This document shows, piece by piece, positions 1-64,000 of a DNA stretch of 64,000 nt. This stretch comes from Kangiella sp. TOML190 (GTDB lineage: Bacteria; Pseudomonadota; Gammaproteobacteria; Enterobacterales; Kangiellaceae). Below the pieces are notes generated by a model, which saw nothing but the letters and a program-made list of their open reading frames with translations, did no database searches and was not told where the DNA came from. The stretch covers positions 930,001-994,000 of the forward strand of contig NZ_BQYL01000001.1 in NCBI RefSeq assembly GCF_023706045.1, given 5' to 3'. Numbering within the stretch: position 1 is the first letter of the stretch; every line of letters begins with the position of its first letter. The position numbers and the translations under genes were made by a program.

Positions 1-736
1 TGGCATGGCCTTGCATGGCGGTTTAATGCCCTATGGCGGCACCTTCCTGATCTTCATGGAGTATGCACGCAACGCCGTTCGTATGGCGGCTCTGATGAAG
101 CAGCAAGCAATTTATGTGTTTACTCACGATTCGATCGGCTTGGGCGAAGATGGCCCTACCCACCAACCCATTGAGCAGTTAGCCAACATGCGCTTAACAC
201 CTAATTGTTCGGTTTGGCGTCCTTGCGATGCGGTAGAAACAGCGGTGGCATGGAAAGCGGCGATTGAGCGTAAAGATGGGCCAACCGCCTTAAGTTTGTC
301 GCGTCAAAACTTAAAACATCAAGAGCGTGATACAGAGCAACTAGCCAACATCGCGCGCGGCGCTTATGTGATTAAGGATACTGATGGAAACCCTGATGCG
401 ATTTTGATTGCCACTGGTTCGGAAGTGGAACTGGCAGTTGATGCGGCGGCGCAAATGGCGCAGCAAGGCAAAAAAATCCGAGTGGTTTCGATGCCATCGA
501 CCGATGTATTTGATGCGCAAGACGCGGAATATAAAGAGTCGGTATTGCCAAGTTCGGTAATTAAACGCCTAGCGATTGAAGCGGGCATTGCCGACTATTG
601 GTATAAATATGTTGGCTTAAATGGCGCTGTGGTTGGCATGACCAGTTTTGGTGAGTCAGCACCAGCAGGTGATTTATTTAAACACTTTGGTTTTACGGTA
701 GACAATATCGTTGCCAAAGCGAATGAGCTTTTTTAA
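1..736 (+). CDS. tkt: Transketolase, C-terminal part (5' end outside window)
   Basis: Transketolase moves two-carbon ketol units between sugar phosphates in the non-oxidative pentose phosphate pathway (ThDP-dependent, cytosolic). About 244 residues are visible out of roughly 660 usual for the family, covering the pyrimidine-binding and C-terminal domains. Characteristic stretches are ALHGG and YGGTF at the left edge, [16 protein letters not shown] (the conserved cofactor and substrate segment) and VVSMPS plus GVSSFG-like [14 protein letters not shown] near the end. The reading frame is open through the first base, so the ATG at position 5 is internal. It heads a same-strand gap-pgk-fba series, with 69 bases before gap. 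Confident family call. Confidence 0.97.
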
Positions 737-805
737 AAGCAACCGCTTTTTAGAGCTCGCATAACGAATTTTTTATTTAGAACTGTAGTATTTCGGAGAT
801 TTAAG

Positions 806-1807
806 ATGACAGTTAAAGTAGCAATTAATGGTTATGGTCGTATTGGCCGCACAGCACTTCGCGCAATTTATGAGCATGGCTATCGTGATCGCATTCAAGT
901 GGTTGCGATTAACTCTTCGCACCCAGCGGAAACTACCGTTCACTTAACCAAATACGATACTACTCATGGCCGCTTTAATGCTGATGTTGCTACTGATGGC
1001 GAGCACATGATTGTGAATGGCGATAAGATCAAATTGTACGCTGAGCGTAATCCTGAGTTAATCCCTTGGGGTGATCAAGATGTAGACGTGGTATTCGAAT
1101 GTACTGGTGTCTTCAAAGATCAAGCGGGCGCTTCAAAGCACTTTAAAGGTGGTGCGAAAAAGGTATTGATTTCAGCGCCAGGCGCAGCAGACGTTGACGC
1201 CACGGTCGTATTCGGCGTGAATGATGACATTTTAAAACCAGAACACCGCGTAGTCTCGAACGCTTCTTGCACCACAAACTGTTTAGCGCCTTTAGCCAAA
1301 GTATTAAACGATACAGTTGGTATCAAGTCAGGTTTAGTAAATACCATTCATGCTTACACTAATGATCAAAAATTAATTGATAATCAGCACAAAGATTTGC
1401 GTCGTGCGCGTGCAGCGGCACAAAGTATTATCCCAACTAAGACAGGTGCTGCTAAAGCAGTTGGTTTAGTGCTCCCGGAACTAAATGGTGTGATGGATGG
1501 TTTCGCAATGCGTGTTCCAACCATTAACGTATCTTGTGTGGATTTAACCTTTGAAGCAGGTCGCGATACTTCTGCTGAAGAAATTAATGAGATTGTTAAA
1601 AAAGCAGCAGACGAGCACGTGCTTTGTTATAACGATGAGCCGTTGGTTTCAATCGACTTTAACCATAGCCCAGCATCATCAACATTTGACGCAGGTCAAA
1701 CTCGTGTAATGAATGGTAACTTGGTGAAAGTGGTGACCTGGTACGATAACGAGTGGGGTTTCTCGAACCGAATGCTCGACGTTGCCATCAAGATGATGTC
1801 TGTTTAG
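806..1807 (+). CDS. gap: Glyceraldehyde-3-phosphate dehydrogenase, class I (GapB-like cofactor site)
   Basis: Converts glyceraldehyde-3-phosphate to 1,3-bisphosphoglycerate with NAD(P), or the reverse in gluconeogenesis. The 333 residues are full length. The Rossmann motif GYGRIG is at 9-14, the catalytic cysteine is Cys155 in SNASCTTNC, and the partner is His182 in IHAYTND. The residue after VVAIN is Ser37, where strictly NAD-dependent enzymes carry Asp. Bacillus GapB, an NADP-preferring gluconeogenic enzyme, has Ala there and shares the YTNDQ...[12 protein letters not shown] stretch. Erythrose-4-phosphate dehydrogenase (Epd) is a relative often found at this position, but the P-rich [11 protein letters not shown] segment fits GAPDH. 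The enzyme class is sure; the cofactor preference is inference. Confidence 0.93.
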
Positions 1808-1940
1808 TGGTCTTTTTTGACTTATGCTTTGTTGCGATTAGTTTTCTGTTTGCTAGTGTACTGATGTACACGACGCTGCTCATAAAATTAATCGCGCCTT
1901 GCCTAAGTGCAAAAAATCCCTACTAAACATAGTGCAAATT

Positions 1941-1966
1941 AAAAGGCTTTTTTCGGAAAGTCTTTT
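1941..1966 (+). terminator. Possible intrinsic terminator after gap
   Basis: The arms AAAAGGCTTT and AAAGTCTTTT can pair over ten bases with one wobble around a six-base loop. The stem is A/T rich, so it is a weak terminator at best. It lies between gap and pgk. Confidence 0.4.
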
Positions 1967-1985
1967 GCGTTTTAAAATATGGCTT

Positions 1986-2020
1986 CGTCATTGCGAGAAG
2001 CGTAGCGACGATGCAATCTC
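1986..2020. repeat. REP-like dispersed repeat (CGTCATTGCGAG type)
   Basis: The stretch begins CGTCATTGCGAG, continues through AAGCGTAGCGACG and ends GCAATCTC. This matches a widespread class of bacterial intergenic repeats with self-complementary cores. A second, shorter copy starts CGTCATTGCGAG near 63004. It sits just upstream of pgk and probably lies in the transcribed leader. Confidence 0.65.
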
Positions 2021-2051
2021 TTAAAGTTAGAACTAACTCGAAGAAAAGATT

Positions 2052-3236
2052 ATGAATGTTTTACGAATGGCGGATTTGGATTTACAAGGTAAGCGAGTGC
2101 TTATTCGTGAAGATCTGAACGTTCCGGTAAAAGATGGCAAAATTACCAGCGATGTGCGTATTCAAGCGTCGATCCCGACCATTAAATTGGCCTTAAAAAA
2201 AGGCGCGATAGTAATGGTGATGTCGCACCGTGGTCGCCCGTCCGAAGGGGTTTTAACGGAAAAAGACTCGATGAAAATGGTTGCTGATTATTTGAATGAG
2301 CAGCTAGATGCGCCAGTTCGATTGGTCACTGAATATTTAAATGGCGTGGAACTTGAGCAGGGCGAAGTCGTCGTTTTCGAGAACGTGCGTTGCAATGTAG
2401 GTGAAAAAGCCAATGACGATCGCTTAGCAAAAATGTACGCCGATTTGTGCGATGTATTTGTGCATGACGCTTTCGGCACTGCGCACCGTGCGCAAGCCTC
2501 GACTCATGGTGTAGCTAAGTTTGCGCCTGTTGCTTGTGCGGGTTTATTGCTCGCAGGCGAGCTGGAAGCTTTAGGTAAAGCTTTGGACAATCCTGCAAGA
2601 CCAATGGTGGCGATCGTTGGCGGCTCAAAAGTTTCGACTAAACTCACGGTGTTAGAAAAGTTATCGGGTATTGTTGACCAGCTGATTGTTGGTGGTGGTA
2701 TTGCTAATACTTTTATTGCGGCTGAAGGCCATGCGGTGGGTAAATCTTTATATGAGGCAGATTTAATTCCAGAAGCCAAACGACTGATCGAGCAAGCTAA
2801 AGCCAATGGTGGCGAGATTCCGGTGCCAGTAGATGTGGTAACGGGTAAAGAGTTTTCTGAAAGTGCAGCAGCGGAGGCTAAGTCAGTGTCAGAGGTTGCC
2901 GCTGACGATATGATTTTCGATATTGGTGAACAATCTGCTGAGCATCTGGCAAATATTTTGGCGCAAGCGAAAACCATTGTGTGGAATGGCCCAGTAGGGG
3001 TGTTTGAGTTTGATCAATTTGGTCAAGGCACTGAAATCATTTCTCGAGCTATTGCGGCAAGCGATGCCTTTTCGATTGCTGGTGGCGGTGATACGGTGGC
3101 GGCGGTTGATAAATACGGCATTAAGGATCAAGTCTCGTATATTTCAACAGGCGGCGGTGCTTTTTTGGAGTTCTTGGAAGGCAAAGAATTACCGGCCGTG
3201 GCTATCTTAGAAGCAAGAGCCAAAGAATTAGTTTAA
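2052..3236 (+). CDS. pgk: Phosphoglycerate kinase
   Basis: Transfers phosphate between 1,3-bisphosphoglycerate and ADP in glycolysis, reversibly in gluconeogenesis; cytosolic monomer. The 394 residues match the usual bacterial length. Visible family signatures are [11 protein letters not shown] near residues 15-25, SHRGRP near 59-64 (substrate-binding basic patch), AFGTAHRA near 140, and the C-terminal nucleotide-binding loop with GGGDTVAAV near 345. It follows gap by 244 bases, including a REP-like element and a weak hairpin, so it may have its own promoter. fba follows 38 bases later and is probably co-transcribed. Confidence 0.98.
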
Positions 3237-3274
3237 TAGGATTAGGGTAAAGGCGGAATTTAAAGGTAAAAATT

Positions 3275-4339
3275 ATGGCATTAATTACATTAAGACAATT
3301 GTTAGATCACGCAGCTGAAAATGCTTATGGTATCCCAGCGTTTAACGTGAATAATTTGGAGCAGATGCGTGCAGTTATGCAGGCGGCGGATGAAACTGAT
3401 TCGCCAGTAATCGTTCAGGCTTCTGCTGGTGCTCGTAAATACGCAGGTTCAAACTTCTTGCGCCACTTAATTTTGGCGGCGACTGAAGAGTTTCCGCATA
3501 TCCCAGTTTGTATGCACCAAGATCACGGTGCTTCGCCGGCGATTTGTCAGCAGTCGATCCAATTAGGTTTTACTTCGGTGATGATGGATGGTTCTTTAGA
3601 AGAGGACATGAAAACCCCTGCGTCTTACGAGTACAATTCGCGCGTGACTAAATTAGCCACCGATATGGCGCACGCCTGCGGTGTTTCGGTTGAGGGTGAA
3701 TTGGGTTGTTTAGGCTCGCTTGAAACGGGGATGGCTGGCGAAGAAGATGGCTCGGGTGCGGAAGGTGTTTTAACCGAAGATCAACTGTTGACCGATCCGG
3801 AAGAAGCAGCTCAGTTTGTTAAAGACACTGGAGTTGATGCTTTGGCGATTGCGATTGGTACTTCTCACGGTGCTTATAAATTTACTCGTCCGCCAACAGG
3901 TGACGTATTATCGATTCAGCGTATCAAAGAAATTCATCAGCGCATCCCAGATACTCATTTGGTGATGCACGGATCTTCTTCAGTTCCACAAGATTGGTTG
4001 GCAGTAATCAATGAATACGGCGGCGACTTGGGCGAGACTTATGGCGTGCCAGTGGAAGAGATTCAAGAGGGCATCAAGTACGGCGTGCGTAAAGTGAATA
4101 TTGATACTGACTTACGCTTAGCGGCTACTGGCGCAGTTCGTAAATTCTTAAAGCATAATCCAAAAGAATTTGATCCGCGCAAATATAACAAGGTTGCGCA
4201 AGATGCGATGCAAGCGATTTGCAAAGCGCGCTACGAATCCTTTGGAACGGCGGGTAACGCTGCTAAAATCAAGCCGATTAATATGGAACAAATGGCGATT
4301 GATTATAAAGCAGGAAAGTTGGATCCGCGGGTGAACTAA
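3275..4339 (+). CDS. fba: Fructose-bisphosphate aldolase, class II
   Basis: Reversibly cleaves fructose-1,6-bisphosphate to dihydroxyacetone phosphate and glyceraldehyde-3-phosphate using a bound divalent metal. The 354 residues fit the long class II (Calvin-type) subfamily. The HQDHG motif at 81-85 supplies the catalytic Asp and first metal-ligand His. Further ligands lie in [10 protein letters not shown] and VMHGSSS, and VNIDTDLR binds phosphate. It is the last gene of the gap-pgk-fba series and is followed closely by a strong intrinsic terminator. Confidence 0.98.
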
Positions 4340-4362
4340 CTATTGATATTTTAAACGATTTA

Positions 4363-4388
4363 AGCCAGCATTATTGCTGGCTTTTTTT
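4363..4388 (+). terminator. Intrinsic terminator of the gap-pgk-fba unit
   Basis: Perfect 8-bp stem AGCCAGCA/TGCTGGCT with a TTAT loop, followed by a run of T. It lies 24 bases after the fba stop. Confidence 0.93.
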
Positions 4389-4412
4389 ATAATAAAAAAT
4401 AAAGGAAATAAT

Positions 4413-4934
4413 ATGAATCAGAAAGCAATACTAATTATCGTATTAAGGGTTTTGGCGCTATGGATGTTAGTGGATCTCGTCAAAGATATTGGAAATATTT
4501 TTCAAGAACTAAACTTAATCGAAAATATTGGAGTGGGTTACTCTGAAACTAATTTAGGTTGGGGAAACTTTGCAGCAATAGGCTTGAAATTTCTTTTAAT
4601 GATACTATTTTTATTCTTTCCAAACCTATTTTTAGCGAAAATATCCGGGTTGCCTAAAGAGGATAATTTTATCAATGCTGAACATTTTATTCTGCCATTA
4701 ATCGCATTGTTAGGATTATTTTTTGTGAGTAAGAGTGTAATTTATTTCTTGGTAAACCTTTCAACAATAATCTTTACCGAGAACAACTTTATCGAAATAT
4801 TACCGGTATTTGCGTGGTTGCCAGCACTAGTGCAGTTATTCATTGGCGGTTGGTTGATATTCGGAAATAGAGGAGTCTATAACTTATTTGATAAGTTTAG
4901 TAGTGCTTTTGCGCCACATAGAAAAAGGCTATAA
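4413..4934 (+). CDS. Hypothetical four-helix membrane protein
   Basis: Not recognised as a named family. The start at 4413 (MNQKAILIIV) is chosen because AAAGGA lies just upstream; a longer frame would begin inside the fba terminator. The 173 residues hold about four hydrophobic segments, roughly at 4-22, 50-72, 88-112 and 129-147, ending in a short basic tail (HRKRL), which suggests an inner-membrane protein. The gene reads visibly richer in A+T than its neighbours, a possible sign of later acquisition. It is followed by a two-way terminator shared with serA. No function can be assigned. Confidence 0.7.
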   Translation: MNQKAILIIVLRVLALWMLVDLVKDIGNIFQELNLIENIGVGYSETNLGWGNFAAIGLKFLLMILFLFFPNLFLAKISGLPKEDNFINAEHFILPLIALLGLFFVSKSVIYFLVNLSTIIFTENNFIEILPVFAWLPALVQLFIGGWLIFGNRGVYNLFDKFSSAFAPHRKRL

Positions 4935-4947
4935 ATATAGCCTTTAA
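4922..4947. terminator. Bidirectional terminator between the membrane protein and serA
   Basis: Perfect 10-bp stem AAAGGCTATA/TATAGCCTTT with an AA loop. It overlaps the stop codon of the plus-strand gene and the end of serA, and the A and T runs let it work in both directions for the converging genes. Confidence 0.85.
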
Positions 4948-6176
4948 TACAAAATCCTAGCGCGAATAGTGCCGTCGATTTGGCGCATCTTTTCCAGTGC
5001 GATTTGACTGGAGCTTTGATCGATATCGGTGACCACGTAACCGACTTGGTCTTTGGTCTGCAAATACTGAGCGGCAATATTAACGTCATTATCCGCCAGA
5101 ATATTGGTGATTTGCGACAGCATTCCCGGTTGGTTTTTGTGGATATGCAAAATTCGATGAGTGCCAGTATGTTCGGGTAGCGCTACTTCTGGGAAATTGA
5201 CTGAAGAAACCGTAGAGCCGTTATTGCTGTATTTAAGCATCTTTTCAGTCACTTCAATGGCAATATTTTCCTGCGCTTCGAGAGTTGAGCCGCCAATATG
5301 CGGGGTTAAAATTACGTTATCAAATTGACGCAAAGGGGAAACAAACTCTTCATTGTTGGCTTTCGGTTCAGTAGGGAACACGTCAAGTGCCGCACCGGCA
5401 AGTTGGCCGCTAGCAAGTGCGTCCACTAAAGCATCGATATCCACCACGCTACCGCGCGAGGCGTTGATTAGGATCGAGTTGGCTTTCATCGCCGCCAGTT
5501 GTGCTTGACCAATCATGCCCTTGGTTTGCGCGGTTTCAGGGACGTGTAATGAAACCACATCGGACGTTGCCAGTAGGCTCTCAAGGCGGGTCTCTTGATC
5601 CGCATTACCAAGAGTAAGCTTGGTTTCGATATCATAAAACTTGACCCGCATACCAATTCCTTCGGCCAAGATCCCAAGCTGAGTGCCGATATGACCATAG
5701 CCAATAATGCCTAAAGTTTTGCCTCGAGCTTCATTGGAATTGGTCGCTGATTTTAGCCACTCACCTCGATGGGCAGCGGCATTTTTAGCTGGAATACCGC
5801 GAAGCAGCATAATCATTTCACCCAAAACTAACTCGGCGACGCTGCGGGTATTCGAATAAGGCGCGTTAAACACGGGGATCCCACTTTTTTGCGCAGCAGA
5901 TAAATCTACTTGATTAGTGCCAATACAAAAGCAGCCGACGGTCACTAATTTATTGGCGTGGGCTAAAATGCTATCGCTTAATTGAGTGCGAGAGCGAATA
6001 CCGAGAAAGTGTGCTTGCGCGATTTCAGTTTCAAGTTCGGCACCTGACAGAGCCGTCTTATAGGACTTGATATTGGTATAGCCATCATTGCGAAACAGCT
6101 GTTCAGCTTGTGGGTGAACTCCTTCTAGCAACAGGACCTTTAATTGGCTTTTATCAAACGAAGTTGGAACACTCAT
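4944..6176 (-). CDS. serA: D-3-phosphoglycerate dehydrogenase
   Basis: Catalyses the first step of serine synthesis, 3-phosphoglycerate to 3-phosphohydroxypyruvate with NAD. The 410 residues match the short gammaproteobacterial SerA type. Order of parts: an N-terminal substrate-binding segment, the NAD-binding motif GYGHIG at 159-164, the catalytic region INASRG and LTPHIGGST (about 240 and 293), and a C-terminal ACT domain from about 340 beginning HRILHIHKNQPGML. The ACT domain is the usual site of serine feedback inhibition. It is divergent from the acyl carrier protein gene and convergent with the small membrane protein gene. Confidence 0.97.
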   Translation of the reverse strand: MSVPTSFDKSQLKVLLLEGVHPQAEQLFRNDGYTNIKSYKTALSGAELETEIAQAHFLGIRSRTQLSDSILAHANKLVTVGCFCIGTNQVDLSAAQKSGIPVFNAPYSNTRSVAELVLGEMIMLLRGIPAKNAAAHRGEWLKSATNSNEARGKTLGIIGYGHIGTQLGILAEGIGMRVKFYDIETKLTLGNADQETRLESLLATSDVVSLHVPETAQTKGMIGQAQLAAMKANSILINASRGSVVDIDALVDALASGQLAGAALDVFPTEPKANNEEFVSPLRQFDNVILTPHIGGSTLEAQENIAIEVTEKMLKYSNNGSTVSSVNFPEVALPEHTGTHRILHIHKNQPGMLSQITNILADNDVNIAAQYLQTKDQVGYVVTDIDQSSSQIALEKMRQIDGTIRARILY

Positions 6177-6303
6177 GGTTTATTAATTTGACCTATCTTG
6201 AGCTCTATTTAAGCAAATCAGACCAGATCAAGAAAGCCCCTTGGTGGAAAAAATCAGCATCTGTAAAAAAGTGGCTGATTTAGGCGATCTTAGGGGAGTA
6301 TCC

Positions 6304-6312
6304 TGCTACAAT
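6304..6312 (+). promoter_or_regulatory. Extended -10 promoter of the ACP-kinase-regulator operon
   Basis: TGCTACAAT is an extended -10 element (TG then TACAAT), 45 bases before the ACP start and followed by a G/C-rich stretch TGCGCCC. No clear -35 box is visible, as is usual for extended -10 promoters. Confidence 0.5.
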
Positions 6313-6356
6313 GTGCGCCCTTAATTTGGGTTTGGCAGGTAATTTGAGGTAACTGA

Positions 6357-6620
6357 ATGTCGGTGAATATTAATTTGGACAAGTTGATTGCGATTTTAAG
6401 CGAGACCTTGTCAATTGATGCTTCCGAGTTTTCTGTCGATACGTTATTACTTGGCAATTTCCCCGAGTTTGATTCGATGGCCATCGTCTCAATTTTGATG
6501 GAGTTGGAAGAGCAGTTTGGTATTTCTATCGCGGAAGACGAACTGACGGGGGATGCTTTTGAATCCGTAGCCAGTTTACTGGAATTTATCGATATCCAGC
6601 AGGCTCTGACGGCTATTTAG
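6357..6620 (+). CDS. Acyl carrier protein (PEP-CTERM/exopolysaccharide-type)
   Basis: An 87-residue phosphopantetheine carrier. The attachment serine is Ser40 in EFDSM, and the fold pattern of acidic helices is clear. The FPEFDSM...LEEQFGI pattern resembles carrier proteins found in XrtA/PEP-CTERM exopolysaccharide loci rather than the fatty-acid AcpP (DSLDTVEL). It probably carries an acyl group for an unidentified synthase or ligase. TGAGGT six bases before ATG is a good ribosome site. The next gene, a PrsK-like kinase, follows after 111 bases, which strengthens the link to that class of locus although no exosortase or polysaccharide genes are here. Confidence 0.85.
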   Translation: MSVNINLDKLIAILSETLSIDASEFSVDTLLLGNFPEFDSMAIVSILMELEEQFGISIAEDELTGDAFESVASLLEFIDIQQALTAI

Positions 6621-6731
6621 CAAGCTTACCACCAATCCAGCGCACAAAATTCTCTAAGAGTTGTGGTTACGAGTAGTAATCCAGTAAAATATCTTTTATA
6701 ACAATAGGATAACGGCTTATAAAGGATAGCT

Positions 6732-8195
6732 ATGGGGATCGTCACGCTCGTTGGCTTGATTTTCATTTTCGTAATTTTTATTACTTTCAGCTGGAAAGAT
6801 AATCGCTTTTCTTGGCTATTCTTAGGTTTTGTGGTCTTCTTTGGTCTGTTGTTTTGGCTGTTCTACGATCTCAACCGGTTAACACCAAAAGCCATCTTTT
6901 ATGAGATCTTGTTGGCGATTATTGTCAGTATCGTGGCTGCCCTTTTTTGGTACAGCTACGATAAGCGCAAACGCAGTCAATTCAAAATTAGTTTTGCAAA
7001 AGTCTTTTCCTTCTATAAGTATGACTATCGAGAGAGTTGGCTCGGTTTTAATTCGGCTTTGGACTTTGCTCATCGCGAAAAAGATTTTTATGCCAAATCG
7101 ATCCAAGCGTTGGCCAGTATCATCGACAGTTCTGGCGGAAAACTTTGGTATCAAGTTTCCAATCGTTTTAGTTTTATTGACCACTGGGATTCACCGCTAG
7201 TATCAAATAGTGATTTCAAATTACCCGATAGCCTTATCGAGTTTATGCAAAAAACCAATTGGGTAGTAGATCTGAATGAGTTTCGAATTACACCGGAAGT
7301 GTACCGCGGTTTGTCACTGGATTTAGAACAACACAAGTTTCAAGATTTGCATATCTTTGTTCCTTTGCGTCGTGAAAATGAATTGGTAGGGATTGTCGGG
7401 CTGAAAGTTTCTGATGAGCAGCAAAACTTAAATTGGGAAGATCACGATTTGTTGAAAGCGGCTGGTCAGCAAATGGCCAGCTACATCGAATTATTCGAAG
7501 CTACTTCAAGACTTTATGAGCAGCGTGAGTTGGAAGCTTTTAATCGCGTTTCAACCTTTGTGGTGCACGATATTAAAAATGTCTCGGCGCAGCTAGAATT
7601 AATTAGCCATAACGCAGAAAAATTCAAAAATAATCCAGAGTTTATCGAAGATACCTTTGCTACTGTGGCCAGCGCCAATCAACGCTTAACAAGAATGTTG
7701 CAGGATTTACGGCGTAAAGAAATACCCAAGGTGGAAAGTGCAGTTTGCTATTTGGCATCGCTCAAGGCCAAAGTTGCAGAAGTTAATCCGCTGATAAAGA
7801 TTGAAGGTGGCTCTGAAGCGGTATTGTTAATTGGGCTTGAAGATCAGCTGTGCAATATTATTTTGCATTTGGATGAAAATGCTCGCCAAGCGGTTGCTGC
7901 TGACAAAGCAGCTAATGCCAAAGTTGAGCACTGGATTGAGATTAAGGACAAAGATCTCTATTGGCATATTCGTGATAATGGGGTGGGTATGAGCGAAGAG
8001 TTTATGCGAGATCACCTTTTTAAACCTTTCCAGACCACCAAAGGTAATGCTGGAATGGGGATCGGGGTATATCAATGTCGACATTTGCTCCGAAGCTTTG
8101 AGGGTGATTTAATAATACGTAGCAAGCTGGGTGAGGGCACCCATTGCACTGCCATTATGGCTATAACAACAGGGGATGAGGATGACTCAAAATAA
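6732..8195 (+). CDS. PrsK-like membrane histidine kinase, short N terminus
   Basis: Sensor kinase of 487 residues. Three membrane helices lie at about 3-20, 27-47 and 55-75, followed by a GAF-like domain (about 120-255). The phosphoacceptor is His279 in FVVHDIKN, with the N box DENA around 381-384, DNGVGM at 415-420, FKPF near 430 and GMGIG at 441-445. The stretch from FNRVSTFVVHD through the helix after it is characteristic of the PEP-CTERM system kinase PrsK. Known PrsK proteins are much longer, with a large multi-helix N-terminal region that is reduced here to three helices. Its partner regulator overlaps the 3' end. The signal sensed is unknown. Confidence 0.88.
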   Translation: MGIVTLVGLIFIFVIFITFSWKDNRFSWLFLGFVVFFGLLFWLFYDLNRLTPKAIFYEILLAIIVSIVAALFWYSYDKRKRSQFKISFAKVFSFYKYDYRESWLGFNSALDFAHREKDFYAKSIQALASIIDSSGGKLWYQVSNRFSFIDHWDSPLVSNSDFKLPDSLIEFMQKTNWVVDLNEFRITPEVYRGLSLDLEQHKFQDLHIFVPLRRENELVGIVGLKVSDEQQNLNWEDHDLLKAAGQQMASYIELFEATSRLYEQRELEAFNRVSTFVVHDIKNVSAQLELISHNAEKFKNNPEFIEDTFATVASANQRLTRMLQDLRRKEIPKVESAVCYLASLKAKVAEVNPLIKIEGGSEAVLLIGLEDQLCNIILHLDENARQAVAADKAANAKVEHWIEIKDKDLYWHIRDNGVGMSEEFMRDHLFKPFQTTKGNAGMGIGVYQCRHLLRSFEGDLIIRSKLGEGTHCTAIMAITTGDEDDSK

Positions 8196-9534
8196 ATTGG
8201 ATTTATTAGTTATTGAAGATGATGCAGGTTTGCAAAAACAGCTCAAATGGTCATTCGATGAATATAATGTGGTGGTAGCAAATAACCACCAAGAAGCGAT
8301 CGTTGAGCTAAGACGTTTTCAGCCTAAAGTAGTCACGCTGGATTTAGGCCTGCCGCCCGATCCGGCTAATGCCAGTGTTGGTTTAGCGTTATTGGATGAA
8401 ATTCTAAAGTTGGCGCCAACGACCAAGGTTATTGTGGTCACTGGCAACGATCAGCGTGAGGTAGCGCTGAGTGCGGTAGAAAAAGGTGCCTACGACTATT
8501 ATCAAAAGCCCATTCAGGTCGAAGAGTTATCCTTGATTGTAAAGCGTGCTTTTGAATTGGCGGAACTCGAAGAAGATAACCGTAACTTATTTAAACGTCA
8601 GACCAGCAGTTTTCATGGCATCATCGCTAGCAGCCCAGAGATGTTGTCAGTTTGCCAAAAGGTTGAAAAAGTTGCCCCGACTAATGTCAGTGTCTTGCTG
8701 TATGGTGATAGCGGTACTGGTAAGGAATTATTGGCTCGCGCGATTCATGAAATCAGTCCGCGCAAAGAGCAAAAGATGGTGGCTATTAATTGTGCCGCAA
8801 TCCCTGATAATTTATTAGAGAGTGAGCTTTTTGGTTATGAAGCGGGCGCTTTTACTGGCGCCAATAAGCAAACCATTGGCAAAATTGAAAGCGCCAATGG
8901 CGGAACTCTATTTTTAGATGAAATCGGCGATATGCCCTTGTCGCTACAGGCGAAATTATTGCGCTTTTTACAGGAGCGCCAAATTGAGCGAGTGGGTGGC
9001 CGAGATTCAATCGCGGTGGATGTGAGGATTGTTGCGGCAACCCATCAACCGTTAACCGAGTTGGTGGAAAATGGGGACTTTAGAGAAGACTTATTTTACC
9101 GCTTAAGTGAGATTGGTTTGGAGATCCCTTCGCTCGCTAAACGCAATGGCGATGTGGTTTTGATTGGCCGTTCTTTGCTGGATAAATATGGCAAGCAGTA
9201 TGGTCGTAATTTGCGTGGTTTTACTTCTGATGCGGTGCACGCAATGGAATCTTATAGTTGGCCGGGCAATGTGCGCGAGCTGGAGAATAAGATTAAGTCT
9301 GCGGTGGTGATGTCAGAAAATCCGCAAATTAGTGCGCACGATTTACAAATTGGCGAAGATCAGCTGGAAGAGATGCCGCTTAATTTACGCCAGGTTCGTG
9401 AGGCAGCTGAATCAAAAGCCATTCAAAGAGCGATTGTTTTATCCAATGGCAATATTTCCAATGCTTCGAAGTTGTTAGGAGTAACTCGACCAACCCTATA
9501 CAGCTTGATGGATAAGTATGGTATTCAGCATTAG
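8182..9534 (+). CDS. PrsR-like sigma54-dependent response regulator
   Basis: NtrC-family activator and likely phosphorylation partner of the preceding kinase. The receiver domain has Asp54 in LDLGLPPD and Lys109 in QKPI. The AAA+ domain has Walker A GDSGTGKE at 175-182 and the sigma54-contacting loop GAFTGA at 222-227. A Fis-type helix-turn-helix ends the protein (NISNASKLLGVTRPTLY). The DLGLPPDPANASVGLALLDE pattern is typical of PrsR. I place the start at the second ATG (8182) because AGGGG has proper spacing to it; the first ATG at 8176 abuts that site. The gene overlaps the kinase, indicating coupling. Confidence 0.9.
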   Translation: MTQNKLDLLVIEDDAGLQKQLKWSFDEYNVVVANNHQEAIVELRRFQPKVVTLDLGLPPDPANASVGLALLDEILKLAPTTKVIVVTGNDQREVALSAVEKGAYDYYQKPIQVEELSLIVKRAFELAELEEDNRNLFKRQTSSFHGIIASSPEMLSVCQKVEKVAPTNVSVLLYGDSGTGKELLARAIHEISPRKEQKMVAINCAAIPDNLLESELFGYEAGAFTGANKQTIGKIESANGGTLFLDEIGDMPLSLQAKLLRFLQERQIERVGGRDSIAVDVRIVAATHQPLTELVENGDFREDLFYRLSEIGLEIPSLAKRNGDVVLIGRSLLDKYGKQYGRNLRGFTSDAVHAMESYSWPGNVRELENKIKSAVVMSENPQISAHDLQIGEDQLEEMPLNLRQVREAAESKAIQRAIVLSNGNISNASKLLGVTRPTLYSLMDKYGIQH

Positions 9535-10000
9535 GTTGCTGCTATTGCTAATAGGCTTGTGCACCATTACGGCTTGTGGTGGTGATTATGAAGCTGAGTT
9601 GCTAGCAGAGCGTTGGTCAAAACACGACTGGAGTCAAAATCAGCCCGAGCTGTGGTTAGATATTAATAATGACGGTGAACAAGAAAGGGCGCTGGTCGGT
9701 TTTGGAACGCGCACCGTGTTAGTGGCGGTATTGATAGAGGATGAAGTCGAGCAGGTGGATTTTGTCGAGTTTTTTATTAATAAACCCAGTCAACAGAATG
9801 CGCTCTGCTCTGCAAAAGGCCAATTGGCAATCGAAGCGCAGGATGATTCTTTGGTCGAGCAGTTTGGAGAGAACCCTGAAGGCTTTAAGTCTTGTCAAAA
9901 CTGTCAGGGATTAGTGTTAAAGGATTTTGCTGGGACTTGCTCTCCCTTTCACATCTATTGGGATCACAAAAATCAAATGCTCAGTTGGTGGCGCAACTAA
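9518..10000 (+). CDS. Putative lipoprotein of the PrsK/PrsR operon
   Basis: A 160-residue protein with a lipoprotein signal: a hydrophobic segment (IRLLLLLIGLCTIT) then the lipobox ending ITAC, with the lipidated Cys near residue 20. The mature part is acidic, contains a short DINNDGEQE stretch recalling EF-like acidic loops, and has a C-x2-C pair (SCQNC) that may form a disulfide. No family is recognised. It overlaps the PrsR-like gene by 17 bases and so belongs to the same transcript. It converges on rpiA with nine bases between them. Function unknown; a periplasmic partner of the sensor is only a guess. Confidence 0.75.
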   Translation: MVFSIRLLLLLIGLCTITACGGDYEAELLAERWSKHDWSQNQPELWLDINNDGEQERALVGFGTRTVLVAVLIEDEVEQVDFVEFFINKPSQQNALCSAKGQLAIEAQDDSLVEQFGENPEGFKSCQNCQGLVLKDFAGTCSPFHIYWDHKNQMLSWWRN

Positions 10001-10009
10001 TCTCGGTGG

Positions 10010-10681
10010 TTAAACCGCACTGGCTCGTTTTATGGTTTCCACACCGTCTTCTTTTCCCAACAATAACACGTCTGCTGAGCGTTCGGCAAAGAGTCCATTA
10101 GTTACCACTCCAACGATACCATTGAGCAGATTTTCTAGTTTCATCGGCTCATTAATTTCTAAGCCATGAAGGTCCAAAATAACGTTACCATTATCGGTGG
10201 TAAAGCCTGCCCGATAGACTGGATCGCCACCAAGCTTGACGATTTCGCGTGCCACATAACTGCGAGCCATTGGAATTACTTCTACTGGCAGCGGAAACTC
10301 TCCTAATCTGCGAACCAGCTTGGATTCATCGGCAATACAGACAAAGGTATCGGCAACTGCGGCGATAATTTTTTCGCGGGTTAAAGCGCCGCCACCACCC
10401 TTAATCAAGGCCAATAGATGGTTGGATTCATCGGCGCCGTCAACATACACTGGAATTTCGGAGACTTGGTTTAGGTCAAACACTTCGATGTCATGCGATT
10501 CAAGCCGTTTGGTAGAAGCTTCCGAGCTGGAAACGGCCCCTTTAATTTTGTGTTTTATCTTGGCAAGCTCATCAATAAAATAATTCACCGTGGAGCCAGT
10601 ACCTACACCAACTATGGCATCTTCGACCACATAATCCATCGCGGCCTTACCAACTAAAGCTTTTAGTTCGTCTTGATTCAT
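10010..10681 (-). CDS. rpiA: Ribose-5-phosphate isomerase A
   Basis: Interconverts ribose-5-phosphate and ribulose-5-phosphate in the pentose phosphate pathway. The 223 residues are the usual length. Signatures are GVGTGST near 25-31 (phosphate loop), DGADE (catalytic acid) and [11 protein letters not shown] with the active-site lysine. It lies 86 bases downstream of ygfA on the same strand and may be in the same transcript as zapA, 6S RNA and ygfA. Confidence 0.97.
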
Positions 10682-10767
10682 ACTGTCCCCGCAGCAAATG
10701 CATTTTGCAATTATTGTAAATCAAGCGCTTGCTGATTGTAAGTCAGCGCTGGAAGGATTCTTCGATT

Positions 10768-11373
10768 TTAATCTTGAGAAGGAAACTTTAAAAAGTAAGA
10801 AGGCGTTGCAACCGCATCCATGGTGACATCCCAACTTTGCAATGGTACTTGGCTTACCTGCTGAAAATTGTAGGCTAACCCAATAAGTAAAGGGCGTTTT
10901 TGCTGCTTTTTAAAATTACTTAACACTGAGTCATAATAGCCGCCGCCCATGCCTACTCGATTGCCAAGATTATCGAAAGCGACCAAAGGCATAAAAATCA
11001 CATCCAATTGGCTGGGACGGATCGCGTCTTTAATATTGGCAGTTGGTTCCAAGATCCCAAACGGGCCTTTTTGCACTGACTCTTTGCCCTCATAGGGTAA
11101 AAACCACATGCCTCGCTTTTTGTTGGGAAATACTTTCGGTAGGAAACTATGTTTATTGAGCGATTTAGCGTATTCGATCAAAGGCCAGCAACTGATCTCG
11201 CCTTTAATCGGCAAATAAAAGGCAAAGTTTTGGTGATCTTCAATAATTTTTGCAGCAGACAGGTGACCCAAAAGTGCCAGCGCCGAGCGCTCCATAAAGG
11301 GTTTGGTAAGGGTGTTACGTTGATGTTTAATGCGCGCTCTTAAATGATTTTTTTGCGCGATTGCTAAATTCAT
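10768..11373 (-). CDS. ygfA: 5-formyltetrahydrofolate cyclo-ligase
   Basis: Uses ATP to turn 5-formyl-THF (folinic acid) into 5,10-methenyl-THF. The 201 residues fit the family. The N-terminal basic helix is RARIKHQRNTL and the ATP/folate-binding signature MGGGYYD lies in the C-terminal half, preceded by MPLVAFD. It starts a few bases downstream of the 6S RNA 3' end on the same strand, the arrangement known from many gammaproteobacteria, where ygfA is read through from ssrS. Confidence 0.95.
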   Translation of the reverse strand: MNLAIAQKNHLRARIKHQRNTLTKPFMERSALALLGHLSAAKIIEDHQNFAFYLPIKGEISCWPLIEYAKSLNKHSFLPKVFPNKKRGMWFLPYEGKESVQKGPFGILEPTANIKDAIRPSQLDVIFMPLVAFDNLGNRVGMGGGYYDSVLSNFKKQQKRPLLIGLAYNFQQVSQVPLQSWDVTMDAVATPSYFLKFPSQD

Positions 11374-11377
11374 TAAA

Positions 11378-11552
11378 AACCCAGACTGCCGTTGTAGGTA
11401 GAGGCCCTAGAACCCAAAGGTTCAGGGGGGAAACCAGGCGGATGATCAGGCTTTCCGGTCGAAACGGACTTGCACAACACTTCCTAGCTAAGGCTTCCCT
11501 AAAAAAATATTATCGGCTCAAGAACGTTCGCTACTGACGAACAGTCCAGGCA
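11378..11552 (-). ncRNA. ssrS: 6S RNA
   Basis: 6S RNA mimics an open promoter and sequesters sigma70 RNA polymerase in stationary phase. The minus strand between zapA and ygfA carries it. The two ends form a 9-bp closing stem (CCTGGACTG with CAGTCTGGG, two wobbles). The conserved 5' arm segment TTGAGCCGATA and the matching 3' region with CCTTTGGGTTC are present. Length (about 175 nt) and position directly upstream of ygfA are as expected. The ends are estimated from the closing stem and the -10 box upstream. Confidence 0.93.
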
Positions 11553-11557
11553 AATAC

Positions 11558-11563
11558 AGTATA
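11558..11563 (-). promoter_or_regulatory. -10 box of the 6S RNA promoter
   Basis: TATACT on the minus strand, about seven bases before the inferred 6S RNA 5' end. It lies just beyond the zapA stop codon. Confidence 0.6.
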
Positions 11564-11569
11564 ACATAA

Positions 11570-11911
11570 CTAGTTATTTGCGAGCTCGATTTGTTTGCAA
11601 CTTTCTAAAGAGTGATCAATTTTATCGCTCAAACTCTGTAGCTTGTTGTTTATTATAGAGATTTCTTCTGGGTTAGAGTCGGACTTACTTAACAATTCAT
11701 AACTTAAGTTTAAGGCAGCCATCACGGCGATCCGCTCCAAACCTAGTACTTTGCCGGATTCTCGGATTTCACGCATGCGTTTATCTAAAAAGTTAGCCGC
11801 TTGCAGCAATTGTTGGTGTTCGCTTTCAGGGCTCGCCACTTGAAATTCTTTGCCAAGAATCGAGATATTGACGGGAATGACTTTCTCACTGGAGTTTTTT
11901 GAACTGGACAT
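11570..11911 (-). CDS. zapA: Cell division protein ZapA
   Basis: ZapA binds FtsZ and bundles protofilaments at the Z ring. The 113 residues include the N-terminal beta region VNISILGKEFQVASPESE, which is typical of ZapA, followed by helices (LDKRMREIRESGKVLGLERIAVMAALNLSYEL, described here only by its ends) and a C-terminal coiled coil from about 70 on. It follows the small coiled-coil gene by 28 bases and precedes 6S RNA. Confidence 0.93.
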   Translation of the reverse strand: MSSSKNSSEKVIPVNISILGKEFQVASPESEHQQLLQAANFLDKRMREIRESGKVLGLERIAVMAALNLSYELLSKSDSNPEEISIINNKLQSLSDKIDHSLESCKQIELANN

Positions 11912-11939
11912 AGCGTTGTCTTAAATTGATAAGATAAGA

Positions 11940-12143
11940 TTACATCGAGCGTAAACGATGGATCATAAGATCGATTTGTTTACGAGCCGATTCGTTTTTA
12001 TTTACAAGCTGCTCTTTTTCGCTCAGCATCTGATTGACCTGATTACGCAAAGCCGTATTCTCAGCATTAATTTTATCAAACTGTTCAATTAGACCATTGA
12101 TTTTATTTTCTAATAGTTCCAATTGGGATAGTGAATTTGCCAT
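11940..12143 (-). CDS. ZapB-like small coiled-coil protein (TIGR02449 type)
   Basis: A 67-residue, almost entirely helical protein with leucine/asparagine heptads (LELLENKINGLIEQFDKINAE), similar to the short coiled-coil proteins found beside zapA in many gammaproteobacteria. ZapB links ZapA to the nucleoid-terminus protein MatP, and a divisome role is inferred from the pairing with zapA. It is divergent from ygfB across 188 bases. Confidence 0.82.
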   Translation of the reverse strand: MANSLSQLELLENKINGLIEQFDKINAENTALRNQVNQMLSEKEQLVNKNESARKQIDLMIHRLRSM

Positions 12144-12331
12144 ATTCCTTAGACAGTTATAATCATTTATTAAAGCATACTATAAGGTTCAGCGCTTGGC
12201 TGGTCAATCTTTGCTCAAGGTAAATTGCACGAAAAAGCCAATAATTATGCCTTTTTGACATTTAAACTGGGATTTCACTAGGGCAAAGGGTAAACTTAGG
12301 GCTCTTATTTGGCGCCCAATGAGATCCGAAT

Positions 12332-12892
12332 GTGATAGCTTATTCTCAAGTAAATGAACTCTGTTTAACCTACCTTCCTGATTTATCCGCATCCCAATTG
12401 GCGGGAATGTTACATGGTTTGGTGACCAATGGCTATGTCCCCAAAGAGGGTTTGTGGCATCAAGAGTTGGCCGATTTTTTGAATTCTGGCGATCCCCTGC
12501 CAGCCGAAGGATTGGAAGGTTTAGAATCCTTATTGGCCTTTACCCAAAAAGACTATCAGGTTGATTCCTTCAGTATTGATTTGATTCTACCCGAAGACGA
12601 TTATCCGCTGCCCCAGCGAGTGGCGGCGATTGGCGATTGGGCGCAAGGTTTTTTAACCGGTTACGGTTTAATTAAGCAACAAAAAGAACTTGAAGGTGAT
12701 GCCAAAGAAGCACTGCAAGATCTGGCGCAAATTGCTCAAATCGACAGTAACGCCGAAGAGGTTGAAGAGTTGGAAGAGGCCTATATGACCATTTGTGAGC
12801 ATCTAAAAATGTCAGCACAAATTATCTTTGCGGCCAATCAGCCTGAGCCGACAGCTACCGCTAACAATAGTAATAAAGAGTCTATTCACTAA
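12332..12892 (+). CDS. ygfB: UPF0149 family protein YgfB
   Basis: A 186-residue acidic protein of the YecA/YgfB family. The pattern SASQLAGMLHGLVTNG near the start and the central IGDWAQGFLTGYGL are diagnostic. In Pseudomonas a YgfB homologue affects ampDh3 expression and beta-lactam tolerance; whether that applies here is unknown. It uses a GTG start. It heads the ygfB-pepP-ubiH-ubiI operon, with pepP three bases after its stop. The C-terminal tail (about 165-186) is low complexity and likely disordered. Confidence 0.93.
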   Translation: MIAYSQVNELCLTYLPDLSASQLAGMLHGLVTNGYVPKEGLWHQELADFLNSGDPLPAEGLEGLESLLAFTQKDYQVDSFSIDLILPEDDYPLPQRVAAIGDWAQGFLTGYGLIKQQKELEGDAKEALQDLAQIAQIDSNAEEVEELEEAYMTICEHLKMSAQIIFAANQPEPTATANNSNKESIH

Positions 12893-12895
12893 TTT

Positions 12896-14209
12896 ATGCA
12901 AGCGATCAATTTTGCCGCCAGACGCAAGCGTTTGATGCAATGGATGGGGCCAAATTCCATTGCTATTTTGCCCGCCGCAAGTGAGAAAGTTCGTAGTCGC
13001 GATGTTAATTATCCTTATCGACAAGACAGTGATTTCTGGTATTTGACCGGCTTTAATGAGCCAGAAGCGGTGGTTGTGTTGATCCCCAATCGTAAGCATG
13101 GGGAATTTATTTTATTTAATCGCGAAAAAGATCCCATGCAAGAAACTTGGCATGGCAAACGCCTTGGCCAAGAAGGTGCTATGGGATATCTTGCTGCGGA
13201 CGATGCTTTTCCCATCACGGATATCGACGATATTTTGCCCGGTTTAATGGAAGGCAAGGAGCGGATCTATTTTGAGTTGGGGGTCAATCCTGAGTTTGAT
13301 CAACAAATTTTGGAGTGGCGCAACCAACTCAGCCAGCCGCAGAATAAATCAGTAGCGCGTCCAGGCGAGATGATCGATCTTAAGCATCATCTACACGAAA
13401 TGCGTCTGATCAAAACTCAAGCCGAAATTCAGCGGATGCGCTTCGCGGCCAATGCATCGGCCAAAGCGCATAAAGCTCTGATGAGTGCTTGCGCTGCTGG
13501 TAAAAGCGAGGCCGATATGGAAGCCGAGTTGCTCTATCATTATGCCAAAAACGCTTGTCGTAATGCTGCCTATCCGTCGATTGTGGCGGCAGGCGATAAT
13601 GCCAATATTTTGCACTATATTGAGAATGATAGTGCACTCAAGGATGGTGAATTGCTACTGGTGGATGCGGGTTGCGAGTTTGAATATTATGCTTCGGATA
13701 TTTCGCGCACCATTCCGATCAGTGGCCAATATACCGAGCCGCAAGCGCAGCTCTATGATCTGGTGCTTAAAGCGCAACTGGCTGCGATTGAGATGGTTAA
13801 ACCTGGCAACCATTGGAACGATATTCACGACAAGGCGGTTGAGGTCATTACTCAAGGTCTAATCGAGCTAAAAATCTTGAAAGGGAGCCTAAAGGATAAT
13901 CTTGCCAAGGAAACTTACAAAGAATTTTACATGCACAAAACTGGCCATTGGTTGGGTTTGGATGTGCATGATGTTGGCGACTATCAGGTACATGGGCAAT
14001 CGCGCCTACTCGAGGCGGGCATGGTGTTGACCGTTGAGCCGGGAATATACATTAGCAAAAGCAATCGCAAAGTTGCAAAGAAGTGGCGCGGTATCGGCAT
14101 TAGGATTGAAGATGACGTGGTTGTGACCAAAAAGGGTTACGATATCTTATCCAAAGCAGTGCCTAAATGCAGAGACGAGATTGAGCGATGGATGCAACAA
14201 ACGGCGTAA
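12896..14209 (+). CDS. pepP: Xaa-Pro aminopeptidase (aminopeptidase P)
   Basis: Removes N-terminal residues preceding proline; two-metal M24 peptidase. The 437 residues comprise an AMP_N domain (about 1-130) and a pita-bread domain. Metal ligands are visible as Asp in LLVDAGCE, Asp in YASDISRTIP, His in HKTGHWLGLDVHD, Glu in VEPGIYI and Glu in RIEDDVVV. It overlaps ubiH by 22 bases, so translation is probably coupled. Full length and intact. Confidence 0.97.
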   Translation: MQAINFAARRKRLMQWMGPNSIAILPAASEKVRSRDVNYPYRQDSDFWYLTGFNEPEAVVVLIPNRKHGEFILFNREKDPMQETWHGKRLGQEGAMGYLAADDAFPITDIDDILPGLMEGKERIYFELGVNPEFDQQILEWRNQLSQPQNKSVARPGEMIDLKHHLHEMRLIKTQAEIQRMRFAANASAKAHKALMSACAAGKSEADMEAELLYHYAKNACRNAAYPSIVAAGDNANILHYIENDSALKDGELLLVDAGCEFEYYASDISRTIPISGQYTEPQAQLYDLVLKAQLAAIEMVKPGNHWNDIHDKAVEVITQGLIELKILKGSLKDNLAKETYKEFYMHKTGHWLGLDVHDVGDYQVHGQSRLLEAGMVLTVEPGIYISKSNRKVAKKWRGIGIRIEDDVVVTKKGYDILSKAVPKCRDEIERWMQQTA

Positions 14210-15411
14210 ATTTAGAATCGAATTACCCTCTAGTCATTGTCGGTGGCGGGCTGGTCGGTGCTACTCTTGCGATCAGTTTAAAAGCTATTGGGATCAGTCC
14301 CTTGGTTGTTGAGCCTTTTGCTATCGATAGCGAGCAGCAGCCCAGTTTTGATGATCGCAGTGTGGCTTTGTCGTTAGCGTCTTTGAATGCTCTGTCTGAA
14401 TTGGGCTTAACTCAGGTTTTACCCTTTCTAAATCCGATACATCATATCCACGTTTCCGATCAGGGACATTACGGCTTCACTAGAATTCATGCCCAAGACT
14501 ACGGTTTTGATGAGCTGGGTGCTGTGGTAGAAAATTTTCGGTTAGGACAAGCGTTAATTAGCTCCTTGACTCAGCATGGAATCGACTACTGCTGTCCGGC
14601 GCGAGTTACTAAAATTGAACAAAGCAAGCCAGAAAATAATGCTAATCAGGCGCTATTAACCCTTGTCAGTGAAGAGCAGTCTTACCAAGTGAAAACGCCT
14701 CTGGTTATTTTGGCCGATGGCGCTCGCTCGCAATTAAGGGAGTCGTTAGCTTTTGAAGCAAAACTGACCGACTTTAAAGCCGAGGCGATCGTGTGCAATA
14801 TACAAACGCAACAGCCCCACCAGAACCGGGCATTCGAGCGTTTCACCAATACAGGCCCGCTAGCGTTATTACCCTTATCCAGTAATCGCTTATCGGTGGT
14901 TTGGTCGCAACCGAAGGCCGAAGCGCAAGCTTTATTGAGCGCCTCAGTGAGTGATTTTGGCAAAGCGCTAACAGATGTTTTTGGTGCACGTTTGGGGAAG
15001 GTTACTAGGGTTGGCAGACGCCAGTCTTTTCCGCTGGTGCAGTTGGTGACTGACAATACCATCAAAGGGCGCTGCTTATTGATGGGTAATTCGGCCCAGT
15101 CATTACACCCGATAGCAGGCCAAGGATTGAACTTGGCCATCCGTGACATAATGGCGTTTCAAGCTTTTGTTGCCACTAAATTAGCAAGCGATCCACAAGC
15201 AGATCTGGGCGATTACCAATGGTTAAACCAATACCAGCAAGCGCGCCAAGCTGATCGTCAGCATACGGTATGGATCACCGAATCTTTGGCAAGGCTGTTT
15301 GCCAATGACTCGAAACTTTTGTCGGTGAGCCGTAACCTATTAATGAAAGCGGTGGATATAGTGCCAATCGCCAAAGAAACATTAGCGAAAAATGCTATGG
15401 GCTTTCGATGA
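14188..15411 (+). CDS. ubiH: 2-octaprenyl-6-methoxyphenol hydroxylase
   Basis: FAD-dependent monooxygenase of ubiquinone synthesis. The 407 residues carry the FAD motif GGGLVG at 19-24, the DGARS segment in the middle and the second FAD motif GNSAQSLHPIAGQGLNL. The GNxAQ form, rather than GDAAH, marks UbiH within the UbiH/F/I/VisC family. It sits between pepP and a second hydroxylase, the standard gammaproteobacterial order. The assignment to UbiH over UbiF rests on that motif and the position. Confidence 0.92.
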   Translation: MDATNGVNLESNYPLVIVGGGLVGATLAISLKAIGISPLVVEPFAIDSEQQPSFDDRSVALSLASLNALSELGLTQVLPFLNPIHHIHVSDQGHYGFTRIHAQDYGFDELGAVVENFRLGQALISSLTQHGIDYCCPARVTKIEQSKPENNANQALLTLVSEEQSYQVKTPLVILADGARSQLRESLAFEAKLTDFKAEAIVCNIQTQQPHQNRAFERFTNTGPLALLPLSSNRLSVVWSQPKAEAQALLSASVSDFGKALTDVFGARLGKVTRVGRRQSFPLVQLVTDNTIKGRCLLMGNSAQSLHPIAGQGLNLAIRDIMAFQAFVATKLASDPQADLGDYQWLNQYQQARQADRQHTVWITESLARLFANDSKLLSVSRNLLMKAVDIVPIAKETLAKNAMGFR

Positions 15412-15424
15412 AAGGGTTTGCTAA

Positions 15425-16603
15425 ATGAAACACTATGATTTGATTATTGTTGGTGGTGGCATGGTGGGCTTGGCACTCGCCGGCCAATTAAAAAGCAGCC
15501 AGCTTAAAGTGGCGCTGATAGACTCTAAGGGGATCGAACTCGATTGGAGTCAAGGCTATGATCTGCGGGTTAGCGCCATTACCCGCGCTTCTGAAAACCT
15601 GTTTAAACAGGTCGGCGCTTGGCCCTTGATTGAAGCCAACCAAAAATCGCCTTATCAGAAGATGTCTGTCTGGGACGGCGAATCTAGCCAAGGCTCAATT
15701 GAGTTTAAGGCCACTTCTATTGGTGAAGATAACCTCGGGCACATCATCGAAAATCGAGTATTAAGAAAGGCTTTGTATCAGTCTGGTCAAAGTGCTAGCA
15801 ATATCGATTATTATTTTGAGCGCCAATGTCAATCGGTTGACTATCAAGCAGAGCACGCCGAATTGCTGTTAGCCGATGGCGAGCGACTTACGGCTAAACT
15901 GTTGGTAGCTGCCGATGGAGCTTTCTCTTGGCTCAGGCAAAATTCAGGAATAGAAGTTAGGGAAAAACCTTATGGCCATAAAGCTTTAGTCGCGACCATT
16001 AAAACCGAGCAAAGTCATGAAGCTACTGCTTTTCAACGTTTCGATCAGCATGGCCCTTTAGCCTTTTTGCCCTTACCCGATCCTAATTACTGCTCAATCG
16101 TCTGGTCCACCAAGGAATCTTTCGCCGATTATTTGTTGCAGCTTGAGCCCGAGGATTTTGAACAGCAGTTGCAACAAGACTTCGAACAACGGTTAGGAAC
16201 CGTTACTTTAGCTAGCCAAAGACTGGCGTTTCCACTTATCGAAAGGACTGTTGCAACCAGTATCCAGCCACGACTCGCTTTGATTGGCGATGCCGCTCAC
16301 ACCATTCACCCCTTGGCAGGTCAGGGCGTTAACCTAGGATTTGCTGATGCTAAGGTATTGGCAGAAACTATTCTCAAAGCTGCGGCTAAAACAAAAGATA
16401 TTGGTAGTTTAGCTTGTCTAAGGCCTTATCAACGCCAGCGCCAAGGAGATATTTGGCTGATGCAACAAGCGATGCAAAGCTTTAAAAGCTTGTTTGAGCA
16501 GACTCATCCAGCGGTGCAAACGGCGCGAGCTTGGGGTATGAAACTACTTGATAAGCAGCCAGCTCTCAAACAACAAGTAATTAAAAAAGCTTTAGGCTTC
16601 TGA
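15425..16603 (+). CDS. ubiI: Ubiquinone-synthesis FAD hydroxylase (UbiI/VisC type)
   Basis: A second FAD-dependent aromatic hydroxylase of 392 residues, acting on the octaprenyl ring (C5 hydroxylation if UbiI). FAD motif GGGMVG is at about 10-15, DGAFSWLR in the middle, and GDAAHTIHPLAGQGVNLG in the C-terminal half is the classic UbiF/UbiI/VisC signature. It lies 13 bases after ubiH and ends the operon. Choice of UbiI rather than UbiF or a generalist UbiM follows from position after pepP-ubiH. Confidence 0.87.
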   Translation: MKHYDLIIVGGGMVGLALAGQLKSSQLKVALIDSKGIELDWSQGYDLRVSAITRASENLFKQVGAWPLIEANQKSPYQKMSVWDGESSQGSIEFKATSIGEDNLGHIIENRVLRKALYQSGQSASNIDYYFERQCQSVDYQAEHAELLLADGERLTAKLLVAADGAFSWLRQNSGIEVREKPYGHKALVATIKTEQSHEATAFQRFDQHGPLAFLPLPDPNYCSIVWSTKESFADYLLQLEPEDFEQQLQQDFEQRLGTVTLASQRLAFPLIERTVATSIQPRLALIGDAAHTIHPLAGQGVNLGFADAKVLAETILKAAAKTKDIGSLACLRPYQRQRQGDIWLMQQAMQSFKSLFEQTHPAVQTARAWGMKLLDKQPALKQQVIKKALGF

Positions 16604-16741
16604 TTTTATCACCTAACTTATTGATTTTTATCAAAAGTTGTATCCATTTGTAGCAAGTTTATACTTTTTTCGCAGTTTCACTTTCCATTCAGGCACGGCG
16701 GGTTATACTTGGTCAGTTATTAAGATCAAGGGTGTTATTTG

Positions 16742-19051
16742 ATGAAAAAAGCTATTTTCCCGCTAGCCAGTTTGGCTTTACTAATGTTTACAAGTGTTTC
16801 CGCACAATCCCAAGAGAGCAATTACCAAGTTTTGCCGCTGAGTCATGCGCTCAAAAGTTTGCCTGCGGCACCAGAGTTAAAGATCCCGGCGTTGGATATG
16901 AATAAAATTGCTGCGGAAGACAAAAAGTTTAATAAATTTGAGAAGGTCTACCGTTACGCGGTGGCTTATCGAGCAAAAGATAACTACAGCGATCAAGGTC
17001 GCTGGACTAAAGCTGATGGTCAGTCGATCTGGCGATTAGCGGTGAATGCTGAAAATACTCACAATTTAAGTTTTGGTTTTAAAAATGTGTTTTTACCGAG
17101 AGGGGCTCAACTACACGTTTATAATTCCGATCACAGTCAGGTTATTGGGCCATTCACTGAGAGAGATAACAATGCCTTTCAAGAGCTTTGGACGCCATTA
17201 ATCTTGGGTGGAAAAGCCGTTATCGAGATCTCTGTCCCAGAAAATCTACAACGGTATGTCAGCTTTGATTTGACTGATATCAACCAGGGTTATCGCGGCA
17301 TCGATAAGATTTCAATTGCTAAGTCGGGTAGCTGTAATATTGACGTCGTTTGCCCTGTGGCCGATCCATGGCGTAAAGAAATTCGCTCAGTAGCGCATTA
17401 CTCTTTTCAAACTAGTGGCGGTGGATTCGTTTGTACCGGTACTTTAGTTAATAACACCGCACTGGATAGAAAACCCTATTTTTTGACGGCTAACCATTGT
17501 GTTAGCAATCAATCTGAAGTGAGTAGTATGGTTTTCTACTGGAACTTTGAAACCAGTGTTTGTGATGGAACCCCTGACGGTAGCAAGAGCCAAAGCCAGT
17601 CGGGCGCTACTTTGCGAGCAACCTGGCCCGGTTCGGATATGACTTTGGTGGAGTTAAATTCTGCGCCCAGCAACGCTTTTAATGTTCATTGGGCGGGTTG
17701 GGATAATAATCCGGATGCGCCAATCAAGTCGGTTGCGATTCATCACCCCGCTGGCGATGAAAAACGCATTAGTTTCGATGACGATCCTGCGACTATTACT
17801 AACTATTCTAGTGACACGCCTGTAGCTAACGGTTCTCACCTTCGTATTGGAGCTTGGGATCAAGGCACCACCGAAGGTGGCTCTTCTGGTTCAGCGATTT
17901 GGAACCCGAATCATCATATAGTAGGTACTTTGCATGGCGGCTTAGCGTCTTGTTCAGCACCAAACGATCCTGATTGGTATGGTCGCGTTTCTCAGCAATG
18001 GGAAGGTGGAGGAACTGCTGCCTCACAATTAAAAGCTTGGCTCGATCCGAGTGACTCAGGCGCAAAAACTTTAGACGGTACGGATGCTTGTACCGCGCCT
18101 AGCGTTACCATAGCAACCATTGTTCCTAATCCTGCGGAAGTGGGTGAAATTGTCAGCTTTACCTCGGTGGTAACCGGTGGTTCGGGTAGTGGCTATACGT
18201 ACCAGTGGGATTTTGATGGTGATGGCGCTACCGATAGCACTCAAGCTAACCCTACTCATACCTACAGCGATGCTTATACTGGCAACGTTTCTTTGGACGT
18301 TACTGATTCGTCAAGCTGCTCTCAGCCCACTAATGCTTCTATTGTGGTGGAATTTCCAAATCGAGCGCCAGTGGCTTCGGTGGCTAGTAGCAGTTTAACC
18401 GCCAACGAAAATACCAACGTGACCTTAGATGCTAGTTCGAGTAGTGATCCGGATGGTGATACTCTAACTTACGTTTGGACGCAGACCGTCGGCCCTAATG
18501 TGAATTTGTCGGGGGCTTCTTCGGCTCAAGCTAGCTTTACTGCACCGGATGTTTCAGCAGAAACCGACCTAGAGTTTGAAGTTACGGTTACCGATCCAGA
18601 TGGCTTGAACTCAACAGCAACCGTTGCGGTGAGAGTTACTGTAAATCAAGCGCCAACGGCAGCAGTCGCTAGTAGCAGTTTATCAGCTAATGAAGGTGCT
18701 ACTGTGAACCTAAATGCTAGTTCCAGCAGTGATCCGGATGGTGATACTTTAAGCTTTGCTTGGACGCAGACCTCAGGAACCAGTGTGACCATTAATAATG
18801 CGTCGAGCAGCACTGCGTCGTTTGTTGCACCGCAAGTTACTGCAGCGACTACTTTAGAGTTTGAAGTTACGGTTACCGATCCTTCTGGCGAATCTTCGAC
18901 AGCATCAGTTACAGTCACTGTAAATGAAGCTTCATCGGGTGGCGGCGGTGGTGGTTCAGCTGGCTTCGGCTTGTTAGCCTTGTTGGGCTTGATCGCTGGT
19001 CGTCGTCGTGCTTATCGTCTTGCAAAAAAGTTTGCTCAAGGAGCTGAGTAA
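16742..19051 (+). CDS. Secreted trypsin-like (S1) peptidase with PKD-type repeats and GlyGly-CTERM tail
   Basis: An extracellular serine peptidase resembling bacterial lysyl endopeptidases. The start at ATG 16742 (MKKAIFPL) gives a standard signal peptide ending around SAQS. After a propeptide-like region come the triad motifs LTANHCV (His), GSDMTLVEL (Asp) and GGSSGSAIW (Ser). A PKD domain (YQWDFDGDG) follows, then two nearly duplicate Ig/PKD-type repeats sharing SSSSDPDGDTL and EFEVTVTDP. The C terminus is a glycine run, the hydrophobic helix AGFGLLALLGLIAG and RRR: a GlyGly-CTERM tail, the substrate type of rhombosortase in type II secreting bacteria. A small lipoprotein gene overlaps its stop. 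Confidence 0.9.
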   Translation: MKKAIFPLASLALLMFTSVSAQSQESNYQVLPLSHALKSLPAAPELKIPALDMNKIAAEDKKFNKFEKVYRYAVAYRAKDNYSDQGRWTKADGQSIWRLAVNAENTHNLSFGFKNVFLPRGAQLHVYNSDHSQVIGPFTERDNNAFQELWTPLILGGKAVIEISVPENLQRYVSFDLTDINQGYRGIDKISIAKSGSCNIDVVCPVADPWRKEIRSVAHYSFQTSGGGFVCTGTLVNNTALDRKPYFLTANHCVSNQSEVSSMVFYWNFETSVCDGTPDGSKSQSQSGATLRATWPGSDMTLVELNSAPSNAFNVHWAGWDNNPDAPIKSVAIHHPAGDEKRISFDDDPATITNYSSDTPVANGSHLRIGAWDQGTTEGGSSGSAIWNPNHHIVGTLHGGLASCSAPNDPDWYGRVSQQWEGGGTAASQLKAWLDPSDSGAKTLDGTDACTAPSVTIATIVPNPAEVGEIVSFTSVVTGGSGSGYTYQWDFDGDGATDSTQANPTHTYSDAYTGNVSLDVTDSSSCSQPTNASIVVEFPNRAPVASVASSSLTANENTNVTLDASSSSDPDGDTLTYVWTQTVGPNVNLSGASSAQASFTAPDVSAETDLEFEVTVTDPDGLNSTATVAVRVTVNQAPTAAVASSSLSANEGATVNLNASSSSDPDGDTLSFAWTQTSGTSVTINNASSSTASFVAPQVTAATTLEFEVTVTDPSGESSTASVTVTVNEASSGGGGGGSAGFGLLALLGLIAGRRRAYRLAKKFAQGAE

Positions 19052-19383
19052 TGATCAAGAATATTGTATTAATGACATTGATGGTGGCTAGCATTATGGC
19101 CTGTAAAGATAGCGCAAGAAAGGCAACCATATACACCAAACAATCGGAAGCGGTTGCGACAGTTGATAGCGAACAAGATATAGATGCTATCGTTGCTACT
19201 TGGCAATCAAAGCAACGTGCTTTAGAAAAGCTGATGCCTTTGTTTGAATACAAAGTGGAGATGGATGTAGATGGAGAAAAACAGGTATGGCTATTTAATA
19301 AAGCTGGATACTTGATGAAGGAAGGTTCCTCAGAGCTCTATAAAGTTAAAGACTCTAGTGCTTTAACCAAGCATTTAAATTAG
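19051..19383 (+). CDS. Small lipoprotein next to the GlyGly-CTERM peptidase
   Basis: A 110-residue protein with a lipoprotein signal (LMTLMVASIMAC, lipidated Cys near 18). No known family. The ATG shares a base with the peptidase stop (TAATG), indicating translational coupling and a functional link such as retention, folding or inhibition of the peptidase. The mature part is polar with a short aromatic stretch (KQVWLFNKAGYLMKEG). A strong terminator follows, so the two genes form a bicistronic unit. Confidence 0.75.
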   Translation: MIKNIVLMTLMVASIMACKDSARKATIYTKQSEAVATVDSEQDIDAIVATWQSKQRALEKLMPLFEYKVEMDVDGEKQVWLFNKAGYLMKEGSSELYKVKDSSALTKHLN

Positions 19384-19403
19384 CTGTCATAGCAGTCTAC
19401 TAA

Positions 19404-19430
19404 AAGCCCTCGTCAGTGAGGGCTTTTTTT
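19404..19430 (+). terminator. Intrinsic terminator of the peptidase-lipoprotein operon
   Basis: Stem AGCCCTC/GAGGGCT with loop GTCAGT, followed by seven T. It begins about 20 bases after the lipoprotein stop. Confidence 0.93.
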
Positions 19431-19477
19431 ATTACCGGGTTATTTCTTAAGCATAACAATCAAAGCTTGTATTTATA

Positions 19478-19497
19478 AATGAGAACTATTATCATTT
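19478..19497 (+). promoter_or_regulatory. Fur box upstream of the iron transporter
   Basis: AAATGAGAACTATTATCATT closely matches the Fur operator (compare AATGAGAATNATTATCATT). It lies 31 bases upstream of the substrate-binding protein start, where it would overlap the promoter and repress in iron-replete cells. Confidence 0.82.
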
Positions 19498-19527
19498 GGT
19501 TTTACTTTATTGATCTCCCAAAAAAGC

Positions 19528-20637
19528 ATGAAACAACAGATTTTAACCATTGCAGTAGCGACCAGTGTGCTGCTTGCAGCTTGTGATACACAAAAAGACG
19601 ATGGCAAAGCGGCTTCAAAGCAGACTGTTTCTGAAAAAACTGCCTCTAAACAAGCTATGGCTAATTCAGCCACAGAGACAAAAGCTGAAAGCCTAGCGTC
19701 AAATGACGAAATCGTGGTGTATTCTTCGCGTAAAGAGCATTTGATCAAGCCTTTTTTTGAAGAGTTTACTGCCAATACCGGTATTCCAGTGAAATACGTT
19801 ACCGATAAAGCAGGCGCTTTGGTCACTCGCTTAAAAGCGGAAGGCGAGAGAACGCCGGCAGATATTTTTATGACGGTTGATGCTGGCAATTTATGGCTCG
19901 CGAGACAAGAAGAGGTTGTGCAGCCGATTGATTCGGCAGTGCTTGAAGCCAATATTCCTGATTATCTACAGGATCCGGATAATCATTGGTTTGGTTTAAC
20001 CGTGCGAGCGCGGACCATGGTGTATGACGCCAATAAAATTAAGCCGAGCGACCTAAGCTCTTATGAAGATTTGGCCGACCCAAAATGGAAAGGGCGCTTA
20101 TGTTTGCGCACTTCTAAAAAGGTTTACAACCAATCCTTGGTGGCGATGTTAATTGCCCGCCATGGTCAAGCCAAGGCCGAAAGCATTGTTCAGGGCTGGG
20201 TTGATAATTTGGCTACAGCACCTTTTTCCAACGATACAAAAGTGATGAAAGCGATTGAAGCAGGGCAATGCGAAGTGGGAATTGTGAATAGCTATTATTT
20301 TGGTCGTTTGCAAAAAGAAGATCCCAGCATTGGCTTAGCACTTTATTTACCGGAAGACTCTGCGCAAGGGACACACGTTAATATTTCTGGAGCGGCTATC
20401 ACCAAACATGCGGGTAATGTGGCAGGTGCTCAGCAGCTAATTGAGTGGCTATCTTCAGAAGCTGCCCAGAAAATGTATGCGGGTTTAAACATGGAATATC
20501 CTGCCAATCCCAAGGTTGAGCCGGTCGAACAGGTTAAAGCTTGGGGTGAATTAAAGGCAGATGATATGAACTTATCAAAAGCTGGCGAACTGCAAGCTCA
20601 GTCGGTGCAGCTGATGGATCGGGTGGGTTATAAGTAA
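19528..20637 (+). CDS. Ferric-iron ABC transporter substrate-binding lipoprotein
   Basis: Periplasmic iron-binding protein of the FbpA/FutA/IdiA type. The start at ATG 19528 (MKQQILTI) is preferred over an upstream TTG because it gives a clean lipoprotein signal ending LLAAC (Cys at about 19). After a charged linker the fold begins with IVVYSSRKEHLIKPFFE, a hallmark of this family (YS-x-R), with TPADIFMTVDAGNLW and a tyrosine pair in NSYYFGRL that would coordinate Fe3+. A Fur box upstream supports iron. The partner permease follows; no ATPase gene is adjacent. Confidence 0.92.
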   Translation: MKQQILTIAVATSVLLAACDTQKDDGKAASKQTVSEKTASKQAMANSATETKAESLASNDEIVVYSSRKEHLIKPFFEEFTANTGIPVKYVTDKAGALVTRLKAEGERTPADIFMTVDAGNLWLARQEEVVQPIDSAVLEANIPDYLQDPDNHWFGLTVRARTMVYDANKIKPSDLSSYEDLADPKWKGRLCLRTSKKVYNQSLVAMLIARHGQAKAESIVQGWVDNLATAPFSNDTKVMKAIEAGQCEVGIVNSYYFGRLQKEDPSIGLALYLPEDSAQGTHVNISGAAITKHAGNVAGAQQLIEWLSSEAAQKMYAGLNMEYPANPKVEPVEQVKAWGELKADDMNLSKAGELQAQSVQLMDRVGYK

Positions 20638-20666
20638 AATCTCAGAGATTAATGCTGTAACTGCTT

Positions 20667-22316
20667 TTGAAACCTTTTATTAGCCATAATAGAAACCATG
20701 CCGAGCCTACTCGACATGGTTTTTTACCTTTATTTAAAGGCAAAGTTAGCAGCAAGTTGATCTTGCTGTTGCTCGCCTTATTGGTGCTGATCCCGGTTGT
20801 TCCTTTAGTTACCGCTTGGCTTAAGATTGATGGCGACTTGTGGCAGCATCTATGGCAAACCCAACTAGTCACTTTATTACAGAACACCTTGATGTTAAGC
20901 CTTTTGGTTGGGCTTGGTGCATTTAGTCTTGGGGTAGGTTTAGCTTGGTTGCTGGTCATCTACGAATTTCCGGGGCGCAAAATATTGCAATGGGGCTTGA
21001 TGTTGCCGCTGGCGATCCCGCCTTATATCTTGGCGTTTGTATTTTTAGGTTTTAGCGATTTTGGCGGAGCACTTCATCAAAGTTTGCAATGGTTTGGACT
21101 GCCGATAAGTTGGCTACCTGATATTCGTAATTCGGTTGGGGTGGCGATAGTCTTTATCTTGAGTTTATACCCCTACGTTTACTTGCTGATGCGCGCTGCT
21201 TTAATTAAAAAGGGCCGCACCAGTTATGAAAGCGCCAGAACCTTGGGGTATTCAAAAAACGCAGCTTTTTGGAAGCTGATCATCCCCATGACGCGGCCTG
21301 CTTGGGTTGCAGGTGTGGCGCTTGTGTTAATGGAAACCCTTGCCGATTTTGGCGCGGTATCGATTTTTAATTACGATACCTTTACCACCGCCATCTACAA
21401 GTCGTGGTTTGGGTTGTTCAGTTTGCAAACCGCGGCGCAGTTGGCCTCGATACTATTATTAATGGTTTTTCTAGCTTTAATCGCCGAACGTTGGGGACGT
21501 GGACAGGGTCGTTTCACAGAAGCAGGCAGTGCGCTGCAACAACACCGAAAGCCTTTGACTGGTTTGAGTGGTATTTTAATGCAGTTAACCGCTTGGTTGG
21601 TTTTTGCGGTGGGTTTTGTGTTACCGCTAATGCAGTTGATCTATTGGTCATTGGCGTATCAAGGCTTCGATCAAGCGATCGGCCAATTGCTATCCAATAG
21701 CGTGAGTTTGGCTTTGATTGCAACCGCGCTGACTTTAATCGTGGCGTTATTAATGGCGTTTGCGCAAAGGCGCTTAGAGCTACAAAACCAGTTTAGTCCA
21801 GCTTGGTCGTTACTCAGTGAATTTGGTTTGTTAGGCTATGCGTTGCCTGGCACTGTGTTAGCGGTTGGAGTCGTCTTGAGCCTTAATGCTTTGGAGGCGC
21901 AATTCGGTGCTGGGCAATGGTTATTGGGCGGGATCTTTGGTCTTTGCTTTGCTTATGTGATCCGTTTTCTGCGGATTGCTCAAGGTCCAGTGACTAATTC
22001 AATGGCGCAGATAAAACCAAGCTTAATTGAAGCGGCCAGCAGTCTTGGCGCTGATAAGAAAGAGTTGCTCTATCGGGTCTATTTGCCCTTGCTTAAACCG
22101 GGTGTTCTAACGGCCATGCTGCTGATTTTTGTGGAAGTGATGAAAGAGATGCCGGCCACCTTATTATTACGTCCCTTCGGTTGGGATACCTTATCGGTTC
22201 GGATTTATGAGCTCACCTCGGAAGGTGAGTGGCAACTGGCAGCGCTACCAGCGGTGATGCTAGTAGCGGTAGGGATCTTGCCAGTGATTTACTTGATCAA
22301 AAAAAGCGAAAGCTAG
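20667..22316 (+). CDS. Ferric-iron ABC transporter permease (FbpB-type, fused two-domain)
   Basis: Inner-membrane permease of 549 residues with about twelve helices, made of two tandem permease halves. Each half holds an EAA loop: YESARTLGYSKNAAFWKLIIP in the first and EAASSLGADKKELLYRVYLP in the second, the contact sites for the ATPase. It belongs with the upstream binding protein. The start is uncertain: a TTG at 20667 opens the frame, but a terminator-like hairpin occupies 20693-20725, so a downstream start such as TTG 20757 is possible. No ATP-binding subunit follows, and the next gene converges. Confidence 0.9.
   Translation: MKPFISHNRNHAEPTRHGFLPLFKGKVSSKLILLLLALLVLIPVVPLVTAWLKIDGDLWQHLWQTQLVTLLQNTLMLSLLVGLGAFSLGVGLAWLLVIYEFPGRKILQWGLMLPLAIPPYILAFVFLGFSDFGGALHQSLQWFGLPISWLPDIRNSVGVAIVFILSLYPYVYLLMRAALIKKGRTSYESARTLGYSKNAAFWKLIIPMTRPAWVAGVALVLMETLADFGAVSIFNYDTFTTAIYKSWFGLFSLQTAAQLASILLLMVFLALIAERWGRGQGRFTEAGSALQQHRKPLTGLSGILMQLTAWLVFAVGFVLPLMQLIYWSLAYQGFDQAIGQLLSNSVSLALIATALTLIVALLMAFAQRRLELQNQFSPAWSLLSEFGLLGYALPGTVLAVGVVLSLNALEAQFGAGQWLLGGIFGLCFAYVIRFLRIAQGPVTNSMAQIKPSLIEAASSLGADKKELLYRVYLPLLKPGVLTAMLLIFVEVMKEMPATLLLRPFGWDTLSVRIYELTSEGEWQLAALPAVMLVAVGILPVIYLIKKSES
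20693..20725 (+). terminator. Terminator-like hairpin at the binding protein/permease junction
   Basis: AACCATG and CATGGTT arms with an inner CGAG/CTCG stem and CCTA loop, then five T. It lies 56 bases after the binding-protein stop and inside the 5' end of the annotated permease. It may lower permease expression relative to the binding protein. Confidence 0.7.
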
Positions 22317-22732
22317 TCGTCTGAATTTCGCTCAGCCGGAATATCGCTTAGGTATTCCACAAACTCCACTTCGAAACCTTGCGGATCTAGAAAGTAGATA
22401 TTTTTTCGGTACTGATTGTCTGCGCCAGCTTTATGAATGTCATAACCAGCCGCTTCTAACCTATTAATCATCGCAGCCAGATCATGGGTCACAAACGCAA
22501 AGTGGGCAAGGCCCACTTGATGACCGGATAGATCGCGATTGTCTCCCTCGCCATTATCGCTTAGCGCGATATAGTTGTAGTCGTCGCCAAAGTGAAGCCA
22601 GCGCCGCGGCTTGCCATTCCAATCGCCAGTACCTTGGCTACGAATATGCCAATGTGGGAAGGCGGCACCATAAAAATGCAGCATGGCATCCACATCGCTG
22701 ACCACTAAATTGATATGCTCTAATTGAATCAT
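22313..22732 (-). CDS. VOC-family (glyoxalase/dioxygenase superfamily) protein
   Basis: A 139-residue protein with the paired beta-alpha-beta-beta-beta modules of the vicinal oxygen chelate fold. It starts IQLEHINLVVSDVDAMLHFY, with the first metal-ligand His in LEHINL, a middle HFAFVTHDL and a final FLDPQGFEVEFVEY holding the acidic ligand. Substrate unknown: this fold includes glyoxalases, resistance proteins and dioxygenases. Its stop codon and that of the convergent permease are read from the same CTAG palindrome. Confidence 0.88.
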   Translation of the reverse strand: MIQLEHINLVVSDVDAMLHFYGAAFPHWHIRSQGTGDWNGKPRRWLHFGDDYNYIALSDNGEGDNRDLSGHQVGLAHFAFVTHDLAAMINRLEAAGYDIHKAGADNQYRKNIYFLDPQGFEVEFVEYLSDIPAERNSDD

Positions 22733-22774
22733 CCTTTTGCTCCTTGTGCTATAGATTGCTAGACGTAACTGCTG

Positions 22775-23345
22775 CTAGACGGCTTGAGCTAGTGCTTGCG
22801 TGTTTTGCGATAGCGCCTGCTGCAATTGAAGCACTAAATTTTTAAGCTCGGCTTGATATTGCGGTTCGATCAATTGCCCTTGATTAAGATCAAAATTATC
22901 ATAAAAATTAGCTAATGCCATGTTACCTACCAGTTTTGCACCTAAAAAGGGCGCAGAGGTCACCGCATGTTTTAAAGCGGTAGCGCCGCCATTAGCACCG
23001 GGAGAGGTGGATAATAGTAGGGTAGGTTTATCGGAAAAAATATTACGCTCAATACGGCTAAGCCAATCCAACAAGTTCTTATACACAGCGGTAAAGTAAC
23101 CGTTATGTTCGGCGTGGCTGATGATAAAACCATCGGCTGTTTGCAGTTTTGTCAGAAAATCTTGCGCTGCCTGATTGCTTTTCAAAGTCTTCGCTATACA
23201 GCGGCAACTGAAAGTCGTTTAAGTCTAAAATTTCAACCTTAGCTTTATCGACTAAGGCGCTTGCATAGGTTAATAATTGTTTGTTGATTGAGTTAGAGCT
23301 GTTGCTAGCAGCGAAAGCGATAGTGGTGGATGGTTTTGCATTCAT
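22775..23345 (-). pseudogene. NADPH-dependent FMN reductase-like gene, frameshifted
   Basis: Flavodoxin-fold quinone/FMN reductase split over two frames. The first frame (23345 to 23103) starts TIAFAASNSSNSINKQL, the FMN-phosphate loop, and runs to LPLYSEDFEKQ. The second frame (about 23185 to 22775) resumes with QAAQDFLTKLQTADGFI, then SHAEHNGYFTAVYKNLLDW and STSPGANGGATAL, all typical of the family. Joined they give about 185 residues, the normal length. A one-base shift near 23175-23190 separates them; the only start for the second half would be a TTG. Either a true lesion or a sequencing error. It is divergent from a SoxR-type regulator with an operator between them. Confidence 0.85.
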
Positions 23346-23391
23346 TATAAATTCCTATTGGTAAATAAGGTTTGATGGTCGTTATGATAAA

Positions 23392-23410
23392 ATCTCAACT
23401 TAAGTTGAGG
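23392..23410 (+). promoter_or_regulatory. SoxR-type operator between the reductase and the regulator
   Basis: A palindrome with arms CTCAACTT and AAGTTGAG, followed by a further G. It resembles the SoxR box (CCTCAAG...CTTGAGG). It sits in the divergent promoter region, about 50 bases from the reductase start and 55 from the regulator start. Confidence 0.75.
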
Positions 23411-23465
23411 TCAAGGGTGTTTAAGCGTACTATAGAGAAAACTATGAGCTTGATAGGAATTGGCT

Positions 23466-23930
23466 ATGACAGCTGAGTATTTATCGGTGGGGAAAGTGGC
23501 TAAACGCTGTGGGGTTAATGTGTCGGCGCTACATTTTTACGAAAAAAAGGGGCTGATCCGCAGCCAGCGCAATGCAGGTAATCAACGCATTTATCAGAAA
23601 TCGACTTTGCGTAGAATTGCTTTAATCAAAGCGGCGCAACAGCTGGGTATCAGTCTCGATGAGATCAAGCAGGCTTTGGACAGTTTACCTAACGGTTGCG
23701 AGCCAACGGCACAAGATTGGCAGCGTTTATCTCGAGGCTGGGAGCAACAACTCGCGCAACGAATCGAGCGATTGCAGCGCTTGCAGCAGTTACTCACGGG
23801 CTGTATTGGTTGTGGTTGCCTTTCCATGAAAAACTGCCCAATTTACAACCCTGACGATCAATTGGCAGAGCAAGGAACTGGCGCAGTACTGGTCACTGAT
23901 GGAGTTAATTCTAACCAAAGGGAAAATTAA
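23466..23930 (+). CDS. soxR: Redox-sensitive MerR-family activator SoxR
   Basis: A [2Fe-2S] transcription factor that activates genes on exposure to redox-cycling compounds. The start is ATG 23466, with AGGA at suitable distance, rather than a TTG two codons earlier. An N-terminal MerR helix-turn-helix (SVGKVAKRCGVNVSALHFYE) is followed by a dimerisation helix. The cluster ligands are in CIGCGCLSMKNCP (C-x2-C-x-C-x5-C), diagnostic of SoxR. About 154 residues, normal length. It probably controls the divergent reductase, which is frameshifted. Confidence 0.95.
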   Translation: MTAEYLSVGKVAKRCGVNVSALHFYEKKGLIRSQRNAGNQRIYQKSTLRRIALIKAAQQLGISLDEIKQALDSLPNGCEPTAQDWQRLSRGWEQQLAQRIERLQRLQQLLTGCIGCGCLSMKNCPIYNPDDQLAEQGTGAVLVTDGVNSNQREN

Positions 23931-23983
23931 TCAGTATACACAGCATCCAAGTTAGCTGGATTCAGCACGAGCACTTCCCAGGG

Positions 23984-24008
23984 CCGCCCGCTTGCGCGGG
24001 AATGGCGG
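23984..24008. repeat. REP-like hairpin repeat (CCCGC/GCGGG type), degenerate
   Basis: CCCGCTTGCGCGGGAATGGCGG, a degenerate form of the common ATTCCCGC...GCGGGAAT intergenic repeat. A cleaner copy lies at 35933-35952. It is in the 185-base gap between soxR and gcvT. Confidence 0.6.
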
Positions 24009-24066
24009 TTCATAAGTAACCAGTGATCCTTGTTTTACTTTGCTTCTCCAAATCAAGATTCCCCTG

Positions 24067-24072
24067 TATAAT
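24067..24072 (+). promoter_or_regulatory. -10 box of the gcvT promoter
   Basis: Consensus TATAAT, 44 bases before the gcvT ATG and followed by TGCCCGCC. The short leader leaves no room for a glycine riboswitch. Confidence 0.6.
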
Positions 24073-24115
24073 TGCCCGCCACTGATGTCCAATTTACTCA
24101 TTGTGGAAATTTCAA

Positions 24116-25204
24116 ATGGCCAATAAAACACCTCTTTATCAAGCTCATGTCGATGCCAATGCCCGAATTGTCGATTTTGGTGGCTGGGATATGCCGCTAA
24201 ATTATGGTTCGCAAATTGATGAACACCATGCAGTGCGTCAGGACGCCGGTATGTTTGATGTCTCGCACATGACGGTGGTGGAAGTCACTGGTTCAGAGGC
24301 CAAAGCGTATTTACAGTATTTATTGGCCAATGACGTGGATAAGTTGCAAATGGCTGGCAAAGCGCTGTATAGCGGCATGTTAAACGAAGATGCAGGCGTG
24401 ATCGACGATCTTATCGTGTATTACCTAACCGATACCCATTATCGAGTAGTGGTTAATGCTTCTACGCGCGATAAAGACTTGGCTTGGATGGAAAATGTGG
24501 CGCAGCAGTTTGACGTTTCGGTAGCGGAAAAAACCGACGTAGCCATGATTGCGGTGCAGGGCCCAAAGGCGATTGAGAAAGCCAATTCAGTGATGGATGG
24601 GCAGCAGCAAGCGCTAGTGGCAGATTTGAAACCATTTGTAGCGGTACAGGCTGGCAGCTGGTTTGTGGCGCGTACCGGTTACACTGGCGAAGACGGTTAT
24701 GAGATCATGGTGCCTGATGAGCAGGGCATTGCGGTTTGGAATAAGCTCGAAGCCGCTGGAGTAAAACCTGCGGGTTTAGCGGCGCGTGATACCTTGCGGC
24801 TTGAAGCGGGTATGAATTTATATGGCCATGATATGGACGAGACGGTTTCGCCATTAGAGGCCAATATGGGCTGGACCATTGCGTGGGAGCCTGCGGAGCG
24901 TGATTTTGTTGGGCGCAAGGCACTGGCGGCGCAAAAAGAGGCGGGTATTCCGCGCAAATTGATCGGTTTAGTGCTGGAAGATAAAGGTATTATGCGCGAA
25001 GGTCAAGAGGTGGTGGCCAATGGTGATATTGTTGGCGTAATTACTTCTGGCACCATGTCGCCAACTACCGGCAAGAGTATCGCCATGGCGCGAGTAGCGC
25101 GCTCAGTGGATGCGGAAAATGTGTTGGTGCAGGTGCGTAAAAAGCAACTGAGTGCCAAAGTGGTGAAGCCTTGTTTTGTGCGTAAAGGCGAAGCTTTAGT
25201 TTAA
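24116..25204 (+). CDS. gcvT: Glycine cleavage system T protein (aminomethyltransferase)
   Basis: Transfers the methylene group from aminomethyl-lipoyl-GcvH to tetrahydrofolate, releasing ammonia. Start at ATG 24116 ([11 protein letters not shown]), giving 362 residues, the usual length. Signatures: [22 protein letters not shown] near the start, MFDVSHMT, a folate-binding middle with [11 protein letters not shown], and [17 protein letters not shown]. It is the first of gcvT, gcvH, gcvP in the same direction; gcvH follows after 148 bases containing its own -10 box. Confidence 0.98.
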
Positions 25205-25260
25205 AGCCTAATAAGCCTGTTTCCAGCATAGTTTTGCTTGGGTCAGGCGGCAGTTTCGGA

Positions 25261-25266
25261 TAGAAT
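25261..25266 (+). promoter_or_regulatory. -10 box upstream of gcvH
   Basis: TAGAAT followed by ATGCCC, 87 bases before gcvH. Suggests gcvH can be transcribed separately from gcvT. Confidence 0.4.
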
Positions 25267-25352
25267 ATGCCCTTAATTTGAACCGCTTCTGGTTTCGAGC
25301 GTAAGGGCAGCAGTTCAAGGCAAATAGTGTGGGGCAGTAGAGGATAATAGCA

Positions 25353-25742
25353 ATGAGCCAAATTCCAGCAGAATTAAAATATGTATCAAGCCACGAGTGG
25401 ATCCGTCATGAAGGTGAAGGCGTAGTTACCGTCGGCATTACCGATCACGCGCAAGAATTGCTGGGTGATGTGGTGTTTGTTGAAGCTCCAGAAACTGATG
25501 AAGAAGTCGCTGCGGATGATGAAATTGCAGTGGTCGAATCGGTAAAAGCGGCTTCTGATATTTATGCACCGATTGCTGGCACCATTATCGAAGTTAACGA
25601 AGAACTGGAAGATTCGCCTGAACTGGTTAACAGCGATCCTTATGGCGATGGCTGGATGTTTAAGATGGAATTGGCGGATGTGGGTGATTTGGATAAACTT
25701 TTATCGGCGGAAGAGTACGCCGAAGAAATCGCTGACGAATAA
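25353..25742 (+). CDS. gcvH: Glycine cleavage system H protein
   Basis: Lipoyl carrier that shuttles the aminomethyl group between GcvP, GcvT and the lipoamide dehydrogenase. The 129 residues are normal. The lipoylated lysine lies in [14 protein letters not shown], and the protein opens with the usual [16 protein letters not shown] terminator-like hairpin 150 bases downstream separates it from gcvP. Confidence 0.98.
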
Positions 25743-25891
25743 TTATTCGCCTCATTACGGCGTTAAAGCATTCCAAGACTCAGCTCATTTGCGAAAAGCA
25801 AACCACGCTTCGACTTGAAACGCTTTGCCTAGTACTGAAACGAATAACATCAAGGGTCCTAGCTAACCCCGATAAGATAATATTAAGTTTT

Positions 25892-25919
25892 AGCCTCGAT
25901 AGTTTATCGAGGCTTTTTC
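25892..25919 (+). terminator. Intrinsic terminator between gcvH and gcvP
   Basis: AGCCTCGATA and TATCGAGGCT arms around a short loop, followed by five T. It means gcvP probably has its own promoter or is read through. Confidence 0.9.
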
Positions 25920-25988
25920 AGTTTTATAGCGTGAGTTAAGCTTTTAGTTTTTTAACAGATATTTCAATTAGTTAAGGTAGTTTTAGCA

Positions 25989-28856
25989 ATGGCTGAGCAA
26001 ACAAGTTTGAATGATTTACAGCAACACGATGATTTTATTCGCCGGCATTTAGGGCCGCGCGAAGATGAAATTCAGGCGATGCTGCAGGAGTTGGGCTTGG
26101 ATTCATTGGATGATCTGATCGAACAGGCGGTTCCACACAAGATCCAAGTGGACAAGCCATTGGCAGTGGATGAATCGCGCTCGGAAGCGGAAACTTTGGC
26201 TTACTTGAAAAGCCTAGCGAATAAAAATACCGTCGCTAAATCCTATATTGGCATGGGCTATTATGATACGGTTACGCCGACGGTTATTTTGCGTAACGTG
26301 TTGGAAAATCCGGGCTGGTATACCGCCTATACCCCTTATCAGCCAGAAATTGCACAAGGCCGTTTAGAAGCGATTTTAAACTTTCAGCAAATGAGCTTGG
26401 ATTTAAGTGGCATGGAACTTGCCTCGGCTTCTTTGCTCGATGAAGCTACTGCCGCGGCAGAAGCGATGGCACTTGCCAAACGTTCGTCTAAGAATAAAAA
26501 GTGCAATCTGTTTTTTATTGATAAAAATGTCTTCCCGCAAACCATTGATGTGGTAAAAACTCGCGCCGAACATTATGGCTGGGATATTCATGTGGGTGAC
26601 TTGGCTGAACTAGACAGCCTTGATGTATTCGGTGCCTTATTGCAATACACCGACATCACAGGACAAATTCACGATTTGCAGCCGATTATTGAAAACTTGC
26701 ACGCGAAAAAAGCAATTGCCTGCGTGGCAGCGGATATTATGAGTTTGGTGATGCTCAAATCACCTGGTGAGATGGGCGCGGATGTGGTCTTTGGTTCGGC
26801 GCAGCGTTTTGGCGTACCAATGGGTTTTGGTGGTCCTCATGCGGCCTATTTCGCCACACGGGATACTTTTAAGCGCTCAATCCCAGGACGCATTATTGGA
26901 GTCTCGGTGGATACTCGCGGCAACCAAGCGATGCGCATGGCGATGCAAACTCGTGAGCAACATATTCGTCGTGAAAAAGCTACTTCGAATATTTGTACTG
27001 CGCAGGTGCTATTAGCTAATATCGCTGGCTTCTACGCGGTTTATCATGGCAAAAAAGGCTTAACCAATATTGCAAATCGTATCAACCGCTACGCTTCGGT
27101 AGTTGCTGAGGCACTAAAAGATGCGGGTATGACCTTGGTTAATAATAGCTGGTTCGATACCCTCACTTTTATTGCTGACGATGTGGATGCGATTAAATTG
27201 CGCGCCGAGCAAGCGCAAATTAACTTGCGCTATGACGGCAATAAGATTGGTGTATCCATTGATGAAGCTAAAACCCAAGCGGACATTGAAGCCCTGATTC
27301 AGGTATTAACGGGTGAAACTTCCAACTTGAATTATTTGGACGGCAAAGCTGAAGGGTCGATCCCAAGTCATTTGGTTCGTACTTCCGACTTTTTAACCCA
27401 CCCGACCTTTAACGACTATTATTCTGAAACGGATATGTTGCGTTACCTAAAGCGTTTGGAAAATAAAGACTTCTCCTTGGCGCACGGTATGATCCCGTTG
27501 GGCTCTTGCACCATGAAGTTAAACGCGACTTCGGAAATGATCCCAATCACTTGGCCAGAGTTCGCCCATATCCATCCGTTCGCGCCAGAAGAGCAAACTA
27601 CGGGCTATCTCGAAATGATCAAAGAGTTAGAAGCCGATTTGGTTGAGATCACGGGTTATGACTTTGTCTCAATGCAACCCAATTCTGGCGCACAGGGCGA
27701 ATACGCTGGTTTGTTGGCAATTAAGAAATATTATGAATCGATTGGTCAATCGCACCGTAACATTTGTTTGATCCCCAGCTCGGCTCACGGTACTAACCCA
27801 GCTTCGGCGCAAATGGCGGGGATGAAGGTGGTGGTAACCAAATGTGACGAAAATGGCAATGTAGACGTTGCGGATTTAGAAGCAAAAGCTAGCGAGTTAA
27901 AAGATAATTTAGCCGCGCTGATGGTCACCTATCCTTCGACTCATGGTGTCTATGAAGAAGAAATTAAGCAAATTTGCGAGATTATTCATGACAATGGCGG
28001 TCAGGTTTATATGGATGGCGCCAACATGAATGCGCAAGTGGGCATTTCCAAGCCGGGCGAGATTGGTTCGGACGTATCGCATCTGAACTTGCACAAAACT
28101 TTTGCTATTCCGCATGGCGGCGGCGGCCCAGGCATGGGGCCAATTGGCGTTAAGTCACATTTAGCGCCATTCGTTTCTGGCCACAGTGTGCGCAAGGTAC
28201 ATTCGGTTGAAGCGGAGCAAGGTGCGGTATCAGCAGCACCATACGGCTCGGGTATGATTTTGCCGATATCGTGGGCTTATATCAAGATGCTGGGTCGTCA
28301 GGGTTTGCGCAAATCGACCGAAGTGGCGCTACTAAATGCTAACTATCTGAAAAATAAATTGGCGGCGCATTATCCGGTGCTTTATACCGGCCGTAACGAT
28401 AAGGTGGCGCACGAGTGCATCATTGACTTGCGTCCGATTAAAGCCGAAACTGGAATTAGTGAAGTGGATTTTGCTAAACGCTTAATGGATTATGGCTTCC
28501 ACGCGCCGACCATGAGTTTCCCAGTAGCGGGAACTTTTATGATCGAACCCACCGAATCGGAATCTAAATACGAGTTGGATCGTTTTATCGAAGCCATGAT
28601 TAATATCCGTCAAGAAGTGGAAAAGGTTCGCTCTGGCGAATGGGATGCGGAGAATAACCCGCTGAAAAATGCGCCGCATACCCAAGCGGATATTCGCCAC
28701 TGGGATAAACCTTATTCGATCCAAGATGCGGTGTATCCATCGCAGGCGACTATGGATGGAAAGTTCTGGCCTTCGGTAAATCGTGTCGACGATGTCTATG
28801 GCGACAGAAACTTGATCTGCTCTTGCCCTAGTATCGACTCTTATCATCAAGATTAG
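25989..28856 (+). CDS. gcvP: Glycine dehydrogenase (decarboxylating), P protein
   Basis: PLP enzyme that decarboxylates glycine and loads the aminomethyl group on GcvH. The 955 residues show the fused alpha-beta form typical of Gammaproteobacteria, not the split GcvPA/GcvPB type. An N-terminal half ([35 protein letters not shown]) is followed by the catalytic half with [30 protein letters not shown] and the PLP lysine in [18 protein letters not shown]. Intact and full length. The second terminator follows after 17 bases. Confidence 0.98.
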
Positions 28857-28873
28857 ATAATAAACTTTAACAA

Positions 28874-28897
28874 AGCCAGCCTAGAGCTGGCTTTTTT
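28874..28897 (+). terminator. Intrinsic terminator after gcvP
   Basis: Perfect 7-bp stem AGCCAGC/GCTGGCT with loop CTAGA, then six T. Confidence 0.93.
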
Positions 28898-28931
28898 ATG
28901 CGTCCTGTTTATCTGATTGTAAAGACAATGA

Positions 28932-28959
28932 TTGCATTTAATGCAAATTTGCATATATT
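28932..28959 (+). promoter_or_regulatory. Promoter and overlapping palindromes upstream of the borosin precursor
   Basis: TTGCAT (28932-28937) and TATATT (28954-28959) with a 16-base spacer form a plausible sigma70 promoter. Two perfect palindromes overlap it: TGCATT-T-AATGCA (28933-28945) and ATGCAAATTTGCAT (28941-28954). Their position between and across the promoter boxes is that of a repressor operator. The regulator is unknown. Confidence 0.6.
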
Positions 28960-28995
28960 AATAGCGTCAATTGATTAAAGTTAAAGGGAGAACAA

Positions 28996-29226
28996 ATGGC
29001 ACAGACTAATCAAGATCTAACTAATCTTAAAAATTTAATAGTTCGGTTGGGTGAAGATCCTGAGTTATTACAAGCGTATGTGAAAAGTCCCGAGGCGGTA
29101 TTGTTAGGCGCTGATGTTCCAAAAGAGCAGGTTGAGGTAGTGCTATCGGGTGATCAAAAAGCAATAAAGTCACTGTTAGACGATAACCATTTAGCAATAA
29201 CCATCATTCACTTACCAAAGTGTTAA
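28996..29226 (+). CDS. Split borosin RiPP precursor peptide (SonA-like)
   Basis: A 76-residue peptide that appears to be the substrate of the next gene's methyltransferase. Residues about 10-61 form the borosin-binding-like helical leader: LGEDPELLQAYVKSPEAVL and VPKEQVEVVLSGDQKAIKSL recall Shewanella SonA (a helical LGQD...Y...NPEAV...GL..EQ...V..GD pattern). The remaining 62-76 (LDDNHLAITIIHLPKC) are a short, branched hydrophobic tail, the likely core for backbone N-methylation; SonA also ends in a hydrophobic segment followed by His. A good GGGAG ribosome site precedes ATG. A strong terminator follows before the enzyme gene. The terminal Cys is unusual. Methylated positions are unknown. 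Confidence 0.87.
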   Translation: MAQTNQDLTNLKNLIVRLGEDPELLQAYVKSPEAVLLGADVPKEQVEVVLSGDQKAIKSLLDDNHLAITIIHLPKC

Positions 29227-29245
29227 CATTGTTGTCCAAGTAATA

Positions 29246-29269
29246 AGAGCACCTAGGTGCTCTTTTTTT
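29246..29269 (+). terminator. Strong terminator/attenuator between precursor and methyltransferase
   Basis: Perfect 9-bp stem AGAGCACCT/AGGTGCTCT with almost no loop spacer, followed by seven T. It lies between the precursor stop and the methyltransferase start, so only read-through would express the enzyme. Confidence 0.9.
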
Positions 29270-29288
29270 ATGCTAATAGAGGGTATAT

Positions 29289-30089
29289 ATGGATTCAAAT
29301 CGCGGAAGCCTAACCATAGTCAGTACCGGCATGCTTATTGGGGGCGATATTTCGGTTCGTTGCCAAGAAATCATTAAGCAGGCGGATCAGGTATTCAGTT
29401 TGATGTCTTCAGCCGTGGGCGACAGTTGGCTTGATAAACTTAACCCAAACCATCAGAGTTTGCAGTATTTATATGGTAAGACTAAGCATCGCATGGACAG
29501 CTATGAAGAAATGGTTGAGGTTATGATGCAGGCAGTGCGTCAAGGGAAAAAAGTGTGTGGTGCTTTTTACGGTCACGCAGGGGTTTTTGCTTGGGCGCCC
29601 CATGAGGCGGTTAGGGTCGCGCGAAAAGAAGGCTTCGAAGCTAACATGCTGCCAGGAATTTCAGCGGATTTGGCGCTGTATGCCGATGTAGGTATAGACC
29701 CTGCAACACAAGGCGTGCAAGCTTTTGAAGCAACACAGCTTTTATTTTATAAACACAATATTAATCCTGCGGGATATGTGATTTTGTGGCAAATTGGTCT
29801 GATAGGGGAGTATACAGCTCGAAGTTTTGATTTCCCTGAAAAAGGCCCTGCGATTTTAGTCGAACACCTCAGTCAGTGGTATCCACTGGATCATTCAATA
29901 ATTTTGTATGAATGTGCGGTGTTACCAATACTCGAAACGCGCATCGAAAGAATGGAACTAAAAGATCTGGTTAATGCAGAGCTAAATTTGATAACAACCA
30001 TGGTGTTAGAGCCCTACGGTGAATTAGAAGCGAATGATGAAATTTTAAATAAGTTTAATATTAGTGAGGCTTTGATAGCCAAACGATAA
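29289..30089 (+). CDS. Split borosin alpha-N-methyltransferase (SonM-like, tetrapyrrole-methylase fold)
   Basis: SAM-dependent enzyme of 266 residues that N-methylates peptide backbone amides of a separate precursor. It has the tetrapyrrole (corrin/porphyrin) methylase fold: STGMLIGGDIS near 12-22, FYGHAGVFAW near 93-102 and the SAM loop LPGISADLALYADVGIDP near 121-138. The borosin-specific catalytic region is Y62-x5-R68-x3-Y72 (YGKTKHRMDSYEEM), matching the Tyr/Arg/Tyr set of OphMA and SonM. ILWQIGLIGEYT and VEHLSQWYPLDH also match SonM. AGAGGG precedes ATG. Residue matches are from memory of SonM; an alignment would settle them. Confidence 0.88.
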   Translation: MDSNRGSLTIVSTGMLIGGDISVRCQEIIKQADQVFSLMSSAVGDSWLDKLNPNHQSLQYLYGKTKHRMDSYEEMVEVMMQAVRQGKKVCGAFYGHAGVFAWAPHEAVRVARKEGFEANMLPGISADLALYADVGIDPATQGVQAFEATQLLFYKHNINPAGYVILWQIGLIGEYTARSFDFPEKGPAILVEHLSQWYPLDHSIILYECAVLPILETRIERMELKDLVNAELNLITTMVLEPYGELEANDEILNKFNISEALIAKR

Positions 30090-30100
30090 ATTGATAGAAG

Positions 30101-30117
30101 AGCACAAATTTTGTGCT
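30101..30117. repeat. 17-base palindrome upstream of the TPR gene
   Basis: AGCACAAA-T-TTTGTGCT, 11 bases before the TPR gene start and 11 after the methyltransferase stop. It lacks a T run on the plus strand, so it reads as an operator or an mRNA hairpin near the ribosome site rather than a terminator. Confidence 0.6.
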
Positions 30118-30128
30118 AAAATGGAATT

Positions 30129-31304
30129 ATGAAGAAGTTCTTCGCCAGTGTTGTTTTATTTCTTGTTTGCGCGTCTGTTGTTGCCCAAACTGAAGAAAGC
30201 TCGCATCAAGAAAGCTCGTATCAGGAAAAGTTAGATTATATTTATTCGATCAGGCTTAATGATATTAATGAAGCCAAACGCCAGCTAGCTGAGTTAGCTC
30301 AAGAGTTGAACAATCTATCAAAACCGCAACGAACACAGTTTTATAATCTGCGAGCCCACTCGGAGCTTATAAGAGGTAATATCCAAGAGTCATTAGGTTA
30401 TTCAAGAAAAGCAGAATCATTAGCGAATAAGTATGATTTTGTGGCTAGGGCAAAATCGCTACAAGTTGTTGCTTTGGCTTCAAGCGGTAACTATCAAAAA
30501 AGTTTTATAGAGCTCTATGAAATCTTAGACAGGATAGATGAAATTGAGTCGGCCGAGCTTAAGCAAAGTATCTTACAAAATGCGCTATCGCAGCATACCA
30601 ATGCAGGCATTTTTGATAAGTCGCAAGAGTTAATCAGAATGATTCTTGCGCAGGCAAAACGTAATAATAGTGATTACTACAATTGTTTTGGTTTCCTAGA
30701 GTTAGCCTTGCTCAATTTAACCTTGGGTAATCACAAGCAAGTGCAGTTTGATATTGATAGCGCGACCACCGAATGCCGGAAGGCTCAAAATAATATGGCT
30801 TACCTGACGCTCGATGTATACAGAGCCAAGCTTTCGAATGAAACAGGCAAAACTGCAGAGGCCAAGCGAATTTATGAGCAACAATATCCGAAGCTAAAGA
30901 CTTTTGGTTGGAAGTCAATGTTGGTTGATGCACAAATTGCTATGGCAGAAATTTATTTAGAGCTCAAAGAGCTCGAGAAAATAGAGCCGTTAGCATTGGC
31001 AGCTTATAATTATGCTAAGGAAGTAAATAATATTAGGGAAGTTCGTGACAGTAGCCTAGTTTTATCACAGTACTTTACCGAGATTAAGGATGATGACAAG
31101 GCAGGTTTTTATAAAAATAAATACCTAGAAGCTGCTAATGAATTAAATACCCAATTGCAAAAAAAACGTATTGCTTATTATCAAGCAATGAACTATCGAG
31201 CAGTAAAAAAGCAGTCAGAGAAAGAAGAAGACTTGGTTAACCTAGAATCGGAAAAAAAAAATAACCTTCCTGTTAGGGGCGAATTTAAGTCTCCCCACCC
31301 CTAA
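30129..31304 (+). CDS. Exported TPR-repeat protein, probably truncated sensor
   Basis: A 391-residue protein with a signal peptide (FFASVVLFLVCASVVAQ) and helical TPR-like repeats from about 35 to 330. The architecture matches the periplasmic sensor part of TPR-GGDEF or TPR-kinase membrane proteins, which continue with a coiled coil, a membrane helix and an enzymatic domain. Here the coiled coil (RAVKKQSEKEEDLVNLESEKKN, given by its ends) stops at a run of ten A, followed by 11 unrelated residues. No continuation is found in the other frames downstream, so the effector domain is gone. It follows the borosin genes with 39 bases between; a role in that locus is unproven. Confidence 0.72.
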   Translation: MKKFFASVVLFLVCASVVAQTEESSHQESSYQEKLDYIYSIRLNDINEAKRQLAELAQELNNLSKPQRTQFYNLRAHSELIRGNIQESLGYSRKAESLANKYDFVARAKSLQVVALASSGNYQKSFIELYEILDRIDEIESAELKQSILQNALSQHTNAGIFDKSQELIRMILAQAKRNNSDYYNCFGFLELALLNLTLGNHKQVQFDIDSATTECRKAQNNMAYLTLDVYRAKLSNETGKTAEAKRIYEQQYPKLKTFGWKSMLVDAQIAMAEIYLELKELEKIEPLALAAYNYAKEVNNIREVRDSSLVLSQYFTEIKDDDKAGFYKNKYLEAANELNTQLQKKRIAYYQAMNYRAVKKQSEKEEDLVNLESEKKNNLPVRGEFKSPHP

Positions 31305-31435
31305 AACCCAAGCGTAATTAGTCCTGCCTTGGCAAAATAGCTGTTCCCCCATTTCGTTATCAAAAGTTTTGTAACTAGACCTCGAATTGACGGTTTTTAT
31401 GATCACTTGAAAGCATGAGCGTAAAGCAAACCGTT

Positions 31436-32092
31436 TCAAAATTGTTGTTGCAAAATTTTTGCAGTAAATTGTGGACGTATATAAAAGCCGCGCGGTAAAG
31501 TTTTTATCATTTCACCATCGCGTCCCACTGAATCGGTAACAACTTTTGAATTGGCGGCCTTGGGTCTGACTTGCAAAATATCACCAAAGCGTGCATCAAT
31601 CGTATCAATTCTACCCATGGCAATGGTTTCAATCACTTCTTCGAAATCATTTTGTATCGTTTGTTGTTCATTTGGCGAAGGTTGCCATAAGAACGGCATG
31701 GCGAGGGTTCTTTGTTCTATTGGGAGCTGCTTTTCGGCAATAATAGGGACCCACAATACATGCTGAAGTTTTTGTTGTACTACCGAACCTTGCCACTGTA
31801 CCTGATGTAAATTGGTTAGTGGCACAACACTGACGTAGGTGGATTCTAGCGGTTTGCCTTGGCGATCGATGGGTAAGGTTTTCATTTCAACCCCAATACT
31901 GGGAAAGTCGGGTTGCGCAAGTGATCCAGATTCAGCTCCCAGTAAATACTCCAAAAACTGCCCAACCCAACCTTTTTCGCGCAGCAAATTTTCCGGCACT
32001 AGCGCCTGATATTGTTGCGCTAATTCGCCCAAACTAAAGCCAGCAAGGATTTGTGCCTTGTCGAGCAAGGCTTGTGGGGAATCATACTTCAT
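31436..32092 (-). CDS. mutH: DNA mismatch repair endonuclease MutH
   Basis: Sequence-specific endonuclease that nicks the unmethylated strand at hemimethylated GATC sites during mismatch repair. The 218 residues match. The PD-ExK motif is visible as DFPSIGVEMKTLPID, with LLGAESGSLAQPDFP before it, and C-terminal GRDGEMIKTLPRGFYIR. Presence implies Dam methylation and MutL elsewhere. It is divergent from rppH, a common gammaproteobacterial arrangement (mutH near rppH). Confidence 0.95.
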   Translation of the reverse strand: MKYDSPQALLDKAQILAGFSLGELAQQYQALVPENLLREKGWVGQFLEYLLGAESGSLAQPDFPSIGVEMKTLPIDRQGKPLESTYVSVVPLTNLHQVQWQGSVVQQKLQHVLWVPIIAEKQLPIEQRTLAMPFLWQPSPNEQQTIQNDFEEVIETIAMGRIDTIDARFGDILQVRPKAANSKVVTDSVGRDGEMIKTLPRGFYIRPQFTAKILQQQF

Positions 32093-32175
32093 CAGTGCAA
32101 AGGTCGTTAAATAATGATTGTCGAGATTTCATTCTGGTGGCACAATGATACCAAAGTTTTTTATTGGATAGATAG

Positions 32176-32847
32176 ATGATCGACGCAGAAGGCTTTCGAG
32201 CCAACGTCGGCATCATCATATGTAACAAACAAGGCCAGTTGTTATGGACCAGACGTTATGGACAAACGTCATGGCAATTCCCGCAAGGCGGCGTGCACTC
32301 AGGAGAGAGTGCCGAGCAGACCATGTATCGGGAACTGTATGAAGAAGTGGGCCTTGAAAAAGATGATGTCCGTATTCTAGGGAGTACGCAGCATTGGTAT
32401 AAATACCGATTGCCACCAAAACTAATTCGTCAAAACTCTAAGCCCTTGTGTATTGGGCAAAAGCAAAAGTGGTTTTTGCTGGAGCTGAACAGTGACGAAA
32501 GTAAAATTGATTTTAATGCCACCAACCATCCCGAATTTGATGACTTTATCTGGGTCAATTATTGGTATCCGGTGCGCCATGTGGTCAACTTCAAGCGCGA
32601 TGTGTATCGACTGGCTTTATCCGAGCTGATCCACTCCATGTTTAAATATCAATTGCATGGGCAAACCGCAAGCCAAGACCACCAAGGCCAAAAGCCGCGC
32701 CATAAAAAACGCGGTAACCAGTCGCAGGGGCAAAATAAGGGCGCTTATAAATCGCACCAAGGCCAAAATCGAAATCAAAACGCTAATAAAAAGCGTAAGC
32801 CACGCCATCCTTATCGCTCCAATGCCAATCAGGAGTCGAAAGACTAA
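32176..32847 (+). CDS. rppH: RNA pyrophosphohydrolase with long basic tail
   Basis: Nudix enzyme that removes pyrophosphate from mRNA 5' ends to trigger decay. The start is [17 protein letters not shown], as in other RppH proteins. The Nudix box is [16 protein letters not shown] followed by EEVGL, near 40-62. The catalytic part ends at about residue 160. The remaining ~60 residues are rich in Gln, Asn, Lys, Arg and Gly, with repeated HQGQ, and are probably disordered and RNA- or RNase E-binding. E. coli RppH has no such extension of this length. Confidence 0.95.
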
Positions 32848-32894
32848 GGTGCTTGCTTAGCTAGCCTTCTATTTTGGGTATAACAATAGAGTTT

Positions 32895-33512
32895 TTAGTC
32901 GTCGAAAAACTCTACTTGCCCTGACTCTAAGGAATATTCGGCACCAACGATGGTTAAGCGTTTTTCCGCCAGTGCTTTGGTTAGAATGTCCGAATTCCCC
33001 ACCAATTTTTGTACCGACTTTTCTACATTGGCTTTAACCGCGACTTGTTTGAGTTGATCGGCCTTGATGTTGATATTTTGTTTTATCAGCCCAAGTACTG
33101 CTGGCGAAATTCGAGTGACAATCGATTCTAAGTTGCCGCTGGCGACATTAGCATCGCTATCGAGCAGGTAATCCACTGTTGCGTTGATAGCGCCGCAATT
33201 GGAATGCCCCATCACTACCACTAGCGGAGTACCAAACGACTCCACCGCAAACTCAACGCTGGCGATCTGAGAAGGGGCTACGATATTGCCGGCCACTCGA
33301 ATCACAAATAAATCCCCAAGGCCTTGATCAAACACGATTTCTGCCGGAACGCGAGAATCGGAGCAGCCCAAAATGATGGCAAAAGGTGCTTGCCCAGACG
33401 CTAGCTGGCTACGTTGCTCAGAATTGAGTTGAACATTACTGTTTTGGTAGCACTCAACGTAACGTTGATTGCCTTTTTTTAGTTCGGATAAAGCTTGCTC
33501 TGCACTGATCAT
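32895..33512 (-). CDS. Beta-class carbonic anhydrase
   Basis: Zinc enzyme interconverting CO2 and bicarbonate. The 205 residues include ILGCSDSRVPAE (first Cys, with the Asp-Arg pair) and VVMGHSNCGAIN (His and second Cys), the full zinc-ligand set. Family (beta, Can/CynT-like) is clear; no gene symbol can be chosen safely. It is alone on the minus strand, 47 bases past rppH. Confidence 0.95.
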   Translation of the reverse strand: MISAEQALSELKKGNQRYVECYQNSNVQLNSEQRSQLASGQAPFAIILGCSDSRVPAEIVFDQGLGDLFVIRVAGNIVAPSQIASVEFAVESFGTPLVVVMGHSNCGAINATVDYLLDSDANVASGNLESIVTRISPAVLGLIKQNINIKADQLKQVAVKANVEKSVQKLVGNSDILTKALAEKRLTIVGAEYSLESGQVEFFDD

Positions 33513-33582
33513 GAAAAAGTACCACGATAAAATTTTCCAGATTTTACCATAAATTTGTCTATTGATTAGGGTCTTGCAGCTT

Positions 33583-34176
33583 TCAAATGGTTTTTTGGAA
33601 TACCAGCAGCATATTGTTCGCGGGCATTTGGTGACGCTCTAATAAGCTAAGGCCATTATACCGGCCATGACTTAGAATATCTTCATAGTCCCGAATGGCA
33701 GATTCAGGATCACGCTTTTTTAGACTTTGATCAAACTGTTGGTTGGAAGGTGAAGTGTAGTTGCCACCGACATTAAAAGGACCATAAAGCAGAAAGTGGC
33801 CACCCGGTTTAAGATTCTTGCCAATCCCAGTAAACATACTTTTCACCGTATCCCAAGCCATAATATGGGCCGTATTGGCGGTAAAAATAGCATCGACCGG
33901 CTCGATATCCCAATAACGTCGAGCGGCGTCTAGAGTAAAAGGTTTACGCAAATTTGGCAGTTGGGTTTGTTCGATCCAGGCAATAATAGAGGCATGATTA
34001 GCTCGTAAGTCGCTGGTTTGCCAAGTTAAATGCGGCAATGCTGCGGCGAAATGCACCGCATGTTGGCCTGTGCCAGAGCCGATTTCCAGCACTTTTTTGC
34101 TGTGGCTTAAATAGGGCTTGATAACCTCAAGGATGGGCTCTTTGTTTCGCTCGCAAGCTTCGCTATATTGGCGCAT
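33583..34176 (-). CDS. DUF938 family SAM-dependent methyltransferase
   Basis: A 197-residue class I methyltransferase-like protein. The N-terminal SEACERNKEPILEVIKPYL and the SAM motif VLEIGSGTGQHAVHFA, then ANTAHIMAWDTV and LLYGPFNVGGNYTSPSNQQFD are the distinctive features of DUF938. Substrate unknown. It lies 70 bases downstream of the carbonic anhydrase gene's start side with no clear shared promoter. Confidence 0.92.
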   Translation of the reverse strand: MRQYSEACERNKEPILEVIKPYLSHSKKVLEIGSGTGQHAVHFAAALPHLTWQTSDLRANHASIIAWIEQTQLPNLRKPFTLDAARRYWDIEPVDAIFTANTAHIMAWDTVKSMFTGIGKNLKPGGHFLLYGPFNVGGNYTSPSNQQFDQSLKKRDPESAIRDYEDILSHGRYNGLSLLERHQMPANNMLLVFQKTI

Positions 34177-34297
34177 GGTTTTCCTTTGCGCTGGTTCTTG
34201 CTAGAGTAGGCGGCGGCTTGCCAATTATCATCACAACCAGCACTTTTACTAAACGATTTACTGAAATCTATTACAAAACGACAGACACAATACTAAC

Positions 34298-35104
34298 ATG
34301 CTTTTGGAATGGCACTTTATTATTTTGCTTATCGCCCTTGGCTTATTCAATGGCATCTTAGCGGGGCTGCTCGGGATTGGTGGCGGCTTGGTGATAGTGC
34401 CAGCGATGATTTGGCTGTTACCGACAATTGGTGTGCCAGCTGAGCATTTGATGCACATGGCCTTGGCCACTTCAATGGCTACCATTTGTTTTACCGCTAT
34501 TTCCTCAGCTTATGCTCATCACCAGCGTGGTTCAGTTTCAATATCTTTGCTAAAACTGCTGGTTCCTGCGATTGCTGCAGGCGGCTTACTAGGCGCCTAT
34601 ATTGCTAACTTGATCGATACCCTATGGCTAGGGCGGATCTTTGGCGTCGCGGCTGTTCTGATGGGGTTGCAAATGGTGGTTGGCAAGCAACCTACTGCCA
34701 AGGGCCTAAAGCTGAATGCTGTCAATGCTGCGCCTGCTGGGCTGGGCATGGGCGCGATCTCCTCATTGTTGGGTATTGGCGGTGGCTCGGTGGTGGTGCC
34801 CTATTTGTTGTATCATAAAGAAAAACTGGTCATGGCCATCGGAACTGCGGCCGCTTGCGGTTTGCCGCTAGCAATTATGGCGACAATCGGCTATGTTGTG
34901 CTGGGCTGGCAAGTTAGCAATTTGCCCCCATATCATTGGGGCTATGTGTATCTGCCGGCGGTGTTTGCGATTGCATTCGGCTCGATATTAAGCGCCCCTT
35001 TGGGAGCTTATTTAGCTCATAAGTTGCCAACCTTGATCATCAAGCGTATTTTTGCACTGCTGATGGTGGTGGTTGGGGCAAAAATTATTATGAATAATCT
35101 ATAA
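34298..35104 (+). CDS. TauE/SafE family sulfite exporter-like permease
   Basis: Membrane protein of 268 residues with about eight helices arranged as two repeats. The glycine-rich signatures GLLGIGGGLVIVPAMIWLLP in the first half and SSLLGIGGGSVVVPYLLY in the second are diagnostic of TauE/SafE. The substrate may be sulfite, sulfonate or another anion. It is followed by lgt after 31 bases, a frequent gammaproteobacterial neighbour. Confidence 0.92.
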   Translation: MLLEWHFIILLIALGLFNGILAGLLGIGGGLVIVPAMIWLLPTIGVPAEHLMHMALATSMATICFTAISSAYAHHQRGSVSISLLKLLVPAIAAGGLLGAYIANLIDTLWLGRIFGVAAVLMGLQMVVGKQPTAKGLKLNAVNAAPAGLGMGAISSLLGIGGGSVVVPYLLYHKEKLVMAIGTAAACGLPLAIMATIGYVVLGWQVSNLPPYHWGYVYLPAVFAIAFGSILSAPLGAYLAHKLPTLIIKRIFALLMVVVGAKIIMNNL

Positions 35105-35135
35105 ACATCATTAAAGAGAGTGTTAAAAAAGACTG

Positions 35136-35924
35136 ATGGATTTTCCACAAATTGATCCGGTAATTTTTTCTATAGGCCCGCTATCCTTACATTGGTACGG
35201 GTTTATGTATTTGTTGGGTTTTATCACCGCTTGGCTTCTGGGCAACTATCGCGCTAAACAAGCGAATTCAGGCTGGACCAAAGATATGGTCGCCGACTTT
35301 CTGTTTTACGCCTTTTTAGGGGTCATTATTGGTGGTCGCTTAGGCTATGTGTTGTTTTATCATATGGATCTGTGGCAACAAGATTTCTGGTATTTGTTTA
35401 AAATAACCGAAGGCGGTATGTCCTTCCATGGTGGTTTACTGGGAGTCTTGGGGGCAGTTTTCTATTTCGCCCGCAAAAACCAAATGCGCTTTTGGCAAGT
35501 GGGCGATTTTATTGCTCCATTAGCACCACTCGGCTTATTATTTGGTCGTCTAGGTAATTTTATTAATGGCGAGCTGTGGGGGCGCGAAGCCAGTGCCGAT
35601 TTCTTTTTAGGGATGCGCTTTCCGGCGGATTCAGAAGGTTTAATTCGCCATCCTTCGCAGCTCTACGAAGCCTTTTTTGAGGGGTTGGTGCTGTTTATTA
35701 TTTTATGGCTCTACTCGGCCAAGCCGCGCCCGACCAAAGCCGTATCCGGCGTGTTTTTATTAGGCTACGGCGGCTTTAGATTTGTGATAGAGTATTTCCG
35801 CGAGCCGGATTCGCATCTAGCTGCGGTAAGCGAGATCATCACTCGGGGGCAGTTGTTGTGCCTACCAATGGTAGCGCTCGGTTTATATTTAATTATCAGT
35901 GCTTATAAACAAAGCGCTAAATAA
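35136..35924 (+). CDS. lgt: Phosphatidylglycerol-prolipoprotein diacylglyceryl transferase
   Basis: Transfers diacylglyceryl to the lipobox cysteine of prolipoproteins. The 262 residues have about seven helices. Key motifs: HWYGFMYLLGF near the start, HGGLLG with the catalytic His near 105, and GRLGNFINGELWGR with the conserved Arg. It serves the lipoproteins in this window, including the PrsR-operon, peptidase-operon and iron-binding lipoproteins. Confidence 0.97.
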   Translation: MDFPQIDPVIFSIGPLSLHWYGFMYLLGFITAWLLGNYRAKQANSGWTKDMVADFLFYAFLGVIIGGRLGYVLFYHMDLWQQDFWYLFKITEGGMSFHGGLLGVLGAVFYFARKNQMRFWQVGDFIAPLAPLGLLFGRLGNFINGELWGREASADFFLGMRFPADSEGLIRHPSQLYEAFFEGLVLFIILWLYSAKPRPTKAVSGVFLLGYGGFRFVIEYFREPDSHLAAVSEIITRGQLLCLPMVALGLYLIISAYKQSAK

Positions 35925-35932
35925 TATTCGTC

Positions 35933-35952
35933 ATTCCCGCGCAGGCGGGAAT
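35933..35952. repeat. REP-like hairpin repeat (ATTCCCGC/GCGGGAAT)
   Basis: Perfect 8-bp inverted repeat ATTCCCGC-GCAG-GCGGGAAT in the lgt-thyA gap, preceded by CGTC as in the common intergenic repeat family. Related degenerate copy at 23984-24008. It may also end the lgt transcript, though a T run is missing. Confidence 0.7.
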
Positions 35953-36035
35953 TAAAGAAAAGACAGGTAAAGAATAGAGATTCCCATTTTTCCCTAAAGG
36001 GATTTCCTTTGGTCACATGGGGATGACAAAAAATT

Positions 36036-36830
36036 ATGAAACAGTATTTAGATATGATGCGCCATGTTCTAGACAATGGCGAAGATAAAGGCGATAGAAC
36101 TGGCACGGGCACTCGCAGCGTGTTTGGGCATCAGATGCGGTTCGATCTGCAACAAGGCTTTCCTTTGGTTACCACCAAAAAATTGCACTTGCGCTCTATT
36201 ATTTATGAGCTTTTGTGGTTTCTAAATGGTGATACCAATATCAAATACCTAAAAGATAATGGTGTTCGGATTTGGGACGAGTGGGCGGATGAAAATGGCG
36301 ATTTGGGTCCCGTTTATGGCGAGCAATGGCGTTCTTGGAAAAAGCCAGATGGCACAACCGTCGATCAGATCTCGAATGTGTTAGAGCAAATTAAAAACAA
36401 CCCTAACAGTCGCCGCTTAATGGTGGTGGCCTACAATCCTGGGGTGGCCGATGAAATGGCGCTGCCGCCTTGCCATTCTTTATTCCAGTTTTATGTGGCG
36501 AATGGCAAGCTTTCTTGTCAGCTGTATCAGCGCAGCGCTGATATTTTCTTAGGCGTGCCTTTTAATATTGCTTCTTATGCCTTGTTAACGCACATGATGG
36601 CGGAGCAGGCGGGATTGGATGTGGGTGAGTTTATTTGGTCAGGTGGCGACGTCCATTTGTACAGTAACCATTTTGAGCAAGCTCAAGAGCAGCTGTCGCG
36701 AGAAACTTTGCCTTTACCTAAACTGGAAATAAAGCGTAAGCCCGATTCCTTGTTCGATTACCAATTTGAAGATTTCGAGATTGTTGGCTATGAGTCTCAT
36801 CCGCACATTAAAGCGCCTGTGGCCGTTTAG
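36036..36830 (+). CDS. thyA: Thymidylate synthase
   Basis: Methylates dUMP to dTMP using methylene-THF. The 264 residues match E. coli Thy[19 protein letters not shown] near the start holds the phosphate-binding Arg; the catalytic Cys lies in [12 protein letters not shown]; the end is [11 protein letters not shown]. The folA gene follows after 46 bases, the usual pairing, since ThyA produces the dihydrofolate that FolA recycles. Confidence 0.98.
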
Positions 36831-36876
36831 CTCAGCCCTGAGCGAACAGCAGCTAAAGAGCAAGGAACGAAAAAAC

Positions 36877-37389
36877 ATGCCTAAAATTAGCTTAATCGTG
36901 GCTATGGCCAGCAATCGTGTAATTGGCAAAGGCAATCAAATGCCTTGGCATTTACCTGCCGATCTAAAACACTTTAAGGCAGTAACTATGGGTAAGCCAG
37001 TGGTAATGGGGCGTAAAACCCATGAATCGATTGGCATGGTTTTGCCTGGGCGTAAAAATATTATTATAAGTCGCGATGCAAATTACGCTTCCAATTTTTA
37101 TAACGACCAATGCCTAACGGTTACCAGTCTCGAACAAGGACTAGAAGCGGCTAAAGTTGCGGTTGGCGAAGCTAATGAAATCATGATTATCGGTGGCGCC
37201 AATATTTACCAACAAATGATCGAGCAAGCCGACAAGCTCTATTTAACTTTTATTGATCTAGACACCGAAGGCGATGCGCACTTCCCGGACTGGACGCACT
37301 TAGAGTGGCAAGAAGTTTCTCGAGAAGAATATAAAGCTGATGAAAAAAATCCTTTTAACTATCAGTTTGTAACCTTAGAAAGAAAATAA
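36877..37389 (+). CDS. folA: Dihydrofolate reductase
   Basis: Reduces dihydrofolate to tetrahydrofolate with NADPH. The start is ATG 36877 (MPKISLIVAMASNRVIGKGN), preceded by AAGGA; the open frame extends upstream into thyA but that part is a shadow. The 170 residues include MPWHLPADLKHFK with the active-site acidic residue, VMGRKTHESIG and MIIGGANIYQQM. Trimethoprim-target type, chromosomal form. Confidence 0.96.
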   Translation: MPKISLIVAMASNRVIGKGNQMPWHLPADLKHFKAVTMGKPVVMGRKTHESIGMVLPGRKNIIISRDANYASNFYNDQCLTVTSLEQGLEAAKVAVGEANEIMIIGGANIYQQMIEQADKLYLTFIDLDTEGDAHFPDWTHLEWQEVSREEYKADEKNPFNYQFVTLERK

Positions 37390-37456
37390 CATTGCTTACA
37401 AATTATTTTAGTCTTTACTGAAAAGGGGGTTGGCAAAGAGATGCAAAGGGTTGAAC

Positions 37457-38026
37457 TTAAAGTTTTTCCGCATGCACTAAATATCGTAATGGTCCGCCTG
37501 TTTCGAGCATATTAAAAGGATAGCAGGTAACAAGCGTTAATTGATTAGCACCTCTATCCAACATCGAATCTTGCTCGATATTATGAATTTCAGTGGCGGT
37601 GATTTGATAGCGATTTTTCTTTCCTTGCTTATCTTGCAATACAATTTCTTGATCAATGATTAGGTGTTGTAAAAACTCAAAATGAGTATCCCGATGGCCG
37701 CCAATAATAGTGTAGCCGTTTTTTTCTGGCGAATCGCTAGAGAGCAACAACCCTGGTCCGAAAGCAAGATTACGTCCTGAAGCGCCGGACAAAACGATCT
37801 GTTCGATTTGTTGACTGGGTACTAAGAGTTTAGCTATCGGATAGGTATCCGCCCATGACCAAGGTTTGTGGGGTTTGTCATAATCTAAGGTTTTTTGCCA
37901 CGCGCTTTGCAGCAAATATTGAGCAAATATGGCTTTGCTTTTGATATAGGCGGCTTGACCAAAAGCGGCTAAGCTAATGGTCAGGAGAATAAAAAACACA
38001 GCGTATTTTTTTTGGAAAAATTTCAT
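37457..38026 (-). CDS. Sortase (marine proteobacterial, class GN type)
   Basis: Transpeptidase that anchors a partner protein; 189 residues from the start at 38026 (MKFFQKKYAVFFILL), which overlaps the partner's stop as ATGA. An N-terminal membrane helix is at about 8-25. The catalytic set is His111 in IIGGHRDTHF, Cys168 in TLVTCYP and Arg181 in GGPLRYLV. A longer in-frame start exists but would lie within the partner gene. Gram-negative sortases of this kind occur with a dedicated VIT/VWA target, which is the upstream gene. Substrate acceptor in the envelope is unknown. Confidence 0.92.
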   Translation of the reverse strand: MKFFQKKYAVFFILLTISLAAFGQAAYIKSKAIFAQYLLQSAWQKTLDYDKPHKPWSWADTYPIAKLLVPSQQIEQIVLSGASGRNLAFGPGLLLSSDSPEKNGYTIIGGHRDTHFEFLQHLIIDQEIVLQDKQGKKNRYQITATEIHNIEQDSMLDRGANQLTLVTCYPFNMLETGGPLRYLVHAEKL

Positions 38027-40113
38027 GCAGTTTTCCCTTGAGCTTGTTGCAAGCCTTGTTTGATAAGAGTGCAAGGATGTGGCGTGCGAAATAGCCAAAC
38101 TAACCAGTAGACTAAAGCCAATAGTAAGCTCAAGGCGCCAATTGCTAGGCTGATATTGGCAAGCGTACCGCCTTGCGGATAGCCGTGTGTTTTTTGATTA
38201 GGTTTTTGCCAACCCGCGGCAAGGCGATTTTTCATTTGAATTTGTTTAAGTTTTTCCGCGACATCATGTGGCGTTTTATCCACTGCTACTAGACTGGTGT
38301 AGTCGCTGACCAGATGAAAGTCTAGAGCAGTATTTAGGATTTGCTGTTTAATGGTATCGCTTTGTTGATAGTCATAAACCATTTCATTTTTTAGCGAAGC
38401 GATCTTCATGCGTGCCCACAGTTTGGCAACGCCTGCGTTGTTACTTTTAGTACTCTTGGGCAAGCTCGATTGCCATTGTCTGCCTGAAGTTTCGCCGCTA
38501 AGCTCCATCGTGAAATTAGTGCCCACGGGCGTACGATAGCTGGCATAAAGCGGTTCGCCTAAATACAAGTCACGCAGATATTTAGGTTGTAATTCGATAT
38601 CTTGTAACACGCCTTGATTCAGCGAAAGGTTACTCAATACCGGATAACGCAGCTTGCTAAACAATTTTTGCAGTTGCTGTTCGACTTTGCTGATACTACT
38701 GATATAGGTAAAGGTGCCGCGGCCATATTCAGCGGCTTTGCTCATAAAGTAACTGTTAGGAGCCGCGCCAATGCCAATGGTGAATAGGCGGTTATTGCCC
38801 AATCGATTATGAATCAATGAAAAAACCTGCTGCTCATTACCAATACTGCCGTCGGTCAGGAAAATAATCTGGCGCAACTTTTCGCTGTTAGGTTTGGTTA
38901 GTGCTAGATCGACCGCTTTAGCAATCTCAGTACCACCTTCTGGTTGCAAGCTATTGATGAAAGTGAGCGCGTCTTGCACTGATTGATCGCTAAATTCTTG
39001 CGCCTGTGAAAATAATTTTCTGGCGTTACTATCAAAATCAATAATGTTAAAACTGTCGCCCGGATTGAGCTGGCGTAGCGCAAACTCTAAGCCGGCTTTG
39101 GCTTGTTGCATCGATTGGCCAGACATAGAGCCGGAAGAGTCCACCACAAAAATCATTTCTCGCGGCTGAATGTTTTCGGTGAGTAACTGTTGTGCCGGCG
39201 GTACTAACACTAAAAGATGATATTGATAGTCAGCTAAAGTTTCTGTGAGTAGTGTTGCTTGTGGTTCTTGTCCTAACTTAGGTTGCCATTTCAGAATAAA
39301 ATCGCGCTCAGCCTGTATGCTATTATCAAGCTTAATTTGTAGCTGATTGGATTTTTGTTCGGTTTTAATCGAATGGTGTGGGCTATCAAGTTTTGCTAAC
39401 TCGAAGCCAGCATTAAGGTTAATGGTAAAGTTAACTGGCCGATCCGGTGGGTTGCCCATATTAAATTGTGAGACTTGAGGCGAAAGCGGTTGCGAGCCTG
39501 CTATGTTAGTTTTTAATGGCGATTCAGGATCAATTGATCGATTAGTTACAGTAGCTTGCTGGGGTTGATAGCGCGGAGTGATCCCTAGCGGTATCTTGAA
39601 GCTAAATTCGGTGTCGTCAATATGGATCAATTGCTGAAATTCGATGTGAATTTTAATGGTTTCATAAGGTGCAATATTGGCGAGTTTGGTAGTAAACAGG
39701 TTTGGCCTTTCTTGGCGTACCAAACTGGCCTTTTTACCTTCTAATTTTGCTTTTTGGTAAGTCGCCTCAGCTTGCTGTTTTTCTTGAATTTCACCTTCAA
39801 TAACTTGCTCACCAATAATCATTTTTAACGTATCCACCACTGCATTTTCCGGCAAAGGAAACTTATAAACGCCCTCTAACCATTCGCCAGTTTGATTGGA
39901 AAAGGTTTGGATTACTTGGGTGCGCGCTACGACTCCATTAATCTCTACCGAGATATCGGTAGATAGGGGTAGCTGTTCCTGTTGGTAACCGCTTTCAAGC
40001 GAGCGATAAGAAATTTGCGAATAGTCGTCCTTGTCATGGCGGCTTTTGCCTAAGGCGAAAAGGCTTGGTATAAAACAAAGGTTGAGTAGTAAGGCGGTGA
40101 AAAAGGTTTTCAT
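38023..40113 (-). CDS. Sortase target protein with VIT and VWA domains (marine proteobacterial type)
   Basis: Exported 696-residue protein and the probable sole substrate of the neighbouring sortase. It has a signal peptide (FFTALLLNLCFIPSLFA), a VIT domain (about 45-175, with GVYKFPLPENAVVDTLKM) and a VWA domain with the metal site IFVVDSSGSMSGQSM and later LTDGSIGNE. Near the end, YPQGGT at about 645-650 precedes a hydrophobic helix (LANISLAIGALSLLLALVYW) and a positive tail, the layout of a sorting signal. The usual motif in this family is LPQTAT-like, so this one is divergent. The tail after the helix is also long. Confidence 0.9.
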   Translation of the reverse strand: MKTFFTALLLNLCFIPSLFALGKSRHDKDDYSQISYRSLESGYQQEQLPLSTDISVEINGVVARTQVIQTFSNQTGEWLEGVYKFPLPENAVVDTLKMIIGEQVIEGEIQEKQQAEATYQKAKLEGKKASLVRQERPNLFTTKLANIAPYETIKIHIEFQQLIHIDDTEFSFKIPLGITPRYQPQQATVTNRSIDPESPLKTNIAGSQPLSPQVSQFNMGNPPDRPVNFTINLNAGFELAKLDSPHHSIKTEQKSNQLQIKLDNSIQAERDFILKWQPKLGQEPQATLLTETLADYQYHLLVLVPPAQQLLTENIQPREMIFVVDSSGSMSGQSMQQAKAGLEFALRQLNPGDSFNIIDFDSNARKLFSQAQEFSDQSVQDALTFINSLQPEGGTEIAKAVDLALTKPNSEKLRQIIFLTDGSIGNEQQVFSLIHNRLGNNRLFTIGIGAAPNSYFMSKAAEYGRGTFTYISSISKVEQQLQKLFSKLRYPVLSNLSLNQGVLQDIELQPKYLRDLYLGEPLYASYRTPVGTNFTMELSGETSGRQWQSSLPKSTKSNNAGVAKLWARMKIASLKNEMVYDYQQSDTIKQQILNTALDFHLVSDYTSLVAVDKTPHDVAEKLKQIQMKNRLAAGWQKPNQKTHGYPQGGTLANISLAIGALSLLLALVYWLVWLFRTPHPCTLIKQGLQQAQGKTA

Positions 40114-40208
40114 AACTGCTCCTAGCGATCTAATCAGATGCAGTTATTACAACCTATGATCTAAGCATTTTACGGCTTAGAAACTGGAGCATTATGCCAA
40201 ATTATGAC

Positions 40209-40238
40209 GAAAAAAAGGCACTGCTAAATACAGCGCCT
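40209..40238 (-). terminator. Intrinsic terminator between the SIMPL gene and the sortase locus
   Basis: On the minus strand, AGGCGCTG and CAGTGCCT arms (one wobble) with a TATTTAG loop and seven T follow the SIMPL gene stop by about 25 bases. Confidence 0.85.
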
Positions 40239-40264
40239 ATTTACACAGGAAATGTATTGGTGGA

Positions 40265-40972
40265 TTAGTCCGCTAGATAATATTCTAAGGTCGAAACGAT
40301 ACGAATTTTTTTAATATGGGGCGTATTAGAATCGCGATCGCTAATGCTAAATTGCCCTTGGCGCGCTTTGCGCAACTTGCCTAGAGTGCTGTTTGAATCT
40401 TGGGCAAATTTTTGTGCCACTTGGCGCGCATTATTAGTCGCCTGCTCAATCATTTTGGGTTTTAAATCGTTAAGCTTTGTGAATATAAACTCAACCCGCG
40501 CTTGATAGTCATTACCAGCAATCACAATGCCTTTTGAGGTTAGATCTAATAATTTTTTTCTGGCATTCACCACCTTGTCGACACTCTTGGTGTAAACGTT
40601 GATGGTGGCAGTTGCGGTGTAACGGAAGCCCTGTTGCGCGCCACCATATTGTTGCGCTTGCTTATCGACGATAGTCGGGGCGCCAGTAGTGATTTCTTCT
40701 TTGCTAAAACCTTGCGCTAGCAGAAAGTCCTGAATGATGTTGCTTTGTTGCTTTAAAGTTTGATGAAGATCGCTGAGTTGATTGCTGCCGCTGCTAAAGC
40801 GGATTGGGAAAATCGCGGTGTCGGCCACAACTTCTTGCTCTGCTAAACCTTTGGCGGTTACGGTGCGCTCCATCTGTTTAAAATCGATCAAGGCTTTTGC
40901 CAATAAAAAGCCTGCTACGACTAGGCCAAGGCCTATAAAAAATCCGCCAAGTGGTGATAATTTATTGCTCAT
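40265..40972 (-). CDS. SIMPL domain (DUF541) membrane-anchored protein
   Basis: A 235-residue protein with an N-terminal membrane helix (GGFFIGLGLVVAGFLLAKAL) and an exported SIMPL domain that begins with the typical RTVTAKGLAEQEVVADTA. The family includes YggE and BP26; its role is unclear, though YggE is linked to oxidative stress. It ends with a strong terminator. Lies upstream of the sortase locus on the same strand but is transcriptionally separate. Confidence 0.88.
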   Translation of the reverse strand: MSNKLSPLGGFFIGLGLVVAGFLLAKALIDFKQMERTVTAKGLAEQEVVADTAIFPIRFSSGSNQLSDLHQTLKQQSNIIQDFLLAQGFSKEEITTGAPTIVDKQAQQYGGAQQGFRYTATATINVYTKSVDKVVNARKKLLDLTSKGIVIAGNDYQARVEFIFTKLNDLKPKMIEQATNNARQVAQKFAQDSNSTLGKLRKARQGQFSISDRDSNTPHIKKIRIVSTLEYYLAD

Positions 40973-41091
40973 TACTGCTATTCCATAGATTTAAAATCGC
41001 GATGATAACAAAAGAATGTGGCGAAATTATGGAATTAGTCGCGCTTACTAGCAGATTGCAATAAATTTTACCTTTGCCTTGTTGTTAACCG

Positions 41092-41499
41092 TTATGCGGT
41101 TGCCAATTGGCGGGAGTCGTCTTTAGAGACAATCACCGCACCAAACGGCCATATTCCGAGTTTGACCATTTTGAAATGTTGTAGTCCAAACGGAATACCG
41201 ATGATGGTCAGGCAAAGGAATAGCCCCCAGAAAAGGTGGTTGATGACCACAAAAACACCACCAAAGATCAGCCAAACAATATTAAGCAATACATTGATCA
41301 CACCGCTCATGGGTTGCTGGCCGCTCATACGAGTTTCTTGGCCGAATGGGAAGATGGAAAAGATCGCGAGTTTGAAACATTGCACTCCCCAAGGAATGCC
41401 AACGATGGTAAAACACAGGGCGATGCCGCCAGCGATATAGCCGAAAAATATAAAAATACCGCCGAACAGTAACCATATGATGTTAAGTAGTAGTGACAA
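41092..41499 (-). CDS. yccF: YccF family inner-membrane protein (tandem YccF domains)
   Basis: A 135-residue membrane protein with two copies of the YccF unit: IIWLLFGGIFIFFGYIAGGI... and LLNIVWLIFGGVFVVINHLFW..., each ending with G-I-P-[WF]-G plus a basic stretch. About four helices. Function unknown. It stands alone between the SIMPL gene and the divergent aspartoacylase. Confidence 0.92.
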   Translation of the reverse strand: MSLLLNIIWLLFGGIFIFFGYIAGGIALCFTIVGIPWGVQCFKLAIFSIFPFGQETRMSGQQPMSGVINVLLNIVWLIFGGVFVVINHLFWGLFLCLTIIGIPFGLQHFKMVKLGIWPFGAVIVSKDDSRQLATA

Positions 41500-41636
41500 T
41501 TAAAGTCTCCATTTGCTTGCTTATCTTTAGTCTAGACTGAAATCAAAGCAAGTCGCTACTAATAAAACGCAACAAAATCCGCTAAACTGTTAGCAGATGT
41601 AACAATAGAAAAAGCAATAAATTCAGCGAGTTAGGC

Positions 41637-42494
41637 ATGATTAAACGAATGGCGATGGTTGGCGGTACGCACGGTAATGAATTTACTGGCATCTATTTAC
41701 TCGACAAACTGCAAAACCAATTGCAACTAACGGCTGTGACGATTGACTATGTGCTGGCCAATCCCAAAGCGTATCAAGCAGTAAAGCGGTATTTGGATCG
41801 AGACTTAAATCGTTGCTTCAAACTTAGCGATCTGGCTGATCATAAGCTTTCTGGTTATGAAAATCTGCGCGCCAAAGAAATCAACCAACAATTAGGACCC
41901 AAAGGAAACAGTAAGACAGATTTTATTGTGGATTTGCATACCTCGACCGCGCCGATGGGGATTAATTTGGTGCTCACTAAAATTGATGAGTTTCATTTGA
42001 GATTGGTGGATTTTGTGCAACAGCGACTCGAAGGCGTAATCATTACTTGGGAAGATATTGCCGATCACCACTTTTTGATGAGCATTGCTGAAAAGCATCT
42101 TTTGGTGGAGGTGGGCGCAACGCCGCAAGGGGTCTTAAGGCAAGATGTGTTTGATAAAACGGAAGCCGCGGTTGGCTTTATTATAGAATTTATTGAGCTA
42201 TACAATTCGCATGAATTACCTAAGCCATCAGCGTCGGTAGATATTTACAAATATTTTGACGTAGCCTATTTGCCGCAAAACGAACAAGGCGAAATTATCG
42301 GTATGGTACATCAAAACATCCAAGATCGAGATTTTGGCTTGCTGAAAACTGGCGAACCGATTTTTAAGCTATTTAGTGGAGAAGATGTTGTATATCAAGG
42401 CGAAGACTGTACGATCAGCTTTATCAACGAAGCCGCTTATTATGATGAAAAGAAAGCGTTTTCGATGTCGAGGAAAGTAAGTATAGAGTTGTAA
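41637..42494 (+). CDS. Aspartoacylase (AspA/AstE family)
   Basis: Zinc hydrolase that deacylates N-acetylaspartate or a related acyl amino acid. The 285 residues begin with VGGTHGNEFTGIYLLDKL, holding the His and Glu zinc ligands, and later DLHTSTAPMGINLVL with the third (His) ligand. RDLNRCF binds the substrate carboxylate. It resembles true aspartoacylases more than AstE or succinylglutamate desuccinylase; the physiological substrate is unconfirmed. Confidence 0.9.
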   Translation: MIKRMAMVGGTHGNEFTGIYLLDKLQNQLQLTAVTIDYVLANPKAYQAVKRYLDRDLNRCFKLSDLADHKLSGYENLRAKEINQQLGPKGNSKTDFIVDLHTSTAPMGINLVLTKIDEFHLRLVDFVQQRLEGVIITWEDIADHHFLMSIAEKHLLVEVGATPQGVLRQDVFDKTEAAVGFIIEFIELYNSHELPKPSASVDIYKYFDVAYLPQNEQGEIIGMVHQNIQDRDFGLLKTGEPIFKLFSGEDVVYQGEDCTISFINEAAYYDEKKAFSMSRKVSIEL

Positions 42495-42545
42495 CTAAAA
42501 CCAAGTGCTGTTTTGAGTGTACTTCTGGTGTACCTAGACATAAAA

Positions 42546-42572
42546 AAGCCTGACTCTTTCGAATCAGGCTTT
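42546..42572 (-). terminator. Terminator after tRNA-Phe
   Basis: On the minus strand, AGCCTGATTCGAAAGAGTCAGGCT folds to a 7- to 8-bp stem and ends in a T run. It starts nine bases after the tRNA 3' end. Confidence 0.9.
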
Positions 42573-42580
42573 GTGAATAA

Positions 42581-42656
42581 TGGTGGCTCGGGGCAGAATT
42601 GAACTGCCGACACAAGGATTTTCAATCCTCCGCTCTACCAACTGAGCTACCAAGCC
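42581..42656 (-). tRNA. tRNA-Phe (GAA)
   Basis: A 76-base tRNA with encoded CCA. The acceptor stem GGCTTGG/CCGAGCC pairs with one G-U. Anticodon stem and loop GGATTGAAAATCC give anticodon GAA. The T arm has GTTCAATTC and the D arm has AGCTCAGTTGGTAGAGC. It is downstream of mutY-yggX, on the same strand. Confidence 0.98.
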
Positions 42657-42736
42657 AATGGACGCGTATTAAACCGATTGTGAGGCTTTTAGTCAAGCCC
42701 CTTTTTGCCAAAAACACAAAATTATTGGCGGATTTT

Positions 42737-43018
42737 CTAGCTCGGACTCTGGTCGTTAGGGGTATAGCCTTCAGGCTTTTCATAATCCCCACCAAATAGG
42801 AATAATTCCATCTGTTCCGCGAGGTATTGTTGCGCTTTGGGATCGATCAAACTCAGGCGTTTTTCGTTGATCATCATGGTTTGATGGTTAAGCCAGAGCA
42901 TCCAAGCTTCTTGCGAAATTTCTTTCATAATACGCTCGCCGAGCTCGCCGGGATAGGGCTGAAAGCTTAGCGCTGGGGCTTCCTTTTGGAGTTTGGTACA
43001 AAAAACGGTGTCGGTCAT
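42737..43018 (-). CDS. yggX: Fe(2+)-trafficking/oxidative damage protection protein YggX
   Basis: A 93-residue protein involved in protecting or repairing iron-sulfur clusters under oxidative stress. [10 protein letters not shown] is the conserved start, with the single Cys, followed by [12 protein letters not shown] and the basic/aromatic [16 protein letters not shown]. It begins two bases after mutY's stop, so it is coupled with it; this fits MutY's [4Fe-4S] cluster. Confidence 0.97.
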
Positions 43019-43019
43019 G

Positions 43020-44093
43020 TTATTCGAGAGTCTGTTTTAGCTGTTTGAGTAAATTGGTTACTGGTGTCGGCAACCCAATCGCTAGTTCTTCCAACGGTTC
43101 GGTTAGCGAATACCAGTCACTGGAATCGGCCTCCATAATACTCATATTAGGCTCTTGTTGCATTGTTTTTTCGATTGTTTTGTTCATCAATAGAGGGGTG
43201 ATATGCAGATCATAATGGCTAAATTTATGCAAAATTTCTGGCAATCGTCGCGCACTGCTGTAGTTCTGCTTTACCGCTTCAGTCCTTTCAACTTCCGGCA
43301 GGGACCAGAGCCCGCCCCAAATACCCGAGGGCGGTCTTTTTTGTAATAAAATCCGTTGTTTATCGAGATAAATTAACCAATAAACACTTTTAGCAGGGCG
43401 TGCTTTTTTGGGCTTTTTATGTGGCAGTTCGGAAACGCGATCTTGCTGAAAAGCAAGGCAATGTGCGGTTAAGGGGCACTCTTGGCATAACGGCTTGCTA
43501 CGTTTGCACACCAGCGCCCCCAAATCCATCATGGCTTGATTGTAGCCAGCTGTTTCTTGATTCGGGGTCAATTTTTCCGATAATTCCCACAGTTGGTTTA
43601 GTACTGTAGTTTGTCCATACCAACCTTCGATGGCGAAGCAGCGCGCTAGCACTCGCTTGACGTTGCCATCTAAAATTGCGCTTGGCTTGTTAAAAGCAAA
43701 AGCCGCGATAGCGCCTGCGGTGGAGCGGCCAATCCCAGGTAGGCTTTCTAGCTCGGCTTGGTTTTCCGGAAACTGACCAGCAAATTCATCCCGAATCATT
43801 TTTGCCGCTTTGTGCAAATTGCGAGCTCGGCTGTAATAACCGAGCCCGCTCCATAAATGCAAAACCTGATCTTGTTCGGCATTGGCCAAATCTAACACGC
43901 TAGGAAAGGCTTGGAGGAATTTTTGATAATAAGGAATAACCGTTTTGACTTGGGTTTGCTGCAGCATAATTTCAGACAGCCAGATCCGATAGGGATCTTG
44001 AGTATTTTGCCAAGGCAAATCTTTTCGGCCACTTTGATGGTAGTAAGCAATTACTTTTTGTGCGAACTCTACTTCTGACCAAGCCCTTGTCAT
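43020..44093 (-). CDS. mutY: Adenine DNA glycosylase MutY
   Basis: Removes adenine mispaired with 8-oxoguanine. The 357 residues include [19 protein letters not shown] with the catalytic Glu, the helix-hairpin-helix [17 protein letters not shown] with its following Asp, and the iron-sulfur ligands C-x6-C-x2-C-x5-C in [19 protein letters not shown]-terminal Nudix-like 8-oxoG recognition domain begins near 230 ([19 protein letters not shown]). First gene of a mutY-yggX-tRNA unit. Confidence 0.97.
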
Positions 44094-44118
44094 AGTTACT
44101 TTTTAGCGTAGAGCCTAA

Positions 44119-45948
44119 CTAGAAGCCGTAGAGGATCGGCAGAATAATGCTCAGGCTGATCCACATTAAGATCACCAATGGCACCCCGACTTTAATAAAG
44201 TCAGAAAATTTATAGCCGCCGGCATTCATAACTAATAGGTTGGTTTTATAAGCCATTGGCGTGGCGAAGCTCATATTAGCGCCGAATAAAACTGCAATCA
44301 CGAATGGCTCTGGCGGTAGGTTCAATTGGGTTGCAACGCTGATCGCAATAGGGGTGCCAATTACCGCCGCGGCATTATTGGAAACCACATTGGTCAAAAG
44401 CGCTAGCAGCAACATTAAACCACTAAGAATAATCATCGGTGGGGTGCCGTCAGTTGCCCAGACAAAGATTTCCGCAATATATTGAGCGCCATCGGTTTCG
44501 GTCATGGCGATACCCAACGCTAAACTGGATGCGACGATCAAGACCACTTGCGCTGACAGGGCATTCATCGCATCGCGCCAGCTAATGCAGTGGGTTAGGA
44601 TCATCAAGAGTGCGCCAGCTAAAGCACTGATAGCAATGGGCAAAATGCCGACTGCGGCGAAGAATACGATCCCCAACATGATCCACAAGGCTCTTGGTGC
44701 GCGGTGGGAGCGGGGAAGATCGGTGGTGGCGTCGAGGATCAGGATTTCGCCTCGTTTTTTAAATTCGGCAATTTCTTTTTGCCCGCCTTGGATCAGCAGA
44801 ACATCGCCTACGTGCAAGGTGACTTTGCCCAATCCTTTATTGTGCATATCAACCACTTTATCTGCACGATGTAAGGCGATAGCGACCAATCCATACTCGT
44901 TCATGAAACTTACGTCTTTGAGCGTTTTGCCCGCAAGCGGTGAACCTGGGGTTACTACCAGTTCCGAAAGCTGCTGATTTTCTGCGGTTAGCGGATGATC
45001 GTCATCCACCAAATGGCCTTGTTTGAAGAGTTTAGCGCCTAGAACTTGTTCATACTCTTTGAGTTTGTCGGGAGTATCAATCACCCTTAGTTTATCGCCA
45101 GCCTTTATTCTCGCATCAGGCATTGGAATAATGGTCGCGCCAGAACCACGCTGGATCCGTGCAACCTTCATCAAACCTTCGGTTTTGTTAATCGCTTCGG
45201 CTAGGCTTTTACCATTGACCCAGCTGCTCTCGCTAATGTGTAGCTGAGCGGTAAAGACTCGCGGCGAGGTGTCCTTCATGATGGCTTGGCGTTCAGGAAT
45301 AATTCGTGGCGCTATTAGCCATAAATATAAAATAGCGACAATCCCTGCTAATGAAGCTGGCAAGAAGAAGTCGAACATTCCAAACTTTTCCAGACCCAGA
45401 TCGGCCGCTACCGAAACCACTAATAAGTTGGTAGAAGTACCAATGGTGGTGGCCATACCGCCAATTAAGGTGGCAAAGCCCATCGGCATTAACAGACTTG
45501 ATGGGCTGGTATTCGCACGCAGGGCAACACTGATTAAAATCGGTAAAAGTAGGACAACGATAGGCGTATTGTTGACAAATGCGCTTAAAATCGCAGCAAT
45601 TAATAAGGTTAGTAAGAGCGAAAACAGCGGTGAAGCCTTCCAAATACGACCTAAAAAGCGGCCAATGGGTTCTAAAGCACCAGTGCGCACCAATCCTTGT
45701 CCAGCAACCATCAAGGCGCAAACTGCGATCAAAGCTTCGTGGCCAAAGCCAGTGAAAAACTCCATCGGCTCTAGGTGACCATTGTGGTTATGGAAGGGTG
45801 CTAAGGTAAAACCGATGGTCAATAACAGCAATACGATAACGCATGAAGTTTCCAGCGGGATATCATCCCGGCGGAATAAGAAAAGCGCAATAACTGTCAG
45901 AATCAGCACGAAAAGTGCGTGATAATTGGGCAATTCGGGAAATGGCAT
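44119..45948 (-). CDS. SLC13/DASS-type permease with RCK (TrkA_C) domains
   Basis: A 609-residue inner-membrane transporter. Two blocks of hydrophobic helices flank a soluble insert (about 210-410) with two TrkA_C (RCK-C) regions, recognisable by VARIQRGSGATIIPMPDARIKAGD and ELVVTPGSPLAGKTLKDVSF. The family transports anions such as sulfate or dicarboxylates with Na+. Conserved motifs FVNNTPIVVLLLPI and SNNAAAVIGTPIAI are the SNT-type signatures of the two halves. Substrate is not readable from sequence. Confidence 0.9.
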   Translation of the reverse strand: MPFPELPNYHALFVLILTVIALFLFRRDDIPLETSCVIVLLLLTIGFTLAPFHNHNGHLEPMEFFTGFGHEALIAVCALMVAGQGLVRTGALEPIGRFLGRIWKASPLFSLLLTLLIAAILSAFVNNTPIVVLLLPILISVALRANTSPSSLLMPMGFATLIGGMATTIGTSTNLLVVSVAADLGLEKFGMFDFFLPASLAGIVAILYLWLIAPRIIPERQAIMKDTSPRVFTAQLHISESSWVNGKSLAEAINKTEGLMKVARIQRGSGATIIPMPDARIKAGDKLRVIDTPDKLKEYEQVLGAKLFKQGHLVDDDHPLTAENQQLSELVVTPGSPLAGKTLKDVSFMNEYGLVAIALHRADKVVDMHNKGLGKVTLHVGDVLLIQGGQKEIAEFKKRGEILILDATTDLPRSHRAPRALWIMLGIVFFAAVGILPIAISALAGALLMILTHCISWRDAMNALSAQVVLIVASSLALGIAMTETDGAQYIAEIFVWATDGTPPMIILSGLMLLLALLTNVVSNNAAAVIGTPIAISVATQLNLPPEPFVIAVLFGANMSFATPMAYKTNLLVMNAGGYKFSDFIKVGVPLVILMWISLSIILPILYGF

Positions 45949-46106
45949 TCCTTAGCTACCCCCACAAATAGAGTTCATTCGTTATTGTTTGTTTTTTTCG
46001 CAGTCGAAGTTAAAACTCTACTGATTTATCGTTGGGGAAGCAATGATTTTATAGGAAATCAATCGCTTAAAGCGGTCAAACCGTGAACCTCACAACGGCT
46101 CTATGA

Positions 46107-46112
46107 TAGAAT
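46107..46112 (+). promoter_or_regulatory. Extended -10 promoter of trmB
   Basis: TAGAAT preceded by TGA and followed by TGCGCC, 33 bases before the GTG start of trmB. Confidence 0.5.
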
Positions 46113-46144
46113 TGCGCCAATTTTATCCACATGAGTAGCAGCTG

Positions 46145-46870
46145 GTGAGTCAGGACAAAGGGGTTGAAGCCGATATTGAAATTAACTCGATTGGTAAAAG
46201 GGTGCGTAAGATCCGTAGCTATGTGCTGCGAGAAGGCCGCCTAACCAAGGGACAACAGCGCGCTATGGATGAACTTTTTCCGCAACTAGGATTAGAATTT
46301 CAGCGCCAAGCTTATGATTTAGAAGAGGTTTTCGGCAGAAGTTCGGCGAAGGTACTAGAAATTGGCTTCGGTATGGGTAAATCGCTAGCCGAGCAAGCCA
46401 GTTGTGAGCGCGATAAAGATTTTGTTGGGATTGAGGTGCATAAACCTGGAGTTGGCGCTTGTTTATTACTTGCTGAAGAATACGAGCTGACGAATTTACG
46501 CGTGATCCACCATGATGCAGTGGAAATTATAGACTATGCTATCGCGGATAAGTCGCTGGATAAAATACAAATCTTCTTCCCCGATCCTTGGCATAAAAAG
46601 AAGCACCATAAAAGGCGTATTGTGCAAACCGAGTTTTGCCAAAAGTTACATAAAAAACTAAAAACAGGCGGTATTTTGCACCTTGCCACCGACTGGGAAA
46701 ATTATGCAGAGCATATGCTCGAAGTGCTTAACCCGCTACCAGAGTTCGAAAATCTTTCTAAGACTGGCGACTATGTACCTAGACCAGATTCAAGGCCGCT
46801 GACCAAGTTCGAACAGCGAGGACACAGATTAGGGCATGGGGTTTGGGATCTTCACTTTGTCGCTAAATAA
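46145..46870 (+). CDS. trmB: tRNA (guanine-N7)-methyltransferase
   Basis: Makes m7G46 in the variable loop of many tRNAs. The 241 residues start at GTG. The SAM motif is [15 protein letters not shown], the substrate-recognition segment is [18 protein letters not shown], and the end holds [17 protein letters not shown]. Divergent from the SLC13 permease gene. Usual length and motif order. Confidence 0.97.
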
Positions 46871-47011
46871 TTACCTATTTTCTCCATAACTTTGTTACTT
46901 TTGATTTTTAATTCGGTCATTACCTAGTTAGTAGCTCCGCTTATTAAAAATCAAAAGCGACTCGTTCTGAATAAAAACATCTTAATTATTTAATGTAGCT
47001 GAAGGACGATA

Positions 47012-47392
47012 TTATCCTCGATCAATTATAGCTTCATTTAAAGCATGAACAACCTTGTTTATCCAAGTATTATCTTCACTGCTTAATGCTTTTGCTTCTC
47101 CTGAAGCTGTTTAAAGTAGAACATGAAATGTGGGTTTTTGTAGGAAAAACCAGCCTATACCTAATACAAGGCATATTATTCCCCCAGCAATTAGATCTCC
47201 TTTACCAGAAAATAATAGAACACCAATTATGATAAAAACAATTGGCCCCACCCTTGATGGTTTTTCTTCACTAGATTGAACGGAAGTGATGCCGCTCATT
47301 GCAAAGGTTTGTTTTGGTAAAATAAAGCGGGCATTAGTTACTCTTACTCCATCTTCATTTAAAAAAACAGATTCTTGATTTGATTCAGTCAT
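47012..47392 (-). pseudogene. DUF6232-like membrane protein gene interrupted by a stop codon
   Basis: The intact first part (47392 to 47111) is 93 residues: GVRVTNARFILPKQTFAMSG and a pair of helices (IVFIIIGVLLFSG, LIAGGIICLVLGIGWFF) typical of DUF6232. It ends ...FHVLL then TAA. The same frame continues past TAA with TASGEAKALSSEDNTWINKV and ALNEAIIDRG before a second stop at 47012, and that continuation is just what DUF6232 proteins have after the second helix. So one codon has become a stop. The 93-residue product may still be made. Function of the family unknown. Confidence 0.82.
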
Positions 47393-47583
47393 TTATAGCT
47401 CCTTGTTTTTATACTTTTGTTTAAATTTTTTTATATGCCTTCAACTACACTAAAGATTTTATAGTTAAAGTAATTTATGTCAATTTTTTTGCTGGAAGGA
47501 ATTTTCGAATCAATAAGATATTTAACTCCGCAGTTTTAAGGTCGACTTAAAACTACGGGAAGGTTGGATACTAGTCTTGGTAA

Positions 47584-48408
47584 CTATTGCATTCTTGCCT
47601 TTATAGTCGAGCCATCGCCTGCGGTTAAAATCAAGGCACCTGTTGGATCGAATTGGTAGCTTTCAATCTTATTGAGTAGGCTTAAAAAACGATATTCTTG
47701 GTTCATCAGCGCTTCGGACATACAGGCTTTTTTGGTGCTCATGGCCGGTTTGATGGTCAGCATTGAATTATCAATTTGGTAGGTTGCGCTGTAGTTATTG
47801 CAAGAGGCGATACCTGAAACACGCCCTGAATGATCAAACCTTAGGCTTAGCCGAGAGTTATCAATAATTCCTTTATTATCAATATCTTCCACTATCCAGT
47901 CTTTTTCTAGTAGCGGTTGACGCTTTGAGTCAGGCTGAGATATCGCAGCCGAAGTTCTTTGCAGCACGATAGTTCCTAGCCGGCTATTGGCTTGTTCGAC
48001 ATTGATCGGGTTGTGTGTGGTACTGGTCCATAATAAGTCACCATCGCTACTTCTGATAACTGCTCTTAGCGAGTAGCTACGCCCCGACTCTAATAGATTT
48101 TGAGCAAAAGAAAAGTCGAGTTTATAGGGCAGTTGGGTTTGTCCCAAGACAATTTCTTTGCTGCTAATTAATTCAGATGCTTTATCGGCAATCGAAACAT
48201 CCTCGACTCTGATAATAAGCTTGCTACCTGCTGGTGCCATCATTCTTTCGCGATAGAGCAGCTCGCCGCTAACCTGATGCTGGGCGACTTTATCAATTCC
48301 AGTTTGACTGCTGCTATTGCTCATATTCTCACCATTGTCCAGATTGGAAGTACATGCGAGCAAACCGCTACAAAGGGTTGCCGCTACGAATATTTTGGAT
48401 AATTGCAT
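47584..48408 (-). CDS. Lipoprotein with YbaY-like and META (HslJ-type) domains
   Basis: A 274-residue protein from the ATG at 48408 (MQLSKIFVA), preferred over an upstream TTG because it gives a clean lipoprotein signal ending GLLAC. A YbaY-type domain (about 50-145: VSGELLYRERMMAPAGSKLI, RVEDVS) is followed by a META domain (about 170-270) with the cysteine-containing GIASCNNYSATYQ and KKACM. Such lipoproteins lie in the outer membrane; META proteins are linked to novobiocin resistance and heat stress. Function here is unknown. Confidence 0.87.
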   Translation of the reverse strand: MQLSKIFVAATLCSGLLACTSNLDNGENMSNSSSQTGIDKVAQHQVSGELLYRERMMAPAGSKLIIRVEDVSIADKASELISSKEIVLGQTQLPYKLDFSFAQNLLESGRSYSLRAVIRSSDGDLLWTSTTHNPINVEQANSRLGTIVLQRTSAAISQPDSKRQPLLEKDWIVEDIDNKGIIDNSRLSLRFDHSGRVSGIASCNNYSATYQIDNSMLTIKPAMSTKKACMSEALMNQEYRFLSLLNKIESYQFDPTGALILTAGDGSTIKARMQ

Positions 48409-48582
48409 AATCTCTAACCTATTTATCAAATGAATAGCGCCACTATCCCATCAAGCTGTATTTGGATAGGGCGTTTGAGTTTAAATGATGTATAAAGAAT
48501 TACCTGATACGGTAGCTAAATCATAAGCTAGTGAGACTGAATAGGAGCTTAATAGTTCCTTATGTTAACAATGGCTATGGTA

Positions 48583-49026
48583 CTAGCTATGATCGATAGC
48601 CACATCATTGGGAAACGGTTTGCCTTGGCCTGTTTCTAAATAGTCTTTAAGGCTTAGCAAGAATACCGCCCACTTTAAATTACAGTGCGCGAAAAATGGC
48701 GAAGCTTCTTGCCAGTTGCTGTGTTTCATATGCAATAAAATTTGCTGATCGGTAACCTCGAAGCCAAAAGAAATTTCCGTCCCAGACCATTCTGGTGGCA
48801 TTTCGCCATAATGCAACCAGACCACTTTTTTATTTTCGATTTGCTCTTTGACCCGAAACTGGACGAGGCTGTCGTTAAACTTGAAGTCGATAATCGAGCG
48901 TACCCCAGCATCGGCGCCAGAAGTTTCGTGAGTCCACCACTGGCTTAAGCCCTGATCCGTGGTTAGCGCTTGGAACAGCTTTTCCGCCGAGGTTTTGATT
49001 CCTACTCTATGATAAATAGTTGGCAT
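48583..49026 (-). CDS. SRPBCC-family (AHSA1-like) protein
   Basis: A 147-residue helix-grip protein. YHRVGIKTSAEKLFQALTTD and GLSQWWTHETSG are the usual opening of AHSA1/SRPBCC proteins, and the end TGQGKPFPND caps the long C-terminal helix. Binds an unknown hydrophobic ligand. The neighbouring alcohol dehydrogenase gene lies 21 bases upstream on the same strand, so they may be co-transcribed. Confidence 0.87.
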   Translation of the reverse strand: MPTIYHRVGIKTSAEKLFQALTTDQGLSQWWTHETSGADAGVRSIIDFKFNDSLVQFRVKEQIENKKVVWLHYGEMPPEWSGTEISFGFEVTDQQILLHMKHSNWQEASPFFAHCNLKWAVFLLSLKDYLETGQGKPFPNDVAIDHS

Positions 49027-49046
49027 AGAACTCCTTATGATAAAAA

Positions 49047-50054
49047 CTAGACTTTAAGTACCACCCGATAACGCGCTTTGCCTGCTTTAAGGTGGTCAAT
49101 TGCTTGATTAACGTCTGGCAAGGCAAACTCTTCGGTCATGGGCGAAATTTGGTGGCGAGCGCAAAACTCTAGCATGGTTTTAGTCAGCGCCGGACTGCCC
49201 AACGGGCTACCAGAGACGGATTTTTGACCGCTTAACAGGCTAAAAGCGGGAATGGCCATAGGCTCTAAAACAGCGCCAACCGTATGCAGTTTTCCTTTGG
49301 CAGCTAACAGATCCAGATAGGCGTTCCAATCCAGCGAAACATTGGTGGTGTTTAAAATAAAGTCGTAACTGCCGTTATGCTGGGCCATAGCTTCTGAGTC
49401 GCGCGAGTTTAAAACCCTGTGTGCGCCCAGTGCTTTTAGCTCTTCGGCTTTGTCAGGTGAGGAGCTAAAAGCGGTCACTTCGCAGCCCCATTTATTCAGA
49501 AATTGTAGTGCTAGATGGCCCAGTCCACCAATTCCAATAACCGCAACCTTGTCGGTTGGCTTAACCCCCATTTGTACAATCGGGTTGAACACAGTAATAC
49601 CGCCGCATAGCAAAGGCCCCGCTTTAGCAGGATCCAGCTCCTTGGGGATAGGAATAGCCCAAGCCCAATGACAACGGACCGTGTCGGCAAAGCCACCATG
49701 CCGGCCAGTAATAGTCCCTACTTGGCTTGCACAAAGGTTATGGGCGCCATCCATACAGGGATTGCAGTGCATGCAACTTGACGCCAGCCAGCCTAAGCCA
49801 ACTCGCTCGCCAACCTTAACGCCTTTAACGGATTCGCCGACTTCGCTGACCACGCCAATCACTTCATGGCCAGGGATCAGCGGATATTGGCTCATGCCCC
49901 AATCGTTATTGAGCATGCTGAGATCGGAGTGGCAGATCCCACAATACTCAACTTTAATGGTTACTTCCTCGGCACCGATCTGGCCAAGTTGGTAAGAATG
50001 AGCTTGTAAAGATTCGCCAGCAGAAAGAGCCGCGAAAGCTTGTACTTGTGACAT
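49047..50054 (-). CDS. Zinc-dependent NAD(P) alcohol dehydrogenase (YahK/cinnamyl type)
   Basis: Medium-chain dehydrogenase of 335 residues that reduces aldehydes or oxidises alcohols. The catalytic zinc ligands are in YCGICHSDL and PGHEVIG; the structural zinc cysteines are in CMHCNPCMDGAHNLC; the nucleotide motif is VIGIGGLGHLALQF. NADP preference is likely for the YahK-like branch but is not settled by the sequence shown. It starts a unit with the SRPBCC gene. Confidence 0.92.
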   Translation of the reverse strand: MSQVQAFAALSAGESLQAHSYQLGQIGAEEVTIKVEYCGICHSDLSMLNNDWGMSQYPLIPGHEVIGVVSEVGESVKGVKVGERVGLGWLASSCMHCNPCMDGAHNLCASQVGTITGRHGGFADTVRCHWAWAIPIPKELDPAKAGPLLCGGITVFNPIVQMGVKPTDKVAVIGIGGLGHLALQFLNKWGCEVTAFSSSPDKAEELKALGAHRVLNSRDSEAMAQHNGSYDFILNTTNVSLDWNAYLDLLAAKGKLHTVGAVLEPMAIPAFSLLSGQKSVSGSPLGSPALTKTMLEFCARHQISPMTEEFALPDVNQAIDHLKAGKARYRVVLKV

Positions 50055-50119
50055 CAGAAAATTCCTTCTTCTAGCAAAACAGAAATTTAGCTTAGAATAA
50101 TCTGACTAAGATTGCCAAT

Positions 50120-51325
50120 TCAGAGTTCGCGGATTGAAATTTTTGGCGTGGCTAACGGCGAACTTTCTTGAATAAAACGTTGCAATAATTCGTTTAAAAA
50201 TAATCCGCCTTTTTCTGAAACCTGTAACCAGCCTGCGCGCGATTTAAGCAAGCCATCGTCAACGGCTCGATCAATCTCTGGTTGAATATCCGCTAACAAG
50301 CGTCCGGTTCTTTGCGGGTAAATAGTCGTCGGAACCCCTTCAATTAGGCGCAAAGCGTTCAACATAAATTCAAACGGAATTTCATGCTCAGGGATCATGC
50401 TGGTTTGCGCTACTTGTGCCCAATCCTGTTGTAAATAGTCTTTGGGATGGCGCTTTTTAGTGGTGCGCTGAATAAGATTAAGATCCAGCCGAGTTATTTT
50501 GCCATGCGCACCGGCACCGATACCTAAATAGTCGCCGAACTGCCAATAGTTAAGGTTGTGTTTGGATTGAGAACTCAGCTCAGTAGAATAAGCAGAGGTT
50601 TCATATTGTTTAAAGCCTTGCTCGGCAAGCAGTTGTTGTCCTGCTTCTTGAATATCCCATAGGGTTTCATCTTGCGGTAATTTTGGCGGCTGTTGATAAA
50701 ACAGGGTATTTGGCTCTAAGGTCAGCTGATACCAGGAAATATGTTGTGGTTTTAACTCTATTGCGGTTTTTAGATCGCCTAATGCTTGCTGCAAGCTTTG
50801 TTGTGGCAAGCCATGCATCAGATCTAGATTAAAAGAATTAAAGCCCGCCTGATGCGCAAATTCCGCGGCCGCTATGGCTTGCTCGGGGTTATGCACTCGA
50901 CCGAGGATCTCAAGATGTTTGGCATTGAAGCTTTGCACGCCGATGGATAAGCGGTTGACTCCAGCTTGGCGAAAGCCTAAAAATTTCTCAGCTTCAAAAG
51001 TCCCGGGATTGGCTTCCATGCTAATTTCGATCTCGCCTTCAAAAGGTAGCAAGGCGCGAATCCCGCTTAACAGTCGATCAATCGCTGCAGCGGAAAATAA
51101 ACTGGGTGTGCCGCCGCCAATAAAAATACTGTGCAGACGTCGCCCCCAAACCTTGGGTACTTCCTGTGCTAAATCTTCCAACAAGCGCTCCACATATTGT
51201 TGCTCAGGAATATCGCTAAGCTGTTGGCCTTGTTTTATGCCGTGGGAATTAAAGTCGCAATAGGGGCACTTCTTGATGCACCAAGGAAGATGAACATAAA
51301 GCGAAAGTGGCGGATTGGTTAGCAT
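50120..51325 (-). CDS. hemW: Radical SAM heme chaperone HemW
   Basis: Radical SAM protein that inserts or handles heme and was formerly annotated as an oxygen-independent coproporphyrinogen III oxidase. The 401 residues open LSLYVHLPWCIKKCPYCDFN with the C-x3-C-x2-C cluster motif, and continue with FIGGGTPSLF and ISMEANPGTFE. It follows rdgB by six bases, the usual gammaproteobacterial pairing. Confidence 0.95.
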   Translation of the reverse strand: MLTNPPLSLYVHLPWCIKKCPYCDFNSHGIKQGQQLSDIPEQQYVERLLEDLAQEVPKVWGRRLHSIFIGGGTPSLFSAAAIDRLLSGIRALLPFEGEIEISMEANPGTFEAEKFLGFRQAGVNRLSIGVQSFNAKHLEILGRVHNPEQAIAAAEFAHQAGFNSFNLDLMHGLPQQSLQQALGDLKTAIELKPQHISWYQLTLEPNTLFYQQPPKLPQDETLWDIQEAGQQLLAEQGFKQYETSAYSTELSSQSKHNLNYWQFGDYLGIGAGAHGKITRLDLNLIQRTTKKRHPKDYLQQDWAQVAQTSMIPEHEIPFEFMLNALRLIEGVPTTIYPQRTGRLLADIQPEIDRAVDDGLLKSRAGWLQVSEKGGLFLNELLQRFIQESSPLATPKISIREL

Positions 51326-51331
51326 TGTTAG

Positions 51332-51961
51332 TTAGGTTGATGAGGCTTCGGGTAAATATTTGGGTAGCTGCGCCATCAGCTCACGCAAGGCTTTGCCGCG
51401 ATGACTAATGTTAGCTTTTTCTTCAGGCGTTAGTTCAGCAGAGGCACATTGATGTTCGGGGCACCAAAATAAGGGATCATATCCAAAACCACCACTGCCG
51501 ATTTCTGCTTCTAAAATTCGCCCTTGCCAACTACCGTGGCAAATCAAAGGGGTTGGATCTTGCGCGTGGCGCATAAATACTAAGATGCATTGATAGCGGC
51601 CAGTTCTTTTTTCGGCGGCAACGCCTTTAAGTTTTTCCACTAACAAGTCATTATTCGCTTGATCAGGATTGTCGGTTTTTATGCCATGCATAGTGGCAAA
51701 GCGCGCGGAATAAATCCCTGGCTGACCCTTTAAGAAGTCCACTTCAATTCCCGAATCATCAGCAATCGCGGGCAGACCCGTTACTTCGGCCGCATGGCGC
51801 GCTTTGATAATGGCATTTTCAACAAAAGTGGTGCCCGTTTCCGGCACATCCGCAACCCCGAGCTCAGTTTGCGGAATAATTTGATGATTAAAGGGTGCTA
51901 ACAACTCAGTCAGCTCTTTAACTTTTTTGGCATTACTAGAGGCGAGCACAATTTTTTGCAT
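51332..51961 (-). CDS. rdgB: dITP/XTP pyrophosphatase RdgB
   Basis: Hydrolyses non-canonical purine triphosphates (dITP, XTP). The start at ATG 51961 (MQKIVLASSNAKKVKEL) is preferred over an upstream TTG since GTGAG is well placed and the family begins there. It has 209 residues. Later motifs are ADDSGIEVDFLKGQPGIYSA and SGGFGYDPLFW. The hairpin at 52019-52046 separates it from DUF4426. Confidence 0.96.
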   Translation of the reverse strand: MQKIVLASSNAKKVKELTELLAPFNHQIIPQTELGVADVPETGTTFVENAIIKARHAAEVTGLPAIADDSGIEVDFLKGQPGIYSARFATMHGIKTDNPDQANNDLLVEKLKGVAAEKRTGRYQCILVFMRHAQDPTPLICHGSWQGRILEAEIGSGGFGYDPLFWCPEHQCASAELTPEEKANISHRGKALRELMAQLPKYLPEASST

Positions 51962-52018
51962 GGGTTTACTCACAGCTTTAGACAAGGTTTAAATACTTCT
52001 TACAGGTGATTATAAAGC

Positions 52019-52046
52019 AAAAAGGTCGCGAGTAAGCGACCTTTTT
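52019..52046. terminator. Bidirectional hairpin between DUF4426 and rdgB
   Basis: Perfect 11-bp stem AAAAAGGTCGC/GCGACCTTTTT with loop GAGTAA. It ends the yggS-proC-yggT-DUF4426 transcript before rdgB-hemW. Confidence 0.88.
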
Positions 52047-52075
52047 GAGTTCAGTGTTATCGAGCTAGTAAAATA

Positions 52076-52525
52076 TTATTCTTTATGGAATTTTTGATCC
52101 AGCTTTAACTCAATGGGGTTGGCTTCACCTGGCAGTCGTATATTAAAAGTCAACTCAGTATTTTCTTCAGGCCGAAATTGAAAATCTGCCAAGTAGTAGA
52201 TGGCGTTATCTTCACGAATTTCGCGAAAAGCTAAATCTTCGTATTGCGACAAATTATTTTTGGCGCGACCTTGTATGTTAGCTTTAATTGGATCGGGCGT
52301 ATTAGTTGGGTTGTGCCGATGAACGGCTACGTTGATCACGCCGGTAGTGCCGGAGCGCGGGATCTTGTATGAATTGGCAATGTTCGGCTGTAAAAATGTG
52401 CTGTTAAAAGCATTGTAATAAATAACGTAATCACCGACCCGCTTTTCTTCGGCGGTTAAGGCCGTTGAAAACAAGCTGGTAACAATCGCAATAACCATTG
52501 CAACAGAGGTATAAGCTAAACGCAT
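52076..52525 (-). CDS. DUF4426 periplasmic protein
   Basis: A 149-residue exported protein: signal peptide (VAMVIAIVTSLFSTALTAEE), then VGDYVIYYNAFNSTFLQP, AVHRHNPTNTPDPIKANIQG and the end. These are the DUF4426 hallmarks. The family always sits near yggT-proC in Gammaproteobacteria; function unknown. It is 28 bases after yggT. Confidence 0.92.
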   Translation of the reverse strand: MRLAYTSVAMVIAIVTSLFSTALTAEEKRVGDYVIYYNAFNSTFLQPNIANSYKIPRSGTTGVINVAVHRHNPTNTPDPIKANIQGRAKNNLSQYEDLAFREIREDNAIYYLADFQFRPEENTELTFNIRLPGEANPIELKLDQKFHKE

Positions 52526-52553
52526 AACAAACTCCTTGTGATCGAGTTAATCA

Positions 52554-53123
52554 TCAGGCCAAAAATTTAGCCGCGAGATTAACTAAAAAACTTTGTGAAT
52601 AGATTAACACAAGTAGCACTATCATTGGCGTGATATCTATCGCACCTCCAATCGGTGGAATGATTTTTCGTAAAGGTTGTAGTACTGGATTAGTGACCTG
52701 ATGTAAAAAAGCATAGGCCGGATTATATTGGCCGCCGGATAAAAAACTCGCCAACATCAGGCCGATAAATAAAACGGTGAGTAGGGTAATAATATTGACT
52801 AGTAAGCCGGCAAAAGCAGGAAAACCCAGTAACACCGTGACTAGATAATACTTAGCACTCAAAGGTTGCCCTAACATGGAACTGATAACAAAAAACTTCA
52901 AAGTTAGAATGACGAGCGCAATAATCAAAGCGGTTAGATTAAATTTGCCTAAATCGGGAATAAGCGAGCGCAAAGGATTTAATATGGGATAAGTAAATTT
53001 ATGGATCAACTGCGCTAAAGGGTTGTTAAAGTCAGCGCGCGCCAGTTGCAGTAAAATTCTGACCAAGAAAATCATGCATAAAAGGTTGCCCAGATGTTCG
53101 ATAATTTGAATGAAAACGTTCAT
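52554..53123 (-). CDS. yggT: YggT family membrane protein
   Basis: A 189-residue inner-membrane protein with two YGGT repeats, each carrying RxxPL or N-P-L-R: FTYPILNPLRSLIPDLG in the first and VTNPVLQPLRKIIPPIGG in the second. Linked to osmotic tolerance and to envelope processes, but poorly understood. Follows proC after 31 bases on the minus strand. Confidence 0.95.
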   Translation of the reverse strand: MNVFIQIIEHLGNLLCMIFLVRILLQLARADFNNPLAQLIHKFTYPILNPLRSLIPDLGKFNLTALIIALVILTLKFFVISSMLGQPLSAKYYLVTVLLGFPAFAGLLVNIITLLTVLFIGLMLASFLSGGQYNPAYAFLHQVTNPVLQPLRKIIPPIGGAIDITPMIVLLVLIYSQSFLVNLAAKFLA

Positions 53124-53154
53124 GAAGTAAGCCTTAGACTCCGATATAAATTAT

Positions 53155-54012
53155 TTAGAGTTGTTCTTTTGCTATTTTAGCCAATTCTATACCGCGATTA
53201 ACAGCAGATTTAATGGCTTTATCGACTATGCTCTGGAATTGGCTTTGCTCGAAGCTGGCCAGTGCTGCTGCGGTAGTGCCGCCAGGCGAAGTTACTTTAG
53301 TCCGCAGTGTAGCAATATCTTGGCTTAAATCTTGCGCTACCATTGAGCTTGCGCCAAATGCGGTTTGGCTGGCGAGTAGTTTAGCGGTTTTGGGATCCAT
53401 ACCTTGAGCGATTGCGCTGTCGATAATCGCTTCTAGAAACAAAAAGTAATAAGCAGGTGCGCTGCCTGCAATGGCCGTGACCAGATCCATCTGTTGCTCC
53501 TGTTCCAGCCAAGCACTCTTACCCACGGCATCGAAAATCGTTTCGCTTTGCGACTTTTGTTGCCGATTAACCGACTCAGTCGCAAACAGCCCCGTTGCTC
53601 CTTGGCCAATTAAGGCTGGGGTGTTGGGCATTGCGCGAACCACTGCGAGCTCTTGCTTGAGTAGTGTTGAGAAAGTTTCAGTTTCCACCCCAGCAGCTAC
53701 CGAAATAAGCAGTTTATTTGAAAAGTTCTGATCCGCTAAAGGTGTTAATGCCGCGGCAAGCTTTTGCGGCTTAACGGCAAAAATGACGATATCCGATGTT
53801 TCCACCACCTGGCGGTTATGATTAGAGGTTGTCAGATTCGGATACTGCTGCTTGAGTGCTTCCAGTTTGCCATTGGAAGGATTGGAGCAGGCCACTTGGT
53901 TTTGGCTAAGGCCATTGGACAGCAGGCCATGAATAATCGCCTGCGCCATATTTCCGGCACCAATAAAGCCGATGTGAACCTTTTCTAAAGTTTGCATGCA
54001 ACTGGTCATCAT
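53155..54012 (-). CDS. proC: Pyrroline-5-carboxylate reductase
   Basis: Last step of proline synthesis, reducing pyrroline-5-carboxylate. The 285 residues include GFIGAGNMAQAIIHGLL (nucleotide loop) and, near the end, LRTKVTSPGGTTAAALASFE (catalytic signature). The first of two adjacent ATG codons overlaps the yggS stop (TAATG), showing coupling; a start at 53997 (MQTLEKV) would give a more typical N terminus. Both are possible. Confidence 0.95.
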   Translation of the reverse strand: MMTSCMQTLEKVHIGFIGAGNMAQAIIHGLLSNGLSQNQVACSNPSNGKLEALKQQYPNLTTSNHNRQVVETSDIVIFAVKPQKLAAALTPLADQNFSNKLLISVAAGVETETFSTLLKQELAVVRAMPNTPALIGQGATGLFATESVNRQQKSQSETIFDAVGKSAWLEQEQQMDLVTAIAGSAPAYYFLFLEAIIDSAIAQGMDPKTAKLLASQTAFGASSMVAQDLSQDIATLRTKVTSPGGTTAAALASFEQSQFQSIVDKAIKSAVNRGIELAKIAKEQL

Positions 54013-54692
54013 TAGTTTCTGTCTCCAAACAGTCGAGTGCCAACACGAACCATGGTCGAGCCGGCGGCAATGGCGGCCGCAAAATCACCCGACATGCCCA
54101 TGGAAATGGTATCTATATTCGGGTATTTCTCAGCTAATTGGCGATAAAAGTCGTAAACTTCTTCAAATTGCCGTTTTTGCGCTGTAAATTCGCTTTGCCG
54201 AGGTGGTAGCACCATTAAGCCCCTAAGTGCCAAATTTTGTTCATTTTCGATCAATTCTGCCAGCTCGAAAACCTCTTCAGGGCCCGCTCCGGCCTTTTGT
54301 GACTCATTAAAGAGGTTTAGTTGGATGCAAACATTGAGTGGTTTTAGTCCTAGTCGAGCTTGGGCTAATTTGGGGATTAACTTGGCACGATCAACCGATT
54401 GTACCCAATCAAAGTTTTCCGCAATGGCCTTGCACTTGCGTGACTGGATGGCCCCAATAAAATGCCATTTTATTTTAAAATCAATAAGTTGCGGTATTTT
54501 TTCGAGTGCTTCTTGCAGTTGGTTTTCGGCGAAATCTCGTTGTCCTTGCTGTGCTAGACGAACCATTTTTTCTACTGACTGGCGTTTACTGACGGCAACA
54601 AGGCGCACTTTTTGTCGGAAATTTTGACTTTTCTCAGTGCTTTTTGCGATTTCTAGTTGCAGATCTTCTAGTGTAGAGGCTATTCTAGTCAT
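54012..54692 (-). CDS. yggS: PLP homeostasis protein YggS
   Basis: PLP-binding, alanine racemase N-terminal domain-like barrel that controls free PLP and amino acid balance. The 226 residues carry LVAVSKRQSVEKMVRLAQ with the PLP lysine, WHFIGAIQSRK and MGMSGDFAAAIAAGSTMVRVG. First gene of the yggS-proC-yggT-DUF4426 unit and divergent from pilT by 35 bases. Confidence 0.96.
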   Translation of the reverse strand: MTRIASTLEDLQLEIAKSTEKSQNFRQKVRLVAVSKRQSVEKMVRLAQQGQRDFAENQLQEALEKIPQLIDFKIKWHFIGAIQSRKCKAIAENFDWVQSVDRAKLIPKLAQARLGLKPLNVCIQLNLFNESQKAGAGPEEVFELAELIENEQNLALRGLMVLPPRQSEFTAQKRQFEEVYDFYRQLAEKYPNIDTISMGMSGDFAAAIAAGSTMVRVGTRLFGDRN

Positions 54693-54727
54693 AGAGTATA
54701 AAAACTATCAAGTATGGGGTCTAACAT

Positions 54728-55762
54728 ATGGATATTACTGAACTTTTAGCATTTAGTGTAAAGAATAATGCTTCTGACTTACACATCTCGGCTGGGATGC
54801 CTCCGTTGATTCGGGTTGATGGCGATATTCGGCGTATTAATTTACCGCCATTAGAAGATAAAGAAGTTCACTCGCTGATTTATGACATTATGAATGATAA
54901 ACAGCGTAAAGACTATGAAGAATTCTTGGAAGCGGATTTCTCCTTCGAAATTAAAGATATTGCCCGTTTCCGTGTCAATGCTTATGTACAAAACCGTGGT
55001 CGAGCCGCGGTTTTTCGTACCATTCCCTCGCGCGTTTTGACCTTAGAAGAAATTAACGCGCCGAAAATTTTCCAAGATATTTCGATGCAGCCGCGTGGCC
55101 TAGTGTTAGTGACAGGGCCTACCGGTTCGGGTAAGTCGACCACCTTGGCGGCGATGATGGATTATGTGAATGAGCAAAAACATGAGCATATTTTGACCAT
55201 CGAGGATCCTATTGAGTTTGTGCATGAGTCAAAAAAATGTTTGGTTAATCAGCGTGAAGTACATCGCGATACGCACAGCTTCTCCAATGCGCTGCGCTCT
55301 GCTTTGCGTGAAGATCCGGATATTATTCTGGTTGGTGAGATGCGTGACCTTGAAACCATTCGCTTGGCGCTGACCGCCGCGGAAACGGGACACTTGGTAT
55401 TCGGTACCTTGCATACCACCTCTGCGGCTAAAACCATTGACCGGGTTATTGACGTTTTCCCAGCTGGCGAAAAAGCCATGGTGCGTTCGATGCTTTCTGA
55501 GTCTTTGCAAGCGGTTATCGCGCAAACCTTGTTGAAGAAAAATGGTGGTGGTCGTTGCGCGGCGCATGAAATCATGATCGGTACTCCAGCGATTCGGAAT
55601 CTGATTCGCGAGGATAAAATTGCGCAAATGTATTCTGCGATGCAAACTGGTATGTCATTGGGCATGCAGACCTTGGATCATGGCTTGAAACAGCTAGTAC
55701 AAAAAGGCATGGTGTCGCGTGCCGATGCTAAATTAAAAGCTAAAAACCCAGAAGAATTCTAA
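54728..55762 (+). CDS. pilT: Type IV pilus retraction ATPase PilT
   Basis: Hexameric ATPase that drives pilus retraction for twitching motility and DNA uptake. The 344 residues match. Walker A is GPTGSGKST at 130-138. The Asp box and Walker B follow (DPDIILVGEMRD) and the His box is GHLVFGTLHTTSA. The C-terminal AIRNLIRE is the family's retraction motif. It precedes pilU by 15 bases. Confidence 0.98.
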   Translation: MDITELLAFSVKNNASDLHISAGMPPLIRVDGDIRRINLPPLEDKEVHSLIYDIMNDKQRKDYEEFLEADFSFEIKDIARFRVNAYVQNRGRAAVFRTIPSRVLTLEEINAPKIFQDISMQPRGLVLVTGPTGSGKSTTLAAMMDYVNEQKHEHILTIEDPIEFVHESKKCLVNQREVHRDTHSFSNALRSALREDPDIILVGEMRDLETIRLALTAAETGHLVFGTLHTTSAAKTIDRVIDVFPAGEKAMVRSMLSESLQAVIAQTLLKKNGGGRCAAHEIMIGTPAIRNLIREDKIAQMYSAMQTGMSLGMQTLDHGLKQLVQKGMVSRADAKLKAKNPEEF

Positions 55763-55777
55763 GACTAAGGAGTTGTT

Positions 55778-56917
55778 ATGTTAATCGAACCTTTGCTTAG
55801 AGCATTGATGGATAATAAGGGCTCGGATTTATTTATTACGGTACATAAACCGCCGAGCATCAAAATCAACGGCGCTATTCGACCGGCTTCAAAAACCATG
55901 TTAACGCCAAAGCAGGTTGAAGAATTAATCCTTTCTTCGATGACTGAAAAACAGAAGAAAGAATTTGAAGAAACCAATGAATGCCAATATGCCATTAGTT
56001 TGGAGAACGTTGGTCGTTTTCGTGCTTCGGCTTTTGTACAGCGTAACCAACCTGGTTTGGTGGTGCGCCGGATCGAAACCAAAATTCCGACCTCAGAAGA
56101 TCTAAAAATCCCTAAAATTCTTGATGAATTGGTGATGGCCAAGCGTGGCATTATTATTTTCGTGGGCGCAACGGGTACTGGTAAATCTACTTCTTTGGCT
56201 TCGATGATTGGTTATCGGAACCGTAATTCAACAGGCCATATTATTTCGGTAGAAGATCCGATCGAGTATGTGCATCGTCACGACCAGTGCATCATTACCC
56301 AGCGCGAAGTGGGGATCGATACCGAGTCTTTTGAAACCGCCTTGAAAAATACTCTACGTCAGGCGCCCGACGTGATTTTGATTGGTGAGGTTCGTTCGCA
56401 CGAAACCATGGCCAACGCTATTACCTTCGCAGAAACCGGTCACTTGTGTTTATGTACTCTGCACGCCAATAACGCTAACCAAGCGATTGACCGGATTTTG
56501 CATTTCTTCCCAAAAGAAGAGCATACAAGGGTCTTGATGGATCTATCCATGAACCTAAAAGCGATTATTGCGCAGCAATTGGTACCAACGGTGGATGGCA
56601 AGGGCCGTCGTGCAGCGATTGAAATTATGATCAACTCGCCATTGATGTCCGATCATATTCGTAAAGGCGAAGTGCATCTGTTGAAAGAATTAATGTCGCG
56701 CTCACGCGATCTAGGTATGCAGACTTTCGATCAGGCGTTATTTGATTTGTATGTTGCAGGCCATATTAGCTATGACGATGCCTTGTTGCATGCAGACTCG
56801 GCTAACGATCTGCGTTTGCGTATCAAGTTGCATGAAAAAGATGCCGCGGCTTTAACCGAATCTACCAGCGACTTGCAAATGCAAGTAGATGATGATGTTT
56901 CATCGACTATGTTTTAG
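55778..56917 (+). CDS. pilU: PilT-dependent retraction ATPase PilU
   Basis: Paralogue of PilT that assists retraction under load. The 379 residues include FVGATGTGKST (Walker A), QAPDVILIGEVRSHETM and GHLCLCTLHANNANQAIDRILHFFP. The longer C-terminal tail, compared with PilT, is usual for PilU. It lies directly after pilT in one operon. The Rhs locus lies past its end. Confidence 0.97.
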   Translation: MLIEPLLRALMDNKGSDLFITVHKPPSIKINGAIRPASKTMLTPKQVEELILSSMTEKQKKEFEETNECQYAISLENVGRFRASAFVQRNQPGLVVRRIETKIPTSEDLKIPKILDELVMAKRGIIIFVGATGTGKSTSLASMIGYRNRNSTGHIISVEDPIEYVHRHDQCIITQREVGIDTESFETALKNTLRQAPDVILIGEVRSHETMANAITFAETGHLCLCTLHANNANQAIDRILHFFPKEEHTRVLMDLSMNLKAIIAQQLVPTVDGKGRRAAIEIMINSPLMSDHIRKGEVHLLKELMSRSRDLGMQTFDQALFDLYVAGHISYDDALLHADSANDLRLRIKLHEKDAAALTESTSDLQMQVDDDVSSTMF

Positions 56918-57346
56918 GTAAGCAATTAAAAATAGCGCTTTGTATATAGCTGCTTGAAGCAGAAGTTATTTGTTATTCACCATGACATTTCCTTAGCTCG
57001 CTTGCCAAAGCGGGTGAGCATTTCAGTGCCAGTGCGAAAAAATAGACCTGTCCCCTTTAATTCAATTCATAAAGTGAAATTCATTATGGATAAGATGAAG
57101 CTGATAATCTAAAAAGCCGCGAGAATTGCGGAAAGATGTTTTTCAGGAAGATGTTATTCTTCTTATAAAAGTTTTAGTGTTTTGTGTCGGGTTCTACACA
57201 GTTGCTTTATTCATAGATGCTGGCGCTGGACTAATCCCCAGACTGTACCGCACTAACTTCCCAATCAAAACCGAAAAGCTATCCCCGCGTATGCTGATTA
57301 AACATCCAAATTTCAGGCAATAAAAAAGCTCCCGGAGGAGCTTCTT
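56918..57346. other. Intergenic region between pilU and the Rhs immunity candidate
   Basis: A 429-base stretch without a convincing gene. It holds an imperfect hairpin at about 56994-57020 (GCTCGCTTGCCAAAGCGGGTGAGC), the stretch AATAGACCTGTCCCC often seen in bacterial dispersed repeats, and a low-quality reading frame at 57126-57323. A two-way hairpin ends it (57322-57348). The composition and repeats mark the edge of an acquired region. Confidence 0.55.
57126..57323 (+). CDS. Doubtful small reading frame with one membrane helix
   Basis: 65 codons from a TTG with no good ribosome site. It has one hydrophobic segment (ILLIKVLVFCVGFYTVALFI) and no recognised family. Its end coincides with the terminator hairpin. 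It may be the remnant of a gene left by insertion of the Rhs region. Confidence 0.25.
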   Translation: MRKDVFQEDVILLIKVLVFCVGFYTVALFIDAGAGLIPRLYRTNFPIKTEKLSPRMLIKHPNFRQ

Positions 57347-57348
57347 TT
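57322..57348. terminator. Bidirectional terminator at the Rhs locus edge
   Basis: Stem AAGCTCC/GGAGCTT with loop CGGA, A run before and T run after. It ends both the minus-strand Rhs/immunity transcript and anything from the left. Confidence 0.85.
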
Positions 57349-57802
57349 AATTATTACATGATTCGTTTTTATTAAGCTTTAATGTTTTTGGATTCTTATC
57401 TCCTTCCACATAATAAGTAACTCCTAGTTCACAATTTTCGGTAGTAACTATAATTATTGAGTGAGAGCCATAACTTGTATGAGCACCAGTACTTAAGGTA
57501 TTTATTATAGGGTTAAAGATCATTCCAATAATTGGGATGCTGGTTTTGCGTTCCGGTACAAGAACCGCACCCTGTTCATCGCTTTTTAAATATTCTCTTC
57601 CACCATTAAATTGAAATGTTGAATGCTTCCAGGTATTAAGCACCTCTACATTTTTTAACGGTTGACTACTTGAATCTTTTATTATTACTTTCCATTCAGG
57701 ATTAACAGTAATAGGAATCGGTATTAACATTACTAGAATCAAGCCAATAATAACTAATACCTTGTTCTTATTACTTTTATTCGATGTCGCATTGGCAGTC
57801 AA
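57347..57802 (-). CDS. Candidate immunity protein of the Rhs locus
   Basis: A 151-residue protein with an N-terminal membrane helix (VLVIIGLILVMLIPIPITV, about 15-33) and a beta-rich exported domain resembling a carboxypeptidase-regulatory-like fold (WKVIIKDSSSQPLKNVEVLN...GGREYLKSDEQGAVLVPER, given only in part). It starts at a TTG decided by a perfect AGGAGG at 57808-57813, and overlaps the Rhs 3' end by 26 bases. Position, coupling and membrane anchoring fit an immunity protein that protects the periplasmic side. No family is recognised, and this role is inferred. Confidence 0.65.
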   Translation of the reverse strand: MTANATSNKSNKNKVLVIIGLILVMLIPIPITVNPEWKVIIKDSSSQPLKNVEVLNTWKHSTFQFNGGREYLKSDEQGAVLVPERKTSIPIIGMIFNPIINTLSTGAHTSYGSHSIIIVTTENCELGVTYYVEGDKNPKTLKLNKNESCNN

Positions 57803-60800
57803 AAGTTCCTCCTTTCAGTACATTATTCATATCATTTACTGTTTGCTGTAACAACTCAGGGTTCTTTAATAAGTCTTGAAGATCTTCTTCTGAACCAGTT
57901 GTAAGTTGACCAACAGATCCACCCATCGGACTTGGAAAGACTATACTAATACTTGGGAAGTCTCCATGCCTAGGAATTTGGCTATTATTCCAAGGCTGGA
58001 ATCCAACATGAGCAGGAGATGTGTTATCCATTACAGGGTGCAGTGCCTGACCCAGTGAATGATAAGCTCTAAATTCATTTCCTTGTTTTAAAAATTTCTC
58101 ATAGTTTTTTAACTTACCCTCAATATATTTTTTTGTTTCAAGACACGCCTTATACTTATCAGGGAAAGTACTTGAAGTCATTGCATGAATATAAGATGTG
58201 TAGGGCTCTTGATTTCCAAGCCAAAAACTATCGGCAAATTTACTCCCAGCTTGCATATGGCTGATTTGATTTGATGTAAAATTATCCCCTCTACCGAATA
58301 CATCTATTATCAAATTGTGAGCGTCTGTGGAATGCAATCCTAAAGGGTCAACAAAATTAACAGGATTAGCACCAACATACCCATAAGTATTAATGCCGCC
58401 ATTCAATCCAATCGGATCAGATTGCAAGTATCTTCCTATTTCAGGATCGTAATCCCTAAAGTAGTTGTAGTGCATGCCTGTTTCAGCATCGCTAATTTGC
58501 CCTGGGAATCGTAGCTTTTGGCTGACATTGTCCAGTTGTACCGTTAGGTTGCCGTATGGGTCGTAACTGCCCTGCCATTGGGTGCTGCCTGATTCATCAG
58601 TTAAGGCGATGGGCGAACCTAGGTGGTCAGTGTGAACGTAAAGTATTTCTTGAGTCTTTGGCTTTTCTCCCAATAGGGCAATATCATCAAGACGACCATG
58701 TCCTTTCACCTGAATAAACTTCACGTTAGTCAACTGAATAGTGGAGTTTAGCAATGCTAAGTCGGCCTGTAAGTCACGCGTAAACGTTTGCCAGCTATTG
58801 TTTTTGGCTTCATTGCCTAAATAAATCTTAAAGGTATTGCCATTACTGGATACAGAATTTGTGCCAGCCTTCGAGTAATAAACAATCGTTTTATTGCCTT
58901 CGTTAGAAGCGATTTTAACCTGTAATAACATGGCTGAAGTTTTTTGTTTCCAACCTAAATAAAACTGCGTTTTGTTGTTCCAGTTTTTATTGCTGGCATT
59001 TTTCAGGCGGAATCCGTTTTTAGTACCATCACCGGTTAATACAATCACATTCGAGTTTAATTCAGTATCAAATTCATTCACCATGGCAGCACCCGCTGGA
59101 TTATTATCAAAAATAGTCCAACCCTCTAATGCTCCATTGTCTCCGTCAAAGTAAACCGTTTTATTGTTTTGATCAGCACCGCCGCCTACTTCTGCTAGCG
59201 TTGCAAGACGCATACCGTTCAAATAGATATATTCTTGGGTGATAGTTCCATCGCTGCTGGTTTCAGCGATTAACTGCCCTGCTTGGTCGTAATGGTAAAG
59301 AGTAATATCTCCATCCACTGTCTTCTTAACTCGCTCACCTTGGGCATTGTATTGATACAGTGCGCTCATGCCGGTTTTGTTGGCTGTGACCATGCGTCCC
59401 ATTTGGTTGTATGTAAAACTTAAGTCACCTTTGGTGAGCGTATTGCCCATCGCATCGTAGCTAAGGTTCGTCGCACCTGCTTGAGTTAAGCGATGACTTG
59501 CTGCATCGTATTGGTAATTTTCAGTAGAACCATCTTGTGTCTTAGTAAGACGATTACCAATCGCATCAAAGCTGTAATCTTGGTCGCCATAAGCGCCCGT
59601 CGCATCCGTCAAACGCGCTAGATTGTCATAGTTAAAACTTTGGTCAAAGTTGGAGTCAAAACTATCGACAATGCTGTTGATGTTGTTTCTTGGAGTATAA
59701 CCATAGCTTAGGTCATTAATACCCGAGAATGACTTGTTGATTAAACGATAATCTTGGTCATAGCTCATGCTTAAGACTTTGCCGTTACCAAAGGTTAGGC
59801 TTTGCAATGGCCCAAACGGTAAGTAGCTGATATTCGAAGCTAAGGTTTGAGTTTGTCCATCGGCTGATGTAGCAACGCTGATTACTTGCCCTAGGTTATT
59901 GCGATTATAATCCACTATTCGACCTGATGGATAGGCGACTTGAGTTAACAAGCCTGCGGCATCGTAGCCATAAGCCGTGACAAAACTAACGCCATTAATC
60001 ACTCGCGTTTCTTGAGATAACTGACCTTTGGCATCGTATTGATAAGAAGTTGAGCCTGACTCATCGTTAATACTGGTGAGTCGACCAATACCTTTATTGT
60101 TATTAGCGGTGGCGTCATACACAAAGCTCACATTCTCTGAGGCATTCGGATAACTAATGCTCGTCACACGATTTAGCGCATCATAGCTATAAGTCGCCGT
60201 AATATTACGAGCATCGGTAACCGTTGACAGATTCCCCGCCGAGTCATAGGTAAAGCTCGAAGTGCCACTATCGGGACTGGTTTGCGAGGTGACTTCACCA
60301 AAAGCGTTGTAAGCGTAGCTCGTGGTTTTATTGGTGGCATCAGTCACTGAGGTTAAACGGTTTTGGCTATCGTAATCGAACTCAGTTTCACCTAGAGCAG
60401 GGTCAACCACTTTTATCAGCCTATCCAACGTATCGTAATAATTGGCTGTAGGATTATTCAGCGCATCGGTACTTTGGGTCGGCAAACCTTCGGCGTCGTA
60501 ATCAACTTTATTGGATTGATTGTTGGCTCCTAAAGTTTCTTTTAAACGCCCTAAATCATTAAACACCGAAGTCGCAAAGCTTTTGATGGTACCACTAGAA
60601 TCTTTAATCTCAGTGCGAGTGCGGTTGCTCATATAATCGAGGGTGTATTCAATGCGGTTGCCTTGTCCATCGACAATGGCGGTTAAACGCTGCGCCGCAT
60701 CGTATTCATAATTGAGCACTACACCGTTGGCCATAGTGACTGAGGTTAGCTGCCCCGCTTTATCATAAGCATAGGTCGTAGTGTCCCCCGCCGTGGTCAT

Positions 60801-62876
60801 GGAGGTTAACCAGCCGCGAGGGTGATAGGCCATGCTCGTCACAGTGCCGTTCGGGTCGGTCACTGATAACGGTTTACCGTGCGCATCATGACTAGTGATT
60901 AAGGTTTCATGCCCCAGCGCATTGGTCACTTTAACCAAGTTACCATTACCTGAAGCATCGTATTCATAAGTGGTGATATCCGACACATCCGTGCGAGCAC
61001 CGTTCACCGTTAACACTTGACCAACTGAGTTATAGGTATAAGAAACCGTACGCGTCTCGTTAGTAGCCTTATCTTTCACCGAGCGCAACAACAAGTTTCC
61101 ATTGGCATCATAAGAGTAAGTGGTTAAACGCTGTGGCTCGTCCACACTTAAGGGCAAGTTGTAAGACGAATGCCATGCTGTGCTAATAGTGCGAGCTTCA
61201 GCGGTGCCAAAGGCTTCAGTTCGAGTTAGCTGCTGACCTTTCGAGTTGTATTGATACGCAGTGATAGTACCGTCGGGTTGGGTCGCTTGGCTCAACATGC
61301 CATTATCGTCATATTGATATTGATAGGTACCTACTGCACAATCAACACAAGGTTGTTGTTGATGGGATACTACTTTGTAAGTACCGTTTTTAATTTCAAA
61401 CTGATAATCGGACTCGGAATAGTTGGCTGCGTTGCGATAAAGCTTAACACTGCTTAAACCTAGCTGATTGGGCAGTTGCTCCGTATATCCAATAGTTGCT
61501 TTTAAAGCGCCACCTGCGTGCTCGGTGGATGTGGCACGGTTAAAGCTATCGTAGTCGTAAGTAGCGTAAATATTGCCTAGCTCGTCCTTAACATTGGTTA
61601 ATACGTTGGTATAACCTCGGTCATCATAAAGATATTCTTTAAAAGGATTATCTGTTAAATCATTCGCTGTTTTATCGGGGAAAGTCACCTTGGTGATAAA
61701 GCCTTTAGAATCATGCTCATAAAGGTATTGATTACCTGCTGGGTCAATAAATGTATTGATAACACGTTTAGTAGTTTGATTGGTAATTGGCACCAGCGTA
61801 TAGAACAATTCTGCTGTACGACCAAAATTATCGGTAATGACCGCATGCTCACCGGTGGGATAGTTAATGTCTTGGTACTGACCATTGCGGAAGCTCTTTT
61901 TGATTAAGCGCCCCTGACTATCAAACTCGTAAAGCGTTCCTGAGATGCTGGTAAAAGCAAAACCATTGGCTGTGTCCGTGAGTTGGCCATCGCGAACTCG
62001 ACCAGCTTGCCAACTTGAGTTTGTTTTTAGAAAGCTGGTTCGACTGCCTGATGGTATGCTTAAGGTTGCGACTTTTGACGTTCCAAAGCCATTGCGAATG
62101 GTTAAATAAGGTAAACCTTCTGCTTGCCAATCATGCTTGGCAATATTTAATAGTTGTATTGGTTGATAGTTATCTGGCAAAGGCTGGTCAAGCACTTCTT
62201 TAAACTTCGCCAATGCATCGCTGGGGCGCTCGGTCGAAAAATAGGTACGTGCAAAATTCAAAGCGCCAACGCTCGCGCTATAATCCGTCTCGGTTTGACG
62301 CTTAACGCCATTGGTGCAATTGATTGGATTATTCTGCCAAGGCGATATGACTGGATTAGAGTCTCCATCACAGCTTTTCGCTTCCTGCGGAATGCGATAA
62401 CAGATTCTGCCCTGATTATTGGCATCACTAATTTCTTCAACAATACCATTAACCGTTCGAGAACCGCCTTCACCAACCTCACGTGCCACACACTGATTAT
62501 CAATTAGATCTTCGGTGCATTCGCAGGCGGGTAGGCACTCACCAGTTTCGTAATCAACAACTTCATCATCTTGACATGAAACCCCATAGTAATCATAAAG
62601 AAGCGCCCATGGGCTATGCTGAACTCCTTTTTGCTTCATTAACCAACCTGCTCCATAAAAATGTAATTGTTTCACGGTGTCGTATCCATAAGAGCAGTAA
62701 CGACTTTCATAACCTCTTTCGGCCGCGAATGAAATGCAAGCATTTAAAGCAGCCTGTTCAGTTTCAAAGTAATAGTGGTGTCTAAAGTGACTGCCTTCGA
62801 TAACTTCAATAACTTCCGACTCGGATTCTAAAGAGATTAATAGTAATGAGATAAGCAAAGTAAAAAAACGTTTCAC
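57777..62876 (-). CDS. Rhs/YD-repeat protein with signal peptide and zinc-phospholipase-like C terminus
   Basis: A 1699-residue polymorphic toxin candidate. A Sec-type hydrophobic N terminus and a Cys-rich region (to about 160) are followed by YD repeats (roughly 300-1230) that form a shell. The conserved core YIYLNGMRLATL is followed by an inserted ~175-residue segment (about 1235-1410), then YVHTDHLGSPIALTDE and the DPEIGRYLQSDPIGLNGG motif. The variable C-terminal domain (about 1515-1699) has SHMQAGSKFADSF and HSLGQALHPVMDNTSPAHVGF, matching the histidine/aspartate pattern of zinc-dependent phospholipase C-like domains. Full length and intact. Export and target are inferred. Confidence 0.85.
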   Translation of the reverse strand: MKRFFTLLISLLLISLESESEVIEVIEGSHFRHHYYFETEQAALNACISFAAERGYESRYCSYGYDTVKQLHFYGAGWLMKQKGVQHSPWALLYDYYGVSCQDDEVVDYETGECLPACECTEDLIDNQCVAREVGEGGSRTVNGIVEEISDANNQGRICYRIPQEAKSCDGDSNPVISPWQNNPINCTNGVKRQTETDYSASVGALNFARTYFSTERPSDALAKFKEVLDQPLPDNYQPIQLLNIAKHDWQAEGLPYLTIRNGFGTSKVATLSIPSGSRTSFLKTNSSWQAGRVRDGQLTDTANGFAFTSISGTLYEFDSQGRLIKKSFRNGQYQDINYPTGEHAVITDNFGRTAELFYTLVPITNQTTKRVINTFIDPAGNQYLYEHDSKGFITKVTFPDKTANDLTDNPFKEYLYDDRGYTNVLTNVKDELGNIYATYDYDSFNRATSTEHAGGALKATIGYTEQLPNQLGLSSVKLYRNAANYSESDYQFEIKNGTYKVVSHQQQPCVDCAVGTYQYQYDDNGMLSQATQPDGTITAYQYNSKGQQLTRTEAFGTAEARTISTAWHSSYNLPLSVDEPQRLTTYSYDANGNLLLRSVKDKATNETRTVSYTYNSVGQVLTVNGARTDVSDITTYEYDASGNGNLVKVTNALGHETLITSHDAHGKPLSVTDPNGTVTSMAYHPRGWLTSMTTAGDTTTYAYDKAGQLTSVTMANGVVLNYEYDAAQRLTAIVDGQGNRIEYTLDYMSNRTRTEIKDSSGTIKSFATSVFNDLGRLKETLGANNQSNKVDYDAEGLPTQSTDALNNPTANYYDTLDRLIKVVDPALGETEFDYDSQNRLTSVTDATNKTTSYAYNAFGEVTSQTSPDSGTSSFTYDSAGNLSTVTDARNITATYSYDALNRVTSISYPNASENVSFVYDATANNNKGIGRLTSINDESGSTSYQYDAKGQLSQETRVINGVSFVTAYGYDAAGLLTQVAYPSGRIVDYNRNNLGQVISVATSADGQTQTLASNISYLPFGPLQSLTFGNGKVLSMSYDQDYRLINKSFSGINDLSYGYTPRNNINSIVDSFDSNFDQSFNYDNLARLTDATGAYGDQDYSFDAIGNRLTKTQDGSTENYQYDAASHRLTQAGATNLSYDAMGNTLTKGDLSFTYNQMGRMVTANKTGMSALYQYNAQGERVKKTVDGDITLYHYDQAGQLIAETSSDGTITQEYIYLNGMRLATLAEVGGGADQNNKTVYFDGDNGALEGWTIFDNNPAGAAMVNEFDTELNSNVIVLTGDGTKNGFRLKNASNKNWNNKTQFYLGWKQKTSAMLLQVKIASNEGNKTIVYYSKAGTNSVSSNGNTFKIYLGNEAKNNSWQTFTRDLQADLALLNSTIQLTNVKFIQVKGHGRLDDIALLGEKPKTQEILYVHTDHLGSPIALTDESGSTQWQGSYDPYGNLTVQLDNVSQKLRFPGQISDAETGMHYNYFRDYDPEIGRYLQSDPIGLNGGINTYGYVGANPVNFVDPLGLHSTDAHNLIIDVFGRGDNFTSNQISHMQAGSKFADSFWLGNQEPYTSYIHAMTSSTFPDKYKACLETKKYIEGKLKNYEKFLKQGNEFRAYHSLGQALHPVMDNTSPAHVGFQPWNNSQIPRHGDFPSISIVFPSPMGGSVGQLTTGSEEDLQDLLKNPELLQQTVNDMNNVLKGGTFDCQCDIE

Positions 62877-63003
62877 TGGGGTTTCCTTTTTTATTATTCG
62901 GACTTAAAGCAGTTTTTTTATAGTCGAAGTCCGTTTCAAATGATGGATAAAGCTTATAGTTACTTATTGCTGAGATCAAGCCTGTTCAAGCAAGGTTTAA
63001 CCC

Positions 63004-63020
63004 CGTCATTGCGAGCGAAG
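63004..63020. repeat. REP-like repeat, short copy (CGTCATTGCGAG type)
   Basis: CCGTCATTGCGAGCGAAG in the gap between the Rhs gene and ruvX. It shares CGTCATTGCGAG with the copy at 1986-2020. It lies at the other edge of the Rhs region. Confidence 0.6.
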
Positions 63021-63129
63021 TTTAAATAGTTTTCTTGTTTGTTGGGATTCTCAAGTTCATCCGAACGTACGAATGTTTATCCCAAGCTAGGTTTGCTCAA
63101 CTCAATATTAAGCCTGTTATTAGAGCTTA

Positions 63130-63567
63130 CTAAACCGATTCAAAATAACTTTTGAGAATTAGCTCGGCGGCGTAGGCGTCGATTTCCTGATTAACTTTTT
63201 TATAGCCGCCGATTTCGAATAAATATTCTTTGACTTCCACAGAGCTTAGCCGCTCGTCGTGTAAAAAGGCGGGCAAGCCAAAACGGCCATGCAGTCTGTC
63301 GGCGAATTTTTTGGCCTTTTGGGTGAACGCTTGTTCACTGTCATCCATATTCAGCGGTAAGCCCACCACGAAAGCATCCACTTGCCATTCTTTGATAAGT
63401 TTTTCGACTTCTTGCCACTGGGGTTGATCGTTTTTGCAGGCAAGAACTGTTAGCGCTTGGGTGGATAAACTCGGCTTATAACCGGTGGCGATGCCAATTC
63501 TTTTTTCACCAAAATCAAAGCTGAGAAAGCGATTGAGCGTCTTTTGGGATTTTACCGACGATATCAT
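63130..63567 (-). CDS. ruvX: Holliday junction resolvase-like RuvX (YqgF)
   Basis: RNase H-fold protein required for 16S rRNA 5'-end processing and proposed as a Holliday junction resolvase. The 145 residues include LSFDFGEKRIGIATG with the first catalytic Asp, VGLPLNMDDSE in the middle and HDERLSSVEVKEYL with the acidic residues of the second half. It abuts the yqgE stop, the standard pairing. Confidence 0.95.
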   Translation of the reverse strand: MISSVKSQKTLNRFLSFDFGEKRIGIATGYKPSLSTQALTVLACKNDQPQWQEVEKLIKEWQVDAFVVGLPLNMDDSEQAFTQKAKKFADRLHGRFGLPAFLHDERLSSVEVKEYLFEIGGYKKVNQEIDAYAAELILKSYFESV

Positions 63568-64000
63568 CTAGGCGTGGCCTTCTTGATTGCTTAATTGAGT
63601 CCAGTCAATACCTAACAGCTCGGTTGCTTTATGCCAAACTTGATCGGCAGGGGTATCAAACAACAGATCGGGCGTGGCTTCCACCAATAGCCAAGAGCTG
63701 TCTTCCATTTCTTTTTCCAGCTGGCCTTTTTCCCAGCCGGCATAGCCCAAAGCGATGCGCACTTTTTCCGGCCCTTCGTTTTTAGCAATGGCGCTTAAAA
63801 TATCTTCCGAGGTGGACAATGCCAGTTCATTGGTTACCGTCAGTGACGATTGCCAATTACCAATCGGGCTGTGCAGAATAAAGCCGCGCTCTGGCGACAC
63901 AGGGCCTCCAGCCAGCAGCTTTTCCGCTAACGGTTGATCGCTATTGGTTTCAAATTTAAGGTGATCGAACAGTTCTTGGTAAGTGGCTTCCAAAGGAATA
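63568..64000 (-). CDS. YqgE/AlgH family protein (5' end outside window)
   Basis: The 3' portion of a UPF0301 protein. The visible residues include AEKLLAGGPVSPERGFILHS and VRIALGYAGWEKGQLEKEM, typical of YqgE/AlgH. The frame stays open past the right edge (IPLEATYQELFDHL), so the apparent ATG at 63993 is internal; family length is about 185. It is coupled to ruvX downstream. Function is uncertain; AlgH has been linked to alginate regulation in Pseudomonas. Confidence 0.93.
   Translation of the reverse strand, partial: IPLEATYQELFDHLKFETNSDQPLAEKLLAGGPVSPERGFILHSPIGNWQSSLTVTNELALSTSEDILSAIAKNEGPEKVRIALGYAGWEKGQLEKEMEDSSWLLVEATPDLLFDTPADQVWHKATELLGIDWTQLSNQEGHA

Follow-up and report, generated by a model that had tools for sequence, protein, structure and literature searches.

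A type IV split borosin gene pair in Kangiella and its TPR-repeat partner: a possible backbone-methylated signal and receptor

The window, a stretch of 64,000 nucleotides from the genome of Kangiella sp. TOML190, contains a small peptide gene and a methyltransferase gene whose sequences support their assignment as a type IV split borosin pair, with the methylation itself being inferred. That the two belong to this family is nearly certain and, taken alone, the pair is a new member of the known type IV split borosins. A third gene encodes a TPR-repeat protein that is predicted to be exported and, as far as can be judged from sequence, the association of this TPR family with borosin methyltransferases is near-exclusive in both directions. 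On balance, there is an even chance that the locus combines a type IV split borosin pair with the receptor domain cognate to it. A broader proposal is put forward more tentatively, and is held with somewhat less than even confidence. According to this proposal, gammaproteobacterial split borosins may be backbone-methylated signals of an unrecognized peptide-signaling system that has a dedicated periplasmic TPR receptor, the output of which is interchangeable (diguanylate cyclase, histidine kinase, or none). Paralogous modules of this system would be present in Kangiella-like bacteria, with the receptor of one of them turned into a free periplasmic TPR set of up to four copies per locus. If the proposal is true, backbone-methylated peptides would form a class of signals in bacteria that is linked to the control of c-di-GMP and of kinases. 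With a third gene that is found nearly always, and nearly only, beside borosin genes, the function of the peptide becomes open to direct test. The features of the locus are presented in Table 1.

Table 1. Features of the borosin locus in window coordinates
Feature	Position	Strand	Description
Precursor gene	28996..29226	+	76 aa; helical leader resembling that of SonA (borosin binding domain), then a short, hydrophobic C-terminus
Likely core, residues 66-76 (LAITIIHLPKC)	29191..29223	+	Inferred from SonA alignment; methylated residues undetermined
Hairpin followed by T run	29245..29264	+	Between precursor and enzyme genes; possible partial terminator
Backbone N-methyltransferase gene	29289..30089	+	266 aa; SonM-like; Y62/R68/Y72
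TPR-repeat protein gene	30129..31304	+	391 aa; predicted exported; without output domain

A type IV split borosin may be considered in terms of a SonM-like enzyme that carries a Tyr/Arg/Tyr catalytic set, a precursor encoded by a separate ORF, and a leader with the fold of a borosin binding domain. In a PDB sequence search, the enzyme of the window matched SonM (7ltc_A) with an E-value of 2e-70, followed by the fused fungal borosin enzymes MroMA, dbOphM and OphA (1e-43 to 1e-35); the sole further match up to an E-value of 0.001 was a cobalt-precorrin methylase (8e-4). The enzyme and SonM are identical at 122 of 257 positions. A preliminary description of this DNA had named Y62, R68 and Y72 as catalytic, and the alignment it called for places them with Y58, R67 and Y71 of SonM, satisfying the first criterion. 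Identical counterparts are also present for Y93, F99, E146, W166, Q167, E173 and F179 of SonM, and are absent for R68, L176 and Q178.

The proposal of a SonA/SonM-like pair was likewise borne out on the precursor side, where residues 6–66 match SonA (E = 6.7e-8) and a profile built from 27 relatives matches it as well (E = 1.4e-22). The predicted model of the precursor is of moderate confidence (mean pLDDT = 77.6). Its best eight PDB matches were all SonA chains (rmsd 1.1–1.5 Å), in keeping with the helical leader that had been proposed, but the Foldseek E-values were weak (0.08–0.44). The borosin binding domain criterion is met on sequence, with a fold match that is weak by E-value. From the SonA alignment, the C-terminal LAITIIHLPKC is the likely core. 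The 76- and 266-residue ORFs that had been described were both found at these lengths, and since they are separate, the architecture is split; the enzyme and core are not joined in a single polypeptide as in the fused borosins (types I–III).

The layout of the three genes is operon-like, with the TPR gene starting 39 bases 3' of the end of the enzyme gene. A count of hairpins followed by a T run was not above chance (1 found vs a mean of 2.0 in shuffles). An inverted repeat, AGCACAAATTTTGTGCT, is present at 30101–30117 of the window, immediately 5' of the TPR gene. Its arms resemble those of the hairpin in Table 1, and it may serve as an operator or form another hairpin. The preliminary description saw no other pathway gene; this stands with respect to transporters and proteases, as none was seen adjoining the locus in the window, and does not stand with respect to the TPR gene, which belongs to the locus.

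The genome of the window is a single contig of 2.45 Mb in which the locus is flanked by gcvP and mutH/rppH. Of 20 genomes searched in the genus, 16 have a borosin locus next to gcvP; mutH was seen on the other flank in 15 of these 16, the remaining one being at a contig end. With a position shared by most of these genomes, the locus is more than a chance arrangement. All 20 genomes searched contain a borosin methyltransferase, and 17 have at least two matches.

The TPR protein of the window consists of a hydrophobic N-terminus and TPR repeats. Export is predicted from a simple hydrophobicity test, not from experiment. The predicted model is a TPR superhelix (pLDDT = 92.7), as is required of an RRNPP receptor. 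A structural search was led by LGN-peptide complexes, followed by the pheromone receptors Rap-Phr and NprR-NprX (Foldseek E = 9e-6 to 1.6e-4, TM-scores of about 0.4–0.6). As many TPR domains bind peptides and TPR folds bind many things, this likeness is merely suggestive. Two cysteines that are invariant in the family, C186 and C216, are located on neighboring helices of the predicted structure (182–199 and 202–219); a disulfide in an oxidizing periplasm is an inference. A search of the window's genome with the TPR protein returned no match but itself. At other loci of the same site (site 1), its relatives adjoin the borosin genes in one to four copies.

To establish how general the association is, the methyltransferase was searched for across the class (matches in 10 of 369 genomes), the order (37 of 148) and the phylum (15 of 398). 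These sets and that of the genus overlap, and loci within one genus are not independent. Neighborhoods were examined in groups of 45 and then 40, with 91 methyltransferase genes including that of the window (L004 was omitted as a duplicate of L048, and the methyltransferases of G186 and G543 were not included). A TPR-family ORF is found within 3 kb of 84 of the 91 genes, on the same strand in 83 of these cases, and at 13 loci the two ORFs overlap or are separated by fewer than 20 bases. Counted by hand, the linkage holds in 19 of 24 genera. No TPR partner was found within 3 kb of the divergent enzymes L086–L090, L176, or L061, the last of which is at a contig end and was counted as a miss. A SonA-like precursor could be recognized by profile within 3 kb of 56 of the 91 methyltransferases. 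At the other loci, the second module of this genome among them, the precursor is at best assigned by position, with suitably placed small ORFs in several. The seven enzymes from a Shewanella-like genus, which are 66–77% identical to SonM, are all accompanied by a precursor and a TPR partner; at one of these loci the GGDEF part is on a separate ORF.

Some of the loci without a TPR sensor differ in other ways. The divergent methyltransferases of L087 (8462–11846) and L088 (3734–7173) are located beside an MFS transporter and a 449–469-aa protein family for which the one member searched had no NCBIfam or Pfam match. In L176 (G421:C14, 7362–8831, minus strand), the methyltransferase adjoins an ORF that resembles a precursor, in which a borosin leader precedes ten counted AIIKGY-like units; it looks like a multi-core borosin. 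From these sensor-less enzymes, their MFS neighbors, and the multi-unit precursor, the family probably includes pathways with secreted products.

The linkage was also examined from the side of the receptor. In the 148 genomes of the order, with at most six candidates scored per genome, 42 of 46 full-length hits to the receptor family are within 3 kb of a methyltransferase, a full-length hit being one listed as starting at or before profile position 70 and reaching at least position 350. The four that are unlinked to any methyltransferase all carry the cysteine pair of the subfamily; three are in genomes with a methyltransferase elsewhere and one is in a genome where none was found. When scored with a TPR profile made only from the genus, 43 of the 47 linked proteins taken from other genera surpassed every one of 22 GGDEF proteins without linkage, and the cysteine pair is present in 36 of the 47 as compared to none of the 22. 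A TPR region was recognizable in 15 of these 22 controls. Among linked proteins, every short form (34/34) and most long forms (57/71) have the pair. On the linkage in both directions and the subfamily profile and cysteine results, a chance adjacency of the TPR gene was rejected.

In three genomes, receptor-family TPR-GGDEF genes occupy one shared place (L207, L210 and L211, each at about 1447–3276) next to an ABC-transporter ATPase-like gene and far from the methyltransferase of the genome. These are possibly extra receptors.

The partners differ in what follows the TPR domain. Among the linked partners, GGDEF output domains were identified in 35 of 47 and HisKA in 11 of 47; a second set gave 22 of 24 with GGDEF and 2 of 24 with kinases. 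A further 34 linked partners are short and contain only TPR. Nearly all short partners (33/34) and most long ones (65/71) have a hydrophobic N-terminus, and a second hydrophobic segment is present in every long partner (71/71) and in no short one (0/34). In linked partners elsewhere, a membrane diguanylate cyclase or histidine kinase is predicted to have the TPR domain as its input on the periplasmic side. In a quick tree of the enzymes, the kinase label requires at least four changes on well-supported branches. In the same tree, a single supported group holds 17 of the TPR-only genes of the genus, and an eighteenth with this label (L156) looks like a GGDEF gene that was split in two. Since the predicted exported TPR domain is constant while the output changes, it is the likeliest part to meet the peptide.

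Away from site 1, the borosin genes of the genus adjoin a protein of 572–614 aa in which this TPR domain is joined to a membrane segment and a GGDEF domain. The genome of the window has a second split borosin module (G000:C1, about 513844–516649; L046 = G000:C1:507000–525000, 6845–10119, minus strand) composed of a methyltransferase, a 79-aa ORF, an intact TPR-GGDEF protein, and a GNAT acetyltransferase gene that overlaps the methyltransferase gene. The 79-aa ORF has an acidic tail at its end, after NIYAILMPAEDDEDD. It was assigned as the precursor by position because, in this genome, the precursor of the window is the only one that the profile detects.

Between the window and its closest relative, identity is 80% for the enzyme, 44% for the precursor, 49% for the TPR protein and 90% for GcvP. 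A relative with an enzyme that is 80% identical carries the label uncultured Kangiella. A joint divergence of precursor and receptor that is faster than that of the enzyme fits this pair of loci and fails across 105 locus pairs (15 site-1 loci, L060 omitted), where the median identities are 54% for the precursor, 53% for the enzyme, 28% for the TPR protein and 84% for GcvP. Since the precursor and enzyme diverge at a similar rate, a simple signature of co-divergence between precursor and receptor is lacking.

A TPR partner that is usual beside borosin genes, and often fused to a signaling domain, suggests that the peptide is a signal. In the pathway envisaged, the methyltransferase would grip the helical leader of the precursor and N-methylate backbone amides within the hydrophobic C-terminal LAITIIHL. 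A housekeeping protease would release the short methylated core, which, with no dedicated transporter, would get to the periplasm or the medium and be bound by the periplasmic TPR superhelix, the last step being inferred from the linkage. Given that the TPR domain is the input of a cyclase or kinase in most related loci, the peptide would set the c-di-GMP level or kinase output through such receptors. The receptor of the window may have lost its membrane segment and output domain, persisting as a free periplasmic TPR protein that would buffer the peptide, carry it, or compete for it; without an output domain, its role at this locus may be one of buffering or carriage. At this locus, methylation, release, export, binding, and c-di-GMP or kinase control are all inferences.

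The alternative that survives best, while still judged unlikely, is that of an ordinary split borosin with a product that acts extracellularly as an antibiotic, metal ligand, or otherwise. The TPR sensor would then regulate the pathway or answer another cue without binding the peptide. No receptor binding is known, and the sensor-less L087, L088 and L176, with their MFS transporter or multi-core precursor, are what would be expected for secreted products. The locus of the window, however, has no transporter or protease, and an ordinary pathway does not account readily for a two-way linkage that is near-exclusive or for a predicted exported TPR part that is kept while the output part varies. 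Less probable again is that the TPR protein assists the pathway from the periplasm, as a chaperone or carrier of the modified precursor or as a scaffold for its processing. While this would suit the site-1 TPR protein of the genus, with its one to four copies and no output domain, the fusion of the same domain to a GGDEF or kinase output at other loci points to sensing. There is little to recommend a third possibility, that the methylated precursor is never cleaved or exported and, as an intracellular protein, regulates the cyclase or kinase output domain. A folded leader is kept in the short precursors and no protease or transporter gene is linked at this locus, but the predicted exported TPR domain is the sole part common to all partners, and the 34 site-1 partners of the genus (34/34) are without any cytoplasmic domain. 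Finally, that the enzyme is a tetrapyrrole or cobalamin methylase beside an unrelated small ORF can be dismissed. In its favor are a Pfam match (TP_methylase) and 11 weak NCBIfam matches to such enzymes; against it, all 11 NCBIfam matches fall far below the equivalog cut-off (for example 25.7 vs 259.65 bits), the match to SonM is strong, and the small ORF is SonA-like.

Among known systems, the closest is the type IV split borosin SonM/SonA of Shewanella oneidensis, for which two methylations and leader binding have been demonstrated (PMC8429565). The pair in the window shares with it an enzyme that is separate from the precursor, a helical leader, the catalytic Tyr/Arg/Tyr set, and identical counterparts of the lock residues F99, E146, W166, Q167 and E173. 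It differs in its precursor and core sequences, as seen in a 27-member alignment. GGDEF, TPR and sensor are not mentioned in the text of the SonM/SonA article (PMC8429565). In another article, a GGDEF domain is defined in the legend of Figure 1, which shows borosin types by architecture. Part of the association, GGDEF in or next to some borosin, is therefore already in print; the sections and passages of that article that were accessible contain no mention of TPR, diguanylate, c-di-GMP or quorum and no receptor (PMC11395268). This legend was the only instance of borosin and GGDEF together in an open paper, and no open paper was found with both borosin and tetratricopeptide; the surveys of Imani 2022, Cho 2022 and Lee 2024 may report the TPR or GGDEF neighbor. 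Given the legend and possible neighbor data in the surveys, it is uncertain whether the link between borosins and a TPR receptor is new to print. The legend and the precursor count of 56/91 make the broader proposal slightly less likely.

A second comparison is provided by rcbAB of Vibrio vulnificus. A TPR protein and a TPR-GGDEF protein jointly act on c-di-GMP, and the cyclase is repressed by the TPR domain (PMC12282931). The pairing of a TPR protein with a TPR-GGDEF protein is alike; in contrast, both rcbAB proteins are predicted to be cytoplasmic and the word methyltransferase is absent from the text (PMC12282931). With the RRNPP systems Rap-Phr and NprR-NprX, the locus shares a TPR superhelix, a similar predicted fold, and an adjoining small peptide gene. 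The RRNPP receptors are cytoplasmic. In contrast, export is predicted for the TPR protein of the window, the relatives of which have a GGDEF or kinase output.
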